From Methylophilus rhizosphaerae (GTDB taxonomy: Bacteria > Pseudomonadota > Gammaproteobacteria > Burkholderiales > Methylophilaceae): a stretch of DNA of 64,000 nt. A program made the position numbers and the translations under genes. The stretch's first letter is position 1. Each line of letters begins with the position of its first letter. This document shows, in pieces, positions 1-64,000 of the stretch. The notes under the pieces were generated by a model. The model was not told the DNA's origin, ran no database searches, and saw nothing but the letters and a program-made list of their open reading frames with translations. The stretch is taken from positions 124,001 to 188,000 of the forward strand of contig NZ_FNFX01000002.1 of the NCBI RefSeq assembly GCF_900100975.1. The letters run 5' to 3'.

Positions 1-560
1 TTGCCACAACCACATAAACGGCCTCCCGGTTCCACAATGATATGCCCGGCCTCAAACGCATAGCCGTGTTGCCCGACCCATACCTGACCGTTGGTCACTA
101 GTCCAGCACCAACACCTGTGCCCAAGCCTAAATACAGCATGCCGCCTGCGGGTTGCCCCAATCGGCAATATTCGCCATAGGCAGCTGCGTTAGCGTCATT
201 TTCCACGCGCACATTAAAACCCAGCAGTTGTGTTAAATCCGCCCCCAGGTTCACATTCAGTAAACCAGGTAAATTGGGAGATTGCGCCAGCACGCCGGTT
301 TGCGGGTCAATAAATCCAGGAAAGCCAATACCAATTGCCTGAATACCGGGGTATTTCTGCAGTAACGGTTTAATCGCCTGGGCAGTTTCCTGTAGTATTT
401 TCTGCCAGGCCTGCTCTGGCGGGTATTGCTTGCAAATCGCAGAGTAATTGGCCTGGAAACGGGTTTCTTCCAGCAAGGTCAGGTCAGAAAATACCCCCAG
501 CCTTAAATTCGTTCCACCGACATCCAGTCCCAAACGTAACTCGGCCCCCCCATCAGACAT
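1..560 (-). CDS. ROK-family sugar kinase (C-terminus outside window)
   Basis: ROK kinases phosphorylate glucose or related hexoses with ATP in the cytoplasm. The N-terminus has the phosphate-binding motif LDVGGTNLRLGV (about residues 11-22), a GIGFPG segment, NDANAAAYGE with the catalytic-base aspartate, and GLGTGVGAG. At the window edge lies the ROK signature GHI...GGRLCGCGQ, whose cysteines and histidine bind zinc. About 186 codons are present, so roughly the last 110-130 residues are missing. The ATG at 560 overlaps the malQ stop by 8 bases, so it is probably the last gene of the glgC-GH57-malQ operon. In that context glucokinase activity on glucose released by MalQ is the likeliest role, but the ROK family also includes fructokinases and N-acetylglucosamine kinases, so the substrate is inferred. 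Confidence 0.9.
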   Translation of the reverse strand, partial: MSDGGAELRLGLDVGGTNLRLGVFSDLTLLEETRFQANYSAICKQYPPEQAWQKILQETAQAIKPLLQKYPGIQAIGIGFPGFIDPQTGVLAQSPNLPGLLNVNLGADLTQLLGFNVRVENDANAAAYGEYCRLGQPAGGMLYLGLGTGVGAGLVTNGQVWVGQHGYAFEAGHIIVEPGGRLCGCG

Positions 561-2007
561 ATACCCGGCCACTTTCTTTAATCATTTGTTTAAACACTTG
601 TTGTTTCTCATCCGTTAATTGTGACCACTCCATACGCCACGCCCAGTTGCCCTGGGTTGTGCCCGGCGTATTCATGCGGGCTCGACTATCCAGCCCCAGA
701 ATATCCTGCATGGGCACCACCGCCAGGCAGGCAGCACTTTGCAATGCAAGTTGTATCAATGCTTGCGGCATCTCTGGCGATACCTGCTGCAGATAATGCT
801 GCACATGGGCCCGTATATGTTCAGGCGCCGCCAGATACCAGCCCAATGTCGTATCGTTATCGTGCGTGCCGGTATAGGCGACGCTATTTTCCTCGATATT
901 CTCCGGCAAGTATGGATTATCTTCGCCACCACCGAAAGCAAATTGCAGAATTTTCATGCCGGGCAAACCATAGATATGGCGCAGGGCATCCACTTCTGCC
1001 GTAATAATCCCCAGGTCTTCCGCTACCAGGCTGACTTGCGGGAAAGTACGGGTAATTGCCTGCAATAAGGCATCACCAGGCGCCTCCTGCCAGCAGCCAT
1101 GGATCGCTGTCGGTTCGCTGGCAGGAATCTCCCACGCGGCTTGCAGCCCACGGAAATGGTCGATACGGACAATATCAAATAACGTTGACAAGGTATCCAC
1201 ACGGCCCAGCCACCAGGAAAAACCATAGGCCTGCATCCGTGCCCAGTTGTAATGCGGGTTACCCCAGCGCTGCCCAGTTTCCGAGAAGTAATCTGGCGGC
1301 ACCCCGGCAACCACTGTCATATCCAGTGACTCATCCAGTTTGAACCATTCGGGGTGTGCCCATACATCGGCGCTGTCATAAGCAACAAAAATGGGGATAT
1401 CCCCAAACAATTTGACCCCGTGCTGATTGGCATAGCGCTTTAGCTGCGCCCATTGCTGGAAAAACAGGTACTGGGTAAATTTAATCAGGGTCAATGTTTC
1501 CTGATGTATGGCAGCATAAGTCTGCAACACCTGGTCGTCATGCAGACGATATGTCTCTGGCCACTGATGCCAGCCTTGATGCTGGTGCTGTTCGCGCAGG
1601 CTCAGGAACAAGGAAAAATCTTCCAGCCAGTATCGCTGGGCCTGGCAAAACCTGGCAAACCCTGACCAGCTTAAGCCGTGATTATCTACCGTTGAAACAC
1701 CATTGGACTGTACACGCGGCATCACTCTGGCAATCACGGCAGGCAGAGGCAAATCCACCTCATTAGGCAGGCACCAGCCCTCTTTGAGTAGTTGTTGTGT
1801 GCTAATCATGCCGGGATGGCCAGCATGGGCAGATACGCTTTGGTAAGGCGACTGGTCATCATGTGGCATATTCACAGGCAAGGTTTGCCAGATGGCGACG
1901 CCCATTTCCACCAGCGTATCAATAAAGCGATAGGCATCCGGCCCCACCTTGCCTTCAGGTAAGGAAGTGATGTGCATAAGTACACCGGCTTGTCTGGCTT
2001 GCGTCAT
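553..2007 (-). CDS. malQ: 4-alpha-glucanotransferase (amylomaltase)
   Basis: GH77 disproportionating enzyme: it moves maltooligosyl units between alpha-1,4-glucans and releases glucose, in the cytoplasm. The 484-residue product has the family motifs in order: GDIPIFVAYDSADVW, RIDHFRGL with the nucleophile aspartate, VAEDLG with the acid/base glutamate, and GTHDNDTT with the third carboxylate. I place the start at the ATG at 2007 (MTQARQAGVLMHITSLP), because the 41 extra codons upstream run into the GH57 gene and lack family similarity. It sits 28 bases downstream of the GH57 gene and overlaps the kinase gene, consistent with one glucan-metabolism operon. No strong Shine-Dalgarno sequence is visible, so translational coupling is plausible. 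Confidence 0.95.
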   Translation of the reverse strand: MTQARQAGVLMHITSLPEGKVGPDAYRFIDTLVEMGVAIWQTLPVNMPHDDQSPYQSVSAHAGHPGMISTQQLLKEGWCLPNEVDLPLPAVIARVMPRVQSNGVSTVDNHGLSWSGFARFCQAQRYWLEDFSLFLSLREQHQHQGWHQWPETYRLHDDQVLQTYAAIHQETLTLIKFTQYLFFQQWAQLKRYANQHGVKLFGDIPIFVAYDSADVWAHPEWFKLDESLDMTVVAGVPPDYFSETGQRWGNPHYNWARMQAYGFSWWLGRVDTLSTLFDIVRIDHFRGLQAAWEIPASEPTAIHGCWQEAPGDALLQAITRTFPQVSLVAEDLGIITAEVDALRHIYGLPGMKILQFAFGGGEDNPYLPENIEENSVAYTGTHDNDTTLGWYLAAPEHIRAHVQHYLQQVSPEMPQALIQLALQSAACLAVVPMQDILGLDSRARMNTPGTTQGNWAWRMEWSQLTDEKQQVFKQMIKESGRVYV

Positions 2008-2035
2008 TGTTATTATTTCAAGTGGAGAGAATGAA

Positions 2036-3742
2036 TCAGGATTGCCCCCGGCGCATGGTACCGGCATTTTCGGCCTGGCCACCCCCTGTGCTGACAGGCC
2101 TGGACAGGCTTTCCGGCGGCACCAAGCCAAGCAGCTGGTAAAGATTGCTCAGGTTACGGCGATAGAGCTGGTCAAAACTTTGTACGGTGAAAGTGTCGTT
2201 GTAATCCCCGAACCACCAGAACCAGTCCGAACCTTCGCAGATGGATAATTGCTGCTGGCACTTATCTTTCGCCGCAGCCGGCAATTGATGGATATATTGG
2301 TCATATTGCTGTTTGGCTGCACACAACAAATCCCAGGCGCGATTTTTGGCTGTTTCGCCTATCCAGGTGCTGAATGTGCCGTATACCCAACTCCCTGCGC
2401 AGATATCGTTCAGCAGAGCCGGCTGCGGCAAGGTTTGTGCCTGTTGCATGCCCAGAATATCACTGAAGGTAGTCATCTCGATTGAAGGATGCTGCGCCAG
2501 TGCCTGATAGAGCTCCTGCAAAAAGTAATAGCCGTTATAAGGGTAATATTCCCAGGCGTTTTCCCCATCAAGAATCACACTGACCACTGGCGTTTCATCG
2601 CCACTGCTGGCTAGGATGGCTTCCAGTGATTGAATAAAATCATGTACGGCCTCACTGGCATATTGCCTGGCATACTCGAAGCCGATTTTGTCCGACAGCT
2701 GGTCATCGCGAAAAAAACAAACGATATCCTGCTGGCCATTGGTTACGCGGTATGGCTGGTAAAGATATTGTTGTGGATGCTCGTGTGCCAGCCCGAGTTT
2801 GCTGAGGCTATTGGCCAGTACGGCCTGCCCCGTAGCGGCCCAGGCGACATTCTGTTCGGCCAGCAACGACAATGCGGCATGTGAAACAGCCCCTTCTGCC
2901 GGCCACATGCCGGTGGCAGCCTGCCCGAACACTTTTTCATGAAACGTTTTGGCTGCTTCTACGTGTGCAATGGCCCGCGTATGGCCATCCGGATAAGTGG
3001 CTGACTGGGGTAGAGGCGCATCTGGCATTGCGTCATGCGCGCTTTGCAGGTCAATCAGCAGGGGCAGGATCGGATGGTAATAAGGCGTGGTCGACAACTC
3101 AATCTGGCCTTTTTCCAGCAATGCTTTATAACGTGGCAAAATTCCCTGTAAGGTTTCGCTGATAACATCCAACAACGCCTGCCTGTCTTCCAGCGTGAAA
3201 AACAGGCCTTTCTGCATCAGGTCCTGAATCACCTTGTTTTTGCGGCGTAAGCTTTCACCCGTCCAGGCCAGGTGATACCAGACAAGTAAGTCTGCCTTGT
3301 ACTGTGCGGACAAATAATGAAACTGCCCGCTTTGCATCAGCGGTTCGATCAACTCATAAAGATGCAGCAAGCGCTGGTAATGCGGAAAAGGACTCAGCAT
3401 TTTTTCGTGGTGCGCCTTAAAGCAGCTATCGACAATCAGCTGGCATTCCGCATCAGTAATACGCTCCAGATCCGGCTTGGACAGCAACCGCAACAATGGA
3501 TCCCGCCAGTCGCCGTGACGGGCTTGCCCGGCATAATCCTGCAATTGCTCGACCAGGATAGGCACGAAGTTGAAACTCACCCTGGCCGCAGGATTCAACT
3601 CAAGATGGTAGGCCATATCGCTATAGTCCTTGAGCGCATGCAAATAAGTCCATGGCAGGATATATTCACCACTGGTCAGGTCACGGTAATCCGGTTGATG
3701 CATGTGCCAATATAAATTCAGCAGTAATTTCTGACCGGACAT
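2036..3742 (-). CDS. GH57-family alpha-amylase/glucanotransferase
   Basis: Cytoplasmic glycoside hydrolase of family 57. The protein opens with NLYWHMHQPDYRD, the first conserved GH57 region, and continues with GMWPAEGAVS (region 3) and VILDGENAWEYYP (region 4). Length is 568 residues. GH57 contains alpha-amylases, branching enzymes, amylopullulanases and 4-alpha-glucanotransferases, and the specificity cannot be read from these motifs. The neighbours (glgC upstream by 30 bases, malQ downstream by 28 bases) support a role in glycogen or maltodextrin turnover. The last 25 or so residues are glycine- and serine-rich and look like an unstructured tail. Confidence 0.88.
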   Translation of the reverse strand: MSGQKLLLNLYWHMHQPDYRDLTSGEYILPWTYLHALKDYSDMAYHLELNPAARVSFNFVPILVEQLQDYAGQARHGDWRDPLLRLLSKPDLERITDAECQLIVDSCFKAHHEKMLSPFPHYQRLLHLYELIEPLMQSGQFHYLSAQYKADLLVWYHLAWTGESLRRKNKVIQDLMQKGLFFTLEDRQALLDVISETLQGILPRYKALLEKGQIELSTTPYYHPILPLLIDLQSAHDAMPDAPLPQSATYPDGHTRAIAHVEAAKTFHEKVFGQAATGMWPAEGAVSHAALSLLAEQNVAWAATGQAVLANSLSKLGLAHEHPQQYLYQPYRVTNGQQDIVCFFRDDQLSDKIGFEYARQYASEAVHDFIQSLEAILASSGDETPVVSVILDGENAWEYYPYNGYYFLQELYQALAQHPSIEMTTFSDILGMQQAQTLPQPALLNDICAGSWVYGTFSTWIGETAKNRAWDLLCAAKQQYDQYIHQLPAAAKDKCQQQLSICEGSDWFWWFGDYNDTFTVQSFDQLYRRNLSNLYQLLGLVPPESLSRPVSTGGGQAENAGTMRRGQS

Positions 3743-3772
3743 CTCTTACACCTCTTTCCGTTACCTGTAGGT

Positions 3773-5095
3773 TTATTTCACACGATACAAATCCTGCCCA
3801 AGCATATCGGGCGTTACTAATACAATGCCTTTTTCCGACACATGAAAGCGTTTACTGTCACGCGCCAGGTCAATCCCGATATGCATACCTGCCGGAATAT
3901 CACAACCGCGGTCAATCACGGCATTCTTCACCACCACGCCTTCGTTGATCTTCACTTTAGGCAACACCACGGCACCATCCAGGTCACAGTAATCAGCGAC
4001 GTGAACACCAGAAAACAAGACCGAATTAGATACGCAGGAGCCACTGATCAGGCAACCACCGGAAACCAGCGAATCTGTCGCCTTGCCGGTACGTCCTTCA
4101 TCCTTAAAGACAAACTTGGCGGGCGGGAGTTGCTCCTGGTATGTCCAGATGGGCCATTCACTGTCATATAAGTTCAGTTCGGGAATCACTTTGGTCAGTT
4201 CCATATTGGCTTCCCAATAGGCATCTATGGTGCCAACATCGCGCCAGTAGTAATTGCCACTTTGCGCTCCGACACAACTCTCTGTGAACCGGTGTGCCTG
4301 CACGTGATACCTGTTAATGATGTAAGGAATAATATCCTGGCCAAAATCGTGATGTGAGTGAGGTGCATAGGCATCACGAATCAATTGCTCATACAGGAAT
4401 TTGGCGTTGAAAATATAGATGCCCATACTCGCAAATGCTTTGGTCGGATCATCCGGAATGGATTTCGGCTGGGCTGGCTTCTCATCAAATGCCACCACGC
4501 GGTCAGTGGCATCCACTTCCAGCACTCCGAATCCTTTGGCATCTTCAAGCGGCACATCAATGCAGGCAATCGTCATATCGGCATTGCTGCGTGCATGGGT
4601 GGCCAGCATCTGGCCATAGTCCATTTTGTAGATATGGTCGCCGGCCAGTACCAGAATATAATCGCCGCCATTTTCACGTAGCAGGTCAATATTCTGGTAC
4701 ACTGCATCTGCAGTGCCCTTGTACCACTCCTCGCCCAACCGCTGCTGCGCCGGGATAATATTCACATATTCGTTAAATTCGCCGCGCAAGAAGCCCCAGC
4801 CCCGCTGGATATGCTGGATCAGGCTCTGCGCCTTGTATTGTGTCGCCACATTAATGCGGCGGATACCGGAATTAATGCAATTGGAGAGCGGAAAATCAAT
4901 GATGCGGAATTTTCCCCCAAATTGCACCGCGGGCTTGGCACGCCAGTCGGTCAAGTTCTTCAACCGGCTACCGCGTCCTCCCGCCAGGATGATGGCCACA
5001 GTGTGTTTGGTCAGAGTACTGATAAACCGGTCTGAGTGGCGCTCCTGCCCCCGATGATCTTTTCGGCGTTCTTCAAATTCCATGGATTGAGACAT
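3773..5095 (-). CDS. glgC: Glucose-1-phosphate adenylyltransferase
   Basis: Makes ADP-glucose from glucose-1-phosphate and ATP, the committed step of bacterial glycogen synthesis. The 440-residue product has the nucleotide-binding AIILAGGRGSRL, the WRAKPAVQFGGKFRIIDFPLSN segment (read as consecutive conserved blocks), and AGDHIYKMDYG with the catalytic aspartate. A left-handed beta-helix C-terminal domain (LISGSCV, NAVIDRG) follows. It is the first gene of the minus-strand glucan operon, divergent from glgB. The first 30 residues are charged and resemble the activator-sensing N-terminus of the E. coli enzyme. Allosteric control by glycolytic intermediates is known for the family, but the effector is not evident here. 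Confidence 0.97.
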   Translation of the reverse strand: MSQSMEFEERRKDHRGQERHSDRFISTLTKHTVAIILAGGRGSRLKNLTDWRAKPAVQFGGKFRIIDFPLSNCINSGIRRINVATQYKAQSLIQHIQRGWGFLRGEFNEYVNIIPAQQRLGEEWYKGTADAVYQNIDLLRENGGDYILVLAGDHIYKMDYGQMLATHARSNADMTIACIDVPLEDAKGFGVLEVDATDRVVAFDEKPAQPKSIPDDPTKAFASMGIYIFNAKFLYEQLIRDAYAPHSHHDFGQDIIPYIINRYHVQAHRFTESCVGAQSGNYYWRDVGTIDAYWEANMELTKVIPELNLYDSEWPIWTYQEQLPPAKFVFKDEGRTGKATDSLVSGGCLISGSCVSNSVLFSGVHVADYCDLDGAVVLPKVKINEGVVVKNAVIDRGCDIPAGMHIGIDLARDSKRFHVSEKGIVLVTPDMLGQDLYRVK

Positions 5096-5298
5096 GATGC
5101 TTTCCCTGCACTTCCAATACTGAAATTAAATCTGCAAGCAGCCTGGCCAACGCATGTAACTGTCCTTGTTAACCACAGCCCTGACGCTTACAGTCTGCAT
5201 CATAACGCAGGCAAAGACAACGGAATTTCTGCTGGAAACGGCATCAACGCTTACTTTTTTTGATAGGATTTGGTTTAAGTCAAACGGACCTTGCCAGC
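5096..5298. promoter_or_regulatory. Divergent glgC/glgB intergenic region
   Basis: 203 bases without a gene, separating the two divergent glucan transcription units. On the plus strand a possible sigma70 promoter for glgB is TTGTTA at 5166-5171 and TACAGT at 5189-5194 with a 17-base spacer, each matching four of six consensus positions. I found no convincing promoter for glgC on the other strand and no clear operator palindrome. Confidence 0.35.
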
Positions 5299-7512
5299 AT
5301 GACAGCCAAACTACCCATTACGCATCACATCGATACACTGCATTTGCAACGCATACTGGATGCGACCCACCATGATCCTTTCCAGTTCCTGGGGACGCAT
5401 CAGCCGGATGCCGGTTGCTGGAAAATCCGTATATTCCAGCCACACGCAGAAAAAGTATGGATCAATCTTGAGGGTGCCTGGCAACCGATGGAACTGGCAC
5501 ACCGGCAAGGCTTGTTTGTATATACCTCTTCTGCTCCCCTGCCGCGGCCGGCATCCTTACGCATACAACCACAAGGGCAGGCAAGCCTTTACGAGACAGT
5601 GGATCCTTACGGATTCGACAGTACGCTATCAGATGAAGCGCTATATCTGTTCGCGGAAGGCAAGTTGCTCGAAGCTTACAATACCCTTGGTGCCATCCCG
5701 ATGACAATTCTGGGCGTGGCAGGCGTAAGGTTTGCGGTTTGGGCGCCCAATGCCGAACGTGTCAGCGTCGTAGGCAACTTTAACCAATGGGATGGTCGCA
5801 TCCATGCCATGCGTGCCTTGGGTGATAGTGGCGTATGGGAGTTATTCATCCCACACCTGACCACGCATGATTTATACAAGTTTGAAATTCGAAATCGTGA
5901 GCATGGCCAGGTCATGCTCAAGGCAGATCCCTACGGCAAGGCATTCGAAGCAAGACCGGGAACCGCCAATCGTATCTGTGAGAGCCATTACCACTGGCAG
6001 GATGCGCAATGGCTGCAGCAAAGACAACAATACGACTGGTTACACGCCCCGTTCAACTGCTATGAGGTGCATCTCGGCAGCTGGCAGCGCGATGAACAGG
6101 GTCATTTTCTCAGCTACCGCAGCCTGGCTGACACGCTGATTCCACATCTGACTGACATGGGATATACCCATATCGAACTGCTGCCGATTGCCGAGCACCC
6201 CCTGAATGAATCATGGGGCTACCAGGTGACCGGCTACTTTGCGCCAACACAGCGCTATGGCAGCCCGGATGACTTGAAATATTTTATTGACCGCTGCCAT
6301 GCCGCTAATATCGGCGTGATCCTGGACTGGGTGCCTGGGCATTTCCCCAAAGATGACTGGGCACTGGCCCGCTTTGATGGCACAGCCCTGTATGAACACG
6401 CCGACCCCCGGCTCGGTGAGCACATGGACTGGGGCACCTATATTTTCAACTATGGCCGCAATGAAGTCCGCAGCTTCCTGTTGAGCAATGCCTATTACTG
6501 GCTGCAAGAATTCCATATTGACGGCTTGCGGGTGGATGCGGTTGCTTCCATGTTATACCTGGATTACTCGCGTAATGAAGGTGAATGGCTGCCCAATCAA
6601 TATGGCGGGCGTGAAAATCTTGACGTGGTCGAATTCCTCAAGCAGCTCAATATCATGATAGGCGAGCGTTTTGCGGGCGCGCTGGTCATTGCCGAAGAAT
6701 CTACCGCCTGGCCGGCAGTTTCACGCCCGGTATATGCTGGCGGGCTTGGGTTCAGCATGAAATGGAACATGGGCTGGATGAACGATATCCTGACCTACAT
6801 GCAGCTTGATCCGCTCTACCGCCAGTACCACCATAACCGCCTGACTTTCGGTCAGATGTACGCCTATTCGGAAAATTTCGTCCTGCCCTTCTCGCATGAT
6901 GAAGTCGTGCATGGCAAAAAATCACTGCTGGAGAAAATGCCTGGCGACTCCTGGCAGAAATTTGCCAACCTGCGCCTGCTGCTGACCATGCAAATGACCA
7001 TGCCAGGCAAAAAACTCAATTTCATGGGCAACGAATTTGCACAGGAGCGCGAATGGAACGTCAATCAAAGCCTGGACTGGCACCTGTTGGAAGAAAGTAA
7101 TCCGGAACATAAAATGCACAGGGGGGTCCAGGCACTGGTGCGCCAGTTGAATACACTTTATCGCCAGTCTCCTGCCCTGCATGCCAGCGACTTTGATGTT
7201 CACGGGTTCCAATGGATAGACTGCCAGGACGCCGCGCAATCCACGCTCAGTTACATCAGGCGCGGCAACGGCCATAGTTTTGTTATAATAGTGCTGAATT
7301 TCACACCGGTACCGCGCCAGCAATACCGTTTGGGCGTACCACAATCGGGTTACTACAGAGAAATATTTAACAGTGATGCCGCTTGTTATGGTGGTAGCGA
7401 CTTCGGCAACGGGTCAGGCTGTCAAACCGATGCCATGCCATGGATGGAACATCCTGTCTCTATTAGCATAAACTTGCCGCCACTGGCCGGTGTCATACTT
7501 CAGTTACAATAA
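5299..7512 (+). CDS. glgB: 1,4-alpha-glucan branching enzyme
   Basis: GH13 enzyme that cuts alpha-1,4-glucan chains and re-attaches them as alpha-1,6 branches during glycogen synthesis. At 737 residues it is of the long type: an N-terminal beta-sandwich, a CBM48 module (around VRFAVWAPNAERVSVVG) and the catalytic barrel. Catalytic motifs are DGLRVDAVASMLY (nucleophile aspartate), VIAEESTAWP (acid/base glutamate) and FSHDEVVHGK (third carboxylate). I start at the ATG at 5299 (MTAKLPITHH); an in-frame TTG at 5260 would add 13 residues. It is followed 113 bases later by pgi on the same strand. glgA, its usual partner, is not in the window. Confidence 0.96.
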   Translation: MTAKLPITHHIDTLHLQRILDATHHDPFQFLGTHQPDAGCWKIRIFQPHAEKVWINLEGAWQPMELAHRQGLFVYTSSAPLPRPASLRIQPQGQASLYETVDPYGFDSTLSDEALYLFAEGKLLEAYNTLGAIPMTILGVAGVRFAVWAPNAERVSVVGNFNQWDGRIHAMRALGDSGVWELFIPHLTTHDLYKFEIRNREHGQVMLKADPYGKAFEARPGTANRICESHYHWQDAQWLQQRQQYDWLHAPFNCYEVHLGSWQRDEQGHFLSYRSLADTLIPHLTDMGYTHIELLPIAEHPLNESWGYQVTGYFAPTQRYGSPDDLKYFIDRCHAANIGVILDWVPGHFPKDDWALARFDGTALYEHADPRLGEHMDWGTYIFNYGRNEVRSFLLSNAYYWLQEFHIDGLRVDAVASMLYLDYSRNEGEWLPNQYGGRENLDVVEFLKQLNIMIGERFAGALVIAEESTAWPAVSRPVYAGGLGFSMKWNMGWMNDILTYMQLDPLYRQYHHNRLTFGQMYAYSENFVLPFSHDEVVHGKKSLLEKMPGDSWQKFANLRLLLTMQMTMPGKKLNFMGNEFAQEREWNVNQSLDWHLLEESNPEHKMHRGVQALVRQLNTLYRQSPALHASDFDVHGFQWIDCQDAAQSTLSYIRRGNGHSFVIIVLNFTPVPRQQYRLGVPQSGYYREIFNSDAACYGGSDFGNGSGCQTDAMPWMEHPVSISINLPPLAGVILQLQ

Positions 7513-7537
7513 CTGATTAGACTGAACGCATTACCTG

Positions 7538-7551
7538 GCGCTTGCAAGCGC
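7538..7551. promoter_or_regulatory. 14-base perfect palindrome upstream of pgi
   Basis: GCGCTTGCAAGCGC lies 26 bases after the glgB stop and 75 bases before pgi. It has no T-run, so it does not look like an intrinsic terminator. It could be a dimeric repressor site or an mRNA hairpin between the two genes. There is no direct evidence of function. Confidence 0.25.
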
Positions 7552-7625
7552 GGCCCAAAACCGTGATTGCAAGCCCTATTGAAATTGAAATTAAACTGAC
7601 TTGAAAAACTAAGCAACAACATAAC

Positions 7626-9278
7626 ATGGCAAAACTAACCACTCATCCTAGCTGGCACGCGCTTACCCAGCATCAAAGTGACATACACAATATTCAAATG
7701 CGCGACCTGTTTAAACAGAACGCCAACCGGTTCGAAGAATTCAGCTTAACAGTAGATGATATCCTGCTGGACTACTCCAAGCACCGCGTGACCAAAGACA
7801 CGCTCTCCCTGTTGTTCCAGCTGGCACGTGACTCACGTATTGAAGAGTGGCGCCAGCGCATGTTCTCTGGTGAGAAAATCAATATCACCGAACATCGTGC
7901 TGTCCTGCATACTGCCCTGCGCAACCGCAGTAATACGCCAGTATATGTTGACGGCAAAGACGTCATGCCGGAAGTAAACGCAGTATTAGCGCAAATGCGC
8001 ACATTCACCGAGCAGGTACGCAATGGCCAATGGACGGGTTACAGCGGCAAACGCATCACGGATATCGTGAACATCGGTATCGGCGGCTCTGACCTGGGCC
8101 CTGTCATGGCGTGCGATGCACTCAAACCCTATGCCAGCCCGGATTTAAAGGCACATTTTGTTTCCAATATTGACGGTGCGCACCTGATGCGCGCGCTGGA
8201 ACAATGCAATCCGGAAACCACACTGTTTATCGTAGCCTCCAAAACATTCACGACTCAAGAAACCATGACCAACGCGCACTCTGCACGCCGCTGGTTCCTG
8301 GAGAGTGCCAAAGATGAACAACACGTAGCCAAACATTTTGTGGCCCTCTCGACCAATGCCAAAGCCGTAGAAGCTTTTGGTATCGATACCAACAATATGT
8401 TCGCGTTCTGGGACTGGGTGGGTGGCCGTTATTCACTGTGGTCTGCCATTGGCCTGTCAATTGCGCTGTATGTCGGCATGGATAACTTCGAACAAATGCT
8501 GGCGGGCGGGCATGCCATGGACCAACACTTCCTGACGGCACCACTGGAACAGAACATGCCGGTCATCATGGCCCTGCTCGGCATCTGGTATAACAATTTC
8601 TTCCATGTCGATACGCATGCCATCCTGCCTTACGATCAAGGCATGTCACGCTTCGCCGCCTACCTGCAACAGGCGGATATGGAAAGTAACGGTAAATTCA
8701 TCTGCCGTGACGGTAGCCGCGTCAGCTATAAAACCGGGCCGGTGATCTGGGGTGAAGCAGGTACCAATGGACAGCATGCCTTTTATCAGTTGATTCACCA
8801 GGGCACACAAATGGTTCCTGCTGACTTCCTGATGCCCGTGAACAGTCATTACAAAGTCGGACAGCCTGACGACCAGCATCACAAAATTCTGCAGGCAAAC
8901 TTCCTGGCACAAACCCAGGCGCTCATGCTGGGCAAAACCCGCGAAGAAGCGCGTGCAGAACTGGTGAACCAGGGCTTGTCCGGGCAGGCGCTGGAAGATC
9001 TGTTACCGCACAAAATCTTTGAAGGTAACCGCCCCACCACCTCCATCATGTTTAAACAATTGACCCCTTATACTTTAGGTAAGCTGATTGCCTTGTACGA
9101 ACACAAGATTTTCGTACAAGGCATTATCTGGGACATCAACAGCTATGATCAATGGGGCGTGGAATACGGTAAACAGATTGCCAGCCAGATTCTGCCATTA
9201 TTGAATAATGCTGATGCCGTCACCTGCTTTGACAGCTCCACCAACGGATTAATCAATTACGCTAAGAAAAACTCATAG
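7626..9278 (+). CDS. pgi: Glucose-6-phosphate isomerase
   Basis: Interconverts glucose-6-phosphate and fructose-6-phosphate. The 550-residue length is typical of the long bacterial/eukaryotic-type enzyme. Visible landmarks are [14 protein letters not shown] (phosphate binding), the signature region [19 protein letters not shown] with the active-site glutamate, and [13 protein letters not shown] with the catalytic lysine near the C-terminus. In a methylotroph that assimilates formaldehyde by the ribulose monophosphate route, this enzyme joins the fructose-6-phosphate product to the oxidative hexose phosphate branch and to glycogen, which fits its place beside the glg genes. A symmetrical terminator follows directly. 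Confidence 0.97.
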
Positions 9279-9294
9279 TCGATTGATATAAAAT

Positions 9295-9323
9295 AAAAAA
9301 GGCCTTTCAATAAGGCCTTTTTT
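9295..9323. terminator. Bidirectional intrinsic terminator, pgi / response regulator
   Basis: A stem of six A and GGCCTT pairs with AAGGCC and six T around a 5-base loop. It lies between convergent genes, so with A-tract and T-tract on either side it can end transcription from both strands. Confidence 0.9.
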
Positions 9324-9339
9324 ATTACAATTTTTCCTG

Positions 9340-9981
9340 CTACACCAGTTGGTTCTTAATCGCGTAATGCGTAATATCTGCATTGTGTTTCAAACGCATT
9401 TTTTCCAGCAAGCGTGTACGGTACATGCTCACCGTTTTTACTGACAATGCCAATTTGTCGGCAATTTCACTCACCGTTAATCCCGAAGCAATCATGCGCA
9501 TCACCTGGAATTCACGATCAGAAAGTGTTTCATGCGGGGCAATACTATGATCAGTCCCCACCTGTTCCGCCAGGATCTCGGCGACACTGGGCGTAATATA
9601 TTTCTTGCCCTTGGCCAAGGTATGAATTGCCGTCAACAGCTCTTCAGAAGCCGTATGCTTGCAAAGATAGCCGGATGCCCCTGAACGGATGGAACGCACT
9701 GCATACTGATCTTCCATATACATGGATAGCATCAGGATATTTAATGCTGCATTTTCACGCTTGATCAGCTTGAGTGCTTCAATGCCGGTTTTGTCAGGCA
9801 GGGAAATGTCCAGCAACATCACATCCGCGTGCATCTCCCGCGCACATTTAATGGCCTGTGCCGCATTCTCTGCCTCTCCGATCACTTCAATCTCGCCACT
9901 GGCTGTTAAAATTTGCTTGATGCCTGAACGAAGGATGGCATGGTCATCGACGATGATGACTTTAATTTTTTTGATATCCAC
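9340..9981 (-). CDS. NarL/FixJ-family response regulator
   Basis: Two-component DNA-binding regulator of 213 residues. The receiver domain (about 6-120) has the acidic pair D12/D13, phospho-acceptor D58 in MLLDISLPDKTG, and the conserved lysine near 108 (YLCKHTA). The C-terminal LuxR-type helix-turn-helix (about 150-210) carries LSDREFQVMRMIASGLTVSE and LALSVKTVSMYR. The histidine kinase gene lies 103 bases upstream on the same strand and is the obvious partner. Overall similarity is to the UvrY/GacA and NarL group, but the target genes and the signal cannot be told from the sequence. Confidence 0.93.
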   Translation of the reverse strand: MDIKKIKVIIVDDHAILRSGIKQILTASGEIEVIGEAENAAQAIKCAREMHADVMLLDISLPDKTGIEALKLIKRENAALNILMLSMYMEDQYAVRSIRSGASGYLCKHTASEELLTAIHTLAKGKKYITPSVAEILAEQVGTDHSIAPHETLSDREFQVMRMIASGLTVSEIADKLALSVKTVSMYRTRLLEKMRLKHNADITHYAIKNQLV

Positions 9982-10084
9982 GCTGTTTCCTCAGATTTGC
10001 AATACTGACATTTTCATGACCGCCCCCATCAGCACTGCCAAATCATTGTAAAACGGATATCACTTTCTGTCACGAGGGAGAATG

Positions 10085-11191
10085 TCACACAGGCACCTGC
10101 ACACGAATTAAGGTGCCGCGTGCGCTATCGGCGGGAGAGTCTACAAAGCATTCACCACCCAAGGCGGCTGCACGCTCCTGCATGCCACGCAAACCGAAGG
10201 AATTCGGTTTTATTTTATCTGCCGGCGCAATCCCGATCCCATTGTCGGTAATTGCCATCAGCAACATTTGCTCGCGTAGCAACAGTTCGACATGCACTTC
10301 ATCAGCCCGGGCATATTTGGCAATATTGGATAACGCTTCCTGACAAATGCGGAACAAGGCCATAGACTTGTCATCATCACACGCCAGATCACGGCAATTG
10401 GTTACAAACCTGGCAGCCAGCCCTAATTGCTTCCTGAACTGGTTGACCTGCCACTCCAGCGCATCCACCAGGCCCAGATCAAGGATATTCGGCCGTAAAT
10501 TACCAGAAATTCTATGCACGGCATCAAAAGTCTGGTTGATAATATTCTGTAACATGGTGGCTTGTTCAATATCGACGGGGGAACCACTTTCGATTTGCTG
10601 GATAATGGTGGAAAGCCCCAGCTTCATCGCCGTCATATTGCCGCCCAGGTCATCGTGTATTTCACGGGCAATGCTCACACGCTCTTGCTCTTTCGCCTGG
10701 TTCAAATGTGCCGTCAGGGCCTGCAAATCTTTCCTGGCCTGTTCGATTTCCTGCTTTTCCTGCTTGCTCTGGCTGATATTGAGCATAATGCCATCCCATT
10801 GCACCGCACCTTGTCCCAGTGCCTGTATTGTCGCGCGGATATTGACCCATTTCATATCCTGCCAGTCGGCAATCCAGATCCTTCCCTCCCAATCGAGCCG
10901 GCTATGCTGCCTGGCAGACTGCTGCAGTTTTTGTTTAAACTGATGGGCAGACTTTTCTTCCATGGCATTGAACAGGGCTTGCGCATCTTTCAACAATGCT
11001 GCGGCAGGAATGCCCAGCAATGCTTCGCACCCTTCGCTCAGGTAGGTGAAGACGATCTGCATATCCGCCGTCATATGCATCTGGAAGACTAAACCGGGAA
11101 TACTGGAAACGATGGCGGAAAATCTGCGCTCGCTTTCATGCAAGGCATCTTTCACGCGATTGACAGGGGAGTCAGTTGCAGGGCTGGTCAC
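10085..11191 (-). CDS. PAS-domain sensor histidine kinase (NarX/DegS type)
   Basis: 368 residues with no transmembrane segment, so a cytoplasmic sensor. A PAS fold covers about residues 20-140, a coiled coil follows (about 140-170), then a HisKA_3 dimerisation domain with phospho-acceptor H179 in AREIHDDLGG. A HATPase domain ends the protein, with ITDNGIGIAP (N/G1 box) and GLRGMQERAAALGG (G2 box). This kinase class pairs with NarL-type regulators, matching the next gene downstream. The PAS domain has no evident cofactor-binding histidine or cysteine cluster, so the signal is unknown. Confidence 0.92.
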   Translation of the reverse strand: MTSPATDSPVNRVKDALHESERRFSAIVSSIPGLVFQMHMTADMQIVFTYLSEGCEALLGIPAAALLKDAQALFNAMEEKSAHQFKQKLQQSARQHSRLDWEGRIWIADWQDMKWVNIRATIQALGQGAVQWDGIMLNISQSKQEKQEIEQARKDLQALTAHLNQAKEQERVSIAREIHDDLGGNMTAMKLGLSTIIQQIESGSPVDIEQATMLQNIINQTFDAVHRISGNLRPNILDLGLVDALEWQVNQFRKQLGLAARFVTNCRDLACDDDKSMALFRICQEALSNIAKYARADEVHVELLLREQMLLMAITDNGIGIAPADKIKPNSFGLRGMQERAAALGGECFVDSPADSARGTLIRVQVPV

Positions 11192-11296
11192 ATGGCACCT
11201 CTTGTTTGATGCCAGCTAGCATATCATGCTCCACCCAGACTTGGGTATTGCTTTACAGTTCAGCGGGTGGGCACCCTAAAACTGAATGCAGATTGC

Positions 11297-13123
11297 TTAA
11301 CTTTGTTGTAAGTCAACTTCAGTCATCACACGGTTTTTACCGCTCTTTTTCGCCAGGTACATGGCCTGGTCGGCACGTAGCAGAATCGAAGTGACATCGT
11401 CTTCCTGCTTGAACAAGGCGACGCCGGCACTGAAAGTGACCAGCAATTTCTGGTTGTTACCCAGAAAATATTCCTTGGTGAGCGAGCGCTGCAAGCGGCT
11501 CATCGTCGTTACGGCTTCGTCAAGGCTGGTGTTAGGCAAAATCACCACGAACTCTTCCCCGCCCATACGGGTAACAATATCGGTGGGGCGCACCGTACGT
11601 TTCACTACCGCTGCCAGATGTTTCAGGGCAGAATCACCTGCAGCGTGACCATGCTGGTCATTCAGGTACTTGAAGTTATCAATATCCAGTAACGCCACAC
11701 TGAGTGATTCTCCGCTGCGGCGATAACGCGCAATTTCCGTGTTGAACGCCTCCTCCATGCCACGGCGGTTGAGTACGCCGGTGAGCTGGTCGATACGCAC
11801 CACTTCGCTTAACTGGCTCAACTCGTCTTGCAGTTTCTGCATACGCACCTGTGTCTCACTGGCAATGCGTTGTTGCTGCAGTAAATCATCGTGTGAACGC
11901 ATAATATCCGTTTGCATGACAGAAGTATCACGCATCAGGTGATTCACCAGTTCGTTGATTTTAATCAGGTCGTCGGTTTGCGAAAGCTCTTTGGCGTAAT
12001 GTTCAATCTTGCCGCCATACTGCTCGCTGGCCTCCCCCATATACTTGAGTTTATCAATAAATGATCCAATCAGGGATTTGAAGGAGTTTCTGGCTTCAAT
12101 CAGGCTATATTTAACCAGCCCTTGTTTATAGACCACTTCTTTCAGGCTTTTTTCTGCCTGTTTAAGCTTGGCCCGGTCCAGCGGGCCGCTGATAATGGAT
12201 TGCACTGCATAGACCTGGCCGCTCAGCCAGCCATCTTCAGCCACCAGTTCGCCAATGTTGGATAACAGTAAATGCAGTAAATCAATGATATCGCCACGCA
12301 CATCATCTTCCTGCACCCCTATCATTTCCACGCGCAGCAGCAAGGCTTTGAGCGATTTGGCCAGCGCCTCCCACTCTTTCAGCTTTTTCGCACGTTCGGC
12401 ACTTGCTTGCAATGCAATCGCTTCTGATTGCAGGTCAGGATAACCTTCCAGGCGTGGAACCAGCCCCAGGTGCAAGGTTTGCTTTAACAAAGTTTGTAAA
12501 ATAGTGAAGGCGCCATGAAACTGTTGCACTTCCGCAGGTAGCTCTTCTTTCGTCAATGGCGTGATTGCGGCAGCAACAGAAGCTGGCGGCACCGGCGTGT
12601 TACCCACTTCGCTCCCCTCATAGGCTGGTACTCCCTCAACTCTCGCATCGGCCGGCAACCAGTTATTCGCCATGCCCAGCAACTTATCCGGCAAGGTACT
12701 ATCGCTGCCAAAATTAATCAGCACCCGCTCCAGCATTTCACGCTTTTGGGCCGGGTCTATGTCGCCACGCTTATCCTCCCAGCCTTGCAAGAGCGTACGG
12801 ATCGCCCGCGGCCATTTGGTTGAATGGCTGAGTTGTTGCAGCATGGACTCTTTCAGCAAATCACCCAGGCCTTGCCAGTTATCCTGCTTCAGGGCTTTTT
12901 CCCAGCGATTGATCCAGTTAGTCTGTTCCAGGGAGTCATGTGGTAATTGCTTCAGGGCTTTGCGTAAAGCCGCTGCGGCATCCTCTTTGACCGGTTTGCC
13001 GGCAATTTCAGAATAAATGCGGGTGTAATTATCCGGCGTAGGCTCAACGCGCCTGACTGCCATCTGCTTGATAGTTTCTCGTGCAATTTCCGATGCAGTA
13101 GTGGGTATTCCGTTCGTTGCCAT
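11297..13123 (-). CDS. Diguanylate cyclase with long N-terminal region
   Basis: 608 residues. The C-terminal GGDEF domain (about residues 440-600) makes cyclic di-GMP from two GTP. Its active-site motif reads GGEEF, which is competent in this family, and an RPTD motif five residues before it matches the inhibitory I-site, so product feedback is expected. The upstream 430 residues are soluble and largely helical, with predicted coiled coil near the cyclase domain, and I cannot assign them to a sensor family. Start chosen at the ATG at 13123 (MATNGIPTTASEI); the 14-codon extension upstream has no support. It is not obviously in an operon with the histidine kinase 105 bases downstream. Confidence 0.9.
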   Translation of the reverse strand: MATNGIPTTASEIARETIKQMAVRRVEPTPDNYTRIYSEIAGKPVKEDAAAALRKALKQLPHDSLEQTNWINRWEKALKQDNWQGLGDLLKESMLQQLSHSTKWPRAIRTLLQGWEDKRGDIDPAQKREMLERVLINFGSDSTLPDKLLGMANNWLPADARVEGVPAYEGSEVGNTPVPPASVAAAITPLTKEELPAEVQQFHGAFTILQTLLKQTLHLGLVPRLEGYPDLQSEAIALQASAERAKKLKEWEALAKSLKALLLRVEMIGVQEDDVRGDIIDLLHLLLSNIGELVAEDGWLSGQVYAVQSIISGPLDRAKLKQAEKSLKEVVYKQGLVKYSLIEARNSFKSLIGSFIDKLKYMGEASEQYGGKIEHYAKELSQTDDLIKINELVNHLMRDTSVMQTDIMRSHDDLLQQQRIASETQVRMQKLQDELSQLSEVVRIDQLTGVLNRRGMEEAFNTEIARYRRSGESLSVALLDIDNFKYLNDQHGHAAGDSALKHLAAVVKRTVRPTDIVTRMGGEEFVVILPNTSLDEAVTTMSRLQRSLTKEYFLGNNQKLLVTFSAGVALFKQEDDVTSILLRADQAMYLAKKSGKNRVMTEVDLQQS

Positions 13124-13248
13124 GATATCCGCTAGGTATACTGATAGATAAAGAGAATTGTGCAACCAGAGTCATCGCTCCCATGCGGCCATAAGAGGGT
13201 AAATTGCCTGTTATTTTGAATCGTTAATGATTGCCTGTAACAATCCCT

Positions 13249-13277
13249 CGGCAAAACAGGGGATTTTGCGCTACAAT
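13249..13277 (+). promoter_or_regulatory. Probable promoter of the SRP RNA gene
   Basis: A -10 hexamer TACAAT lies at 13272-13277 and a weaker -35 element TCGGCA at 13249-13254, with a 17-base spacer. A start six bases after the hexamer falls at 13284, just before the first paired bases of the SRP RNA. Confidence 0.55.
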
Positions 13278-13283
13278 AGCAAC

Positions 13284-13380
13284 CGCGGGCCTCCCCGCAT
13301 TGTAAGGTAGCCAACCTGGTCAGGTGCGGAAGCAAGCAGCCACAACTATCAAGCAAGTGCCGGGGGTTGGGCTCGCCCTC
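13284..13380 (+). ncRNA. ffs: Signal recognition particle RNA (4.5S, small type)
   Basis: The highly conserved apical hairpin of bacterial SRP RNA is present: CAGGTGCGGAAGCAAGCAGC at 13321-13340 contains the GGAA-type tetraloop and the asymmetric loop bound by Ffh. The flanks pair as one long hairpin, with GGGCCTCCCCGC near 13287 against GCCGGGGGTTGGGCTC near 13359-13374. Length is about 97 bases, the usual size in Gram-negative bacteria. Placement directly before dnaX is a recurrent betaproteobacterial arrangement. The exact ends are estimated from pairing. The rest of the 389-base gap between the cyclase and dnaX genes shows no further gene. Confidence 0.93.
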
Positions 13381-13512
13381 TTCCATATCCAGATTTCGTT
13401 AATTCCCGTGCATCTGTCAACCTTATTTTTAGTTGCCTTGATGTGCGCATGAATCGGTAATTTAGGCTAAAGTATTGGTTTGCCTTATGACATTTAATCA
13501 ATAGAGTACACG

Positions 13513-15291
13513 ATGTCTTACCAAGTGCTGGCGCGCAAGTGGCGCCCAAAATCCTTTGGCAGCCTGGTCGGCCAAGACCATGTGGTGCAGGCGCTAAGCA
13601 ACGCGCTAACCCAGCAACGGCTGCATCATGCCTATTTGTTTACCGGTACACGCGGTGTTGGTAAAACCACGCTGTCACGCATTCTTGCCAAATCGCTGAA
13701 CTGTGCTACCGGCATTACCGCCAATCCTTGTGGCGAATGCGAAGCCTGTAAAGCGATTGATATTGGCCGCTATGTCGATTATGTCGAAATGGATGCTGCC
13801 TCCAACCGTGGTATTGCCGATATGGTCAGCCTGCTGGAACAAGCCATTTACGCCCCCTCCTCCGGCCGTTTCAAAGTCTACATGATTGATGAAGTGCACA
13901 TGCTGACCAAGGAGGCATTCAATGCCATGCTGAAAACGCTGGAAGAACCGCCCGCGCACGTCAAATTCATCCTGGCGACCACCGACCCGCAAAAAGTACC
14001 AGTCACCATCCTTTCACGCTGCCTGCAGTTTAATTTGCGCCAGATGGCCAGCAGTACGATCACTGCCCATTTACAGGATATCCTGGGGCAGGAGCAAATC
14101 ATTTTTGAAGCCCCGGCGCTACAGTTAATTGCACGTGCGGCCAATGGCAGTATGCGGGATGCCCTGTCACTGACAGACCAGGCAATCGCCTATGGTAATC
14201 AATCGGTCCGGGAAACTGATGTACGCAGCATGCTGGGTGCTATTGACCAGAGCTATTTATATGACCTGGTACGTGCCTTGGTTGCCAGCGATGCGACCGC
14301 CCTGCTGCAAATTGCGCAGCAAATGGACGCCCGCAGCATCGGCTTCGAAAGCGCACTGAATGACCTGGCAGCGCTACTGCATTTACTGGCAGTGGCCCAG
14401 TACAGCCCGCAAGTAATCGCTGAAGACCATCCCGAACGCCAGACATTGCTGGCGCTTTGCTCACAGCTGACCGCTGAAATGCTGCAACTGTATTACCAGA
14501 TTTGCATTCTCGGTCATCGTGATATCGGCCTGGCGCCCGACCCTTATGCCGGCTTTACCATGACCTTGCTGCGCATGCTGGCATTCAAGACCGATGCCAT
14601 GACGCCTTCCTCTCCCCCTCCAACCAGTCATAGCGGTGACAATGAATCCGGCAACTCCCGTACACCTCTCAGTAGTGGTGGTGCTCGTGCAGCCTTGGCA
14701 CAAACCCGCCAGGCTGCTGTTGCCAGCCCTGAGCCTGCCGTCCCACAAGTCGCACCGCCTGCACCCGTGATGCAACCAGCGCCGACACCAGTCCAGACTG
14801 CAACAACGATAGCTCAATCACTCACGGTGAATCCGATAGCCCCACAAGCAGTGTTGCCAGAAGCATCTTCAGAGCCCCCACCTGTAACGGAGGAGCCCGC
14901 CTCCTTCAGCTGGGATGGTAACTGGCGGTTGCTGGTGGAAAATCATTTAAGTAAATTAGGTCTGGTGCGGGCACTGGCACAGAACTGTGAGCTGGTCTCT
15001 TATGATGCTGATCAAATGACATTACGTATTGGCGAGGCTCATAAGCACCTGGCCAGTGCCAATTACCTGGACAAGCTGAATAGTGCCTTGAACAACCATT
15101 TTAGCCGCCGCATTAAGCTCACGATTCAAATCGACCAGGAAGCTAACACACCCGCCAGGCAGCTGGCAGTAGAAAAAGCCGAATTGCAGGACCAGGCCAG
15201 GGACGCCATACTCAGCGACCATTTTGTGCAGGGCCTGATGCAAGAAATGGGCGCAACCATTGTACCCAACTCAATTAAACCCTTACATTAA
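13513..15291 (+). CDS. dnaX: DNA polymerase III subunits gamma/tau
   Basis: Clamp-loader ATPase that loads the beta clamp and, in its tau form, links polymerase cores. The 592-residue product has Walker A GTRGVGKTTLSR (about 45-56), a zinc-binding cysteine set CGECEACKAID, Walker B MIDEVHM and sensor 1 LATTDPQKVP. Domain III is followed by a Pro/Ala/Thr-rich linker (about 370-470) and a tau-type C-terminal domain. No E. coli-like slippery sequence with a downstream stop in the -1 frame is visible after domain III, so a short gamma form is not predicted. It heads dnaX-ybaB-recR, with ybaB starting 24 bases after its stop. Confidence 0.96.
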   Translation: MSYQVLARKWRPKSFGSLVGQDHVVQALSNALTQQRLHHAYLFTGTRGVGKTTLSRILAKSLNCATGITANPCGECEACKAIDIGRYVDYVEMDAASNRGIADMVSLLEQAIYAPSSGRFKVYMIDEVHMLTKEAFNAMLKTLEEPPAHVKFILATTDPQKVPVTILSRCLQFNLRQMASSTITAHLQDILGQEQIIFEAPALQLIARAANGSMRDALSLTDQAIAYGNQSVRETDVRSMLGAIDQSYLYDLVRALVASDATALLQIAQQMDARSIGFESALNDLAALLHLLAVAQYSPQVIAEDHPERQTLLALCSQLTAEMLQLYYQICILGHRDIGLAPDPYAGFTMTLLRMLAFKTDAMTPSSPPPTSHSGDNESGNSRTPLSSGGARAALAQTRQAAVASPEPAVPQVAPPAPVMQPAPTPVQTATTIAQSLTVNPIAPQAVLPEASSEPPPVTEEPASFSWDGNWRLLVENHLSKLGLVRALAQNCELVSYDADQMTLRIGEAHKHLASANYLDKLNSALNNHFSRRIKLTIQIDQEANTPARQLAVEKAELQDQARDAILSDHFVQGLMQEMGATIVPNSIKPLH

Positions 15292-15315
15292 CCCATCAAC
15301 TCAGAGGAGCATACA

Positions 15316-15624
15316 ATGATGAAAGGTGGCATGGGCAACATGATGAAGCAAGCCCAGATGATGCAGGCCAATATGCAAAAAGCACAGGCTGAACTGGCGA
15401 TAACCGAAGTGGAAGGCACTGCCAGTAATGGCATGGTCAAAATCATCATGACCTGTAGCAACGAAGTGAAACGGGTTCAGATTGATGATGCTGCCATGGA
15501 TGATAAGGAAACCCTGGAAGACCTGGTCCTGATTGCGCTGAAAGATGCCAGAGCCAAAGCAGAAGCCACTTCTTCTGCCAAGATGGGCAACCTGATGCCA
15601 CCAGGCTTCAAATTACCGTTTTAA
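15316..15624 (+). CDS. ybaB: YbaB/EbfC nucleoid-associated protein
   Basis: Small DNA-binding protein of 102 residues that forms dimers and binds the nucleoid. It shows the family pattern: a Met/Gln-rich N-terminal helix ([16 protein letters not shown]), a central beta-sheet ([14 protein letters not shown]) and a C-terminal helix ending in [10 protein letters not shown] good ribosome site (AGAGGAG) precedes the ATG. The position between dnaX and recR is conserved across many bacteria and suggests a role linked to DNA replication or repair. Confidence 0.95.
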
Positions 15625-15638
15625 GCGGGACCCCTCGT

Positions 15639-16238
15639 TTGAACTCCCCGGCTGTCCTCGAACAATTGGTGAATGCCCTGCGCTGCCTGCCCGGCGTCGG
15701 GCCTAAATCTTCCACCCGCATGGCCTATCACCTGCTGCAACGGGATCGTGAAGGGGCTCAGCGACTAGCAGCCAGCCTGCAACAGGCGCTGGATAAACTG
15801 GCGCATTGTGACTATTGCAATAACTTCAGTGAACACCCAGTATGCAGCCTGTGCCAGGATAACCAGCGGGAAAAATCCACGCTGTGCGTCATTGAAATGC
15901 CAACAGATTTGATGACACTGGAAAATACCCGCAGCTATCAGGGGCAATATTTCGTGTTGATGGGAAAACTGTCGCCCATGGACGGCATTGGCCCCAAGGA
16001 TATCCACTTGGATAAACTGCTTAAACGTGCCCAGGATTCCCTGATTGAAGAAGTGATCCTGGCCACCAATTTCACTTCTGAAGGTGAGGCTACCGCCCAC
16101 TATATCGGCCAAATGCTGAAATCCCGTGGCATCAAGGTCAGCCGTATCGCACGCGGCCTGCCCATGGGGGGCGAAATTGAATACGTGGATAGCGGAACGC
16201 TTTCTACTGCCTTGCTTGAACGCAAAGCTGTCACCTAA
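15639..16238 (+). CDS. recR: Recombination mediator protein RecR
   Basis: Works with RecF and RecO to load RecA on gapped DNA. 199 residues, the usual size: helix-hairpin-helix near the N-terminus ([20 protein letters not shown]), a four-cysteine zinc finger (CDYCNN...CSLC), and a Toprim domain with [15 protein letters not shown]. The start is a TTG at 15639, since family proteins begin [10 protein letters not shown] and no in-frame ATG fits. It lies 14 bases after ybaB, in the same operon. Confidence 0.95.
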
Positions 16239-16376
16239 ACAAAACCCTTCGTACCCTTGGTTTCGGTAAATTCCTACATCACATTCAGTGGTGACCTATA
16301 AAACTAACACCCGTCACACCTTATATTGGAAGTCATCTTCACGCGAAGACCTACTCACTTTCAGTAAGGAGCGATC

Positions 16377-16769
16377 ATGAAATTAACTACATCCTCTTTA
16401 GCGATGGCCGGTTTGCTGATCATCAGCTTATTACCCACCCAAAACATACTCGCGGCTGGCGTCAATGCCGGTGCAACCACGAATGATGGCGCAGGCACGA
16501 CAACGAACAATGGAAACCCTGCTACAACCAATGGCGCCACATCCCCTCCCACCACCACCAATCCTGCACCAGTAGGTAATTTGAAGAATAAACAATTGAA
16601 TCAACCGGCCAATCACCGAGATATGAATCAGCCGGCTAACAACGGGAGTACCAGAAACAATACGAACACGGTAGCGCCACCTCCCCCTGCAAACAACTGT
16701 TATACCGTAGATGGTCAACCATCAACGACCACCGATTGCTCACCTGGTACCAACCCTAACGTCAGATGA
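16377..16769 (+). CDS. Secreted Asn/Thr/Pro-rich low-complexity protein
   Basis: 130 residues, unrecognised. A Sec signal peptide is clear: MKLTTSS, a hydrophobic stretch LAMAGLLIISLLP, and a likely cut after LAA near residue 27. The mature part is low-complexity and rich in Asn, Thr, Pro and Gly, including a duplicated NQPAN element (residues about 74-90), and ends with two cysteines (CYTVDGQP, DCSPG) that could form a disulfide. A strong ribosome site (TAAGGAG) precedes the ATG and a terminator follows, so it looks like a real, self-contained gene. It could be a periplasmic or surface-associated disordered protein; the function is unknown. Confidence 0.8.
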   Translation: MKLTTSSLAMAGLLIISLLPTQNILAAGVNAGATTNDGAGTTTNNGNPATTNGATSPPTTTNPAPVGNLKNKQLNQPANHRDMNQPANNGSTRNNTNTVAPPPPANNCYTVDGQPSTTTDCSPGTNPNVR

Positions 16770-16795
16770 GTGATGCTACAGAACCACTAATGAAA

Positions 16796-16825
16796 ACCCC
16801 GCTCACTCATTTAGTGTAGCGGGGT
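16796..16825. terminator. Intrinsic terminator between secreted protein and csbD-like gene
   Basis: ACCCCGCTCACT pairs with AGTG(T)AGCGGGGT around a 5-base loop, with one bulged base. It lies between convergent genes. The T-run is short on both strands (GTTTGG on plus, TTTTCATT on minus), so efficiency may be moderate. Confidence 0.75.
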
Positions 16826-16844
16826 GTTTGGTGATGAAATATCA

Positions 16845-17042
16845 TCAGTGGTAATAGCCGATATCTTTCAGGTTTTCTTCTACCTGCTCTTTAGCTAAAC
16901 CGTAACGCTCTTGCAGTTTTCCAATCAGATATTCGCTATTGCCTTCAGCTTCCTGGATTTCATCATCGGTAAGCTTGCCCCATTTGGCCTTGATTCTACC
17001 TGCCATCTGCTTCCAATCACTTTCTGCCGTATCTTCATTCAT
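16845..17042 (-). CDS. CsbD-family stress-response protein
   Basis: 65 residues, matching the CsbD domain: WKQMAGRIKAKWGKLTDDEI followed by GKLQERYGLAKEQ. CsbD-like proteins are small, acidic, abundant under stress in many bacteria, and of unknown biochemical role. I place the start at the ATG at 17042 because a strong ribosome site (GGAGAG) lies just upstream; a longer reading frame adds 11 residues without support. A 14-base palindrome sits 38 bases upstream of the start. Confidence 0.88.
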   Translation of the reverse strand: MNEDTAESDWKQMAGRIKAKWGKLTDDEIQEAEGNSEYLIGKLQERYGLAKEQVEENLKDIGYYH

Positions 17043-17079
17043 ACCGCTCTCCTTCAGGCTTGGATCTCTAATCAATTAC

Positions 17080-17093
17080 CTTCTCATGAGAAG
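17080..17093. promoter_or_regulatory. 14-base palindrome upstream of the csbD-like gene
   Basis: CTTCTCATGAGAAG is a perfect inverted repeat in the 5' region of the CsbD gene. No T-run follows. A regulator-binding site is possible, but there is no second copy in the window to support it. Confidence 0.25.
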
Positions 17094-17206
17094 ATAAGCC
17101 ATTATTAGAGTTATCTATGAACGCTTTTATAGGTCAATACTGATTCGACTGTAGGAATTTCCCAAAACGGGCAAAGGCTTGAAAGAGACAATCATCACGG
17201 CTGGTA

Positions 17207-17851
17207 TCATAGGTGATGTAATAACGCCTGCGGATGGGTGATACAAGCATTTGCCCCCCATTGCAATGGCTGGTCTTCATCTGACAGGTAGCCAAACAAA
17301 GCCACCAAAGTCGTCATCCCGGCGGCATGGCCGGCCTGCACATCACGCTCAGCGTCACCAAGATAGATGGCCTGCCCCGCTGCCAGTTGCATGCGCTCGC
17401 ATGCCAGCAGCAAGGTGGCCGGCGAAGGTTTGGGTTGTGGCGCATCATCTCCACTGATGACTGCCGCAGCGCGCCCTGATAACTTCAATGCTTCGACAAT
17501 GGGCAAGGTAAAGCGACGCGGCTTGTTCGTGACAATGCCCCAGCGCAAGCCACGCGCCTCGATGGCTGCAAGTGTCTCCTCCATGCCATCAAACAATCGC
17601 GGCTGGCGGGTCATCACTTCTGCATATAAAGCCAGGTACTCCTCACGCATGGCCTCAAATTCACTGTCTGCCGGCTGCAAGCCAAAGCCGATCGCCAGCA
17701 GCCCGCGCGAACCATGTGAAGCATAGGGGCGGATGGTCTCCTCCGGCAAAAATGGCAACCCATGACGCGCACGCTGCAGATTCAATGCATATCCCAAATC
17801 TGGTGCGGTATCCACCAGGGTACCATCCAGGTCAAACAGAACTGCCTGCAT
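17207..17851 (-). CDS. gph: Phosphoglycolate phosphatase (HAD superfamily)
   Basis: Removes phosphate from 2-phosphoglycolate formed during DNA repair or oxygenation reactions. 214 residues: HAD motif 1 VLFDLDGTLVDTAPD with nucleophile aspartate, motif 2 GIVTNKPRR, motif 3 lysine in PQPKPSP, motif 4 YLGDAERDVQAG. The start at 17851 overlaps the ubiG stop (TAATG), which decides it against a 43-codon upstream extension lying inside ubiG. The ubiG-gph pair is common in beta- and gammaproteobacteria. The exact substrate is assigned from that context and from similarity. Confidence 0.9.
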   Translation of the reverse strand: MQAVLFDLDGTLVDTAPDLGYALNLQRARHGLPFLPEETIRPYASHGSRGLLAIGFGLQPADSEFEAMREEYLALYAEVMTRQPRLFDGMEETLAAIEARGLRWGIVTNKPRRFTLPIVEALKLSGRAAAVISGDDAPQPKPSPATLLLACERMQLAAGQAIYLGDAERDVQAGHAAGMTTLVALFGYLSDEDQPLQWGANACITHPQALLHHL

Positions 17852-18549
17852 TAAACATCCTTTACGGCGTGTAACATGTAATTCACACTGGTATCTGCGG
17901 TCAGGTGGTATTGCTTGCTGAGTGGATGATAAGTCAGGCCGGTTTGATGTTGCAGCTCCAGCCCGGAGTGGCGTAACCATGCAGCTAACTCGGAAGGTTT
18001 GATAAATTTGCTGTAATCATGCGTGCCTTTGGGCAACAGGTTCAACAGGTATTCTGCCCCCACCACTGCCATTAAATAAGCCTTGGCATTACGATTGAGG
18101 GTTGAAAAGAACACATGGCCGCCTGGCTTAACCAGGGCAGCACAAGCGCTTACGATACTGGCAGGGTCTGGAACGTGCTCCAGCATTTCCATACAAGTAA
18201 CGACATCAAACGCTTGCGGTTTTTCTTCAGCCAGTGCCTCAATGGCAATACAGCGGTATTCCACCTGTAAATTGGCTTCCAGCGCATGTAACTGTGCCAC
18301 TTGCAGCGATTTCTCCGCCATATCGATGCCTGTCACCTGTGCACCACGGCGTGCCATGGACTCGCTTAAAATACCGCCACCACATCCCACATCCAGCACT
18401 TGCTTGCCATGCAGGCTGGCACGACTATCAATGTAATCCAGCCGCAAAGGATTCAATTGATGCAAGGGTTTAAATACCCCTTGCGGATCCCACCACTGAT
18501 GTGCCAATTCGGCAAATTTATTGACTTCCGCGGCTTCTACATTCGCCAT
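17851..18549 (-). CDS. ubiG: Ubiquinone biosynthesis O-methyltransferase
   Basis: SAM-dependent enzyme that carries out both O-methylations of ubiquinone synthesis. 232 residues with the SAM-binding [15 protein letters not shown] (about 50-64), acidic [19 protein letters not shown] and [13 protein letters not shown]. The N-terminal [20 protein letters not shown] matches the family. A good ribosome site (AAAGGA) precedes the start. Stop and gph start overlap by one base, so translation is coupled. Confidence 0.96.
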
Positions 18550-18567
18550 GATGATTCCTTTGCATCC

Positions 18568-19905
18568 TTAAGAGTGAGATGACTGTATTTTCAATTGCCA
18601 TTGCAAGGCAATTGACTTTAACTCTTCCGCGTCCATATTTTCAAATACAGATTGACCCGTTTCTGTACGCTGGTAGCGTAAATGGCCCTGTACCCAGGTA
18701 TGCGTTACTTGCTCGCGCCCGGCGACATACACCAGGTGGGAAACGGGATCGAAACAAGGCAAACTATTCAGGTCATCCAGTTTCACGGCGATCAAATCCG
18801 CCTGCTTGCCGGTTTCTATGCTACCGATCTGGTCTTGCAGACCCAGCGCGCGAGCGCCATTAATCGTGGCCATTTCTAGCGCCGTATAGGCAGGCACAGA
18901 GGTAGCCTGGTCATCAGCAACTTTCGCCAGCAAAGCGGCTGTACGCATTTCCTGCCACAGATCCAGCCGGTTATTGCTGGCAGCACCATCCGTGCCCAGG
19001 CCAATATTGATACCTGCACGCAATGCAGCCGCAACCGGCGCAATACCACTGGCCAGTTTTAAATTGGAGCACGGGCAATGTGCGACATGGGCGCCCAAGG
19101 TTGCCAGCCTCTCTAATTCATGAGTTTCAAGATGTACCCCATGCGCCAGCACGGTCTGTGGGCCAATCACCCCCAGTGCGTGTAAACGCGCCAGCGGGCG
19201 CTGCCCGAATCGATCCATACTTTGCTGGATTTCCGTGCGTGTTTCATGCAAATGGGTATGTATGCCAAGGTTCAATTGCTCGGCCAGCGTAGCAAGTTTC
19301 TCGAATGTTTGATTACTCACCGTATAAGGGGCATGCGGCGCAAATGAAAAAGTGATTTGTGCATCAGATTTATACTGATCACGCGCTTCAGTACCCAAGC
19401 GGATATAGTCATTGGCCGTGGCGGCATAATTCGTGGGGAACTCCATCACCACCAGGCCGATATGCGCGCGCATACCACAACGCTTAACGGCTTCTATGGT
19501 TGCTTGTGGGAAAAAATACATGTCGTTGAAGGTGGTCACACCACCACTCAACATTTCGGCACAGGCCAGTAAACTGCCGTCACGCACAAAAAATTGTGAT
19601 ACCCATTGGCGCTCTGCCGGCCAGATATGCTCATTGAGCCATGGCGTTAGTGCATGATCATCCGCATAGCCTTTAAGCAAATTCATACTGCTATGCACAT
19701 GTAAATTAATCAGCCCCGGCAGCAAGGCATGCTGCGGGCAGTCAGTGACCGGCCAGTCACTCGCCCACGTGGGGATTTCTGTTTTAGGCACAATAGCTCG
19801 AATACGGCCTGTGTCTACCAATACCGCATAATGCTCCAGAATAGCCTGATGCCCATCCATGGGAATAACCCAGCGTGGCTTGATAATAAATTGAGGTGTG
19901 CCCAT
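18568..19905 (-). CDS. mtaD: 5-methylthioadenosine/S-adenosylhomocysteine deaminase-like amidohydrolase (TRZ/ATZ family)
   Basis: Cytosolic metal-dependent deaminase of 445 residues. Metal ligands are in INLHVHSSMN (HxH), GIHTHLHET, AHGVHL and GLGTDGAASNN. The family deaminates 5'-methylthioadenosine, SAH or related adenosines, and some members act on other amino-heterocycles, so the substrate is inferred. The place next to ubiG, a methyltransferase that produces SAH, fits. The start is the ATG at 19905 (MGTPQFIIKP); a TATAAT hexamer lies exactly six bases before it, predicting a leaderless transcript. The 30-codon upstream extension runs through the ompA terminator and is rejected. Confidence 0.88.
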   Translation of the reverse strand: MGTPQFIIKPRWVIPMDGHQAILEHYAVLVDTGRIRAIVPKTEIPTWASDWPVTDCPQHALLPGLINLHVHSSMNLLKGYADDHALTPWLNEHIWPAERQWVSQFFVRDGSLLACAEMLSGGVTTFNDMYFFPQATIEAVKRCGMRAHIGLVVMEFPTNYAATANDYIRLGTEARDQYKSDAQITFSFAPHAPYTVSNQTFEKLATLAEQLNLGIHTHLHETRTEIQQSMDRFGQRPLARLHALGVIGPQTVLAHGVHLETHELERLATLGAHVAHCPCSNLKLASGIAPVAAALRAGINIGLGTDGAASNNRLDLWQEMRTAALLAKVADDQATSVPAYTALEMATINGARALGLQDQIGSIETGKQADLIAVKLDDLNSLPCFDPVSHLVYVAGREQVTHTWVQGHLRYQRTETGQSVFENMDAEELKSIALQWQLKIQSSHS

Positions 19906-19911
19906 CCCGGC

Positions 19912-19917
19912 ATTATA
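19912..19917 (-). promoter_or_regulatory. -10 element of the deaminase gene (predicted leaderless)
   Basis: On the minus strand the sequence reads TATAAT, GCCGGG, then ATG. With the hexamer at -12 to -7, the A of the start codon is +1. No good -35 hexamer is seen at 16-18 bases. Confidence 0.55.
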
Positions 19918-19962
19918 ACCGAGCCTAGCATAGGCCGTCCTGGCCACCAAACACCAGCTATA

Positions 19963-19992
19963 AAAAAAGCCACGCAATTGCGTGGCTTTTTT
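19963..19992 (-). terminator. Intrinsic terminator of ompA
   Basis: A perfect 30-base palindrome: six A, GCCACGCAA, then its exact complement and six T. It lies 17 bases after the ompA stop. It can act on both strands; its relevant use is to end ompA before the deaminase gene. Confidence 0.9.
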
Positions 19993-20008
19993 CAAGACAG
20001 GATGCTAG

Positions 20009-21100
20009 TTATTGGCAACCAACCTGTTTGGTACCTTCTGCACGGATTTCAACACGGCGGTTAGGCTGCAAGCAAGAAATCAGGCTCTTGGTTACTTTTT
20101 TACCTTCGCACTGTACTACTGGTTCAGATTTACCTTTACCTTCAGTAGTGATGATTGAGCTATCAACACCTTGAGCAATCAGGTAATCAGCCACTTGCTT
20201 AGCACGGCGCTCCGACAATTTCTGGTTGTAAGCATCGGTACCGATACGGTCAGTATGACCAGTCACGATGACAGCAGAAATTTCTGGGTTTGCCTTGATT
20301 TTGGCAGCAGTTTCTTCCAGAACACGGCGGCCTTCTTCACGCAGGTTAGCTTTATCAAAGCCAAACAGTTTTTCAGCACTTACTGTAACCACTTCACTTT
20401 GTGGCTTACATACTGGTGCTGGAGCGGGAGCTGGTGCTGGCTCTGGTGCAGGTTCTGCAACAGCGACTGGTTCCGGCGCTGGTGCTGGCTCTTCAACGAC
20501 AGGCGCTGGTGCACCGAAACGGAAGATACCACCCAGGTTGACCAATGTGTTACTGATAGTGCCATCAGCATCAACTGTGCGCGCTGCATTGCGTGCGTCA
20601 GCACGGCTCCACTGCTGACGTACATCAGCCTGAATACCGAATTTGTCGTTGAACAGGTATTGCGCACCCAGACCAACGTTTGCCATCCAGGAAGTGTTGG
20701 ATTTATCAGTCAAGCCAACGTTGCTATAGTCAACATTGTTACGCGCCGCACCAATACCTGCCAGCAGGAAAGGACGGAATTTGTCACGACTGAACATGTA
20801 CAATGCATCCAGACCCAGTGCAGTTTGCTTGTAATGACCACCTGCGCCAGCGATATGTGTATCTTCGTCAGCACGGTTGTAACCCAGACGGCCTTGAATA
20901 TCCCAGTGTTCGCTCAGCTCTTTACCGATAGACAAAAAGCCACCACCACCGTTGTCGGCTTCCAGGTCATTGTCTGTATTCATGTATGTTGCACCAGGTA
21001 CAACATACCAGGCACCACGGTACATATCTTCAGCCTGTACGGCCTGTGATACAAATACCAATGCGGAAGCAACTGCCAAGCCTAAAAAACTTTTCTTCAT
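20009..21100 (-). CDS. ompA: OmpA-family outer membrane porin
   Basis: 363 residues. Sec signal peptide (MKKSFLGLAVASALVFVSQA, cut after VQA near residue 23), an eight-stranded beta-barrel (about 25-198), a Pro/Ala/Glu linker (about 200-230), and a C-terminal OmpA domain that binds peptidoglycan. The latter shows VTGHTDRIGTDAYNQKLSERRA and ends with a cysteine-bearing tail. It links the outer membrane to the cell wall. A strong ribosome site (AAAGGAG) and a sigma70 promoter with a 5' leader of about 55 bases precede it, as expected for an abundant envelope protein. Confidence 0.95.
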   Translation of the reverse strand: MKKSFLGLAVASALVFVSQAVQAEDMYRGAWYVVPGATYMNTDNDLEADNGGGGFLSIGKELSEHWDIQGRLGYNRADEDTHIAGAGGHYKQTALGLDALYMFSRDKFRPFLLAGIGAARNNVDYSNVGLTDKSNTSWMANVGLGAQYLFNDKFGIQADVRQQWSRADARNAARTVDADGTISNTLVNLGGIFRFGAPAPVVEEPAPAPEPVAVAEPAPEPAPAPAPAPVCKPQSEVVTVSAEKLFGFDKANLREEGRRVLEETAAKIKANPEISAVIVTGHTDRIGTDAYNQKLSERRAKQVADYLIAQGVDSSIITTEGKGKSEPVVQCEGKKVTKSLISCLQPNRRVEIRAEGTKQVGCQ

Positions 21101-21161
21101 TCATCGACTCCTTTTATTATTGGCTTAATAGCCACATCCTTGAAAAGAACTTACAGTTCGA

Positions 21162-21190
21162 ACTATACGCAAACGACTGCCATGACGCAA
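21162..21190 (-). promoter_or_regulatory. sigma70 promoter of ompA
   Basis: On the minus strand, TTGCGT (21190-21185), a 17-base spacer and TATAGT (21167-21162). The leader also contains a small hairpin TGGCTATTAAGCCA just before the ribosome site. Confidence 0.7.
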
Positions 21191-21239
21191 CTCTAAATCG
21201 CACCCAAGGCAAGTATTTATTGGCCTAGCAGCACATTAT

Positions 21240-21950
21240 TCAACAAATTTGAGACAGTTTTTCTACCAGCAGATGCACTTTTTCCGGGATTAAAGGCTGT
21301 TCTCTGCGCTGATTGGCACATAAGCCACTTCTAAAACCCAGATAATCTGGCGCGATAGCAGCCAATTGCTCAAACTGCGCCATGCGCAACCCGCCCGCCA
21401 TGCCCACATATAAATTCAGCGATCTGGCCATGCCAACAAAATAAACGAGCGCATCCAGCGCAAGCAATGCCGTCAGCGGTTGCGATTTTTCCGTGGTATC
21501 AACCATGACACCCCAGTACCCGCGTCTGGCTAGGTCGTGCAAGATGCCTTGCAGCCGGTCTTTTTCAGCAAGGCTGGGCGGAGAAAGTACGGCGATTAAT
21601 CGGCAGTGGCTGGAAAGTAATAAGGTGATTCCGGTCTGAAAATTTTCCTGGCCCCAAATAGTTTCCGGTAATTTGATAACATCCACGCCCATATTGCACC
21701 TGGTCCCGCTTAATTGCAGGAACGCAGGCACTGACGCACAATCATCGCCAATGGTCGCGCTAACGGTAATGGCGCTATCCGGATGCTGCTGCCTGTAGCG
21801 ATTGACAGCATCAATAATAGACTGTGATACGTCAAGGTCCAATGCCGCCAACGCGCCATAGGAAGTTTCTTTCAGGTCAATCAAGCGTACACCGGCTGAC
21901 AATGCCAGTTCTGCTTCCTGCACCGAGCTCACACTGACCAATACCTGCAT
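21240..21950 (-). CDS. mfnB: (5-formylfuran-3-yl)methyl phosphate synthase
   Basis: MfnB (DUF556) makes the furan phosphate precursor of methanofuran from two glyceraldehyde-3-phosphates; in methylotrophs the same chemistry would supply methylofuran for FhcABCD. The 236-residue TIM-barrel protein begins MQVLVSVSSVQEAELA. With the start at the ATG at 21950, lysines fall at 27 (LIDLKET) and 155 (DTTEK), which from memory are the two active-site lysines of the Methanocaldococcus enzyme. A GTG at 21959 overlapping the upstream stop is an alternative start. It is the last gene of the cofactor cluster; I see no clear terminator before ompA. Confidence 0.9.
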   Translation of the reverse strand: MQVLVSVSSVQEAELALSAGVRLIDLKETSYGALAALDLDVSQSIIDAVNRYRQQHPDSAITVSATIGDDCASVPAFLQLSGTRCNMGVDVIKLPETIWGQENFQTGITLLLSSHCRLIAVLSPPSLAEKDRLQGILHDLARRGYWGVMVDTTEKSQPLTALLALDALVYFVGMARSLNLYVGMAGGLRMAQFEQLAAIAPDYLGFRSGLCANQRREQPLIPEKVHLLVEKLSQIC

Positions 21951-21955
21951 GTGCC

Positions 21956-22534
21956 TCACGCCTGCTGGATGCCACTTTGACTGGCCAGATGATTATTGAC
22001 CCGGTCTACCAGCCATTGCCAGGCTTCAAGCTCCCGCTCACCGGCAGTTTTATCAATGGCGATCTGCAGATATTGCATTTCCTGCGTGATTTTTTCCATT
22101 GGCAACCTGTGCAGCCGGCTAACCAGCACAGCCAATTCAATCACAGCCGCCTGCGCACGGTTAAATCCCATAAATGCCCCATGTACGGCACTGTCCAGTA
22201 CGGTCATGGACAATTGCGGCCTGACCTCATCCTCTTCTATCTGCTCCAACTGCAAGACATGATGGGCAAGGCAATCTTGCAGCCGTACGGCTTGCGGGAT
22301 GGATACTGGCATTGTCGCAAACTGTTCCTTTCTTTTGGCAATCGCCGCCGCAAAGACACGGACATCATCAGTCAGGTTTAAAACCGCATATCCTGTTTCC
22401 AGAATATTTCGCAGGGTAGTCGATGGCCGGTATGGTGAAATAGTGACCTTGCCATCCCACCACTGAATACCAAATGGCGCAATATGAACCTCTCCCTGTG
22501 CAGAAGTTGTAGTGACAATTGTTTCGTAAATCAT
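21956..22534 (-). CDS. DUF447-family protein, methanopterin/methanofuran-associated
   Basis: 192 residues. The N-terminus (MIYETIVTTTSAQGEVHIAP) and the segment GYAVLNLTDDVRVFAAAI are typical of DUF447, a split-barrel, flavin-reductase-like fold found in methanogens and in bacteria that use tetrahydromethanopterin. FMN binding is therefore possible. No enzymatic step has been assigned that I can state with confidence. It starts 7 bases after the DHPS-like gene and runs into mfnB, so it belongs to the cofactor operon. Confidence 0.85.
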   Translation of the reverse strand: MIYETIVTTTSAQGEVHIAPFGIQWWDGKVTISPYRPSTTLRNILETGYAVLNLTDDVRVFAAAIAKRKEQFATMPVSIPQAVRLQDCLAHHVLQLEQIEEDEVRPQLSMTVLDSAVHGAFMGFNRAQAAVIELAVLVSRLHRLPMEKITQEMQYLQIAIDKTAGERELEAWQWLVDRVNNHLASQSGIQQA

Positions 22535-22540
22535 GCGGTG

Positions 22541-23983
22541 TTATTCCGTATCTGGTGCCGAAGCCGAATCCGATTGAATGCGTGTTTTTTCCAGGCGCTC
22601 TTTAATGGATGCTTCCCGGTGCGTAACTTTGGCCTGTTTATTCTGTTCAGCAGAAGCCACACCCCACTCCAGCATTTCATCCTGCACATAGCGTTTTTTC
22701 AGTTGCCATGCGATTTGCGCCCGGGCGAGCTCAACGCCAAGGTAAAAGGCATGTGAAGCATCATTTTGTACATTGAGGCCGGCATAAAAGCGGAAAGGGT
22801 CAGTATCCTGCTGCATTCCGTCCCGGTTGTATACATGTATACCCTGTTCGCTGACCATAATGCGGAAACTGGGATCTTTGATTTTACCGGCCAGTGCCAT
22901 AATCTCCTCTGCCGAATAGGGAAATGGCTTTCTATCATGCAATCCCAGCAAACCATCAGAATATCCGCGTGGCAAACGCCTATCCTGGCTGGCACGGTAC
23001 ATGACACGCCGGGCGATATCCGCCTCAGCGATGGCTGCACAAGCATGCGGGCTGACCGAAGTTGCCAGTACGGCATTAATATTTAGTTCACTGATAATGC
23101 CGAATAAAATCGCATTCACCCCCGTTGTATCCGCATCGGTCAGCTCTGTCAGGTTACCGACACCCATCATGATCTGGATATCCGGATAGCGTTTACGCAA
23201 TTTCTGGTAGCGTACGATGGAGTCCGTTAGCCCAAAGTGAATCGGATCCAGAATTGGGTCGGCGATAAATGGTTTTCCACGCTGAAGGCAATGTTCTATG
23301 GCACGCGTCAGACTGGCAAGATTATTGGGTTTGGCCGGAATCAGAATGGGCGTGGCAGCCACTTCATCGGCAATCCACAAACTATGCTCATGCAAGCTGA
23401 GTAAATAATCTGCCCCAGCCTTGCCTGCGGCGAGCAGATCCTCCTCGCGCATGGAATCAACACTGACCTGGAAACCTTCGGCTTTCAATGCATTGACCGC
23501 ATCCGGCATATGTTCAAATGACTTGCCAGGCAGGCAACCAAGGTCAATTACATCGGCGCCCTGGGCCTGGAAATGTGTTGCCTTGGTGATAATTTGCTCG
23601 ACACTAAGATCGGGAGCATCCACAATTTCCGCAAAAATCGTGACACTATGCTGCGTCAGATCCGGTGCCTTACCCTGTTGCCCGAAATATTGCGGAAGAT
23701 CTTTCAAGTCTTTAGGTCCTCGCGCGACCGGCACCCCCCACTGCGCCTCCAGTGGCGCGAGGTCCCCCTGACATAAACCAGGCAAAATGACCTGGTCAAC
23801 TTTCTCTACTTTGGGTAAACGGCGACCAATTAAGGGAGGGGTCATTAATGCCGCAACTGAAACGCCGATTTGCTTGACTTCATACTCAAACGGCGTTTGC
23901 TTGCTATCTGCCTGAATAGCCTGCAATACCTGGTGCAGGCTATGTTCTGCCAGTTTTCCAGTAAGAAACAGCAGTCTTGCCAT
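22541..23983 (-). CDS. Dihydropteroate-synthase-like protein (DUF6513 N-terminus), methanopterin-associated
   Basis: 480 residues. An N-terminal region of about 120 residues (MARLLFLTGKLAEHSLHQVL) is followed by a DHPS-like TIM barrel (about 125-385) with GADVIDLGCLPG, QVSVDSMREED, FIADPILDPIHFG and IMMGVGNLTELTDADT. A C-terminal helical tail is charged. In the folate pathway DHPS joins the pterin to p-aminobenzoate; here the likely counterpart is condensation of the pterin with the ribofuranosyl-aniline unit of tetrahydromethanopterin, which is inference from fold and neighbours. It begins 5 bases before the dmrB stop region in the same operon. Confidence 0.85.
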   Translation of the reverse strand: MARLLFLTGKLAEHSLHQVLQAIQADSKQTPFEYEVKQIGVSVAALMTPPLIGRRLPKVEKVDQVILPGLCQGDLAPLEAQWGVPVARGPKDLKDLPQYFGQQGKAPDLTQHSVTIFAEIVDAPDLSVEQIITKATHFQAQGADVIDLGCLPGKSFEHMPDAVNALKAEGFQVSVDSMREEDLLAAGKAGADYLLSLHEHSLWIADEVAATPILIPAKPNNLASLTRAIEHCLQRGKPFIADPILDPIHFGLTDSIVRYQKLRKRYPDIQIMMGVGNLTELTDADTTGVNAILFGIISELNINAVLATSVSPHACAAIAEADIARRVMYRASQDRRLPRGYSDGLLGLHDRKPFPYSAEEIMALAGKIKDPSFRIMVSEQGIHVYNRDGMQQDTDPFRFYAGLNVQNDASHAFYLGVELARAQIAWQLKKRYVQDEMLEWGVASAEQNKQAKVTHREASIKERLEKTRIQSDSASAPDTE

Positions 23984-23987
23984 AGCG

Positions 23988-24575
23988 TTAGTCTATCAAA
24001 TGGTTTGTCACCTGTACGCCCGCATGCAAGGACAAATCATGCAGGCTGACCAATCGTTGCATAATGGCAGATTGCAAGTCAGTCATATTCTCTACCACGG
24101 CAGTATCGGCAAACAACTTTAACCTGGACACATTTTCCAGGTCAATCTGGCGCGGAAATACTTTTACCATATGATCCCGTGGTGCTTCGGACTCCAGTTC
24201 CGGGGCTGTATCACAGGCAAATACAATGCTATCTACCCTGGTTTTACCCGCCTGCGCAAACAGGTTGGTCACCAGGCTATCCGAAAATCCGTACGCCATT
24301 TTTGCGATGGTATTGGAGGTTGCCGGGGAAATCACCAGGGTGTGATATACCCCCTCGTAAAAACGTTCCACGGGCACACTGCTGGCCGTTTTGTCCTGAT
24401 AGACTTTATGTCCGGTGGCATCCAGTTGTGCCTGAAAACCATATTGCCGGATAATTTCGGCCGCAGCCCGACTCAAGTAGATATCCACGTCTTGCAGCGT
24501 CTGCAAAATCGCCAGGGACTCCCTCAGGTAATGCCCGGAACCAGTAATTGCCCAAGCCAGTCGCTGTGCACACAT
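23988..24575 (-). CDS. dmrB: Dihydromethanopterin reductase-type flavoprotein
   Basis: Archaeal-type flavoprotein of 195 residues, like DmrB of Burkholderia xenovorans, which reduces dihydromethanopterin to tetrahydromethanopterin with FMN. Visible motifs of the flavoprotein fold are AWAITGSGHYLRES, a TLVISPATSNTIAKMAYG segment that binds the flavin, and FACDTAPELESEAPRDHMV, which carries the dmrB-like acidic loop. The ATG at 24575 is 13 bases after the purA stop, so it is most likely co-transcribed with purA. Reduction of the cofactor is the final step of its synthesis, which explains the company of mfnB and the DHPS-like gene. Confidence 0.85.
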   Translation of the reverse strand: MCAQRLAWAITGSGHYLRESLAILQTLQDVDIYLSRAAAEIIRQYGFQAQLDATGHKVYQDKTASSVPVERFYEGVYHTLVISPATSNTIAKMAYGFSDSLVTNLFAQAGKTRVDSIVFACDTAPELESEAPRDHMVKVFPRQIDLENVSRLKLFADTAVVENMTDLQSAIMQRLVSLHDLSLHAGVQVTNHLID

Positions 24576-24588
24576 TGCCAGTTCTCAA

Positions 24589-25923
24589 TCAGGCAAATGG
24601 GTGCTGCAAGACAATGGTCTCGTCACGCTCAGGGCCAGTTGAGACGATGGCAATCGGCACACCACATACTGCTTCCAGGCGTTTGAGGTAATGCTGGGCG
24701 TTTTTCGGCAACGCGTCCCAGGTTTTGACACCAAAAGTGGTTTCTTTCCAGCCGGGTACGGTTTCATAGATAGGTTCGCAACGTGCCACGTCATCTGCCC
24801 CTACCGGCAGCATATCGACCACTTTGCCATCCAGTTTGTAACCGGTACAGATGTCCAGCGATTCAATGCCATCCAGCACATCCAGCTTGGTAATACACAA
24901 GCCGGTCAGGCCATTGATACGTGCCGAACGTCGCAGTGCTGCTGCATCAAACCAGCCGCAACGGCGCTTGCGGCGTGTGACGGTACCAATCTCCTGTCCC
25001 TTGTTGGACATCTGGTAGCCAGGGTCGCCTTCTGTTTCAATATCCAGCTCGCTGGGGAACGGGCCTCCGCCGACACGTGTGGTATATGCCTTGGTGATGC
25101 CCAGTACATAATGCAGCATATTGGCACCCACACCTGTACCTGCCGAAGCCTGGCCAGCAATACAATTGCTGGAAGTCACATACGGATAGGTGCCGTGATC
25201 CACATCCAGCAACGTGCCTTGCGCTCCTTCAAATAACAGGTGTTCGCCGCGCGCATTGGCTTCATATAAGGCCGCAGATACATCAGCGACCATCGGCTTG
25301 AGTACGGCAGCATGTTGCATGCTGGCATCATATTGCTGCTGGAAATCGACCGCAGTCGCGCCCAGATAGTTGGTTAATACGAAATTATGGTAATCCATCA
25401 CTTCGCGCAGCTTTTCGGCAAAACGCTCAGGATGGAACAAGTCATACACACGCAGGGCACGACGGGCCACTTTATCTTCATAAGCCGGGCCTATGCCCTT
25501 ACCGGTCGTACCAATCTTCTTGTCAACACTGCGCTTGGCTTCGCGCGCCAGGTCAACGGCTACATGATGTGACAAAATGAGTGGACAACCCGGACTGACC
25601 TTCAGGCGATTTTTAACATCCAGTCCGCCTTGCTCCAGGGTGCTGATTTCATGCAGCAAATGTGTCGTATCCAGCACTACGCCATTGCCGATGTAGCAAT
25701 TGACGCCATGACGCACAATGCCAGATGGCACCAGGTTCAGCTTATACACTTTTTGTGCAGCGCCCTGGCCAACAACCAGGGTATGGCCTGCATTGTGGCC
25801 ACCCTGGAAGCGAACCACCCCTTGCGCGTGATCGGTCAGCCAGTCAACAATTTTACCTTTACCTTCGTCGCCCCATTGCGTACCGATAACGACGACGTTT
25901 TTTGCTTGCCTAGATTGTGTCAT
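24589..25923 (-). CDS. purA: Adenylosuccinate synthetase
   Basis: First committed step from IMP to AMP, using GTP and aspartate. 444 residues with [17 protein letters not shown] (P-loop), [23 protein letters not shown] and [18 protein letters not shown] start at the ATG at 25923; a TTG two codons upstream is less likely. It follows hisZ by 43 bases, the conserved hisZ-purA order, and is followed at 13 bases by dmrB. Confidence 0.97.
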
Positions 25924-25966
25924 GTTCAATAATTATCTTGTCAAAAACGAAAACTGGCTGCTGAAG

Positions 25967-27121
25967 TTACACCGCAACCACTTGCCAGCGACCATCGACT
26001 TTTTGCAAAGTACGGTCACAGGCCAATTCAGAATAATTCAGGAGCATATCGGGCAACGCCTCGACCACTACCTGCCCTTGCCCGCGCAGTGTTTCAATCA
26101 CTGCCATTAACTCAGCATCGTCAGAAACCGGGGCAAGAATACCTTTGTTGAGGATGGCGGGACCGAGTGCTTGCAAGGCACCACGCAGGTCCAGGCTAAA
26201 GCCAGTCGCAGGCCGGGCGCGGCCAAACGCTGCCCCCACCTCGTCATAACGGCCACCCAGCGCAATCGGACCGGCGTAGCCATGGGCATAGGCAGCAAAC
26301 ACCATCCCACTGTGATACTGGTAGCCACGCAACTCGCTCAAGTCAATCGTGACAGTGACTTCGTTACTGCTCAATACGTCCGCCACGGTGACCATTTCAT
26401 GTAGTGCCTGCTCGATTTCTGGCGTATCAGGTAATGTATCCCGTGCTTGCTCCAGCACCTCAACACCACCGTTCAACTGGGTCAGCGCAATAAAAGCCTT
26501 ACGTGATTTCTCAGGTAAATTGGTAATCAGTTCCTGTACGCGTACGGCATCTTTCGCTTGCAAAGCCAGTTGCAATGCGCGCTCCTGTTGTGTACCCAAC
26601 TGTGCGATATGCGACAGGCTGGCAAAAATAGCCACATGGCTGAGATCCACAAACAGAATGCGCATGCCTAGCAATTGCAGGGCTTTTACCATCAGTCGCT
26701 GCACTTCGATATCACTCTCAATGCCGGCATGACCGTAGAGTTCAGCCCCTAGTTGCAGCGGCTCGCGCGTACGCGCCAGCCCGTCAGGTTTGGTCCGGAG
26801 TACAGTCCCGGCATAACACAAGCGTGAAACGCCCTGATGATTCAGCATATGCGCATCAATACGGGCGGCCTGCGGTGTCGTATCTGCGCGCAAGCCCATT
26901 AAACGGCCAGTCAGCTGATCGACTACTTTAAAGGTTGCAATATCCAGATCATGGCCGGTGCCTGTCAATAATGACTCCACATACTCCATCATGGGAGGCA
27001 TCACGTACTGGTAACCATGCACACGAAATAAATCCAGGATCTGGCGGCGGTAGGATTCAAGACGCGCAGCATCGGCCGGCAATACGTCTTCAATATATTC
27101 TGGAAGTAACCAATTATGCAT
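25967..27121 (-). CDS. hisZ: ATP phosphoribosyltransferase regulatory subunit
   Basis: Class II aminoacyl-tRNA-synthetase paralogue that forms a complex with short-form HisG and controls the first step of histidine synthesis. 384 residues; it has PADAARLESYRRQILDLF, LRADTTPQAARI (motif 2-like) and GGRYDEVGAAFGRARPATGFS (motif 3-like), but lacks the HisRS anticodon-binding domain that the separate hisS (56.1 kb) retains. A TATAAT hexamer ends six bases before the ATG and a terminator lies 80 bases upstream, so hisZ probably starts its own, leaderless, transcript rather than being read from hfq. Confidence 0.95.
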   Translation of the reverse strand: MHNWLLPEYIEDVLPADAARLESYRRQILDLFRVHGYQYVMPPMMEYVESLLTGTGHDLDIATFKVVDQLTGRLMGLRADTTPQAARIDAHMLNHQGVSRLCYAGTVLRTKPDGLARTREPLQLGAELYGHAGIESDIEVQRLMVKALQLLGMRILFVDLSHVAIFASLSHIAQLGTQQERALQLALQAKDAVRVQELITNLPEKSRKAFIALTQLNGGVEVLEQARDTLPDTPEIEQALHEMVTVADVLSSNEVTVTIDLSELRGYQYHSGMVFAAYAHGYAGPIALGGRYDEVGAAFGRARPATGFSLDLRGALQALGPAILNKGILAPVSDDAELMAVIETLRGQGQVVVEALPDMLLNYSELACDRTLQKVDGRWQVVAV

Positions 27122-27127
27122 CCGCGC

Positions 27128-27133
27128 ATTATA
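27128..27133 (-). promoter_or_regulatory. -10 element of hisZ (predicted leaderless)
   Basis: Minus strand TATAAT, GCGCGG, ATG: the hexamer ends six bases before the start codon, which puts +1 on the A of ATG. At a 17-base spacer the -35 is the poor TGCTTT. Confidence 0.6.
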
Positions 27134-27201
27134 CCCGCAAACCCCTGCCTAAAGCACGGCTTTAGCAATCGCAAGCCATAACGGCTGCCCGGGCACGCAA
27201 T

Positions 27202-27230
27202 AAAAAAGGCACGCGTATCCGGCGTGCCTT
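27202..27230 (-). terminator. Intrinsic terminator after the hfq-hfl operon
   Basis: On the minus strand GGCACGC, a 7-base loop, GCGTGCC and six T. It lies 20 bases after the DUF2065 stop and separates the hfq-hflX-hflK-hflC unit from hisZ. Confidence 0.88.
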
Positions 27231-27250
27231 CCTTCAGTTAAATATAATTA

Positions 27251-27430
27251 CTAACGGTTAAACCATAACACCAGCAACCCGGTCAGGACGGAGATAAAAC
27301 CAATAAACCGGAGCTGCCCGTCACGTAATTGCAGCAGTTTTTCAAAGGTCTGGCGCCAGGACTGGGTAAACAGTAATGGCATCAATCCTTCAATCAGCAA
27401 TACCCCACCAAGCAACCACCACCAGTTCAT
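27251..27430 (-). CDS. DUF2065 small membrane protein (YjeT-like)
   Basis: A 59-residue protein beginning MNWWWLLGGVLLIEGLMPLL and ending VLTGLLVLWFNR, with two hydrophobic segments (about 3-20 and 41-57) around a short polar loop. It matches DUF2065, whose members sit between hflC and hisZ/purA in many proteobacteria; the function is unknown. It starts 15 bases after the hflC stop and is followed by a terminator, so it closes the hfq operon. A role with the membrane-bound HflKC complex is only suggested by position. Confidence 0.88.
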   Translation of the reverse strand: MNWWWLLGGVLLIEGLMPLLFTQSWRQTFEKLLQLRDGQLRFIGFISVLTGLLVLWFNR

Positions 27431-27445
27431 ACATTGCCAGCAGAA

Positions 27446-28315
27446 TTATTTCTTACCAGTATTGCGCATGTATTTAAAGAAATCTGAATTCTGGTCAATC
27501 ACCATCACGTCAGACTTGCTTTTGAAGCTGTTTTTATACGCTTCCTGGCTACGGTAGAACGCGTAGAATTCGGGATTTTTGCCATAAGCCTGCGCATATA
27601 CTTCTGCAGCTTTCGCATCGCCCTCACCCTTTACCTTTTGTGCATCACGGTACGCTTCCGCAATAATCACTTCACGCTGTTTATCCGCATCGGCACGGAT
27701 TTTTTCAGCTGCAGCAGCACCTTGCGAACGTAATTCATTGGCCACAGATTTACGCTCAGCCTCCATACGCTGGTAAACCGACTCACTCACCTCTTTGGTC
27801 AGATCTACCCGACGTAAACGCACATCCAGAATCTGGATACCCATCTGGCGGCTTTCCTTGTCAGCGCGCTCACGCAGAATATCCATAATTTCTGCACGTT
27901 CGCCGGAAACCACATCATGAATGGTACGTTTACCAAACTCTGCCCGCAGGCCATCATTGACCATTTGCGAGATACGACGCTCAGCCTGTACTTCATCGCC
28001 CCGCACAGAAACATAATATCTGGCCGGGTCAATAATGCGCCACTTGATAAATGAATCAACCAATACGTTCTTTTTCTCGCTGGTAATAAAACGGTCAGGT
28101 TCTTCCCAGTTCAAAGTCAGGATACGTTTGTCGTAATAGCGGATATTCTCGACCATAGGCATTTTGAAATAAATACCAGGTTCTTTTTTGACAGAGACAA
28201 TTTCACCCAGGCGGAATACCAGCGCATATTCCCGCTGGTCCACGGTATACGCCGAGGAAGTAATCACCACCAGTAATATAAATACCCCGATTAACAGGCT
28301 TCCAATATTTCTCAT
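27446..28315 (-). CDS. hflC: HflC, modulator of the FtsH protease
   Basis: SPFH/prohibitin-family membrane protein that assembles with HflK into a large cage around FtsH. 289 residues: one N-terminal membrane anchor (about 5-22, LLIGVFILLVVITSSAYTV), the SPFH domain (about 25-190), and a long coiled coil (about 190-260) ending with the conserved SDFFKYMRN near the C-terminus. It begins 22 bases after hflK, in the same operon. Confidence 0.96.
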   Translation of the reverse strand: MRNIGSLLIGVFILLVVITSSAYTVDQREYALVFRLGEIVSVKKEPGIYFKMPMVENIRYYDKRILTLNWEEPDRFITSEKKNVLVDSFIKWRIIDPARYYVSVRGDEVQAERRISQMVNDGLRAEFGKRTIHDVVSGERAEIMDILRERADKESRQMGIQILDVRLRRVDLTKEVSESVYQRMEAERKSVANELRSQGAAAAEKIRADADKQREVIIAEAYRDAQKVKGEGDAKAAEVYAQAYGKNPEFYAFYRSQEAYKNSFKSKSDVMVIDQNSDFFKYMRNTGKK

Positions 28316-28337
28316 GTTCTTTTTCCTTCAGGGGCAA

Positions 28338-29525
28338 CTAGCGATATTCGCGATCACGGCTTCTCATGGAGTCACGAGTGCGATCCAGGCCAGTGCTATC
28401 ACTGCGAGACGGTTCCTGGGCAGACTTTTCTGCAGCAGGCGCGGATGTCGTTCCATTACCGGCACCACTCATACTCATCAGTTTGTCCAATGGCAAATAA
28501 AGCAAGCTATTGCCACCTTTTTGATCCACCAGCACTTTGCTGGTGTTGGACAGTATCTGTTCCTGTGTATCCAGATACAAGCGCTGGCGAGTCACTTCCG
28601 GTGCCTTGTTGTATTGCGTCAGAATCTGCTCAAAACGGTCAGCATTACCCCTGGCTTCGTTTTCCACCCGTAATTTGTAACCGGAGGCTTCTTCCGCCAG
28701 GCGCGCTGCGGTACCGCGTGCTTTTGGAATCACGTCATTGGCATAAGCCTGACCTTCATTTTTCTGGCGTTCCAGATCCTGCTTGGCTTTCACCGCATCA
28801 TCAAACGCGGCCTGCACCTGCTCAGGTGGCTGCGCATTCTGCATGGTGACATTGACGATATGAACACCGGACTGGTATCTATCCAGCATTTCCTGCATCA
28901 GTTTTTTTGCTTTTGCAGCTACTTCATCACGGCCCTCATACAGCACGAAATCCATTTTGCTCTTACCGGCAATTTCACGGATCGCCGTCTCGGCAATACC
29001 GCGCACGCTCTCCTCTGTTGAGCGGTTGTTAAACTGGTAATCTTCGACCGATTTGAGGTTGTACTGTACGGCCACTTGCAAGTCAATGATATTTTCATCA
29101 TCGGTCAGCATGAGCGATTCGCGCAACTCCTTGTTGCGACCAGACTCGCCCTCAAAAGAACGATAGCCCAACTCAATAGTCCGCACCTGTTCAAGGTTAA
29201 CGTTTTCAACCGTCTCAATCGGGAAAGGCAAATGCCAGCGCGGGCCTGGCATGGTGGTTTCAACATGCTTGCCAAAACGCAACACGACACCGCGAGATCC
29301 CTGGTCCACGATATAAAAACCGGAGCCCAGCCAGATCAGGGCAACCAGGCCCAGGATAGGCGCAACCGGCAAAGATTGTGGTGCCGGTGCACCACCACGA
29401 GGGCCACCCTGCCCGCCTTTGCCACCAAACATACGATTGAGCTTTTGATTCAAGTCCTTGAACACCTCGTCCAGATCGGGCGGGCCTTCATTATTTTTAT
29501 TCCAAAAGCCTGGAAACTTTCTCAT
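28338..29525 (-). CDS. hflK: HflK, modulator of the FtsH protease
   Basis: Partner of HflC. 395 residues: a Gly-rich cytoplasmic N-terminus (FGGKGGQGGPRGG, about 34-46), one membrane segment (about 55-75, ILGLVALIWLGSGFYIV), an SPFH domain and a coiled coil rich in Ala/Glu. The C-terminal 50 residues are Ser/Arg/Asp-rich and probably disordered. It starts 26 bases after the end of hflX. Confidence 0.96.
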   Translation of the reverse strand: MRKFPGFWNKNNEGPPDLDEVFKDLNQKLNRMFGGKGGQGGPRGGAPAPQSLPVAPILGLVALIWLGSGFYIVDQGSRGVVLRFGKHVETTMPGPRWHLPFPIETVENVNLEQVRTIELGYRSFEGESGRNKELRESLMLTDDENIIDLQVAVQYNLKSVEDYQFNNRSTEESVRGIAETAIREIAGKSKMDFVLYEGRDEVAAKAKKLMQEMLDRYQSGVHIVNVTMQNAQPPEQVQAAFDDAVKAKQDLERQKNEGQAYANDVIPKARGTAARLAEEASGYKLRVENEARGNADRFEQILTQYNKAPEVTRQRLYLDTQEQILSNTSKVLVDQKGGNSLLYLPLDKLMSMSGAGNGTTSAPAAEKSAQEPSRSDSTGLDRTRDSMRSRDREYR

Positions 29526-29551
29526 TCATATACTCCGCTTGATATTTCCTG

Positions 29552-30668
29552 TTAAACGTAGGCACGCTCTTCCGTACTCAGTTTTTTCAGATATTGTTGA
29601 TGCTCTAACAGCGCCTGACGCAAATCTTCGATGCCTGTACCCTCTCTGGCTGAGACACGAACAGTCCGGATATTACCATATTCATTCCTGTCCACCCCCG
29701 GCGCCATGTCCAGGCGGTCAATCTGGTTCAATACCAGGATCTGCGGAACGTTCGCGGCACCAATTTCATTAAGCACAATATTCACCTGCTCAATCTGGTT
29801 GTCGCGGTTGGGACTGGCCACGTCGACCACATGCAACAGTAAGTCGGCCTGCGCAGCTTCTTCCAGGGTAGCGCCAAAGGCTTCAATCAGGGTAGTCGGC
29901 AAATGCTTGATAAAGCCTACCGTATCGGACAAGACTACCGGGTAACCTTCCGGTAAATGCATTTTGCGTGAAGTCGTATCCAGCGTTGCAAATAGCTGAT
30001 CCGCTGCGTACACGCCAGAATGCGTTAACCGGTTAAACAAAGTGGATTTACCGGCGTTGGTATACCCTACCAACGATACCGTCATCAAATTGGAACGTTT
30101 ACGTGCACGACGCTGCATGCCACGTTGCTGTTTCAGCTTGTCCAGTTTTTCACGCAATTGCTTCACGCGTATACGCAACATACGCCGGTCGAGTTCCAGC
30201 TGTGTTTCACCCGGGCCACCGCGCACACCGATACCGCCTTTTTGGCGTTCAAGGTGGGTCCAGCCGCGTAGACAAGTGCTCCAGTTGCGCCAGCTCCACT
30301 TGCAATTTACCTTCATGGGATTGCGCGCGCTGGGCAAAAATATCCAGGATAAGGCCGGTACGGTCCACCACGCGCGCCTCAAGCAACTTTTCGAGGTTAC
30401 GCTGCTGCGAAGGGCTCAAGTCGTGATTAAACGCCGCCACTTTGCTTTCATGTGCGGCCATGAGTGCTTTCAGTTCATCTGCCTTACCGGAGCCAATAAA
30501 ATATTTGGGATCAGGTGAATGGCGTTTACCTTCAAGCGTGGCTGAAATATTTAGTCCGGCAGTACCGGCAAGATGGCGGAGTTCTTGCAAACTTTCTTCG
30601 TAATCAGCATCACCAAAATTGACACTGACCAGGACGACAGCATCTCCGCCGCTAGGTCTATCAAACAT
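29552..30668 (-). pseudogene. hflX: HflX ribosome-splitting GTPase, frameshifted
   Basis: HflX is a GTPase that binds and splits stalled ribosomes. The N-terminal part (30668 to about 30270) reads MFDRPSGGDAVVLVSVNFG and on to VELAQLEHLSTRL, then hits a stop at 30249. The rest (from about 30268 to 29552) continues in another frame from RGWTHLERQKGGIGVRGGPGE, with the G motifs GYTNAGKSTLFN, DTVGFIKHLP and LNQIDRLD intact. Family proteins read TRLVRGWTHLER here, so the DNA lacks 11 bases coding for most of TRLV. The missing unit would form a near-perfect tandem repeat with the bases that remain. Either a true disruption, a slippage-prone site, or an assembly error. The start is six bases after hfq. 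Confidence 0.88.
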
Positions 30669-30671
30669 GCA

Positions 30672-30914
30672 TTAAGATTCTTGTGCGGGTTCGTGTGATC
30701 CCAGGCTGACTGGACGGGCTGGAACAATGGTGGAAATAGCGTGTTTGTAAACCATTTGGGTCACAGTGTTTTTCAACAGAATGACATACTGATCGAAGGA
30801 ATCTACCTGGCCTTGCAATTTAATACCGTTTACGAGATAAATAGACACTTGTACATGCTCTTTTCTCAGGGCGTTAAGAAAAGGATCTTGCAGCATTTGG
30901 CCTTTATTATTCAT
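30672..30914 (-). CDS. hfq: RNA chaperone Hfq
   Basis: Sm-like hexamer that helps small RNAs pair with mRNAs. 80 residues: Sm1 motif around [26 protein letters not shown] and Sm2 [12 protein letters not shown], with the proximal-face YKHA signature. It begins [19 protein letters not shown], as in other betaproteobacteria; the C-terminal tail is short (about 12 residues). A good ribosome site (AAGGAGC) precedes it. It heads the hfq-hflX-hflK-hflC-DUF2065 operon. Confidence 0.97.
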
Positions 30915-31028
30915 CTAAAATTGCTCCTTGTTTGTTTTAATCATATATTGGAGTTTTATTATCTTGAACACCAATCCCTTACAGTGACTATGATTGTACT
31001 AATTTGTTCCAATTTCAATGCCTGTGCA

Positions 31029-32435
31029 TTATTTTTTTGGAAATAAAGCACGAATGCGCTGTAAACAGTGTTCTTTACCTAAAATCGACATCACTTGATC
31101 GATGCTTGGCGACTGCGCAATGCCGATCAAAGCCACCCGTAACGGCATAGCCAGTTTGGGGAATTTGATCTGTTGCTCAGTCACGACCTGATTCAGGACA
31201 TCGTGCAATTTATCGGCAGTCCAGTCAGAATCTTGAGTCTTTTCCAGAAAACTTTCGATATACGCAGCGGTTTCCGGCTGGATATGTTTGGTGGCATCTG
31301 CCTCATTGATGGCTGGCATCTGGTAGAAGAATGCAATCTCCTGCGCCAGCTGATTCAAATTGTTGGCCCGCTCGCGGTATAAATTCAGTACCGCCAGCAA
31401 GTCTGGCGTTTGGATTTCATTGATGCCCAGTTTTGCCAGGCGTGGCTTCACTTCTGCTGCAATCCGTTCCAGCGGCAAGGTTTTGATATAGTGCGCATTC
31501 AACCAGTTGAGTTTTTCAGTATTGAACTGCGCGGCAGACGGCGTGATATGGTCAAGATCAAACCATTTACAGAACTGTTCCATGCTGAATACTTCATCGT
31601 CGCCATGTGACCAGCCCAGGCGTGCCAGGTAATTTAGCACGGCTTCACGCAGGTATCCATCCTCGTGATACTGCATCACGCTGACAGCACCGTGGCGCTT
31701 GGACAGCTTCTGCCCGTCATCGCCCAGAATCATGGATAAATGCGCATACTGTGGAACTTGTGCGCCCAGCGCTTTTAACATATTGATCTGGCGTGGCGTA
31801 TTGTTGACGTGGTCATCGCCACGAATCACCTGCGTCACGCCCATTTCCCAGTCATCGACGACAACACAGAAATTATAGGTTGGCGTACCATCTGCACGCG
31901 CAATAATCAGGTCATCCAGTTCAGCATTGGCAATCTCGATACGACCTTTGACCATATCGTCCCACGCTACAACGCCATCTTGCGGGTTTTTAAAACGCAC
32001 GACTGGCGGCACGTCTTTTGGCGGTTCAGGCAAGACCTTGCCCTCTTCCGGGCGCCAGCGACCGTCATAGCGTGGTTTCAACCCTTGCTGCATCTGGCTT
32101 TCCCGTAGCGCATCCAGCTCTTCCTTACTGCAATAGCAGTAATAAGCCTGCCCCGCCTCCAGCATTTTCCGGATCGTGGCTTTGTAAATATCCATACGCT
32201 GCATCTGGTAAAACGGGCCTTCGTCATGATCCAGTTGCAACCAAGCCATGCCGTCCAAAATCGCCTGCACCGCTTCCGGCGTAGAGCGCGCCACATCAGT
32301 ATCTTCAATCCGCAGGATAAACTGGCCACCATGACGTTTGGCATAGGCCCAGGAAAATAATGCGGTGCGCGCGCCGCCAATGTGTAGGTAACCGGTGGGG
32401 CTGGGTGCAAAACGGGTTTTAACAGCTGATTGCAT
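31029..32435 (-). CDS. gltX: Glutamyl-tRNA synthetase
   Basis: Charges tRNA-Glu (and possibly tRNA-Gln, since glutaminyl-tRNA synthetase status is not visible here). 468 residues with the class I HIGH element as FAPSPTGYLHIGGARTALF and the KMSKS element as KLSKRHG, plus the zinc-region pattern CYCSKEE. The start at 32435 (MQSAVKTRFAPS) follows family alignment; 15 upstream codons are rejected. Upstream the minus strand holds TAAAAT-like A/T-rich promoter sequence. Confidence 0.96.
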   Translation of the reverse strand: MQSAVKTRFAPSPTGYLHIGGARTALFSWAYAKRHGGQFILRIEDTDVARSTPEAVQAILDGMAWLQLDHDEGPFYQMQRMDIYKATIRKMLEAGQAYYCYCSKEELDALRESQMQQGLKPRYDGRWRPEEGKVLPEPPKDVPPVVRFKNPQDGVVAWDDMVKGRIEIANAELDDLIIARADGTPTYNFCVVVDDWEMGVTQVIRGDDHVNNTPRQINMLKALGAQVPQYAHLSMILGDDGQKLSKRHGAVSVMQYHEDGYLREAVLNYLARLGWSHGDDEVFSMEQFCKWFDLDHITPSAAQFNTEKLNWLNAHYIKTLPLERIAAEVKPRLAKLGINEIQTPDLLAVLNLYRERANNLNQLAQEIAFFYQMPAINEADATKHIQPETAAYIESFLEKTQDSDWTADKLHDVLNQVVTEQQIKFPKLAMPLRVALIGIAQSPSIDQVMSILGKEHCLQRIRALFPKK

Positions 32436-32517
32436 GATGACTCTCTGAATTCTTAAGCGCATTATTTTAACATGGCCCACGTGGTCATGCCGTACCGCCT
32501 GGTATTACAGCGCCAGA

Positions 32518-32546
32518 TTGAAGCGCGGATATAAACGCGCTATGAT
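32518..32546 (+). promoter_or_regulatory. sigma70 promoter placing +1 on the start codon of the 111-residue ORF
   Basis: TTGAAG at 32518-32523, a 17-base spacer, and TATGAT at 32541-32546. The six bases GCGCGC separate the hexamer from the ATG at 32553, so the predicted transcript has no leader. Confidence 0.65.
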
Positions 32547-32552
32547 GCGCGC

Positions 32553-32888
32553 ATGATGCAGCCTTCCCTTTCCAGCACTGACGTCCATGTCGGCGAGCTT
32601 TACGGTAAACCGGATGCCGCCGGGCAAACCCAGACCATTTATCATGTGGTTGCCCTGCACAAACAAGGCATCACCTTGCAGAATATGGATAACCCGTTAA
32701 GCCAGTTTGAAACCACCGCCAGCAAGCTGCTGCAATCTGGTTATATCCGGCTCAGCCAAACGCCTTATGTCAATCTGTCACACAACAGTAAACGCAAAAA
32801 CAGCGTTTCCAAACTCAAACGCTGCCCTTATACACTGGATTGCTTTGCCGAGCGGGCTGATTGTGAGCGACCACAAATCAGCCAGTAG
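32553..32888 (+). CDS. Unrecognised 111-residue cytoplasmic protein
   Basis: I do not recognise this protein. It begins MMQPSLSSTDVHVGELYGKP, has no signal peptide or membrane segment, and contains a middle part that could form a small alpha/beta domain (QTIYHVVALHKQGITLQN). The end is basic, then cysteine-containing (KRCPYTLDCFAERADCERP), a three-cysteine pattern C-x5-C-x7-C that could bind a metal. A well-formed promoter with 17-base spacer precedes it, and a tandem ATG-ATG begins the frame without a Shine-Dalgarno sequence. That promoter is the main support for it being a real gene. Confidence 0.6.
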   Translation: MMQPSLSSTDVHVGELYGKPDAAGQTQTIYHVVALHKQGITLQNMDNPLSQFETTASKLLQSGYIRLSQTPYVNLSHNSKRKNSVSKLKRCPYTLDCFAERADCERPQISQ

Positions 32889-33004
32889 CCGAGAAATCTA
32901 ATGACAACATTGAATAATTTTTCCATTTGACGCTCTAACCTTACGCAGCGTCAAAAAACAAGTTGTGTTTATTCAAGCAATTGTGCGGAAAGAAGGATTA
33001 GACA

Positions 33005-33223
33005 ATGACATTTTTATCATCACAGGTACAGCAAATAGCCAGAATCGGGGCGAATCTTGAACTCAGCCCCGAAAGCAATTATTTATCTTCCCAAGTAGAG
33101 CAGATTATCAGGATTGTCAAAAGCCGCGAAGGCCATATCAGGGTACATGCCGGCAATTACACCTCTTCGCAGTTGGAACAGTTCGCACGGATTGGCGGCG
33201 CCAGCGTTACCATTGTGGTGTAA
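33005..33223 (+). CDS. 72-residue protein of three helix-strand repeats
   Basis: Unrecognised, but clearly built from three copies of one unit. The copies start at F3, Y26 and Y52, each with the core SSQ(V/L)xQ(I/F)xRI: FLSSQVQQIARIGAN, YLSSQVEQIIRIVKS, YTSSQLEQFARIGGA. Each is followed by a likely short beta-strand (LELSP, HIRVHAG, VTIVV). No signal peptide or membrane segment. A good ribosome site (GAAGGA) stands 8 bases before the ATG, and a symmetrical terminator follows 19 bases after the stop, so it is a compact single-gene unit. A solenoid-like or oligomerising small protein is possible; function unknown. Confidence 0.75.
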   Translation: MTFLSSQVQQIARIGANLELSPESNYLSSQVEQIIRIVKSREGHIRVHAGNYTSSQLEQFARIGGASVTIVV

Positions 33224-33242
33224 CGAAAGATAAACAAGCAAT

Positions 33243-33270
33243 AAAAAATGCCGCAATTGCGGCATTTTTT
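33243..33270. terminator. Bidirectional terminator, 72-residue protein / rimO
   Basis: Perfect 28-base palindrome: six A, TGCCGCAA, its complement, six T. It lies between convergent genes. Confidence 0.9.
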
Positions 33271-33285
33271 ATCATCCCTAGCCCA

Positions 33286-34620
33286 TTAAAACTCAGGAGG
33301 TGCGCCGATCAAGTCATGACCTTGTGAATCAACAATCTGCACATCAACGAAATCACCAGGATTCAAGCCTTCGGCATCCTGCAAATAGACAATACCATCA
33401 ATTTCTGGCGCATCGGCTTTGGTACGCGCAATTGCCAGCACATTGCCATCGTCATCTTCGGTCAGTTCATCCACCAGCACCGTTTGCAGGCTACCCACTT
33501 TAGCAGCAACCTTGGCGGCGCTTATGCGCTCCTGGACTTCCATAAAACGGCTCAAGCGTTCTTTTTTGATCTCCTCCGGCACCTGGTCTGGCAAGGCATT
33601 GGCAGTTGCACCATCAACAGCAGAATAAGCGAAACAGCCGACGCGGTCCAATTGTGCCTCTTCCATAAAGTCGAGCAGCATCTTGAAGTCATCTTCAGTT
33701 TCGCCAGGGAAACCGACAATAAAAGTACTACGGATAGCAATTTCAGGACAGGTTTCACGCCAGGCTTTAATACGTGCCAGGTTGTTTTCACTGCTGGCCG
33801 GGCGCTTCATGGATTTGAGGATGCGCGGGCTGGCGTGCTGCAAAGGCACATCCAGGTAAGGCAGGATCGCACCTTCTGCCATCAATGGAATCACGTCATC
33901 GACATGCGGATAAGGGTAAACATAATGCAACCGCACCCACACGCCCAACTCACCCAGCGCCTTGCTGAGTTCAGTCATATGCGTTTTAACCGGGCGGCCA
34001 TTCCAGAAGCCTTTGCGGAATTTCATATCCACGCCATAAGCTGACGTATCTTGCGAAATCACCAGGATCTCAGACACGCCGGCATTGACCAGGCTTTCCG
34101 CCTCATTCAGTACATCACCAATCGGGCGGCTGACCAGGTCACCCCGCATGCTGGGGATAATACAAAAGCTGCAACGATGATTACAGCCTTCTGAAATTTT
34201 GAGGTAGGCGTAATGTTTAGGCGTTAAACGGATGCCTTGTGGAGGCACCAGATCTGTGTATGGATCATGCGGTTTGGGTAAATGCGTATGCACATGTCCC
34301 ATCACTTCTTCCAGCGCATGCGGGCCGGTCACGGCCAATACGCTTGGATGCGCTTCTGTTACCACATCCCGTTTCGCACCCAAACAGCCGGTCACGATCA
34401 CTTTGCCGTTTTTATTCAGCGCTTCACCAATAGCATCCAAAGATTCCTGCACGGCAGAATCAATAAAGCCGCAGGTATTCACCACCACCAGGTCGGAGCG
34501 CTCATAACTGTTGCTGATTTCATATCCTTCTGCGCGCAACTGCGTCAGGATACGCTCGGAATCAGACCCGGCCTTGGGGCAACCCAGTGAAACAAAACCG
34601 ACTTTAGGCGTATTTTGCAT
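33286..34620 (-). CDS. rimO: Ribosomal protein S12 methylthiotransferase
   Basis: Radical-SAM enzyme that adds a methylthio group to aspartate 89 of ribosomal protein S12. 444 residues: an N-terminal UPF0004 domain with cysteines in [20 protein letters not shown] and TGCLGAK that hold an auxiliary cluster; a radical-SAM domain with CNHRCSFC; and a C-terminal TRAM domain (about 375-440). It starts 10 bases after the ZIP transporter gene, so the two are probably co-transcribed. Confidence 0.96.
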
Positions 34621-34630
34621 AAAAAATCTT

Positions 34631-35560
34631 CTAACCCTCTACCAGAAGCTTGGTTATTGCTACAGAAGCAACCCCCAGGGTGATTAATAACAATTGCAAT
34701 AGCGTATCGCGCAAGGCAGTCCGCTTGTGTAAACCGGGAATCAGATCCGCAACCGCCACATACAGCATGCTGGCCGCAGCCAGGCTCAGGATATAAGGCA
34801 CCCAGTGCTGTACCAGGTTCAGCCCCAGGTAAGCCAGCAAACCACCAGCCAGTGTCGCCAGGCTGGAAGCAATATTGAACAGGAATGCCTTGCGCTTGCT
34901 GTAACCGGAATGCAGCAGAATCAGGAAGTCGCCGACTTCCTGTGGAATTTCATGGGCGATAATGGCCAGCGCTGTTACCAGGCCAACCTGCATATCCACC
35001 ATAAAAGCGGCGCAAATCAGCACCCCATCGACAAAATTATGGAAAGTATCACCTATCATGATCATCATGCCGCTACGGCCACCATCGTGGTCATGATGAT
35101 GGTGATGACTGAATACTTGTGTTGCTTCAGCAGGCGCCAGGCGGAATTTAATCGCGCCCTGTGGTGCCTTGACTGCTTTCTGTTCAGCAGGCTGTCCTGG
35201 ATGCAATTCTGGGCAATGTGCCTCGTCATGCATGGCATGCATTTCACAGTGTTCACCATGGCAATGCCGCCAAAGTACCAGCTTTTCCAATGCGAAAAAC
35301 AGCAAAATACCAAATAACATGGTGGCGGTCATGGCTTCCACATTGGGGCTGGTTTCAATCGCATGCGGCAGAATCTCAAGGAATACCGCTGCCAACAAAG
35401 CGCCAATCGCATAGCTCACCAGCAACGGAACCCAGTGTTTTCTGGCATTGAGGGCAAATATGGCAGCCACTGACACACTGAGTACGCCGCCCGCCAGGCA
35501 GGCAATGACCATACCAGTCAGCGGTGAAATCATGGCCAGGGATGTGGTGAGATTAATCAT
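34631..35560 (-). CDS. ZIP-family divalent metal transporter
   Basis: Inner-membrane transporter of 309 residues with about eight hydrophobic segments. The family metal-site motifs are present in the two central helices: HNFVDGVLI and [11 protein letters not shown]. Between the third and fourth helices is a long cytoplasmic loop with [15 protein letters not shown] and a SHHHHHDHD run, typical metal-binding loops of zinc/iron ZIPs. Zinc uptake is most likely; iron or manganese cannot be excluded. A TATAAT element at 35587-35592 on the minus strand gives a leader of about 20 bases. Confidence 0.92.
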
Positions 35561-35586
35561 GCATACTTTGTGGAAATGAGGCGGGC

Positions 35587-35592
35587 ATTATA
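35587..35592 (-). promoter_or_regulatory. -10 element upstream of the ZIP transporter
   Basis: Minus strand TATAATGCC, 26 bases before the start codon. No clear -35 is present, and no Zur/Fur-like palindrome is evident in the 103-base gap. Confidence 0.5.
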
Positions 35593-35663
35593 CGTGACTT
35601 CTGGCAAAAACAAAGTATAAACAAATAGTTAACCGGCAAGAATTCTTGCGGACCATTCACCTG

Positions 35664-36311
35664 TCAGTATGCTGCCACTATCGCCGCAAGCTGCTCAACC
35701 CGCTCGCATCGTTGCCAGTCCGGTTTTACCTGGCTGGCCTCTTCCGCATAACCCCATGTCACCAGCACAAAATCCATCCGGTTGGCCTCTGCAGATAATC
35801 CATCTTCCAGGCGGTCGCCGATATACAGGCAATCCTCTCGTTTTAAATTCTGCGCATCAACAATAGCGCCAATCATCTCCGCTTTCTTTCCGAGGGGAGG
35901 ATTAAAGTAATCCAGCGCATAGACGCCATCGAAATAAGCGTCCCATTGCAGATGTGCAATGATCTTCCCGCTTGGGTAAAAGCGTTTGTTGGTCGCAATG
36001 TAAAGGTGATATCCCGCTGCTTTCAGCTGTTGCAGCATGGCTGGTATGCCATCGAAAACTACCGACTGCAGATAGCCGGACGTATCGTAATGTTCCTTGA
36101 ATGCAGTCGCCAAAGTATTCAATAGCGATGCATTTTCACTCCCGGAGAGTTTGCGCAAGGTTTCCATCAGGGGTGGACCAATCACATTGCTATCCAATGG
36201 TGACTTGAGTGGCGTCCCAGTCGAAGTAAATGCCAGGTCAAAACAACTCAAAATACTGGGTGCAGAGTCAATCAGTGTCCCATCCAGGTCAAAAATCAGG
36301 TGCTTCTTCAT
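35664..36311 (-). CDS. HAD-family phosphatase (Gph-like)
   Basis: 215 residues with HAD motifs LIFDLDGTLIDSAPS, LYIATNKRF, a lysine in LGKKAEMIG and YIGDRLEDGLSAEANRM. The cap domain is of the helical C1 type. Closest in style to phosphoglycolate phosphatases, but the true gph candidate is the gene next to ubiG at 17.2 kb, so a different phosphate ester or pyrophosphate is plausible. It starts 14 bases after pgeF, at the end of a rluD-pgeF-HAD operon. Confidence 0.88.
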   Translation of the reverse strand: MKKHLIFDLDGTLIDSAPSILSCFDLAFTSTGTPLKSPLDSNVIGPPLMETLRKLSGSENASLLNTLATAFKEHYDTSGYLQSVVFDGIPAMLQQLKAAGYHLYIATNKRFYPSGKIIAHLQWDAYFDGVYALDYFNPPLGKKAEMIGAIVDAQNLKREDCLYIGDRLEDGLSAEANRMDFVLVTWGYAEEASQVKPDWQRCERVEQLAAIVAAY

Positions 36312-36325
36312 AGGCTTAAACCAGG

Positions 36326-37054
36326 TTACTCCAGCCAGATCATGCTTGCCATGCGACCGGTATCGCCATCGCGACGGAAGCTGAAAAAGGTTTCCGGCTC
36401 ACTAAACGTACAATGGTTCCCACCATATATCTGCGTAATGCCTGACGCTTGCAGGCGCTCCCTAGCTATCGTGTATAAATCCCCCAGCCATTTCTCACCA
36501 TGCGGTTTAAAGGCGGATTCCGCATGCGCATCTTGTGCAATAAATTGCGCCTTCACCTCTATCCCCACTTCAAATGCTTCAGGCCCAATGGCGGGACCCA
36601 GCCAGGCCATCAGTTGATTGCCAGCGGCCGGCATGGCGTTGATGGTGGCTTCGATCACGCCATCACACAAACTGCGCCAGCCGGCATGAATGGCCGCGAC
36701 TGCTGTTCCGGCCTGATCGCAAAGAAGCACAGGCAAGCAATCTGCCGTCATCGTTACACATACCACCTGTTTTCTCGTGGTAAAGCTGGCATCAGCACTC
36801 TCAACACAACTGGCCACAGCGGCGTCAATCACACGTACGCCATGTACCTGGTTCAACCATACCGGCTCACTCGGAAGATAATCACTTAACAATTGTCGAT
36901 TATGCGCAACATGCTGCGGGTGATCCCTGACGTGATCACCCAGGTTCAGGCTGGCATACACGCCCTGGCTAATCCCGCCCTGGCGTGTCGTCTGTAAAGC
37001 TTTGACATTTGCCGGTGCCGGCCAGTCTGGAATCATCAATGGCAACTGGGGCAT
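36326..37054 (-). CDS. pgeF: Peptidoglycan editing factor / purine nucleoside phosphorylase-like (YfiH)
   Basis: 242 residues of the DUF152 family, described both as a peptidoglycan-editing factor and as a purine nucleoside-cleaving enzyme. Conserved metal ligands are in WLNQVHG, TADCLPVLL and AIHAGWRS. It follows rluD by three bases, the usual bacterial pairing (rluD-yfiH). Confidence 0.93.
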   Translation of the reverse strand: MPQLPLMIPDWPAPANVKALQTTRQGGISQGVYASLNLGDHVRDHPQHVAHNRQLLSDYLPSEPVWLNQVHGVRVIDAAVASCVESADASFTTRKQVVCVTMTADCLPVLLCDQAGTAVAAIHAGWRSLCDGVIEATINAMPAAGNQLMAWLGPAIGPEAFEVGIEVKAQFIAQDAHAESAFKPHGEKWLGDLYTIARERLQASGITQIYGGNHCTFSEPETFFSFRRDGDTGRMASMIWLE

Positions 37055-37057
37055 GCC

Positions 37058-38161
37058 CTATTCCTCATCTTCCCAATCTGCGTCATCCAGCGCTTCATCA
37101 TCAAAATCATCGTCACCCCAGTCTTCATCATCGTCGCCCATGAAAAGACCGTTTTCATCCACATTGAACTCAATCGGTGGCAGTTCCTCAACCATTTCGG
37201 TCACACGCATGGCTTCCAGCAGTTCACGCATATCGTCCGCCAGTTCAATCTGCCATTCCATCGGTTCATTGGTCGCCGGATGGATCAAACCCAGTTTGAT
37301 TGCATGCAAGGCCTGGCGTTTAAAGCTACCGATCACCTCGCGCAACACTGGTGTCATCATCTTGTGCGGAATAATATTGCCGATGCCATACAACGGATCA
37401 CCCACCATAGGTGCTTTCAGATGCTGCAAATGCACACGGATCTGGTGCGTGCGCCCGGTTTCCAGGTTGCAGCGCAAGTAGGTATTGGTACCAAAACGCT
37501 CCAGAATCTCATAATGGGTAACGGCGGATTTCCCCTTACGCACCACCGCCATTTTGACGCGTTGATGCGGATGGCGGCCAATCGGCTGGTCCACTTTACC
37601 GTTACGCCACAGCTGCCCCCAGACAATGGCGCGGTATTCACGCTTGACGGTGCGTGCCTGCAACTGCCGCACCAGACTGGTTTGCGCTTCCAGCGTTTTC
37701 GCCACCACCAGCAAGCCGCTGGTATCTTTATCCAGTCTGTGCACAATGCCTGCGCGTGGCACCTCTTTGAGTTGTGGCCACTGGAACAGTAATGCATTGA
37801 GCAAGGTCCCGCTCCAGTTGCCGGCAGCCGGGTGCACCACCAGGCCGGCAGGCTTGTTAATAATGATAAGTGCATCATCTTCATACACCACATCCAGCGG
37901 AATATCCTCAGGCTCAAATGCATGTTCCTGCGCATTTCTAGGCGGCGTGACCACGACCTGTTCCCCGCCCCACACCTTGGTTTTGGCGGTAGGTGCCTTG
38001 CCATCCAGCAAAACCAGGCCTTCTTTGATCCAGCCTTGCAGGCGGCTGCGGGAATGATCTGGCAACATTTGCTGCAACACCAGGTCCAATCGCTGCCCGC
38101 CAAGGCTGGCTGGCACAATCAGCGTTAAGGAAGTGCTTTCTTTCATATTTTCAAACGGCAT
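37058..38161 (-). CDS. rluD: 23S rRNA pseudouridine synthase RluD
   Basis: Makes pseudouridines in helix 69 of 23S rRNA. 367 residues: N-terminal S4 domain (about 20-80), then the catalytic domain with GIVHRLDKDTSGLLVVAK, whose aspartate is the nucleophile, and RTHQIRVHLQHL. An acidic tail of about 33 residues (DDDEDWGDDDFDDE and more) lies beyond the end of the E. coli enzyme. The start may be 38161 or the in-frame ATG at 38146. It is divergent from bamD, with only 47 bases between the two starts, as in many proteobacteria. Confidence 0.95.
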   Translation of the reverse strand: MPFENMKESTSLTLIVPASLGGQRLDLVLQQMLPDHSRSRLQGWIKEGLVLLDGKAPTAKTKVWGGEQVVVTPPRNAQEHAFEPEDIPLDVVYEDDALIIINKPAGLVVHPAAGNWSGTLLNALLFQWPQLKEVPRAGIVHRLDKDTSGLLVVAKTLEAQTSLVRQLQARTVKREYRAIVWGQLWRNGKVDQPIGRHPHQRVKMAVVRKGKSAVTHYEILERFGTNTYLRCNLETGRTHQIRVHLQHLKAPMVGDPLYGIGNIIPHKMMTPVLREVIGSFKRQALHAIKLGLIHPATNEPMEWQIELADDMRELLEAMRVTEMVEELPPIEFNVDENGLFMGDDDEDWGDDDFDDEALDDADWEDEE

Positions 38162-38165
38162 CAGT

Positions 38166-38171
38166 TATAAT
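38166..38171 (+). promoter_or_regulatory. -10 element of bamD
   Basis: TATAATGCCCC on the plus strand, 37 bases before the bamD ATG. The element lies in the tight rluD/bamD divergent gap, so promoters for both genes must overlap. Confidence 0.5.
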
Positions 38172-38208
38172 GCCCCGAGTTTCCTTATATATAACGACAT
38201 AAAACAAC

Positions 38209-39045
38209 ATGCTTCGCATTTTACCGCTTAACGCCCTGTTCACGCGTGCTTTTATTTTCGTTGCCGCGCTCTCCATCAGTGCCTGTGCCATTTTTGGCGA
38301 CCCGAATCCGCCTGATGAAACCAAAGGCTGGCCTGAACAACGCCTATATGCCGCCGGCCAGGAAAAAATGATGGACAAGAATTTCGACAAGGCGATCGAA
38401 TATTTCCAGAAATTGGAAGCACGTTACCCCAATGGCATATACTCGACCCAATCCCAGCTGGAAGTAGCTTATGCCTACTATAAAAAATCCGAGCCTGTAT
38501 TGTGCATGTCCGCGGTTGACCGCTTTATCAAGCTGCACCCCAACCATCCTAACCTGGACTATGCTTATTACCTGAAAGGCCTGGCGACCTTTAACGAGCG
38601 CGGCATCCTTGAAAAATATACCAAACAGGAAATCAATGACCGTGACCCGAAAACCCTGCGCGTGTCATTCAATGCCTTTAAAGAACTGGTAGAGCGCTTC
38701 CCGACTAGCCGCTATGTCAAAGATTCAACGCAGCGCATGGTGTACTTGGTCAATACGCTGGCCATGCATGAAATGCACGTGGCACGCTATTACATGCAAC
38801 GCAAAGCCTATGTGGCAGCGTTGAATCGCGCCAGATATGTACTGGAAACCTATCCGAACTCCAACGCGGTGGAAGATGCCTTGGTGACCATGATCAGCGC
38901 ATACGATGAAATGAATCTGGACGACCTCAAGGCAGATACCCTGCGCATCCTCAAAACCAACTACCCTGAAAATCCCATGGTTACCGGCAAAATCAATGAG
39001 GAAGAAAAAAGCTGGTGGAAGTTCTGGGAAAGCCTGTATCAATAA
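38209..39045 (+). CDS. bamD: Outer membrane assembly lipoprotein BamD
   Basis: Essential lipoprotein of the BAM complex that inserts beta-barrel proteins into the outer membrane. 278 residues: lipoprotein signal with lipobox LSISAC, cysteine 26; five TPR-like helical hairpins (for example LYAAGQEKMMDKNFDKAIEYF and VAYAYYKKSEP). It has no operon partners on the plus strand and ends at a strong terminator. BamB is found at 60.5 kb in this window. Confidence 0.95.
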   Translation: MLRILPLNALFTRAFIFVAALSISACAIFGDPNPPDETKGWPEQRLYAAGQEKMMDKNFDKAIEYFQKLEARYPNGIYSTQSQLEVAYAYYKKSEPVLCMSAVDRFIKLHPNHPNLDYAYYLKGLATFNERGILEKYTKQEINDRDPKTLRVSFNAFKELVERFPTSRYVKDSTQRMVYLVNTLAMHEMHVARYYMQRKAYVAALNRARYVLETYPNSNAVEDALVTMISAYDEMNLDDLKADTLRILKTNYPENPMVTGKINEEEKSWWKFWESLYQ

Positions 39046-39060
39046 GCGCCATATCCTCTT

Positions 39061-39102
39061 ACAAATAAAAAAGCGCCGCTGGACTGGCGCTTTTTTATTT
39101 GT
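39061..39102. terminator. Bidirectional terminator, bamD / HExxH protein
   Basis: A 17-base perfect stem (ACAAATAAAAAAGCGCC with its complement) around an 8-base loop, flanked by A- and T-tracts. It lies between convergent genes. Confidence 0.92.
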
Positions 39103-39114
39103 AAGAAAGTTGCC

Positions 39115-39525
39115 TCATGAATCGACACCTCTTGCCATTTCTTTCGCGATGCCCTCCGCAGCGAATGCTTCCCGCTCGAAAGGATTGTCATAGTATATAT
39201 GCCGGCCTTTCATTGCTTGCCATAGCCCTGCCAGCAGATAAGCCGGCACAAACAGGATACCCCAGCGTTCAGCCTGCCTGACATGAATATACTCATGCGG
39301 GCGTAATTGCTCGAGCACACCCGATGAGCAGCCTAGAACCACATGCCCCAACGCCATCGCTGCAAATCCGCTCTGTCGCATCAGCCAGTACCCAACCCAT
39401 CCGCCATGTATCTCAAGCACACCATTGGCAATACGGAGTTTTGCACCGGACAACAGCCAAATGAGCCCAACGGCCACGCCGATTAAAGTCGTTGGCAATG
39501 CCCATAGAAAAATCAGGAGGCGCAT
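39115..39525 (-). CDS. Small membrane protein with HExxH metalloprotease-type motif
   Basis: 136 residues. Two or three hydrophobic stretches are seen: about 3-26 (LIFLWALPTTLIGVAVGLIW), a middle one near 50-72, and 92-105 (ILFVPAYLLAGLW). Between the last two is RPHEYIHVRQAERWG, a match to the HExxH zinc-peptidase motif, and near the end YDNPFEREAF, which could supply a third ligand glutamate. I do not recognise a named family. A membrane-embedded or periplasm-facing metalloprotease is possible, but no activity can be claimed. Confidence 0.7.
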   Translation of the reverse strand: MRLLIFLWALPTTLIGVAVGLIWLLSGAKLRIANGVLEIHGGWVGYWLMRQSGFAAMALGHVVLGCSSGVLEQLRPHEYIHVRQAERWGILFVPAYLLAGLWQAMKGRHIYYDNPFEREAFAAEGIAKEMARGVDS

Positions 39526-39572
39526 AATATCAATGCTTCAATTACCAGCGCCTTAACTAACTGAAAAAATAG

Positions 39573-39899
39573 TCATGCATGCCTGGGAGCAAACATAATA
39601 ATCGCCATTCCCAGCATGGCGACTGCCGCGCCGAGCAAATCCCAGCCTGTTGGGCGGATACCTTCCACCAGCCATAGCCAGAAAATGGCCACGCCAATAT
39701 ATACACCGCCATAGGCAGCATAGGTGCGTCCTGCGGCCGTTGGGTGCAATGTCAGTAGCCAGGCAAATAGCGCCAGGCTTATTACGGCCGGAAGCAGCAA
39801 CCAAGCACTTTTGCCTTCCTTCAACCACAGGTAAGGCAGGTAACAGCCCACGATTTCAGCCACTGCGGTCAGCCCGAATATAAACAGCGTTTTAAACAA
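39573..39899 (-). CDS. ynfA: YnfA/UPF0060 membrane protein
   Basis: 108 residues with four hydrophobic segments. It matches UPF0060, for example [22 protein letters not shown] and [22 protein letters not shown]. The family resembles small multidrug-resistance pumps and some members have been reported to export drugs; role here unknown. The start is a TTG at 39899, chosen because CCAGGAG lies seven bases upstream and the protein begins [10 protein letters not shown] like its relatives. Confidence 0.9.
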
Positions 39900-39969
39900 A
39901 GGTCACTCCTGGTGATGATAGATCAGCGACGGTTGAACGACACTTGTTCCAGAAAATGTCAAAACAGCT

Positions 39970-41250
39970 TTATTCCTGCTCTGAAATCAGCAACTGGTTG
40001 TGGTCTGTTTTCAGGTAGAACGTACCATTCTGGTCGATCTGGATGGCACGGATACGGTAATCGCTCAACACCGGCTCAGCATATACCAGGTTAACGCCCT
40101 CTTTGCGCACACGGTACAAGGTTGTGTTGCCCATGCCGGCCACAAACAAATCGTTATCCCAGAAATCATTGCGCCCAGTGGCCGGGTACTTGGCCAGTGG
40201 ACCAACGCCAATGGACGGCACAAACGTCATGGCGGGTTTTTCATAACCTTCATGGCTATTAAACTTATTGCCGTAATAGCCACTCATCCCATCACGTTCA
40301 TAAATCGTGCCATAACTGACAATCGGCCAACCATAATTCTTCCCGCGCTTGACCAGGTTGATCTCATCGCCGCCGCGCGGCCCATGGTCGGTCAACCATA
40401 ATTCGTTGCTTTCCTTATCGTAAAACAGGCCGCCGGAAGGCGAGCGGAAACCACTTGCATAGACTTCGGCACTTAATTGCTGCAGGCTGATGCGAATCAC
40501 TTTGCCCAAGGAGGTCGTCTTATCCTGTACACGTTCAGGCTTGGAAAAATCCCCTATGCTCAAGTATAAAGTGCGATCGTTCTCCCCTAACGCCAATTTG
40601 CCGCCGACCTGGTGGCCAAGGATGGGCTCTTTGATCGCCGGGCGGCTGATGTAAATTTCCCGGTCAAAACTGACCTCACTATTTTCAATGTCCACCTCAA
40701 ATTCACTGACCGCCAGGCGTACGCCGTTGGACACGTCATCCCATGCGGTATAAGCAACATAAAGTGTTTTCCCGATCAGCAAAGAGTCTTTAACGCCAGA
40801 CAGTTCCTTGCAATATACCAGTTGCTTGCTGCTGCTCTCGTCATCAGAAGTCTCTCCGCCAGGAATAAACTTGGTCAATGGTTTGCCGGGCTTAACCAGC
40901 TCCATTGCCTCATTCTGGCGCACAAAATAGACATCGCCACATTTGCTGATAAACAGGAACAAGTGTTTATCCAGCCGTTCAAATGGCCCGCTGGGATACT
41001 GGTCTTCAAATGGTAAAGGATAAACCTTGAGAGTTTGTGTACCGAAAACCGAGCTGATTCTTGGTGGCTCAGGGGCTTTCTTGCCCTGTTCGGCTTCCTC
41101 TCCTGAAAGTAGCAGCCTGGGCGTCGTTTCCTCATCACCCGCATGTACTTCAGGCACCAGCATATGCCAGCACAATAACAACCAGAACAGGGCCAGAAAG
41201 GCATATTTGGAAAACAGTTTAAGGGGGGATAGGAAATTCAAATAAAGCAA
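39970..41250 (-). CDS. Secreted glucose/sorbosone dehydrogenase-fold protein
   Basis: 426 residues with an N-terminal signal-like hydrophobic stretch (about 15-32, YAFLALFWLLLCW) and a likely cut near VHA, residue 37, so periplasmic. The rest is a beta-propeller: GSDH-family landmarks GHQVGGKLALGENDRTLYLSIGD, SLGKVIRI, GFRSPSGGLFYD, LWLTDHGPRGGDEIN and GKNYGWPIVSYG. GSDH proteins are PQQ-dependent sugar or aldehyde dehydrogenases, but many relatives are non-enzymatic. The start is a TTG at 41250 with GGAG nine bases upstream. The substrate is unknown. Confidence 0.8.
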   Translation of the reverse strand: MLYLNFLSPLKLFSKYAFLALFWLLLCWHMLVPEVHAGDEETTPRLLLSGEEAEQGKKAPEPPRISSVFGTQTLKVYPLPFEDQYPSGPFERLDKHLFLFISKCGDVYFVRQNEAMELVKPGKPLTKFIPGGETSDDESSSKQLVYCKELSGVKDSLLIGKTLYVAYTAWDDVSNGVRLAVSEFEVDIENSEVSFDREIYISRPAIKEPILGHQVGGKLALGENDRTLYLSIGDFSKPERVQDKTTSLGKVIRISLQQLSAEVYASGFRSPSGGLFYDKESNELWLTDHGPRGGDEINLVKRGKNYGWPIVSYGTIYERDGMSGYYGNKFNSHEGYEKPAMTFVPSIGVGPLAKYPATGRNDFWDNDLFVAGMGNTTLYRVRKEGVNLVYAEPVLSDYRIRAIQIDQNGTFYLKTDHNQLLISEQE

Positions 41251-41356
41251 AACAGGTTTCTCCGTTCTTATATTTTCATTCGAGTCGCCTCTAACCGGAA
41301 AAGTTTACAGGCGCGCTCAGTAAAATAATAACTTTATATTTAAAATAAATAAGTTA

Positions 41357-41581
41357 TTACCCTTTATTAATCCATTTTGTAATATAAATTTTGAGCAGAA
41401 GCCCGACAATCATTATGCCCCATGCCATAAGGGTCAGTTTAATAAAGGCTGCAAATGTGTCTTGCTGGCAAATTGGATCAAACATGGGATTCATGCTATC
41501 ACAACCAAACGCAACGACTACAAAAGCAAAACCGGGACCCAAATGCAAAATGGCAAGCCCATAAATTAACGCACGCAACAT
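41357..41581 (-). CDS. Unrecognised small membrane protein
   Basis: 74 residues from the ATG at 41581, or up to 108 from a TTG at 41683. Two hydrophobic segments: LRALIYGLAILHLGPGFAFVVVAFG (read in blocks, about 2-26) and FIKLTLMAWGIMIVGLLLKIYI (about 47-68), with CDSMNPMFDPICQQD between them. The two cysteines in that loop could form a disulfide. I do not recognise a family. Base composition is AT-richer than the surrounding genes. Confidence 0.55.
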   Translation of the reverse strand: MLRALIYGLAILHLGPGFAFVVVAFGCDSMNPMFDPICQQDTFAAFIKLTLMAWGIMIVGLLLKIYITKWINKG

Positions 41582-41721
41582 ACTTTGTATATCCAGAAAG
41601 CATGCTTGACCAGCATGGTTGCTAATCAAGCCGTATTGATGAAAGATGATCTGGCTGAAGGAGAAACTAATATTTATTTTCAATGGCGGCTAAGATCACT
41701 TTTCCAGGTTCAATGCTTTTT

Positions 41722-42153
41722 TTAACGCTTGATGGCCAGTACCAGCACGCCTGTGGCCACGAGCGCAATCCCCGCCCATTCGCGCAGGGAAAGCCGCTCA
41801 CCCAGAAAAAAGCAGGCAAACAGCGCTACCAGTACCAGGCTGAATTTATCTATCGGTGCGACTTTTGATGCTTCTCCCAGTTGCAATGCACGAAAATAGC
41901 ACACCCATGAAGCCCCGGTAGCCATGGCAGACAACCCAAGGAATGATAATGAGCGAACAGGCAAGACCAGTGGATTGCTCCATTTGCCAGTCAGCCAGAT
42001 AAAAGGGGCCAGTATGCACGCAATCAGTATGGTACGAATCAATGTGGCAAAATCAGAATCAATACCATTTACTCCGATTTTTGCAAAAATGGCCGTCAAT
42101 GCAGCAAAGCAAGCCGAAAGTACAGCCCAGAAAAACCAGTCACCCATCATCAT
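41722..42153 (-). CDS. EamA-family transporter, half-size
   Basis: 143 residues with four to five hydrophobic segments, one EamA repeat only: FFWAVLSACFAALTAIFAKIGV at the start and SLREWAGIALVATGVLVLA at the end. Half-size EamA proteins form dimers and export amino acids or other small metabolites, or act as drug/metabolite transporters. The start MMMGDWFF has two further in-frame ATGs. It follows aqpZ by 13 bases, so probably an operon. Confidence 0.85.
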   Translation of the reverse strand: MMMGDWFFWAVLSACFAALTAIFAKIGVNGIDSDFATLIRTILIACILAPFIWLTGKWSNPLVLPVRSLSFLGLSAMATGASWVCYFRALQLGEASKVAPIDKFSLVLVALFACFFLGERLSLREWAGIALVATGVLVLAIKR

Positions 42154-42166
42154 TCACCGGGCAGGC

Positions 42167-42853
42167 TCAATCTTTTGCCGCAATTGTTTTGTAGGCAAAA
42201 GCACCGATGATGGCACCGATGACCGGGGCAACCCAGAACAGCCAAAGCTGTGCAACCGCCCAATCACCAACAAACAGGGCAACCCCCGTGCTTCTGGCAG
42301 GATTAACAGACGTATTGGTCACCGGGATGGTAATCAGGTGAATCAGGGTTAAGGTAAAACCGATAGCCAATGGCGCAAAACCTGCTGGCGCACGCTTGTC
42401 TGTTGCACCGAGAATAATCAGCAGGAAAAACATGGTCATCACGATTTCGGCGACTAATGCCGACAGCAGGGAATATCCTCCTGGTGAATGGATACCGTAT
42501 CCATTGGCAGCAAATCCTTTGCTGACATCAAAACCAGGCGCACCACTGGCAATGACATAAAGGACTGCCGCGGCAACGATTGCACCGATGACCTGGGCAA
42601 TAATGTACGGCAACAGCTCTTTGCCCGGAAACCTGCCGCCAACATATAATCCGATAGATATGGCGGGGTTCAGGTGGCAGCCGGAAATCGGGCCAATGGC
42701 ATAGGCCATTGTCACCACGGTCAGCCCGAACGCGAGCGCAACCCCCAGCAGGCCAATACCAACATCCGGAAATGCGGCTGCCAGTACCGCGCTGCCGCAA
42801 CCGCCCAGCACCAGCCAGAATGTGCCGAAGAATTCGGCGATGTATTTATTCAT
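42167..42853 (-). CDS. aqpZ: Aquaporin Z
   Basis: Water channel of 228 residues with six membrane helices and both NPA half-helices: HLNPAISIG (N62) and SVNPARSTG (N184). The selectivity-filter residues F42, H172, T181 and R187 match the water-selective type rather than glyceroporin. It lies upstream of the half-size EamA gene on the minus strand. Confidence 0.96.
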
Positions 42854-42983
42854 ACAACCTCCCTATTTTTATCGTTAAGCTTTGTTGTTAAATATGGGCC
42901 GCCCACATGATTGCCCGAACACTTCATGCCAGGAAAGCGCTGGCAGACAAGCAGCAGGACCGGGTGCCAATGGCCTTAATATA

Positions 42984-43013
42984 ATAAAAAAAGATTGATA
43001 CTGGCAATCTTTT
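42984..43013 (-). terminator. Intrinsic terminator of the GGDEF-EAL gene
   Basis: On the minus strand AAAAGATTG, a 7-base loop, CAATCTTTT and a run of T. It lies 63 bases after the stop. The remainder of the 222-base gap between aqpZ and the signalling gene shows no further feature. Confidence 0.7.
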
Positions 43014-43075
43014 AAATGCATGGTCACCAGGGCAAAAGCTGATACCAGCCAACCAGTTGAAGGGTAGCACTGGAA

Positions 43076-45256
43076 TTATGCTGCCGAAGCCATCTTCATC
43101 CCGATTAAGCTGGCAAACTGGCTGGCTGGCATAGGCTTACCAAATAAGTACCCCTGCCCCTCTTCACAGCATTTTTGTTTCAGGTAACGACACTGACCTT
43201 TATTTTCGATACCTTCTGCAATGGTATGCAGGTCAAAACCATGCGCAATATCCAGTGTAGCACTGACGACAGAATCATCCTGTTTGTGGTCCAGCATGCC
43301 CTGTACAAATGAACGGTCAACCTTGATGCGTGTAATTGGGTAGGTTTTAAGCAGGCTTAACGAGGCATAGCCGGTACCAAAATCATCAAATGCAATACCT
43401 ACGCCATTGTCTTTCAGTTTGCGCAGGGTTTCCAGCACGATTTCATCATTGTCCAGGGCAATGTTCTCTGTAATCTCCAGTTCCAACGCCTCTGCGGGCA
43501 ACCCATGTCGGGCAAGCACCTCCATGACTTCCTGCACCAGGTCCCCGACACTGAATTGCGCTTCAAACAAGTTAACCCCTATGCGAAACCCAGTTGCACC
43601 ATGCCGTCGCCAATAGGCTGCCTGGGCACAGGCTTCATCCAGGACCCAGGAGCCGACAACGGCCGCCAGGGGGCCACTTTCCAGAGCTGCTATAAAGGAA
43701 ATGGGCGTCAAGACACCACGCGCAGGATGATGCCAGCGCAACAATGCCTCGGCGCCGACAAGCGCACCGGTATTCAAATTCACCTGCGGCTGGTAATACA
43801 ACAGAAATTCGCCTTGGTCGACCGCCCGGTGCAACTCCATGGCATACAGGCGCCGTGCGACCGCCTGCATGCGTAACGATGGTGTAAACAGAAATGCCCT
43901 GCCATGCCTGGATAATTTTGCCTTGAACAGGGCAAGGTCAGCATCACTGACCAACTCCAGCGCTTCCTGTGCATGCAAGGGAGCCAGTGCCACCCCGCAG
44001 CTGGCAGTCACATGCACGTCATGGCCTTCAACCTGAATGGGCAATGCTATCTGTTGAATAACTTCTTCAGCCAGTTGCATGGCACTCTCAACACTGGTGA
44101 GATCAAGTGCCACGATAGCAAACTCATCCCCACCGATACGGGCAACCATATCAGGGGACTGTACCAGATCGGCTATTCGTGCAGCCACATGCTTGAGTAC
44201 GGCATCTCCCAACGCATGTCCAAGTGTATCGTTTACATCCTTGAAGCCGTCCAAGTCAATCATAAAGACTGCTGCAGGGGTGGGAATGGCCAGGGTATCT
44301 TCAACCACACGGTAAAAGTGTGCCCGGTTAGTCAGGCCGGTCAGCAAATCAATATTCGCGCGTTGACGCAGTTCAGCCTCTTCCCTGCGTTGTGCGGTAA
44401 TATCTTTAAGAATGGCCTCGAACCGCATCTTGCCGGACTCCTTCCAGGCAAACAGGGAGAAGCCAAGCAGAAAACAGCTGCCATCCTTACGCAAGCCGGA
44501 AATCTCGGAAAAGCTATCCAGATGCCCCACGGTCTCTGCGGCAATGGCCCTGGCAATGATTTGATGCAGGATGGGACGATCACGTTCAGGTAGCAGCATG
44601 TCCATTGAACGCCCCACACCTTCTGCGATGCTATAACCGTGGGAAAGTGCCGCCGCCGCATTCCAGGCAATGATTTGCATATCCGCGCCAAACCACACGA
44701 CAGGTGTCGCTGAGTTGCCGGCATATTGATCAAAGGTTGGGCGATGACGGTTGCTGGAAGTTTCTATACGCCTGAGCTCCAGGCGATCTGACACAATACG
44801 CGCCAGTTCCATTAACCTTCTTTGATCTTCTTCGGAAAAGTTTAAATGCGGTTTGCTATCCAGTACACACAAGGCACCCAGTGCAAGCCCGCCTGGTGAG
44901 CGTAACGGCACACCGGCATAAAATCGCACATTGGCAGCCCCGGTCACCAGCGGATTATCATGAAACCGCTCGTCCTGCGTGGCATCGGGCACAACCATGA
45001 TATGCGTTTGATTAATGGCATGGCCACAAAATGACACATCCCGCCGCATATCGGTCTCGCCAATCCCGACACTTGCCGCGAAAAATACATGATCACTGCC
45101 TATCATGTTCACCGCCGCCACTGGCATATCAAACATGCGCGCAGCCATCTGCACAATGGGGTCCAGGCTGGGAATCAGCGCCTCATCATCCAGACCATGC
45201 TCGTATAAAGCGGCTAGCCGCTCTTGTTCACTCGCCAAAATTGCAGGGCACTTCAT
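43076..45256 (-). CDS. GAF-PAS-GGDEF-EAL cyclic di-GMP signalling protein
   Basis: 726 residues, cytoplasmic. Domains in order: GAF (about 20-165), PAS (about 178-292), GGDEF (about 300-460) with an intact ARIGGDEFAIV active site, and EAL (about 470-715) with GAEALLRWHHP, LELEITEN and DDFGTGYASLS. Both catalytic domains therefore look competent, and net cyclase or phosphodiesterase activity cannot be told. The GGDEF lacks the RxxD inhibitory site (QSPD instead). It stands alone between two terminated regions. The GAF ligand is unknown. Confidence 0.93.
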   Translation of the reverse strand: MKCPAILASEQERLAALYEHGLDDEALIPSLDPIVQMAARMFDMPVAAVNMIGSDHVFFAASVGIGETDMRRDVSFCGHAINQTHIMVVPDATQDERFHDNPLVTGAANVRFYAGVPLRSPGGLALGALCVLDSKPHLNFSEEDQRRLMELARIVSDRLELRRIETSSNRHRPTFDQYAGNSATPVVWFGADMQIIAWNAAAALSHGYSIAEGVGRSMDMLLPERDRPILHQIIARAIAAETVGHLDSFSEISGLRKDGSCFLLGFSLFAWKESGKMRFEAILKDITAQRREEAELRQRANIDLLTGLTNRAHFYRVVEDTLAIPTPAAVFMIDLDGFKDVNDTLGHALGDAVLKHVAARIADLVQSPDMVARIGGDEFAIVALDLTSVESAMQLAEEVIQQIALPIQVEGHDVHVTASCGVALAPLHAQEALELVSDADLALFKAKLSRHGRAFLFTPSLRMQAVARRLYAMELHRAVDQGEFLLYYQPQVNLNTGALVGAEALLRWHHPARGVLTPISFIAALESGPLAAVVGSWVLDEACAQAAYWRRHGATGFRIGVNLFEAQFSVGDLVQEVMEVLARHGLPAEALELEITENIALDNDEIVLETLRKLKDNGVGIAFDDFGTGYASLSLLKTYPITRIKVDRSFVQGMLDHKQDDSVVSATLDIAHGFDLHTIAEGIENKGQCRYLKQKCCEEGQGYLFGKPMPASQFASLIGMKMASAA

Positions 45257-45383
45257 CGCAGTCTCCTGATTCAGAGCTTGGATTAATGAGCTGTTATCAA
45301 TAACAAGTCATCAGGCTTTATGACATATTTTTACACATTTTCCTGTTACTGGCACCCGTCTGGTGATCAATGGGAAGCTGAGC

Positions 45384-46301
45384 CTACTTTTGCTTATCGC
45401 CGATATGACTTTGACCGCGCATTCTGGCGAGTTGGACCTGTTTTTGACGTTCACGCAGCGAGTCTTTCTTCTCTGCGGATAATTTCTCGAAACAATAGGG
45501 GCAAGAGATACCCGCCTCGTATTGTTCGCTTTGCATTTCTTCCCGGGTCAATGGCATGCGGCAGGCATAACACTGGTCATGATCGCCAACTTCCAAGCCA
45601 TGTTTAACGGCGACGCGCTGATCAAACACAAAGCAGTCCCCTTCCCATAAGCTTTGTTCTTTCGGCACCGTTTCCAGGTATTTGAGAATGCCACCCTGCA
45701 AATGATAGACCTCTTCGAAGCCCTGCTGCTTCATAAAGGAAGAAGCTTTTTCGCAACGGATGCCACCGGTACAAAACATCGCCACTTTCTTGTGCCTGTT
45801 TTTGTCCAGGTTATCGGCGACATATTGGGGAAACTCACGGAAAGTCGTGGTTTTCGGGTCAATCGCATTTTTGAAAGTGCCAATATGGACTTCGTAATCG
45901 TTACGCGTATCCAGCAAGATCACATCCGGGTCTGAAATCAGTGCATTCCAGTCTTCTGGCTTCACATAAGTGCCGACCACATCATTCGGGTCTACACCTT
46001 GCACCCCCATAGTCACGATTTCCTTTTTCAGTTTGACCTTCATGCGGTAAAACGGATGGCTATCAGCCCAGGATTCTTTATGCTCAAGGTCTGCCAAGCG
46101 CGGATCCTGGCGCAGATAAGCCAGGATAGCGCGGATATCTTCCGGCGCACCGGCAATCGTGCCGTTAATACCTTCATTGGCCAGCAATAATGTGCCCTTG
46201 ATGCGCAGCATCAGGCATTGTTCCAGTATCGACTGTTGCAATTCTTTGTAATTATCCAGCGTAACGAATTTATAAAGTGCGGCGGTGAGGTATTGACTCA
46301 T
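45384..46301 (-). CDS. trhO: tRNA uridine(34) hydroxylase
   Basis: Oxygen-dependent enzyme that starts 5-hydroxyuridine synthesis at the wobble position of tRNA. 305 residues: an N-terminal acylphosphatase-like domain ([14 protein letters not shown]), a rhodanese domain with catalytic C177 in [12 protein letters not shown], and a C-terminal cysteine cluster CYACRMP...CPYC that may bind zinc. It is a single gene; the 128-base region to the GGDEF-EAL gene contains no further feature. Confidence 0.94.
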
Positions 46302-46371
46302 TTAGAAAATAGCTTCAATTCAAAGATGCGCATTTTACCATCCTAAGCCGCTGAATGAAAAAGAGAAATAT

Positions 46372-46402
46372 GCAAAAACAAAACGGGCACAAAGCCCGTT
46401 TC
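46372..46402 (-). terminator. Intrinsic terminator of the fhcBADC operon
   Basis: On the minus strand AAACGGGC, a 5-base loop, GCCCGTTT, then TGTTTTTG. It lies 26 bases after the fhcC stop. Confidence 0.85.
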
Positions 46403-46427
46403 ATAAATGTTGATCCAAATCAAAAGA

Positions 46428-47096
46428 TTATTGAATAAGCAAAATTTCCGCTTTACCCAGGCCGCCCATATCACCCATCCAGCGCCGTACACGCAAACTG
46501 GAGATCCCGGCAAACCTGCTATCCAGCAATTTGAATGACTTATACAGGATATTCAGGAAAGGTAATTTATGCATCCCGCAATCAATCCATGTCGCTTGCA
46601 ACGCAGGCGCTTTTGCCAGTAACAGGGTACCTCGTTTCATGCCATAGCCTAACTGTGCGCCTGTATTACCCAGCACGCCCAGTGTGCCTGCCATCATATC
46701 GGAAGCACAATAATCACCGGCATTGCCTTCAATCAGCAACATACCTCGCCGCATACGGTCACCTGCACGCGCGCCAGCATTTCCCTTGCAGATCAGCACA
46801 CCGTTTTGCATCTGTGCGCCTAAGAAATCCCCGGCATCACCTTCAACGATGACTTGGCCGGCCGTCATGCCGAAACCCATATAAGCATGCTGTGCATTGG
46901 TATTTTTAAAGGTCACCTTAGTGGCTGCGTCGCTGCCATCCACAGCAACTTCAAATACCTCAGCCACTGCCAGGGTTTTGGTCAGTTTAATCGCAGAAAT
47001 TTCAGCAGCAGTTTTACCCTGTAAAGCCTGTGGGGACAAGGCACGGCAATCAATCTGACGCGAAACCGGCTTGGCAGTTAGTGTGATATGGCTCAT
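46428..47096 (-). CDS. fhcC: Formyltransferase/hydrolase complex subunit C
   Basis: Homologue of formylmethanofuran dehydrogenase subunit C. 222 residues with repeated beta-helix turns of the type GMTAGQVIVEGDAGDFLGAQM and GDRMRRGMLLIEGNAGDYC. In methylotrophs the FhcABCD complex converts formyl-tetrahydromethanopterin to formate through a methylofuran carrier. The start overlaps the fhcD stop by four bases (ATGA). It is the last gene of the operon. Confidence 0.95.
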   Translation of the reverse strand: MSHITLTAKPVSRQIDCRALSPQALQGKTAAEISAIKLTKTLAVAEVFEVAVDGSDAATKVTFKNTNAQHAYMGFGMTAGQVIVEGDAGDFLGAQMQNGVLICKGNAGARAGDRMRRGMLLIEGNAGDYCASDMMAGTLGVLGNTGAQLGYGMKRGTLLLAKAPALQATWIDCGMHKLPFLNILYKSFKLLDSRFAGISSLRVRRWMGDMGGLGKAEILLIQ

Positions 47097-48019
47097 GCGA
47101 CCTCCCCACTTAAAATCGGACGTAGCTTGAAGTGATGCTGTCCCAGCTTGCCACCATAGTTACCGGCAGAAATACGCAAAATGCCATTATCTTTACCCAG
47201 GCCACAGGCTGCTTCAATACCGGCTTTCATGGACACGGCAATGTCACTAAAGGTCAAGCCGTTAACAACAATTTCCATCACGCTTTCCACGCGCGGATCC
47301 AGCTCACTCTTGACCACACCTTTGAGTGTCGGGCAGAACGCATCATTGGTACTGGCGAACATTTTTGGATATTTGCTACCCACCTTGGAACCTGAACGCA
47401 CGACGCCCCCAGGGAACGGCATCACTACATTGGGAAACTGACGCATGGCATCAATCGCCGCCTCACAGGCAGTCAACACTTGCGCCTGGCTGGTACCCAG
47501 CACCAGGAAGTTACCGCCACCAATGGCGCGCACCATGCCGGTCGTTTCTTCGGTCAGGAATTCACCATCCATGACCGGGATACGCCAGTAGCGTTTGAGC
47601 CGGCCTTGTGCATCCGGAATTTGTTTGGAAACCTGGTAACCGTCGCCAAAGAAACGCAAATGCTTGCCCAGGCTGATCATGTCTTCTGACTCAATCCCGG
47701 CAAACGCTGCTGCTGTCGGGCAGGTCAGGATACATTGCCCCATACGCGTTTCCAGTTGCTGCATCAGTACCTTACTACCCATGGCAAACAGCAAGACGCT
47801 GACGCCAGGACGGCCATCCGGTGTTTCGTCTTCAGTGAGTTCGCGTTCAATGCCGGCTTCCACGCCACAGCCAATCACGCTGGTGGCAAAGCCGGTCATG
47901 GCATTGGCTGCGTTATATGCCCAGCGCAAATTCTGCGCGGTAATCAGCACCCGGGTGCCACGCATGTTGAATGCTTCGGCAAAGGTGTCGTCTATTTCTA
48001 CGCCATTGATAACCATCAT
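47093..48019 (-). CDS. fhcD: Formylmethanofuran--tetrahydromethanopterin formyltransferase
   Basis: 308 residues, homologous to archaeal Ftr, which passes the formyl group from tetrahydromethanopterin to methanofuran. Conserved stretches: INGVEIDDTFAEAFNMRGTR at the start, AIGGGNFLVLG, and SKYPKMFASTNDAFCPTLKG in the C-terminal half. Start at ATG 48019 (a second ATG follows immediately). It overlaps fhcA by four bases and fhcC by four bases, so translation is coupled. Confidence 0.96.
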   Translation of the reverse strand: MMVINGVEIDDTFAEAFNMRGTRVLITAQNLRWAYNAANAMTGFATSVIGCGVEAGIERELTEDETPDGRPGVSVLLFAMGSKVLMQQLETRMGQCILTCPTAAAFAGIESEDMISLGKHLRFFGDGYQVSKQIPDAQGRLKRYWRIPVMDGEFLTEETTGMVRAIGGGNFLVLGTSQAQVLTACEAAIDAMRQFPNVVMPFPGGVVRSGSKVGSKYPKMFASTNDAFCPTLKGVVKSELDPRVESVMEIVVNGLTFSDIAVSMKAGIEAACGLGKDNGILRISAGNYGGKLGQHHFKLRPILSGEVA

Positions 48020-49683
48020 GCCCCCTGCACATGGTTGATGACATGATTGCGGCCATCTTCCGCAATATGGTCATTACTGATTTTGAAGTGTTGCATCTGC
48101 ATGGTGTGGTAGCGGTCAAAATACTGCTTGATGTCTTTTTCCACGCCTATATCAAATGCAGGCTTGGCAGTATGGGTTGCGCCCCACACCACTTTGACTA
48201 CTTTCCCTTCCTTGACCACCAGTTCACCGTCTTTGAATACCAGGTCCGGTTTGGCAAACATGGCTTCCTTATCCGGCTGCTCGGTGTACACCGTAATATC
48301 TGCAGCAGCGCCTACCCCCAAATGGCCACGGTCTTGCAGGCCTATCAGCTTGGCGGGCGCCGAGCGCGTCATGGTGGCGATTTCATACAAGCTGTATTCG
48401 CGGTCCAGTGACTTCAGGTTACTCATCGCCTGCGCATCCAGGTTCAGCTTGTCGAAGGCATCGTTGCGGAAAGATTTATCCATCAGCAAGCGGATCAGGT
48501 GCGGATAAGTGGTGAATGGCGCACCGTTAGGATGGTCAGTGGTCAGGAATACGCGCCATGGATCATCAACACTCAGGAACACTTCCAGGCCAATCGCCCA
48601 TTGCAAGGCATTGACATAGTTTTCGTCGCGGTATTTAAACGGCACCACGCCACAACCGGCATCGCACTCGATATCCATAATCACCGATTTTTTCGGGTTG
48701 GCAACTTTGGCATTCAGGTGCTGCATCATGTTGTCGCCGGAAGCCGTTACGGTCTGACCGAACAGGATCTGGCCAACATCGGCAGTGATGTGTTTATTTT
48801 TATTGATCGCTTCAGCAATATTGGCGGCGGCAGAAGAAAACTTCTTGTCGCCTTCCGTCCCATAACTATGAAACTGGATATGCGTCAAATGCATGGGCAA
48901 GCCATCACTGGCGCCCATGGTATCTAACGTGGTCTGGAAGTTACCTGCCACGCCCAGGTTGTTACAGTGTACATGCAGCGGCTTGGCAATACCCAGCTCA
49001 TTCACCGCACGGCTTAAGGCCTGCAAAATCCGGCGGGGCGTGATGTGGTAATAACTATGTTGCTGATCCAGGTCCTGGCGACGTTCATTGAACTTGAATG
49101 CAGAAATACCGCCCGGGTTGACAACCTTGATACCGATGGTTTGCGTCGCATGCAACGTCCAGGCAACGTAATCATTAATGGCTTTCTGGTCAGCATTCTG
49201 GCTCAGCAGACGCAACAAGTAATCATCGTTGCCGAGCATGGCATAGCCACCCTTGTCGATCATGGGTGTATCACCCATTTCCATATGAGCCTGCCGTGCA
49301 TTCACCGCCAGGATTGCCGGTTCAAAGGCAGCGGTATAGCCCATTTCGATATAGCGCATGCCGGTATCAGTGGTATTCGGTGTCGCATGATGGCTGCAAT
49401 TGGCGCCACAGATATGTGCTTCCGGTTCCTGCATGCGGCGCATTTCCTGGTATTCAGGCAACAGCATGCGGGCAATATTCACTTTGCCGCCTCCGATATG
49501 GCTATGCATATCAATAGCGCCGGCCATGACAATTTTGCCATTTACATCAAACACCTGGCCGATTTTCTCGCTGTCAGCCGGTTTGGCAATAATGCGGCCA
49601 TCACGGATATAGATATCCTGTACCACACCATTTTTATTGTGTGCGGGGTCAATCACTTTAGCATTCTTAAGTAGCGTGATCAT
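48016..49683 (-). CDS. fhcA: Formyltransferase/hydrolase complex subunit A
   Basis: Amidohydrolase subunit that hydrolyses formylmethylofuran to formate and free carrier; homologue of FwdA/FmdA. 555 residues with metal-ligand motifs AIDMHSHIGGGKVN near residue 57, HVHCNNLG, LTHIQFHSYG and FLTTDHPNGAPF. The ATG at 49683 overlaps the fhcB stop by four bases. Confidence 0.96.
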   Translation of the reverse strand: MITLLKNAKVIDPAHNKNGVVQDIYIRDGRIIAKPADSEKIGQVFDVNGKIVMAGAIDMHSHIGGGKVNIARMLLPEYQEMRRMQEPEAHICGANCSHHATPNTTDTGMRYIEMGYTAAFEPAILAVNARQAHMEMGDTPMIDKGGYAMLGNDDYLLRLLSQNADQKAINDYVAWTLHATQTIGIKVVNPGGISAFKFNERRQDLDQQHSYYHITPRRILQALSRAVNELGIAKPLHVHCNNLGVAGNFQTTLDTMGASDGLPMHLTHIQFHSYGTEGDKKFSSAAANIAEAINKNKHITADVGQILFGQTVTASGDNMMQHLNAKVANPKKSVIMDIECDAGCGVVPFKYRDENYVNALQWAIGLEVFLSVDDPWRVFLTTDHPNGAPFTTYPHLIRLLMDKSFRNDAFDKLNLDAQAMSNLKSLDREYSLYEIATMTRSAPAKLIGLQDRGHLGVGAAADITVYTEQPDKEAMFAKPDLVFKDGELVVKEGKVVKVVWGATHTAKPAFDIGVEKDIKQYFDRYHTMQMQHFKISNDHIAEDGRNHVINHVQGA

Positions 49684-50894
49684 GCCTCGCCTCCTTTATT
49701 TCCCAGCACTTTTTCTATCATCGCCACCACTTGCGATAAGGTGGATACATTGGAGGGCTTGGCTGCCGTCAGCGGCAATGTGACGGAACCATCCACACGG
49801 AATTGCTGACCGCCAGTATCCAGCCCAGGGGTAGCAACAGGAATAAACACTGCTGGTGGCGTGGAGAATTTACTGTCTGGCGCACCAAGTACAATCACTG
49901 GTACTTCACTTTCGGCTGGCATGGCTTCAGGACTAAAGCTGTTCACCCACACCACAACGTCATGATCCTGCCAGTTTGGCGCATCAATAATCACACCATT
50001 CAGCCAGGTATGCGCGTAATTCACGCTGGTATCGCCATCACTGCCACCCAGTGACAAACCCATGGCGCGCGTTTTCTGGTTCAGTGCAACGACGGTTTCG
50101 GTGATATTTTCAATGATCAATTCGGCATGGTCATAATGCAGATCCTTGGAGACCCAGACCAGGGTAGCGTACTTGGCCGCTTTCAATGTTGCAGCCAATG
50201 TCTTCAGTGTGTTAACTGCAACGCCTGCTACACTTTCACCCGTGACAGGTTTGTCCATGACTAACGCTCGCAAAGCTGCGACGACCTCAGGCAAATGTTC
50301 GGGGGGACAGGCAATCACTTGTGGGGCACGGCCATCAGGCGCAACACCCGCCTGGGTTTTGAGCTTATCGCCGCCCAGGTAAATAATCTGGCGGGCACCA
50401 GGTTCGGTAAACATGGCTTCATCCACCCACACCACACGTTCAAAAAAGCGTGCATTGTGTGTCACCACATCAGTCCCTATCATCAGGATGACATCGGCAC
50501 GGTTGCGCACTTCGGTCAGGGTCGTTGTCTGCCAGCCACGATGTTGCAGCACCTTCATATTACGCAGTGTGCTGCTGGCATTCAGATGTGTCATGGCAGC
50601 GCCGGTATGGTTAGCCAGGCTGACCAGTGCGCGTGCACCATGCACATCGGTACTGCTGCCAGCCACCAAAGGCGCTTTGGATTGCTGCAACAATGCCGCT
50701 GCGGCCTTGACGGCATCGGCTAATGCAACCGGGCGACCATCAACCTGCGGTTGGGCATCCGTGGTTTTGCGCGCATAGAATTTCGCTGCCTTGCCACACG
50801 AAAACTGCTGCCTAGCAATCGCATCCCCTGAAATATCATCGCATAGCAAGCCACAGGCCGGGCATGCATGCATGATGTACTCTGTATTTATCAT
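49680..50894 (-). CDS. fhcB: Formyltransferase/hydrolase complex subunit B
   Basis: Homologue of formylmethanofuran dehydrogenase subunit B, a molybdopterin-enzyme fold. In methylotrophs it is thought to have lost the redox role and to be structural. About 404 residues; the N-terminus has HACPACGLLCDD, a two-cysteine motif like that of the archaeal enzyme. Three in-frame starts are possible: ATG 50939, ATG 50894 or ATG 50873. None has a strong ribosome site; I prefer 50894. It is the first gene of fhcBADC, divergent from ndk. Confidence 0.92.
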   Translation of the reverse strand: MINTEYIMHACPACGLLCDDISGDAIARQQFSCGKAAKFYARKTTDAQPQVDGRPVALADAVKAAAALLQQSKAPLVAGSSTDVHGARALVSLANHTGAAMTHLNASSTLRNMKVLQHRGWQTTTLTEVRNRADVILMIGTDVVTHNARFFERVVWVDEAMFTEPGARQIIYLGGDKLKTQAGVAPDGRAPQVIACPPEHLPEVVAALRALVMDKPVTGESVAGVAVNTLKTLAATLKAAKYATLVWVSKDLHYDHAELIIENITETVVALNQKTRAMGLSLGGSDGDTSVNYAHTWLNGVIIDAPNWQDHDVVVWVNSFSPEAMPAESEVPVIVLGAPDSKFSTPPAVFIPVATPGLDTGGQQFRVDGSVTLPLTAAKPSNVSTLSQVVAMIEKVLGNKGGEA

Positions 50895-50965
50895 GTCCAA
50901 GTTAGTCTCTCGTTTACGCCGGTAAAAAACCAGCGTCATCGTTGAAAACCATCACATCATAAAAC

Positions 50966-50982
50966 ATCTATCCCCGATAGAT
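50966..50982. promoter_or_regulatory. Inverted repeat in the fhcB/ndk divergent region
   Basis: ATCTATC, CCC, GATAGAT: a 7-base perfect stem with a 3-base loop. A third copy of ATCTATC lies at 51051-51057, in the ndk half of the region. A possible regulator-binding site for the C1 operon. There is no T-run suited to a terminator for either gene. Confidence 0.4.
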
Positions 50983-51121
50983 AAAAAAAATAAAGCCGTG
51001 AACACATGTTATTTAGGCCCTTAGGTAGAAACAACCCGCCAATCAGGTTTATCTATCACGTTAAAAATAGTAGAATAGCTGTTTGATTTTTCTTGTTAAT
51101 TAACTACACATTGGAGTTCTC

Positions 51122-51526
51122 ATGGCTTTAGAGCGCACACTCAGCATTATCAAACCAGACGCCGTTGCAAAAAACGTGATTGGTCAAATCTACACCCGTT
51201 TTGAAAACGCCGGTTTGAAAATCGTTGCCGCTAAATTTGTACAACTGACACAGGCTGAAGCTGAAGGTTTCTACGCTGTGCACAAAGAGCGCCCTTTCTT
51301 CAAGGACCTGGTGAAATTCATGATCTCCGGCCCGGTGATGATACAAGCCCTGGAAGGCGAAAACGCAGTTCTGAAAAACCGTGAACTGATGGGTGCCACC
51401 AACCCGAAAGACGCCGCACCAGGCACTATCCGTGCTGACTTCGCTGAAAGTATTGATGCTAACGCTGTACACGGTTCCGATTCATTGGAAAATGCGGCAA
51501 TCGAAATCAAATACTTCTTCGGCTAA
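51122..51526 (+). CDS. ndk: Nucleoside diphosphate kinase
   Basis: Moves the terminal phosphate between nucleoside triphosphates through a phospho-histidine. 134 residues, about seven shorter than many betaproteobacterial homologues because the C-terminus stops at YFFG. Catalytic histidine is in INAVHGSDS-type sequence (ANAVHGSDS). Good ribosome site (TGGAG). It heads the plus-strand series toward der. A TAGAAT -10 candidate lies at 51071-51076. Confidence 0.96.
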
Positions 51527-51665
51527 TCAGAATCTTCGTCATGACACGGCGTTGCTTGCAAAAAATGACTTCCCTGCCTACTTGCATGTATGCGGCATCA
51601 TCATTTTTTACGCGCGCCCTGTCTGATTCAGAAGCTTGATTAATTTGCGCAAATAAGGAAAAACC

Positions 51666-52790
51666 TTGGTTAATTTATTGAATTTTAACCAGCAGCAACT
51701 CGCCGAGTACTTTTCAAGCCTCGGCGAGAAGCCTTTCCGCGCCAAGCAATTGATGCGCTGGATGCATCATTTCGGGGTACTTGACCTCGACCAGATGACC
51801 GACATCGCCAAAGTCCTGCGCGAGAAATTGCGCCAGGAAGCCCAATTTGCGTTGCCAGATATTCAGCTGGAACAAGTCTCCGACGATGGCACACGTAAAT
51901 GGCTGGTTGGCACCAATAATTTTAAAGATGGCACCTCCAACAGTGTGGAAACCGTCTTTATCCCAGAGGATGACCGCGGGACCTTGTGCATTTCCAGCCA
52001 GGTAGGCTGCGCTCTGGAATGTACATTTTGCAGTACCGGTCGCCAAGGATTCAACCGCAATTTAAATGTCTCCGAAATCATCGGTCAGCTATGGATTGCC
52101 AATAACGCGCTGCGCCAGGCGCCGGGATACGATTTACTGCCACCCGGCGAACGTATTATTTCCAATGTGGTCATGATGGGCATGGGCGAACCACTCGCCA
52201 ACTACGATAATGTAGTGACTGCCATGCAAATTATGCTGGATGACAGTGCTTACGGCCTGAGTCGCCGCCGCGTGACTTTATCAACCAGCGGCATGGTACC
52301 GGCCATGGACAAATTGAAAGAAGACTGCCCGGTGGCATTGGCTGTTTCTCTGCATGCACCTAACGATGCCCTGCGTGACGAAATTGTCCCTATCAATAAA
52401 AAATACCCGATCAAGGAACTGATGGCGGCTTGCGAGCGTTACCTGGTCAAAGCGCCGCGTGACTTTATCACCTTTGAATATGTGATGCTGGACGGCGTGA
52501 ATGACACACTGGAACATGCCAAGCAGTTGATGGAAGCTGTGCGGGACGTGCCCTGCAAGTTTAACTTGATCCCATTCAACCCTTTTCCCAACAGCGGCTA
52601 TGGCACGTCCAAACCCATGCAGATCCGCGCGTTTCGTGATATGTTAATGCAGGCAGGTTATGTCGTGACCGTGCGTAAAACACGCGGGGAGGACATTGAT
52701 GCAGCCTGCGGCCAGCTGGCAGGTAAAGTATTGGATAAAACCCGGCGCACGCAAAGAACCTTTGCTATTCAACCAGACAACAGGTCATGA
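51666..52790 (+). CDS. rlmN: Dual-specificity RNA methyltransferase RlmN
   Basis: Radical-SAM enzyme that methylates A2503 of 23S rRNA and A37 of some tRNAs. 374 residues with the cluster motif [12 protein letters not shown] and a further conserved cysteine near the C-terminus (DIDAACGQL). The start is a TTG at 51666 with AAGGA six bases upstream. The stop overlaps the pilW start by four bases (ATGA). Confidence 0.96.
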
Positions 52791-53581
52791 GACTCCATTT
52801 TGCACACCTTCTATCAGTCGCCCTGCTCGCTATCTGCATGTGGCTGGCCGGTTGTGCACAAAATCCATCCGGCGCCAATACTCTGCCTTACGACCAGCAG
52901 CCCATTGGCCGTGAAAGCGGAGATGTCGAATCAGCGCGTGTACATACCGAGCTCGGTGCAGAATATTTCCGCCTCAAACGCTATGATGTAGCGCTGGAAG
53001 AATTTACCACCGCAACCGAACGCAGCCCCAGCTATGCCCTTGCCTACAACGGCCTCGGGCTGGTGCACGCGGCATTGGGTGACAAACCTCGTGCTGAAGC
53101 TGCTTTCCAGCGCGCAATTCAGTTACAGCCCGCCAATTCTGAATCACATAACAATTATGGCCGTTTCCTGTGTGACCAGGGACGTTTCGATGATTCGCAA
53201 AAAGAATTCATGCTGGCCGTAAAAAACCCGCTCTACAAAACACCGCAGGTCGCTTATTACAATGCGGGCGTGTGTGCCTTGCGCAGCCAGCAAAAAACGC
53301 AGGCTGAAAACTATTTCAGCACAGCGCTGCGCGTAGACCCGCTGGCCCATGCCAGTGCCTACCAGCTAGCGAATTTGCAGTTTGGCCGCGGCGATGCCAG
53401 TGCCGCACTGAATACATTGCAGAATAGCGTGAATGTTGCCCCCACGCCCCAGTCATTATTACTGGCAGTGCGCATTTGCCGTGCATTGCAGCTGCAGGAT
53501 GATGCGCATCTATACAGCATCCAGTTACATAAACTGTTTCCCAATGCCAATGAAACCAAACAATTGCTGAAAATGGAGTAA
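52787..53581 (+). CDS. pilW: Type IV pilus biogenesis/stability lipoprotein PilW (PilF)
   Basis: Outer-membrane lipoprotein of TPR repeats that helps PilQ secretin assembly or stability. 264 residues: signal and lipobox WLAGC (cysteine 23), then TPR units such as [20 protein letters not shown] and [22 protein letters not shown]. Placement between rlmN and rodZ is conserved in betaproteobacteria. It overlaps both neighbours. Confidence 0.92.
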
Positions 53582-54780
53582 TGCTAGTGACGTCAGAAGA
53601 TAAAGATAACGTCAACGCCATCCCTACCGAGGCGGCGGAGAAACCGAAACGTGGACGCAGGCGTAAAGTGGAGACCGAGGCGGAAGCACACGCCCAGCCC
53701 CCGCAGGTAGCGGAAATACAATCATCTGAGACAGTTTCTCTGGAGAGTGGTCAGATCTCTGATACCCAGCCTTCCTTGCAGCAAGACGTATCACCGCAAG
53801 CCACTGAAGACGCTGCGCCAGCCGTGCCGTACGGCTCTGGTTGCGGCAATGTATTGAAAGCCGCACGTGAAGCACAAGGTCTCAGTATGCACGAGGTGAG
53901 CAGCCAGTTACGCTTGGGCATTAGACAAATCCAGGCCATCGAGCAGGATGATTTCGACAAATTACCGCAGCCTAGCATTGTGCGTGGCTTTATCCGTAAC
54001 TATGCCAGGTTGCTGAATATTGACGTCACACCGATCCTGGAAGCCTATCAACGTATCGTGCCAAACACGGCACCATTGCCGCTGAGCGTTAAATCCAATG
54101 CCAGACCATCTGTTATTGATAAACCGGTACGCACAATACGGCCGCAGCGGATCCTCTCGTTCTTTATTTTCCTGATCCTGGCGGCGATTCTGGCTTATTT
54201 TTATATTTACCACGTCAAACCGCAAGCGCTCAAAAATGCATCGCTGGCGCTGGATGCTGACAATATCAGCGAGGCTACCGATCAAAAAATCAACCTGCCG
54301 GAGCCAACCGTTGACCCTGCCACACCTGCCGTGACAGAACCAGCTGCTGTATCAGAAAATACCGGCACCACAGCCACATCGCCTGCGGCTGACGCCATAG
54401 TGAACAACCCAGCGGATGCAGCGCCACCTGCCGAACCAGATAATCTGACTGCAGCCATCCCTGGCAGTACAGTTGTCAGCTCTCCTACGCCTGCGGCTAA
54501 CAGTACGACAGAAAATATGACGCTCAAAGCTCTTGATCCGCAAAAAGCCACATTGGTATTTCGCGTGAGCGAAGATTCCTGGGTACGGATTGAAGATATG
54601 CAAGGCAAGAAAGTTTTCAGTGAAGTGCTGACTGCCGGCTCCGAACATAGCGTCGTGACCGAAAAACCCGTTAATGTCATTGTCGGGCATGCCGAGGTGA
54701 CACAGATGACCATTGACAATCAGCCTTATGACCTGACGCAGGCCACCCGTGGTCGCGTTGCCCGCATCCAGCTGAAATAA
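53581..54780 (+). CDS. rodZ: Cytoskeletal protein RodZ
   Basis: Membrane protein that links MreB to the cell-shape machinery. 399 residues: disordered, charged N-terminus (about 1-85); helix-turn-helix of Xre type (about 88-160, [20 protein letters not shown]); one membrane segment (about 195-215, [20 protein letters not shown]); a Thr/Ala/Pro-rich periplasmic linker; and a C-terminal beta domain (about 325-399). It starts at the last base of the pilW stop. Confidence 0.93.
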
Positions 54781-54782
54781 CC

Positions 54783-56069
54783 ATGATACAACGTCGAAAT
54801 ACTCGCCAGGTCATGATAGGCCATGTGGCTGTCGGTGGCGGCCTGTATGGCACCACGCCGGCATCGGTCGTTGTACAAAGCATGACCAATACCGATACGG
54901 CAGATGCCGAAGCCACCATTCGCCAGGTATATGAGCTTTGGCAGACCGGCTCGGAAGTAGTACGGATTACCGTGAACTCCCCTGAAGCGGCTGCACAGGT
55001 CGCTACCATACGCAAAGGTCTGGATGTATTGGGTTGCAATGTGCCATTGGTCGGTGATTTTCACTTTAATGGCCACAAACTGCTGCAAGCCTATCCGGAT
55101 TGCGCCGCAGCCCTGGCCAAATACCGCATCAACCCTGGTAACGTCGGTAAAGGCAGCAAGCGTGACGAACAGTTTGCCGCCATGATTGAAGCCGCCATCC
55201 ATTATAAAAAAGCGGTACGGATTGGGGTTAACTGGGGTAGCCTGGACCAGGCCAAGATGGCGCAGATGATGGATGACAATGCAAAACTGGCAGTGCCATT
55301 ATCAGCTGATGCATTGATGCGTGAAGCCCTGATCCAGTCAGCCCTGGAAAGTGCGCAACAGGCGGTGGACCTTGGGCTGGATCCAAACCAGATTATCATT
55401 TCCTGCAAGGTCAGCAATGTACAGGACCTGATCCAGGTGTATACCGACCTTGGCCAGCGCTGCGACTACCCGCTGCATTTAGGCCTGACCGAGGCCGGTA
55501 TGGGCTCCAAAGGTGTGGTGGCTTCCACTGCCGCGCTGGCAATTCTGTTGCAAGCCGGCATAGGCGATACTATCCGTGTGTCACTGACGCCGGAGCCGAG
55601 CGAATCCCGCACCAAAGAAGTCGTGGTGGCGCAGGAAATCCTGCAAACCATGGGCATACGCTCATTTACACCGTTGGTCACCGCCTGTCCTGGCTGTGGA
55701 CGTACCACCAGTACCTATTTCCAGGAACTGGCCTTGCAGATCCAGACCTGGTTACGCCACCAGATGCCGGTCTGGCGCAGCCAGTATCCCGGCGTCGAAA
55801 CGCTCAACGTTGCAGTCATGGGTTGCGTCGTGAACGGTCCTGGTGAATCCAAACTGGCGAATATCGGTATCAGCCTGCCTGGTACGGGCGAAACACCGGT
55901 TGCCCCGGTATTTGTCGATGGGGAAAAAACCGTGACGCTGAAAGGCGATCATATTGCCCAGGAATTCCAGCACATTGTGGATGAATATGTCCGCACCCAT
56001 TACGCCGAAGGCGGCAAATTACGCACTGCCAAGGCAAGCGTCATCCCGATTGTTGCTGTACAAGAATAA
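54783..56069 (+). CDS. ispG: 4-hydroxy-3-methylbut-2-enyl diphosphate synthase
   Basis: Iron-sulfur enzyme of the methylerythritol phosphate route to isoprenoids. 428 residues: TIM barrel with [14 protein letters not shown] and GVNWGSLD, then the cluster domain with CPGCGRTTS and [10 protein letters not shown], whose three cysteines bind the 4Fe-4S cluster. It starts two bases after rodZ. Confidence 0.96.
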
Positions 56070-56085
56070 CTCAAGCCGTTAAGTC

Positions 56086-57345
56086 ATGACTCAAAAATTC
56101 CAATCCATTAAAGGCTTCTACGATATTTTGCCGGAAGCCACCCCGCTCTGGTTCAAGCTGGAAGACACCGCACGCCGCATCTTGAGCCAGTATGGTTACA
56201 ACAATATCCGCATGCCACTGGTGGAACCAACCGAACTGTTTGTGCGCAGTGTGGGTGAACATACCGATATCGTCGAAAAGGAAATGTACGCTTGGGAAGA
56301 TGCCCTGAATGGCGACAAACTGACCTTGCGCCCGGAAGGCACTGCCGGCTGTGTCCGCGCCGTGGTGGAACACAACCTGACTTACAATGGCCCGCAACGC
56401 CTGTGGTACATGGGGCCCATGTTCCGCCACGAAAATGTGCAAAAAGGCCGCCAGCGCCAGTTTCACCAGATCGGCGTGGAAGCGTTTGGCTTTGATGGCC
56501 CGGATGTGGATGCCGAACAAATCGTATTGCTGGCGCGTTTGTGGCAAGCGCTGGATATCCAGGATGTGGAATTACAGATTAACAGCATCGGCGATGCCGA
56601 CGAGCGCGCGCAATACCGCCAAACCCTGATTAGCTACTTCGAGCAACACGCAGACTTGCTGGATGAAGATGCCAAACGTCGCCTGCACAGCAACCCGTTA
56701 CGGATTCTGGATAGCAAGAATCCGCGCATGCAGGCCATGTGCGAAGCTGCGCCAAAGCTGATGGACGGCCTGGGTGAAACTTCCAGGCAGCATTTTGCGC
56801 AATTATGCGCCTTGCTGACCCAGGCTGGCATTGCGTACACCATCAACCATCGCCTGGTGCGTGGCCTGGATTATTACAACCGCACCGTGTTTGAATGGGT
56901 CACCACCAAGCTCGGTGCCCAGGGCACGATTGCCGGCGGTGGCCGTTACGATATGCTGGTCGAACGCATCGGCGGCAACGCGACACCAGCCTGCGGTTTC
57001 GGTATAGGGCTGGAGCGTGTGTTCCTGCTTATGCAGGAATATGGTGTCACCGCACATAACCAGCCGGACATCTACCTGGTCAATGTCGGCGAACTGGCCG
57101 GGCAAAAAGCCTTTACCGTGGCCGAAAACCTGCGTAGCATGGGCTTGAGTGTCGTGCTGCACGCCGGTGGTGGCAGCTTCAAGTCACAAATGAAGAAGGC
57201 AGATCGCAGTGGTGCAAAATTCGCAGCGATTCTCGGTGACGATGAAGCCATCGCCAACGAAATCAGCCTCAAACCCATGCTGGGACAAGGCGAACAGGCA
57301 CGCGTGAAACTTGAGCAGGTATTAAGCATCATTCAGTCCAGTTAA
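56086..57345 (+). CDS. hisS: Histidyl-tRNA synthetase
   Basis: Charges tRNA-His. 419 residues, class II: motif 1 around EPTELFVRSVGEHTDIVEKEMY, motif 2 with LRPEGTAGCVRAV and MFRHENVQKGR, motif 3 GGGRYDMLVERIGG, and a C-terminal anticodon domain. It is distinct from hisZ at 26 kb, which lacks that last domain. It lies 16 bases after ispG. Confidence 0.97.
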   Translation: MTQKFQSIKGFYDILPEATPLWFKLEDTARRILSQYGYNNIRMPLVEPTELFVRSVGEHTDIVEKEMYAWEDALNGDKLTLRPEGTAGCVRAVVEHNLTYNGPQRLWYMGPMFRHENVQKGRQRQFHQIGVEAFGFDGPDVDAEQIVLLARLWQALDIQDVELQINSIGDADERAQYRQTLISYFEQHADLLDEDAKRRLHSNPLRILDSKNPRMQAMCEAAPKLMDGLGETSRQHFAQLCALLTQAGIAYTINHRLVRGLDYYNRTVFEWVTTKLGAQGTIAGGGRYDMLVERIGGNATPACGFGIGLERVFLLMQEYGVTAHNQPDIYLVNVGELAGQKAFTVAENLRSMGLSVVLHAGGGSFKSQMKKADRSGAKFAAILGDDEAIANEISLKPMLGQGEQARVKLEQVLSIIQSS

Positions 57346-57368
57346 CCGTTTTTCGCGCAGGAGGCCAG

Positions 57369-58124
57369 ATGTCAGAGCAAAAACACTTTTTTAATGCCAT
57401 GACGGCACTGGGCCTGTTATTGGCATTGGGCATGGCAGCAGCAGCATTTATCCTTGGTGTACAGGCTAAACATGCGGTCTCCAGCCAGCAATCCATTACC
57501 GTCAAGGGCCTGGCGGAAAAACCGGTCAAGGCAGATCGGGCGCAATGGACCATCAATATCGGCGTCGTTGCCCCCACCCAGGCCGAGACCTTGCAAGCGA
57601 TTGACCGTGAACGTGCCGTGCTGGAAAACTTCCTCGACCAACAAGGGTTGGATGCCGGCATACGTACGGTTGATGTACAGACGCTGGGACCACATTACGA
57701 AGAAGAATACGTGCATGATACGCCACGCCAGGTACAGCGCGGCTTTGAGGGCTATCAGAATGTGCATATCAGCACGACTGACCTCAGTAAAATTGCAGCG
57801 GCAAACCAGGCCATCCTGACTTTGCGTGCAGACAATCACCCTATCACTTCGCAACCACCAGAATTCCTGGTCAGCAACCTGGAAGCCGTCAAAATGTCGC
57901 TGATTGCAGACGCCACCAAAAATGCACGCACGCGTGCCACCGAATTCGTCAAGCAGGATGGTGTCAAGGTCGGCGTCATGAAATCCGCCAGCCAGGGCGC
58001 ATTTTATATCTTGCCTGCCACTGGCGGTGAAGATAGCGATAACAGCTATGGCGGTATTTACGACAAATCAACTGTCGATAAAATTGCCCGCGTCGTGGTC
58101 ACCGTGGTATACAGCATAGAATGA
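57369..58124 (+). CDS. SIMPL (DUF541) domain protein
   Basis: 251 residues: an N-terminal hydrophobic segment (about 12-32, ALGLLLALGMAAAAFILGV) as signal or anchor, then a SIMPL domain with QSITVKGLAEKPVKADRAQW. The family is periplasmic or surface-bound, forms oligomeric cages in one case, and its function is poorly known. It starts 23 bases after hisS with ribosome site AGGAGG. The stop overlaps the next start by four bases, so it is translated together with the ABC ATPases. Confidence 0.88.
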   Translation: MSEQKHFFNAMTALGLLLALGMAAAAFILGVQAKHAVSSQQSITVKGLAEKPVKADRAQWTINIGVVAPTQAETLQAIDRERAVLENFLDQQGLDAGIRTVDVQTLGPHYEEEYVHDTPRQVQRGFEGYQNVHISTTDLSKIAAANQAILTLRADNHPITSQPPEFLVSNLEAVKMSLIADATKNARTRATEFVKQDGVKVGVMKSASQGAFYILPATGGEDSDNSYGGIYDKSTVDKIARVVVTVVYSIE

Positions 58125-58945
58125 ATGCGCTGTTACGCATAGAAGGATTGAACATTACACCTGCTCGTTCTCCGGAGCGCAAGCTGGTCAACAACGTGTC
58201 ATTGTCGCTGGCGCGTGGTAAAACAACCTGTATCGTGGGCGAATCCGGCAGTGGTAAAAGCCTGACTGCGCTCAGCGTCATGCAATTGTTGTCTCCGCAA
58301 TTGCACATGCAGGGAAAAGTGTTCTTCCAGGGGCAAGACATCAGCCAGCTTAACGAGTCCGCCATGCAGCATCTGCGTGGCCGGCAAATGGGTATGATTT
58401 TCCAGGAGCCCATGACCTCGCTCAATCCGGTGCTGACCATAGGCTTCCAGATTGGGGAGCCACTGCAAACCCATTTAGGCCTTAAAGGCAGTGCATTGAA
58501 GCAAAAGGTAGCTGACTTATTGCAACAAGTCGGCATTGATCCTGGCAGGGCCAATAGCTACCCGGATGAACTGTCGGGTGGCCAGCGCCAGCGCGTGATG
58601 ATCGCCATGAGTATCGCATGCGAGCCTGCCCTGCTGATTGCAGACGAGCCGACGACAGCACTGGATGTGACAGTGCAGGCACAGATATTGCGCCTGCTGG
58701 ATGAATTAAAGAACCGCATGCAGATGGCCATGCTGTTCATCACGCATGATTTCGGCGTGGTGGCGGATATTGCCGACGAAGTCATTGTCATGTTCCGGGG
58801 CGAAATTGTAGAAACGGGCAGCGTCAGCCAGGTATTGCAGTCACCACAACATCCTTACACCAAGGCATTGTTAGCCTGTGTACCGGATGCCGAAGGCAAA
58901 AAAGTCCTGCAACCCATGAATTACGGCTGGCTAATCCCGGCCTGA
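58121..58945 (+). CDS. ABC transporter ATPase, oligopeptide type (OppD-like)
   Basis: 274 residues: Walker [10 protein letters not shown]-loop [12 protein letters not shown], signature LSGGQRQR, Walker [13 protein letters not shown] and H-loop THD. A short oligopeptide-transporter C-terminal segment follows ([12 protein letters not shown]). The longer C-terminal part of OppD/DppD proteins, about 50 residues, is missing. No permease or binding-protein gene is in the window, so its partners must be elsewhere. It overlaps the SIMPL gene. Confidence 0.9.
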
Positions 58946-58954
58946 TGAAACACC

Positions 58955-59764
58955 ATGCCTGACTGCATCCTGCAAGCACATCACCTGAAAAAGACCTATA
59001 CCCAGCGTACAGGGGCACTCGGGCTGGCAGGCCATCAGATTCACGCACTGGATGACGTCAGCCTGCAACTCAAACGCGGCACCACGCTTGCCATTGTCGG
59101 CGAATCCGGCAGCGGCAAATCCACACTGGCAAGAGGTATCTTGCGATTGCTACCGCTCGATAGCGGCGAAGTCATCTTTGACGGAAAAAATTTCCTGGCA
59201 CTGGATAAATCTGCGTTGCGCAGCGCCCGCCGTGATATTCAAATGATCTTCCAGGATCCATTTGCATCCCTGAATCCAAGAATGCGTGTCGGCGACATTA
59301 TTGGTGAAGGATTGGTGATTCACAGTATCGGTGATGCCAGGCAACGACAAAACATGGTCATCCAGATACTGGAAAAAGTCGGCCTCCATGCCGACGATAC
59401 ACAAAAATACCCGCACCAGTTTTCCGGTGGCCAGCGCCAGCGTATCGGCATTGCACGCGCGCTGATCCTGCAGCCAAAACTGGTCATTTGCGACGAACCC
59501 GTATCCGCGCTGGATGTATCGGTACAAGCGCAGATTCTCTTGCTGTTAAAACAGTTGCAGCAGGAGATGGGCCTGAGCTATCTGTTTATTACCCACGACT
59601 TGCGCGTGGTCAGGCACATCGCCGATGAGGTGCTGGTCATGCAAAAAGGCAAAGTAATTGAGCAAGGAAGCGTAGAAAGCATTTATAATGCTCCCCAGCA
59701 AAATTATACTCGACAGTTGCTGAACGCGATTCCCGGCCAGGCCCGGCGTGCGGCAACTGCATAA
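58955..59764 (+). CDS. ABC transporter ATPase, oligopeptide type (OppF-like)
   Basis: 269 residues with [57 protein letters not shown] and FITHDLRVV. It is the second ATPase of an Opp/Dpp pair, separated from the first by 9 bases. Together they resemble the two halves of the fused YejF ATPase that serves the microcin C/peptide importer; the substrate is unknown. Confidence 0.9.
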   Translation: MPDCILQAHHLKKTYTQRTGALGLAGHQIHALDDVSLQLKRGTTLAIVGESGSGKSTLARGILRLLPLDSGEVIFDGKNFLALDKSALRSARRDIQMIFQDPFASLNPRMRVGDIIGEGLVIHSIGDARQRQNMVIQILEKVGLHADDTQKYPHQFSGGQRQRIGIARALILQPKLVICDEPVSALDVSVQAQILLLLKQLQQEMGLSYLFITHDLRVVRHIADEVLVMQKGKVIEQGSVESIYNAPQQNYTRQLLNAIPGQARRAATA

Positions 59765-59804
59765 CGCGACATCACTCATATCAAGAAAACAAGCAGGAAC
59801 TACA

Positions 59805-60443
59805 ATGGCGTACGATTTGGAAGAACAGGAACAGCTGGACGAATTTAAAGCGTGGTGGCATAAAAACGGTAAGCTGGTGATCCGCCTGGTGCTGGTCGCT
59901 GTAGTTGCCTATGGTGCCTGGCAAGGCTACCAATCCTGGATGAACAGCAAAGCCACTGCCGCTTCCACCGCTTATCAATCGCTGGTCAGCAACCCGTTAC
60001 TTGACGTAGACAGCAAAAAGGCCGAACAAATCAGCAAAGATGCGCAAGCCTTGCAGAATGATTACAGCATGACGCCTTATGCAGGCCGTGCGGCCCTGTT
60101 TGCAGCCCGTGCATTACACCAGGCCAAACAAAGCGAAGCCGCTGAAAAGCAACTGCAATGGGCCATGTCCAAAGCCAAAGAACCTGCCATTCAACACATG
60201 GCGGCAATTGAAATTGCCGGTCTGCAAATGGAACGCAATGCACTCGATGATGCCAGAAAGACCCTGGAAGCCATTGATGACAAGGGATTTGATGGCTTGA
60301 AAAATGCCATGCTGGGCGATATCTATCTCGCGAAAAAACAGGAAAAAGAGGCGAAAGAAGCCTACAGCAAGGCACTTAATGGTTTGGACCCTGAAGGCAA
60401 GCTGTTTTACCTGACCCAGCAAAAACTGGATGCGCTTGGTTAA
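59805..60443 (+). CDS. yfgM: YfgM-like TPR membrane protein
   Basis: 212 residues: MAYDLEEQEQLDEFKAWW, one membrane segment (about 24-41, LVIRLVLVAVVAYGAWQGY), and a periplasmic TPR domain. YfgM is a chaperone-like partner of the SecYEG/PpiD machinery in E. coli, found next to bamB. I start at ATG 59805 (ribosome site GCAGGAA), not at the longer frame that overlaps the ABC gene. Confidence 0.92.
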   Translation: MAYDLEEQEQLDEFKAWWHKNGKLVIRLVLVAVVAYGAWQGYQSWMNSKATAASTAYQSLVSNPLLDVDSKKAEQISKDAQALQNDYSMTPYAGRAALFAARALHQAKQSEAAEKQLQWAMSKAKEPAIQHMAAIEIAGLQMERNALDDARKTLEAIDDKGFDGLKNAMLGDIYLAKKQEKEAKEAYSKALNGLDPEGKLFYLTQQKLDALG

Positions 60444-60480
60444 TCGCATGCAACGTTTGTCCGGCCTTTCTGCTTTGCAC

Positions 60481-61668
60481 ATGAAAAAGTCACGCATAGT
60501 CAATTACCTGGCACTCTCTGTCCTGCTTGCGCTGGGAAGCGGTCTCTCGGCTTGCTCAGGCTTTACCGATCTCAAAAACAATTTAAGTGAAAGTATTTTT
60601 GGCGCAGAACCTGCCAATCCTCCGGTCGAACTTGAACCAATCAAGTCGTCTTATGACATGCGGATTGCCTGGTCCACCGATGTGGGTGAAGCTGGCCGTT
60701 TTACTTATTCACCCGTCGTAGCTGATAACTTTATCTACACTGTCAATGCCGGGGGCACCGTGATGCAACTGGCAGCCGACAGCGGCAAGCTGCAGTGGAA
60801 AACAGAGCTGGAAGAACCTATCAGCAGCAGTGTCGGCCTGGGTGGTGGTTTGGTATTGGCAGGAACAAGTAAAGGGCGCCTCTACGCGTTGAATATGAAT
60901 GGCAAAAAAGTATGGAGCGCCATCCTCAGCAGCGAGATCCAGGGCCAGCCGCGTTACTATGACGGCACGGTGATCGTACGTACCAGTGATCATCATATTT
61001 ATGGCATTGATGCCGCCGACGGCAGGCGCAAATGGGTCTATGAGCGTGCCACCCCTTCCCTGTCGCTTAAAACACAAGCAGGCATCGTGGTGGATAGTGG
61101 TGCCATCTACGCCGGATTCCCCGGTGGCAAGCTGGTGGCTATCCGCGCGGACAACGGTAAGCTACTGTGGGAAGCCACGGTGGCCCAGCCTAAAGGCGTG
61201 ACAGAAATCGAGCGTATTGCTGACATTACCAGCCTGCCGTTTGTAGATGGCGCAGTGGTATATGTGGTGGCCTATCAGGGTAAAGTCGCTGCGGTAGACC
61301 GCCAGCGCGGACAGGTAATCTGGAGCCGTGACATTTCCAGCTATATCGGTTTAACGGCAGATAATGGCAAAATCTATTTAAGTCATACCATTGGTTCCGT
61401 TTACTCACTGGATACCGCCAATGGCAAAACCTTCTGGCGCCAGGGCAACCTCGGCTACCGTCATCTGACCATTCCCTTGCCGTTAAGCAATATAGTCGCG
61501 GTCGGTGACCTCGAAGGTTATGTGCATCTGTTAAGCCAGGATGATGGCAGCTTTGTTGGCCGCACCCAGTTAGGTTCCAAACCCCTCATGTCACTGGTGG
61601 CAGGCAGCAATAACCAGTTTTTCGCACAATCCCGCGACGGCCATCTTTACGCGGTCACCTACAAGTAA
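60481..61668 (+). CDS. bamB: Outer membrane assembly lipoprotein BamB
   Basis: Beta-propeller lipoprotein of the BAM complex. 395 residues: lipoprotein signal with lipobox LSAC, cysteine 25, then PQQ-like propeller repeats ([33 protein letters not shown]). Start taken at ATG 60481, which gives a normal-length signal; in-frame ATGs at 60430 and 60448 would extend it. The stop overlaps the der start by one base (TAATG). Confidence 0.94.
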
Positions 61669-63101
61669 TGTTACCTACCATTGTTCTCGTTGGCCGCCCC
61701 AATGTCGGCAAATCCACTTTATTCAACCGGTTGACCAGGACGCGTGATGCGCTGGTCGCGGATTTGCCGGGGCTGACCCGTGACCGTCACTATGGCCGCG
61801 GCCTGGGTGCCAGCCAGCCTTACCTGGTGATTGACACCGGTGGTTTTGAGCCCACTGCCGATACCGGTATTTTAAAAGAAATGGCCAAGCAGACCTTGCT
61901 GGCCATTGATGAAGCCGATGTCATTATTTTTCTGGTCGATGCCCGCGCCGGGTTGACCCCGCAGGAATTCACCATTGCACAGGCTTTACGCCGGGCCCAG
62001 CGCCCCGTGTTGCTGGCCGTCAACAAAACCGAAGGTATGCGTAAAGCGGTTGTCAGCGCTGATTTCCACGAGCTTGGCATAGGTGAACCGCTCTCTATTT
62101 CATCTGCCCATGGTGAAGGTGTACGTGACCTGATTGAGCTCGCGCTTGAATCTATCAAGGAAAAAGAAGAGGAACCCACGGAGCCGGTCAATACAGACAC
62201 GCCCAGAATTGCCATCGTTGGTCGCCCCAATGTGGGCAAATCTACCTTGGTGAATGCCCTGCTCGGTGAAGATCGGGTCATTGCGTTCGACCAGCCAGGC
62301 ACTACGCGCGATTCGATTGAAATCGCGCTGGAAAAAAACGGCAAGCATTACACTATTATTGATACTGCCGGGGTACGCAAGCGCGGCAAAGTGTTTGAAG
62401 CAATTGAGAAGTTCTCGGTCGTTAAAACCATGCAGGCGATTGAAGATGCCAATGTGGCTATCCTTGTCGTCGATGCCAAGGAAGGCATTACCGAGCAGGA
62501 TGCGCACGTGGCGGCCTATATCCTGGATGCTGGCCGTGCCCTGGTCGTAGCCATCAATAAATGGGATGGTTTACAGGATGATGAGCGCGAATGGATCAAA
62601 CGCGAAATTGATAGAAAATTGCAGTTCCTGGACTTTGCCAAATTTCATTATATTTCCGCCTTGCGTAAAAAAGGCCTGAATGAATTACTAGGCTCGGTAG
62701 ATGTGGCGTTCAAAGCAGCCATGGCTAAACTGGCCACTCCGCAATTAACCCGTGTGCTGGGTGAAGCCACCACACAACATCAGCCGCCTATCAGCAAAGG
62801 CATCCGCCCGAAATTGCGTTATGCACACCAAGGCGGCTCCAACCCGCCGATTGTGGTCGTTCACGGCAACCATGTAGATGGCGTCAAAGCTAGCTACACC
62901 CGCTACCTGGAAGGTATTTTCCGCAAGGCATTCCAGCTGGTGGGCACGCCGCTGCGCGTACAGTACCATCAAGGTGAGAACCCATTCGATAAAGAAGAGG
63001 AACGCAAAAAGGGCGAAGGCCTGGTCACCATGCGCCGCCGCAAGAACGAAATGCGCGCCAAGATGAAACAGCGCAACGAGAAGAACAAAGCCAAAAAGTA
63101 A
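61668..63101 (+). CDS. der: Ribosome biogenesis GTPase Der
   Basis: Essential double GTPase for 50S subunit assembly. 477 residues with two G domains, each having GRPNVGKST (about residues 8 and 181), then a KH-like C-terminal domain. DTGGF and DTAGVRKRG are the two G3 motifs; NKTE and NKWD the G4 motifs. A basic tail ([20 protein letters not shown], about 20 residues) ends the protein. Translation is coupled with bamB. Confidence 0.97.
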
Positions 63102-63130
63102 TATTTGCCTGCCTGGACAAGATAAGACGA

Positions 63131-63164
63131 AATAAAAAAGGGACATCACTGTCCCTTTTTTATT
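63131..63164. terminator. Bidirectional terminator, der / sppA-like gene
   Basis: A 15-base perfect stem (AATAAAAAAGGGACA and complement) with a 4-base loop, flanked by A/T tracts. It lies between convergent genes. Confidence 0.92.
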
Positions 63165-63178
63165 TATCACTCAACTTG

Positions 63179-64000
63179 TTAGCGCAACGTCGGCAACAAA
63201 TTCTTGGCACTCACGCCCAGCTCTTGTGCCATGCTGGCGCCCAGTTTCTTGGCGAAACGATCTACCACCGTTTCCTGGTAAGTGAAGTCAACGATCTCTG
63301 ATTCCTTGATCACTTCGCGCGCAACAAAATCTGCACTACCTTCTGCATCAGCCAGGCCCAGCTTGATGCTTTCCTCACCGTTCCAGAACAGACCACTGAA
63401 GGTTTCCTCGCTTTCCTTCAGGCGATTGCCGCGTCCTTCGCGCACTACACGGATAAATTGCTGGTGAATCTGGTCCAGCATGCTTTGGGCAAAAGCTTTC
63501 TGTTTCGGATTCACCGGGGAGAATGGATCCAGCATGCCTTTGTTTTCACCGGCCGTCATCAGGCGGCGCTCTACCCCGACTTTTTTCATGATTTCAGTAA
63601 ATCCGTAACCATCCATCAATACACCGATAGAACCTACAATACTAGCTTTATCAACGAAAATCTTGTCCGCTGCCACCGCGATGTAATAGCCACCAGAAGC
63701 GCAGATATCTTCCACCACGGCATAGACAGGAATATCAGGATGCAGTGTACGCTGGCGATGGATTTCGTCATTGATAATCCCGGCCTGCACCGGGCTGCCA
63801 CCCGGGCTGTTGATGCGCAGAATAATGCCTTTGGTACCTTTATTATCATAGGCATCCTTCAGGCTGCTGATGACCGCATCCGCATTGACCTGGCCGCCGG
63901 CTTCAATCACGCCGGTAATATCAATCAGGGCGGTATGCGCAGCAGAGACATTTTTGTTCTGCCCTACCCAACCCAGTAACATCAGCAGCAGGAAGAAAAG
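63179..64000 (-). CDS. sppA: SppA-type signal peptide peptidase (N-terminus outside window)
   Basis: Membrane-bound serine protease that degrades cleaved signal peptides. About 273 codons are present. A hydrophobic run (LFFLLLMLLGWVG) at the window end is the membrane anchor, so the true start lies beyond. The catalytic core is visible: RINSPGGSPVQAG, ICASGGYYIAVAADKI with the nucleophile serine, and VGSIGVLMDGYG. In SppA a lysine supplied in the same domain is the base. Length fits the short 36 kDa bacterial type (SohB/SppA36K). It ends convergent with der. Confidence 0.92.
   Translation of the reverse strand, partial: LFFLLLMLLGWVGQNKNVSAAHTALIDITGVIEAGGQVNADAVISSLKDAYDNKGTKGIILRINSPGGSPVQAGIINDEIHRQRTLHPDIPVYAVVEDICASGGYYIAVAADKIFVDKASIVGSIGVLMDGYGFTEIMKKVGVERRLMTAGENKGMLDPFSPVNPKQKAFAQSMLDQIHQQFIRVVREGRGNRLKESEETFSGLFWNGEESIKLGLADAEGSADFVAREVIKESEIVDFTYQETVVDRFAKKLGASMAQELGVSAKNLLPTLR

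Follow-up and report, generated by a model that had tools for sequence, protein, structure and literature searches.

The analysed stretch of DNA (the window, 64 kb) corresponds to positions 124001-188000 of contig C8 in a 2.76 Mb assembly of 10 contigs, which is 99.99% complete. On its minus strand, hflX runs from 30668 to 29552 and lies in two different frames, as an earlier note on this DNA had stated and as both the open reading frames (ORFs) and a split match to the NCBIfam HflX profile (TIGR03156) bear out. The N-terminal fragment (30249..30668, minus strand, 139 aa) carries ND1 and the first part of the helical domain, and the C-terminal fragment (29552..30316, minus strand, +1 frame) carries the rest of the helical domain, the GTPase domain and the C-terminus. 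The two ORFs match profile positions 2-128/129 (155-158 bits) and 129-349 (314-316 bits), respectively, in two frames, and together the halves match this family of ribosome-splitting GTPases along its length. The C-terminal part alone exceeds the curated cut-off of the profile (216.75 bits), and no single frame covers the family. The N-terminal fragment ends in ...STRLDPP, with its last three residues off-frame, followed by a TGA at 30251-30249, and because of this stop the N-terminal domain is not joined to the GTPase domain. The downstream frame is entered at LRGWTHLERQKGG; its first ATG (30316-30314) is located upstream of the junction, and a TTG start would extend it to 30382 (ORF 30382..29552). 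The ORF listing contained no further frameshift or stop inside either half.

The neighbouring genes on the same strand are open, and their products score above the respective curated cut-offs for Hfq, HflK and HflC: hfq (30672..30914) is located upstream of hflX, hflK (28338..29525) downstream, and hflC (27446..28315) downstream of hflK. The order hfq-hflX-hflK is the same as in Escherichia coli K-12, and in the window hflC follows. The E. coli K-12 HflX has the aligned residues TRLVRGW, with RGW starting at residue 138, whereas the gene in the window is split at the residues aligned to this motif, before the glycine-rich loop. The nearest solved HflX chains are 7yla and 5ady, both from E. coli.

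We compared the locus with the hflX genes of congeners, a comparison which the earlier note had proposed. An orthologue was obtained from 20 of the 21 congeners searched (L008-L027); the remaining one (G018) is an 80% complete assembly in 390 contigs. All 20 congeneric copies hold the residues that the window lacks and encode STRLVRGWTHLERQKGG in one frame, and in all of them the gap between the serine codon and the RGW codons is 11 bases longer than in the window. The predicted loss of 11 bases between these codons is thus confirmed, and against the congeneric copies it is placed at 30259-30269. In the wider bacterial family, an HflX match with an E-value of 1e-40 or lower is present in at least 168 of 187 genomes; among the matches listed, the same holds for 118 of the 119 genomes with a completeness of 90% or more and a contamination of 5% or less, the genome of the window (G000) included. 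When the 10 family genomes with weak HflX scores were searched again together with G018, three partial matches were found to begin at a contig edge (G135, G069 and G027), and no case of two hflX halves abutting in two frames on one contig was detected in these 11 genomes (E 1e-12). Six genomes (G101, G167, G182, G086, G129 and G152) have partial HflX hits beside a full-length one. In a 47% complete assembly, an HflX match contains four internal stop codons (G049:C1:875402-876271); it may be another damaged hflX or may reflect the poor assembly.

The junction holds a single 11-base unit (30259..30269, minus strand), which gives TRL-G when read in the upstream frame and RGW when read in the downstream one. 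The earlier note explained the lesion as the loss of one unit between repeats with one copy surviving, and this explanation is supported by the dual reading of the remaining bases, which fit both repeat arms simultaneously. When TRLVRGW is encoded with CGN arginine codons, the amino acids alone dictate four of the 10 matches between bases 11 positions apart (lag-11 matches: C, G, T, G); the remainder involve wobble bases. The earlier note further assumed that the valine codon was GTA, which would complete an 11-base tandem unit. The assumption is a plausible one, although it is unproven and GTA is a minority codon, used by two of the 20 congeners (GTG in 13, GTC in five). The ancestral repeat can be inferred in outline only: it would have been about 9 bases long with GTG and 10 with GTA, on the premise that the same wobble bases were present in both arms.

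Exact lag-11 runs near the site reach 7 bases in two of the congeneric copies, 6 in three, 4 in eight, 3 in six and 2 in one; these are the greatest lengths within about 70 bases surrounding the site, and some of the runs lie beside the arms. An exact repeat of 7 bases is found at the arms themselves in L009 and L011, and these are the only runs of at least 7 bases among the hits listed (up to four per gene) in the 20 genes. As the longest run is only 2-4 bases in 15 of the 20 copies, long arms are atypical of the genus, and a standing tandem array is found at the hflX site in none of the 20. Beyond the genus, a 9-base lag-11 run is present at the site in three of 98 parsed loci (L058, L116 and L166, from other lineages), all of which are in frame across the site; the 98 were parsed from 111 loci (13 unparsed loci excluded) and are partly redundant (L037/L018 and L042/L017 apparently duplicate one another), and L166 entered the set through a pattern biased towards such sequence. 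Arms of 9 bases therefore occur in nature and can stay intact. Of 80 wider loci, 72 had a readable motif and a frame open over 330 aa or more, eight loci without a recognised motif (L037-L043 and L113) being left out; the motif was TRLVRGW in 39 of the 72 and TRLIRGW in 29, and the latter loses one of the fixed matches.

A gene that loses bases through replication slippage between short direct repeats is broken in an ordinary manner, and we consider a real, recent loss-of-function deletion of this kind, between two short cryptic direct repeats in hflX, to be the probable explanation of the lesion. The repeat arms would arise where the codons for (T)RL and RGW overlap in the conserved TRLVRGW. 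During replication, or during annealing repair, the nascent strand would slip between these arms, which start 11 bases apart, and the loss of one arm together with the spacer (11 bases) would shift the frame. The locus resembles known slippage deletions in that one arm plus the spacer is lost and the surviving bases fit both arms, and differs from them in that the arms are an incidental result of the codons used for a conserved peptide rather than a dedicated repeat. We infer this mechanism, like the length of the ancestral repeat, from the surviving bases, which fit both arms after the loss of one; a point against it is that the exact match between the arms in the congeneric copies is short (7 bases in two of 20 and at most 6 near the site in the other 18).

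The age of the lesion was considered from the conservation of the two halves. Pairwise dN/dS values of the N- and C-terminal parts against six of the 20 congeners were 0.011-0.019 (11 of 12 values; one was not computable), and those between pairs of the same six congeners were 0 to 0.030 (27 of 30 values computed); synonymous divergence from the window exceeds 1 in every computable comparison, and the ratios are accordingly rough. Among 369 codons compared in 15 taxa, the window has two private residues at otherwise invariant positions, and the 14 congeners have 0-9. As estimated from these codon comparisons, the purifying selection on both halves is similar to that on intact copies. The loss is either recent or absent from the living strain altogether, and the recent origin proposed in the earlier note is supported in that neither half is eroded. 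Provided that the assembly is correct, the gene combines a disabling lesion, an otherwise conserved sequence and in-frame orthologues in relatives, as is characteristic of a recent pseudogene.

The profile search detected no other HflX in the genome of the window; its next matches were at E 5e-15 or weaker and covered the GTPase part only. A further gene of the HflX family is present in 13 of the 21 congeners (L029-L036 among these loci); it shares 46-52% identity with the query and has an open frame of 443-501 aa, or 260 aa in one case. At E 1e-40, such a gene was found neither in the genome of the window nor in the other eight congeners; in seven of these eight hflX is in frame, and the eighth (G018) gave no hflX.

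We also looked for the deletion form in other genomes with two DNA patterns. With the first, 16 of the 399 genomes examined from the order gave a match; an intact gene, too, satisfies this pattern through its downstream arm if the codon before RGW ends in A. Inspection of the other 15 matches revealed 12 hflX genes in frame across the site and three unrelated sequences (L165, L167 and L181). The stricter pattern matched one of 369 genomes of the class, namely that of the window. Both patterns are limited to particular codon families and would miss other alleles; within these limits, the deletion form was not found outside the genome of the window among the 399 order and 369 class genomes, and there was no sign of a recurrent or switchable hflX allele. 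The deletion allele is known from one assembly of one isolate.

Among the alternative explanations, the most serious is an error of the assembly or consensus, in which hflX is intact in the strain and the assembler or polisher dropped 11 bases at a short near-tandem repeat. Such an error would explain why both halves look fully constrained, and would fit both the HflX match in 118 of the 119 good-quality family genomes (among the matches listed, G000 included) and the failure to find a second HflX that could cover the loss. However, any ordinary read would extend across two such units, about 22 bases in all, and errors in long reads are typically homopolymer errors of one or two bases. To evaluate the quality of the consensus, 366 mechanically defined ORFs from 400 kb of a congener (G006) were set against 400 kb from the genome of the window. 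Hits were obtained for 249 ORFs, 221 of them at 55% identity or higher, and 211 of these 221 were covered over more than 85% of their length; breaks near gene ends would escape this survey. Of the poorly covered ORFs, three were candidate frameshifts and were looked at, and hflX alone was judged credible among the 221 comparable genes. The candidate near 73.7 kb was dropped as an over-extended start in the congener (there are two adjacent genes in the genome of the window), and the one near 8.2 kb, in an ORF 56-60% identical, as having no clear gene. In the reverse comparison, two of 222 were candidates: hflX again, and an ORF at 154741-155046; the latter is on the strand opposite to hfq and was judged not to be a gene. 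A generally bad consensus is unlikely, since more frameshifts would then be expected in 400 kb. The collapse of a short repeat during assembly, which the earlier note had listed as one origin of the lesion, is thus unlikely given the span of ordinary reads and the lack of any other credible frameshift in the 400 kb, and it is the alternative to which we give the most weight.

Two further alternatives accept the deletion as real. In contingency loci, coding tandem repeats change the reading frame, and the earlier note had raised a switchable site of this kind; a change in repeat number would then turn HflX on and off within the population. The deletion does map to a near-tandem repeat, its unit is not divisible by three as in known contingency loci, and the unmutated halves are what a recently switched-off allele would show. 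Against this, with a single unit left, slippage has nothing to act on for a reversal; exact lag-11 runs near the site are at most 2-7 bases long in the 20 congeners, none of which has an array of units; and the patterns found the deletion form in no genome but that of the window (399 order and 369 class genomes). Within the codon limits of the patterns, then, neither a multi-unit repeat nor the presence of both alleles in relatives was observed, and the site differs from contingency loci in showing no second allele and no way back by slippage. Phase variation is the least credible of the explanations considered here. Almost as improbable is that HflX still works, either by +1 recoding at the stop of the N-terminal frame (e.g. 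CCU-UGA) or as a two-piece protein. In prfB, a +1 shift takes place at a UGA stop, and in hflX, too, the stop is UGA and the required shift is +1; re-initiation could also occur at the in-frame ATG of the GTPase half at 30316. However, no Shine-Dalgarno-like stimulator was seen by eye beside the stop codon; a protein made by a perfect shift would still be without about four residues and the RGW motif common to the 20 congeners; and the arrangement was found by the patterns in no other genome among the 399 of the order and 369 of the class. A programmed frameshift or a two-piece HflX was judged unlikely on these grounds.

If the slippage deletion is real, its effect on the protein can be predicted from the domain structure. 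A review (PMC12493154) describes the N-terminal domain of HflX as comprising ND1, which contacts helix 69, and a helical domain with a loop that reaches the peptidyl transferase centre. In the window, the break would cut off ND1 and the beginning of the helical domain from the rest; with the ribosome-binding N-terminal domain no longer attached to the GTPase domain, the ribosome-splitting activity would be lost, and neither piece is expected to split ribosomes. These predictions suggest that an intact HflX may be dispensed with altogether in a living Methylophilus strain. A heat phenotype does not always accompany the loss of HflX, since the same review reports none in two mycobacterial deletion mutants. 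Among the papers listed for hflX with a frameshift, no lesion of this kind was seen described in the titles and the opening parts of the abstracts.

On a small scale, the site illustrates clearly how a deletion-prone repeat may result from the choice of codons for a conserved peptide; in other respects the lesion is a commonplace disabling mutation or, with lower probability, a slip of the assembly. A much broader reading, which we regard as quite improbable, would make TRLVRGW a latent slippage site wherever it is present, such that lineages with matching codons repeatedly lose HflX by the same 11-base deletion and the motif acts as a codon-tuned, low-level off switch for ribosome rescue.

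Elsewhere in the window, a small ORF of 72 aa (33005-33223, plus strand) contains three internal repeats of the type SSQ(V/L)(Q/E)Q(I/F)xRI, and it possibly encodes a small repeat protein or possibly arose by chance.
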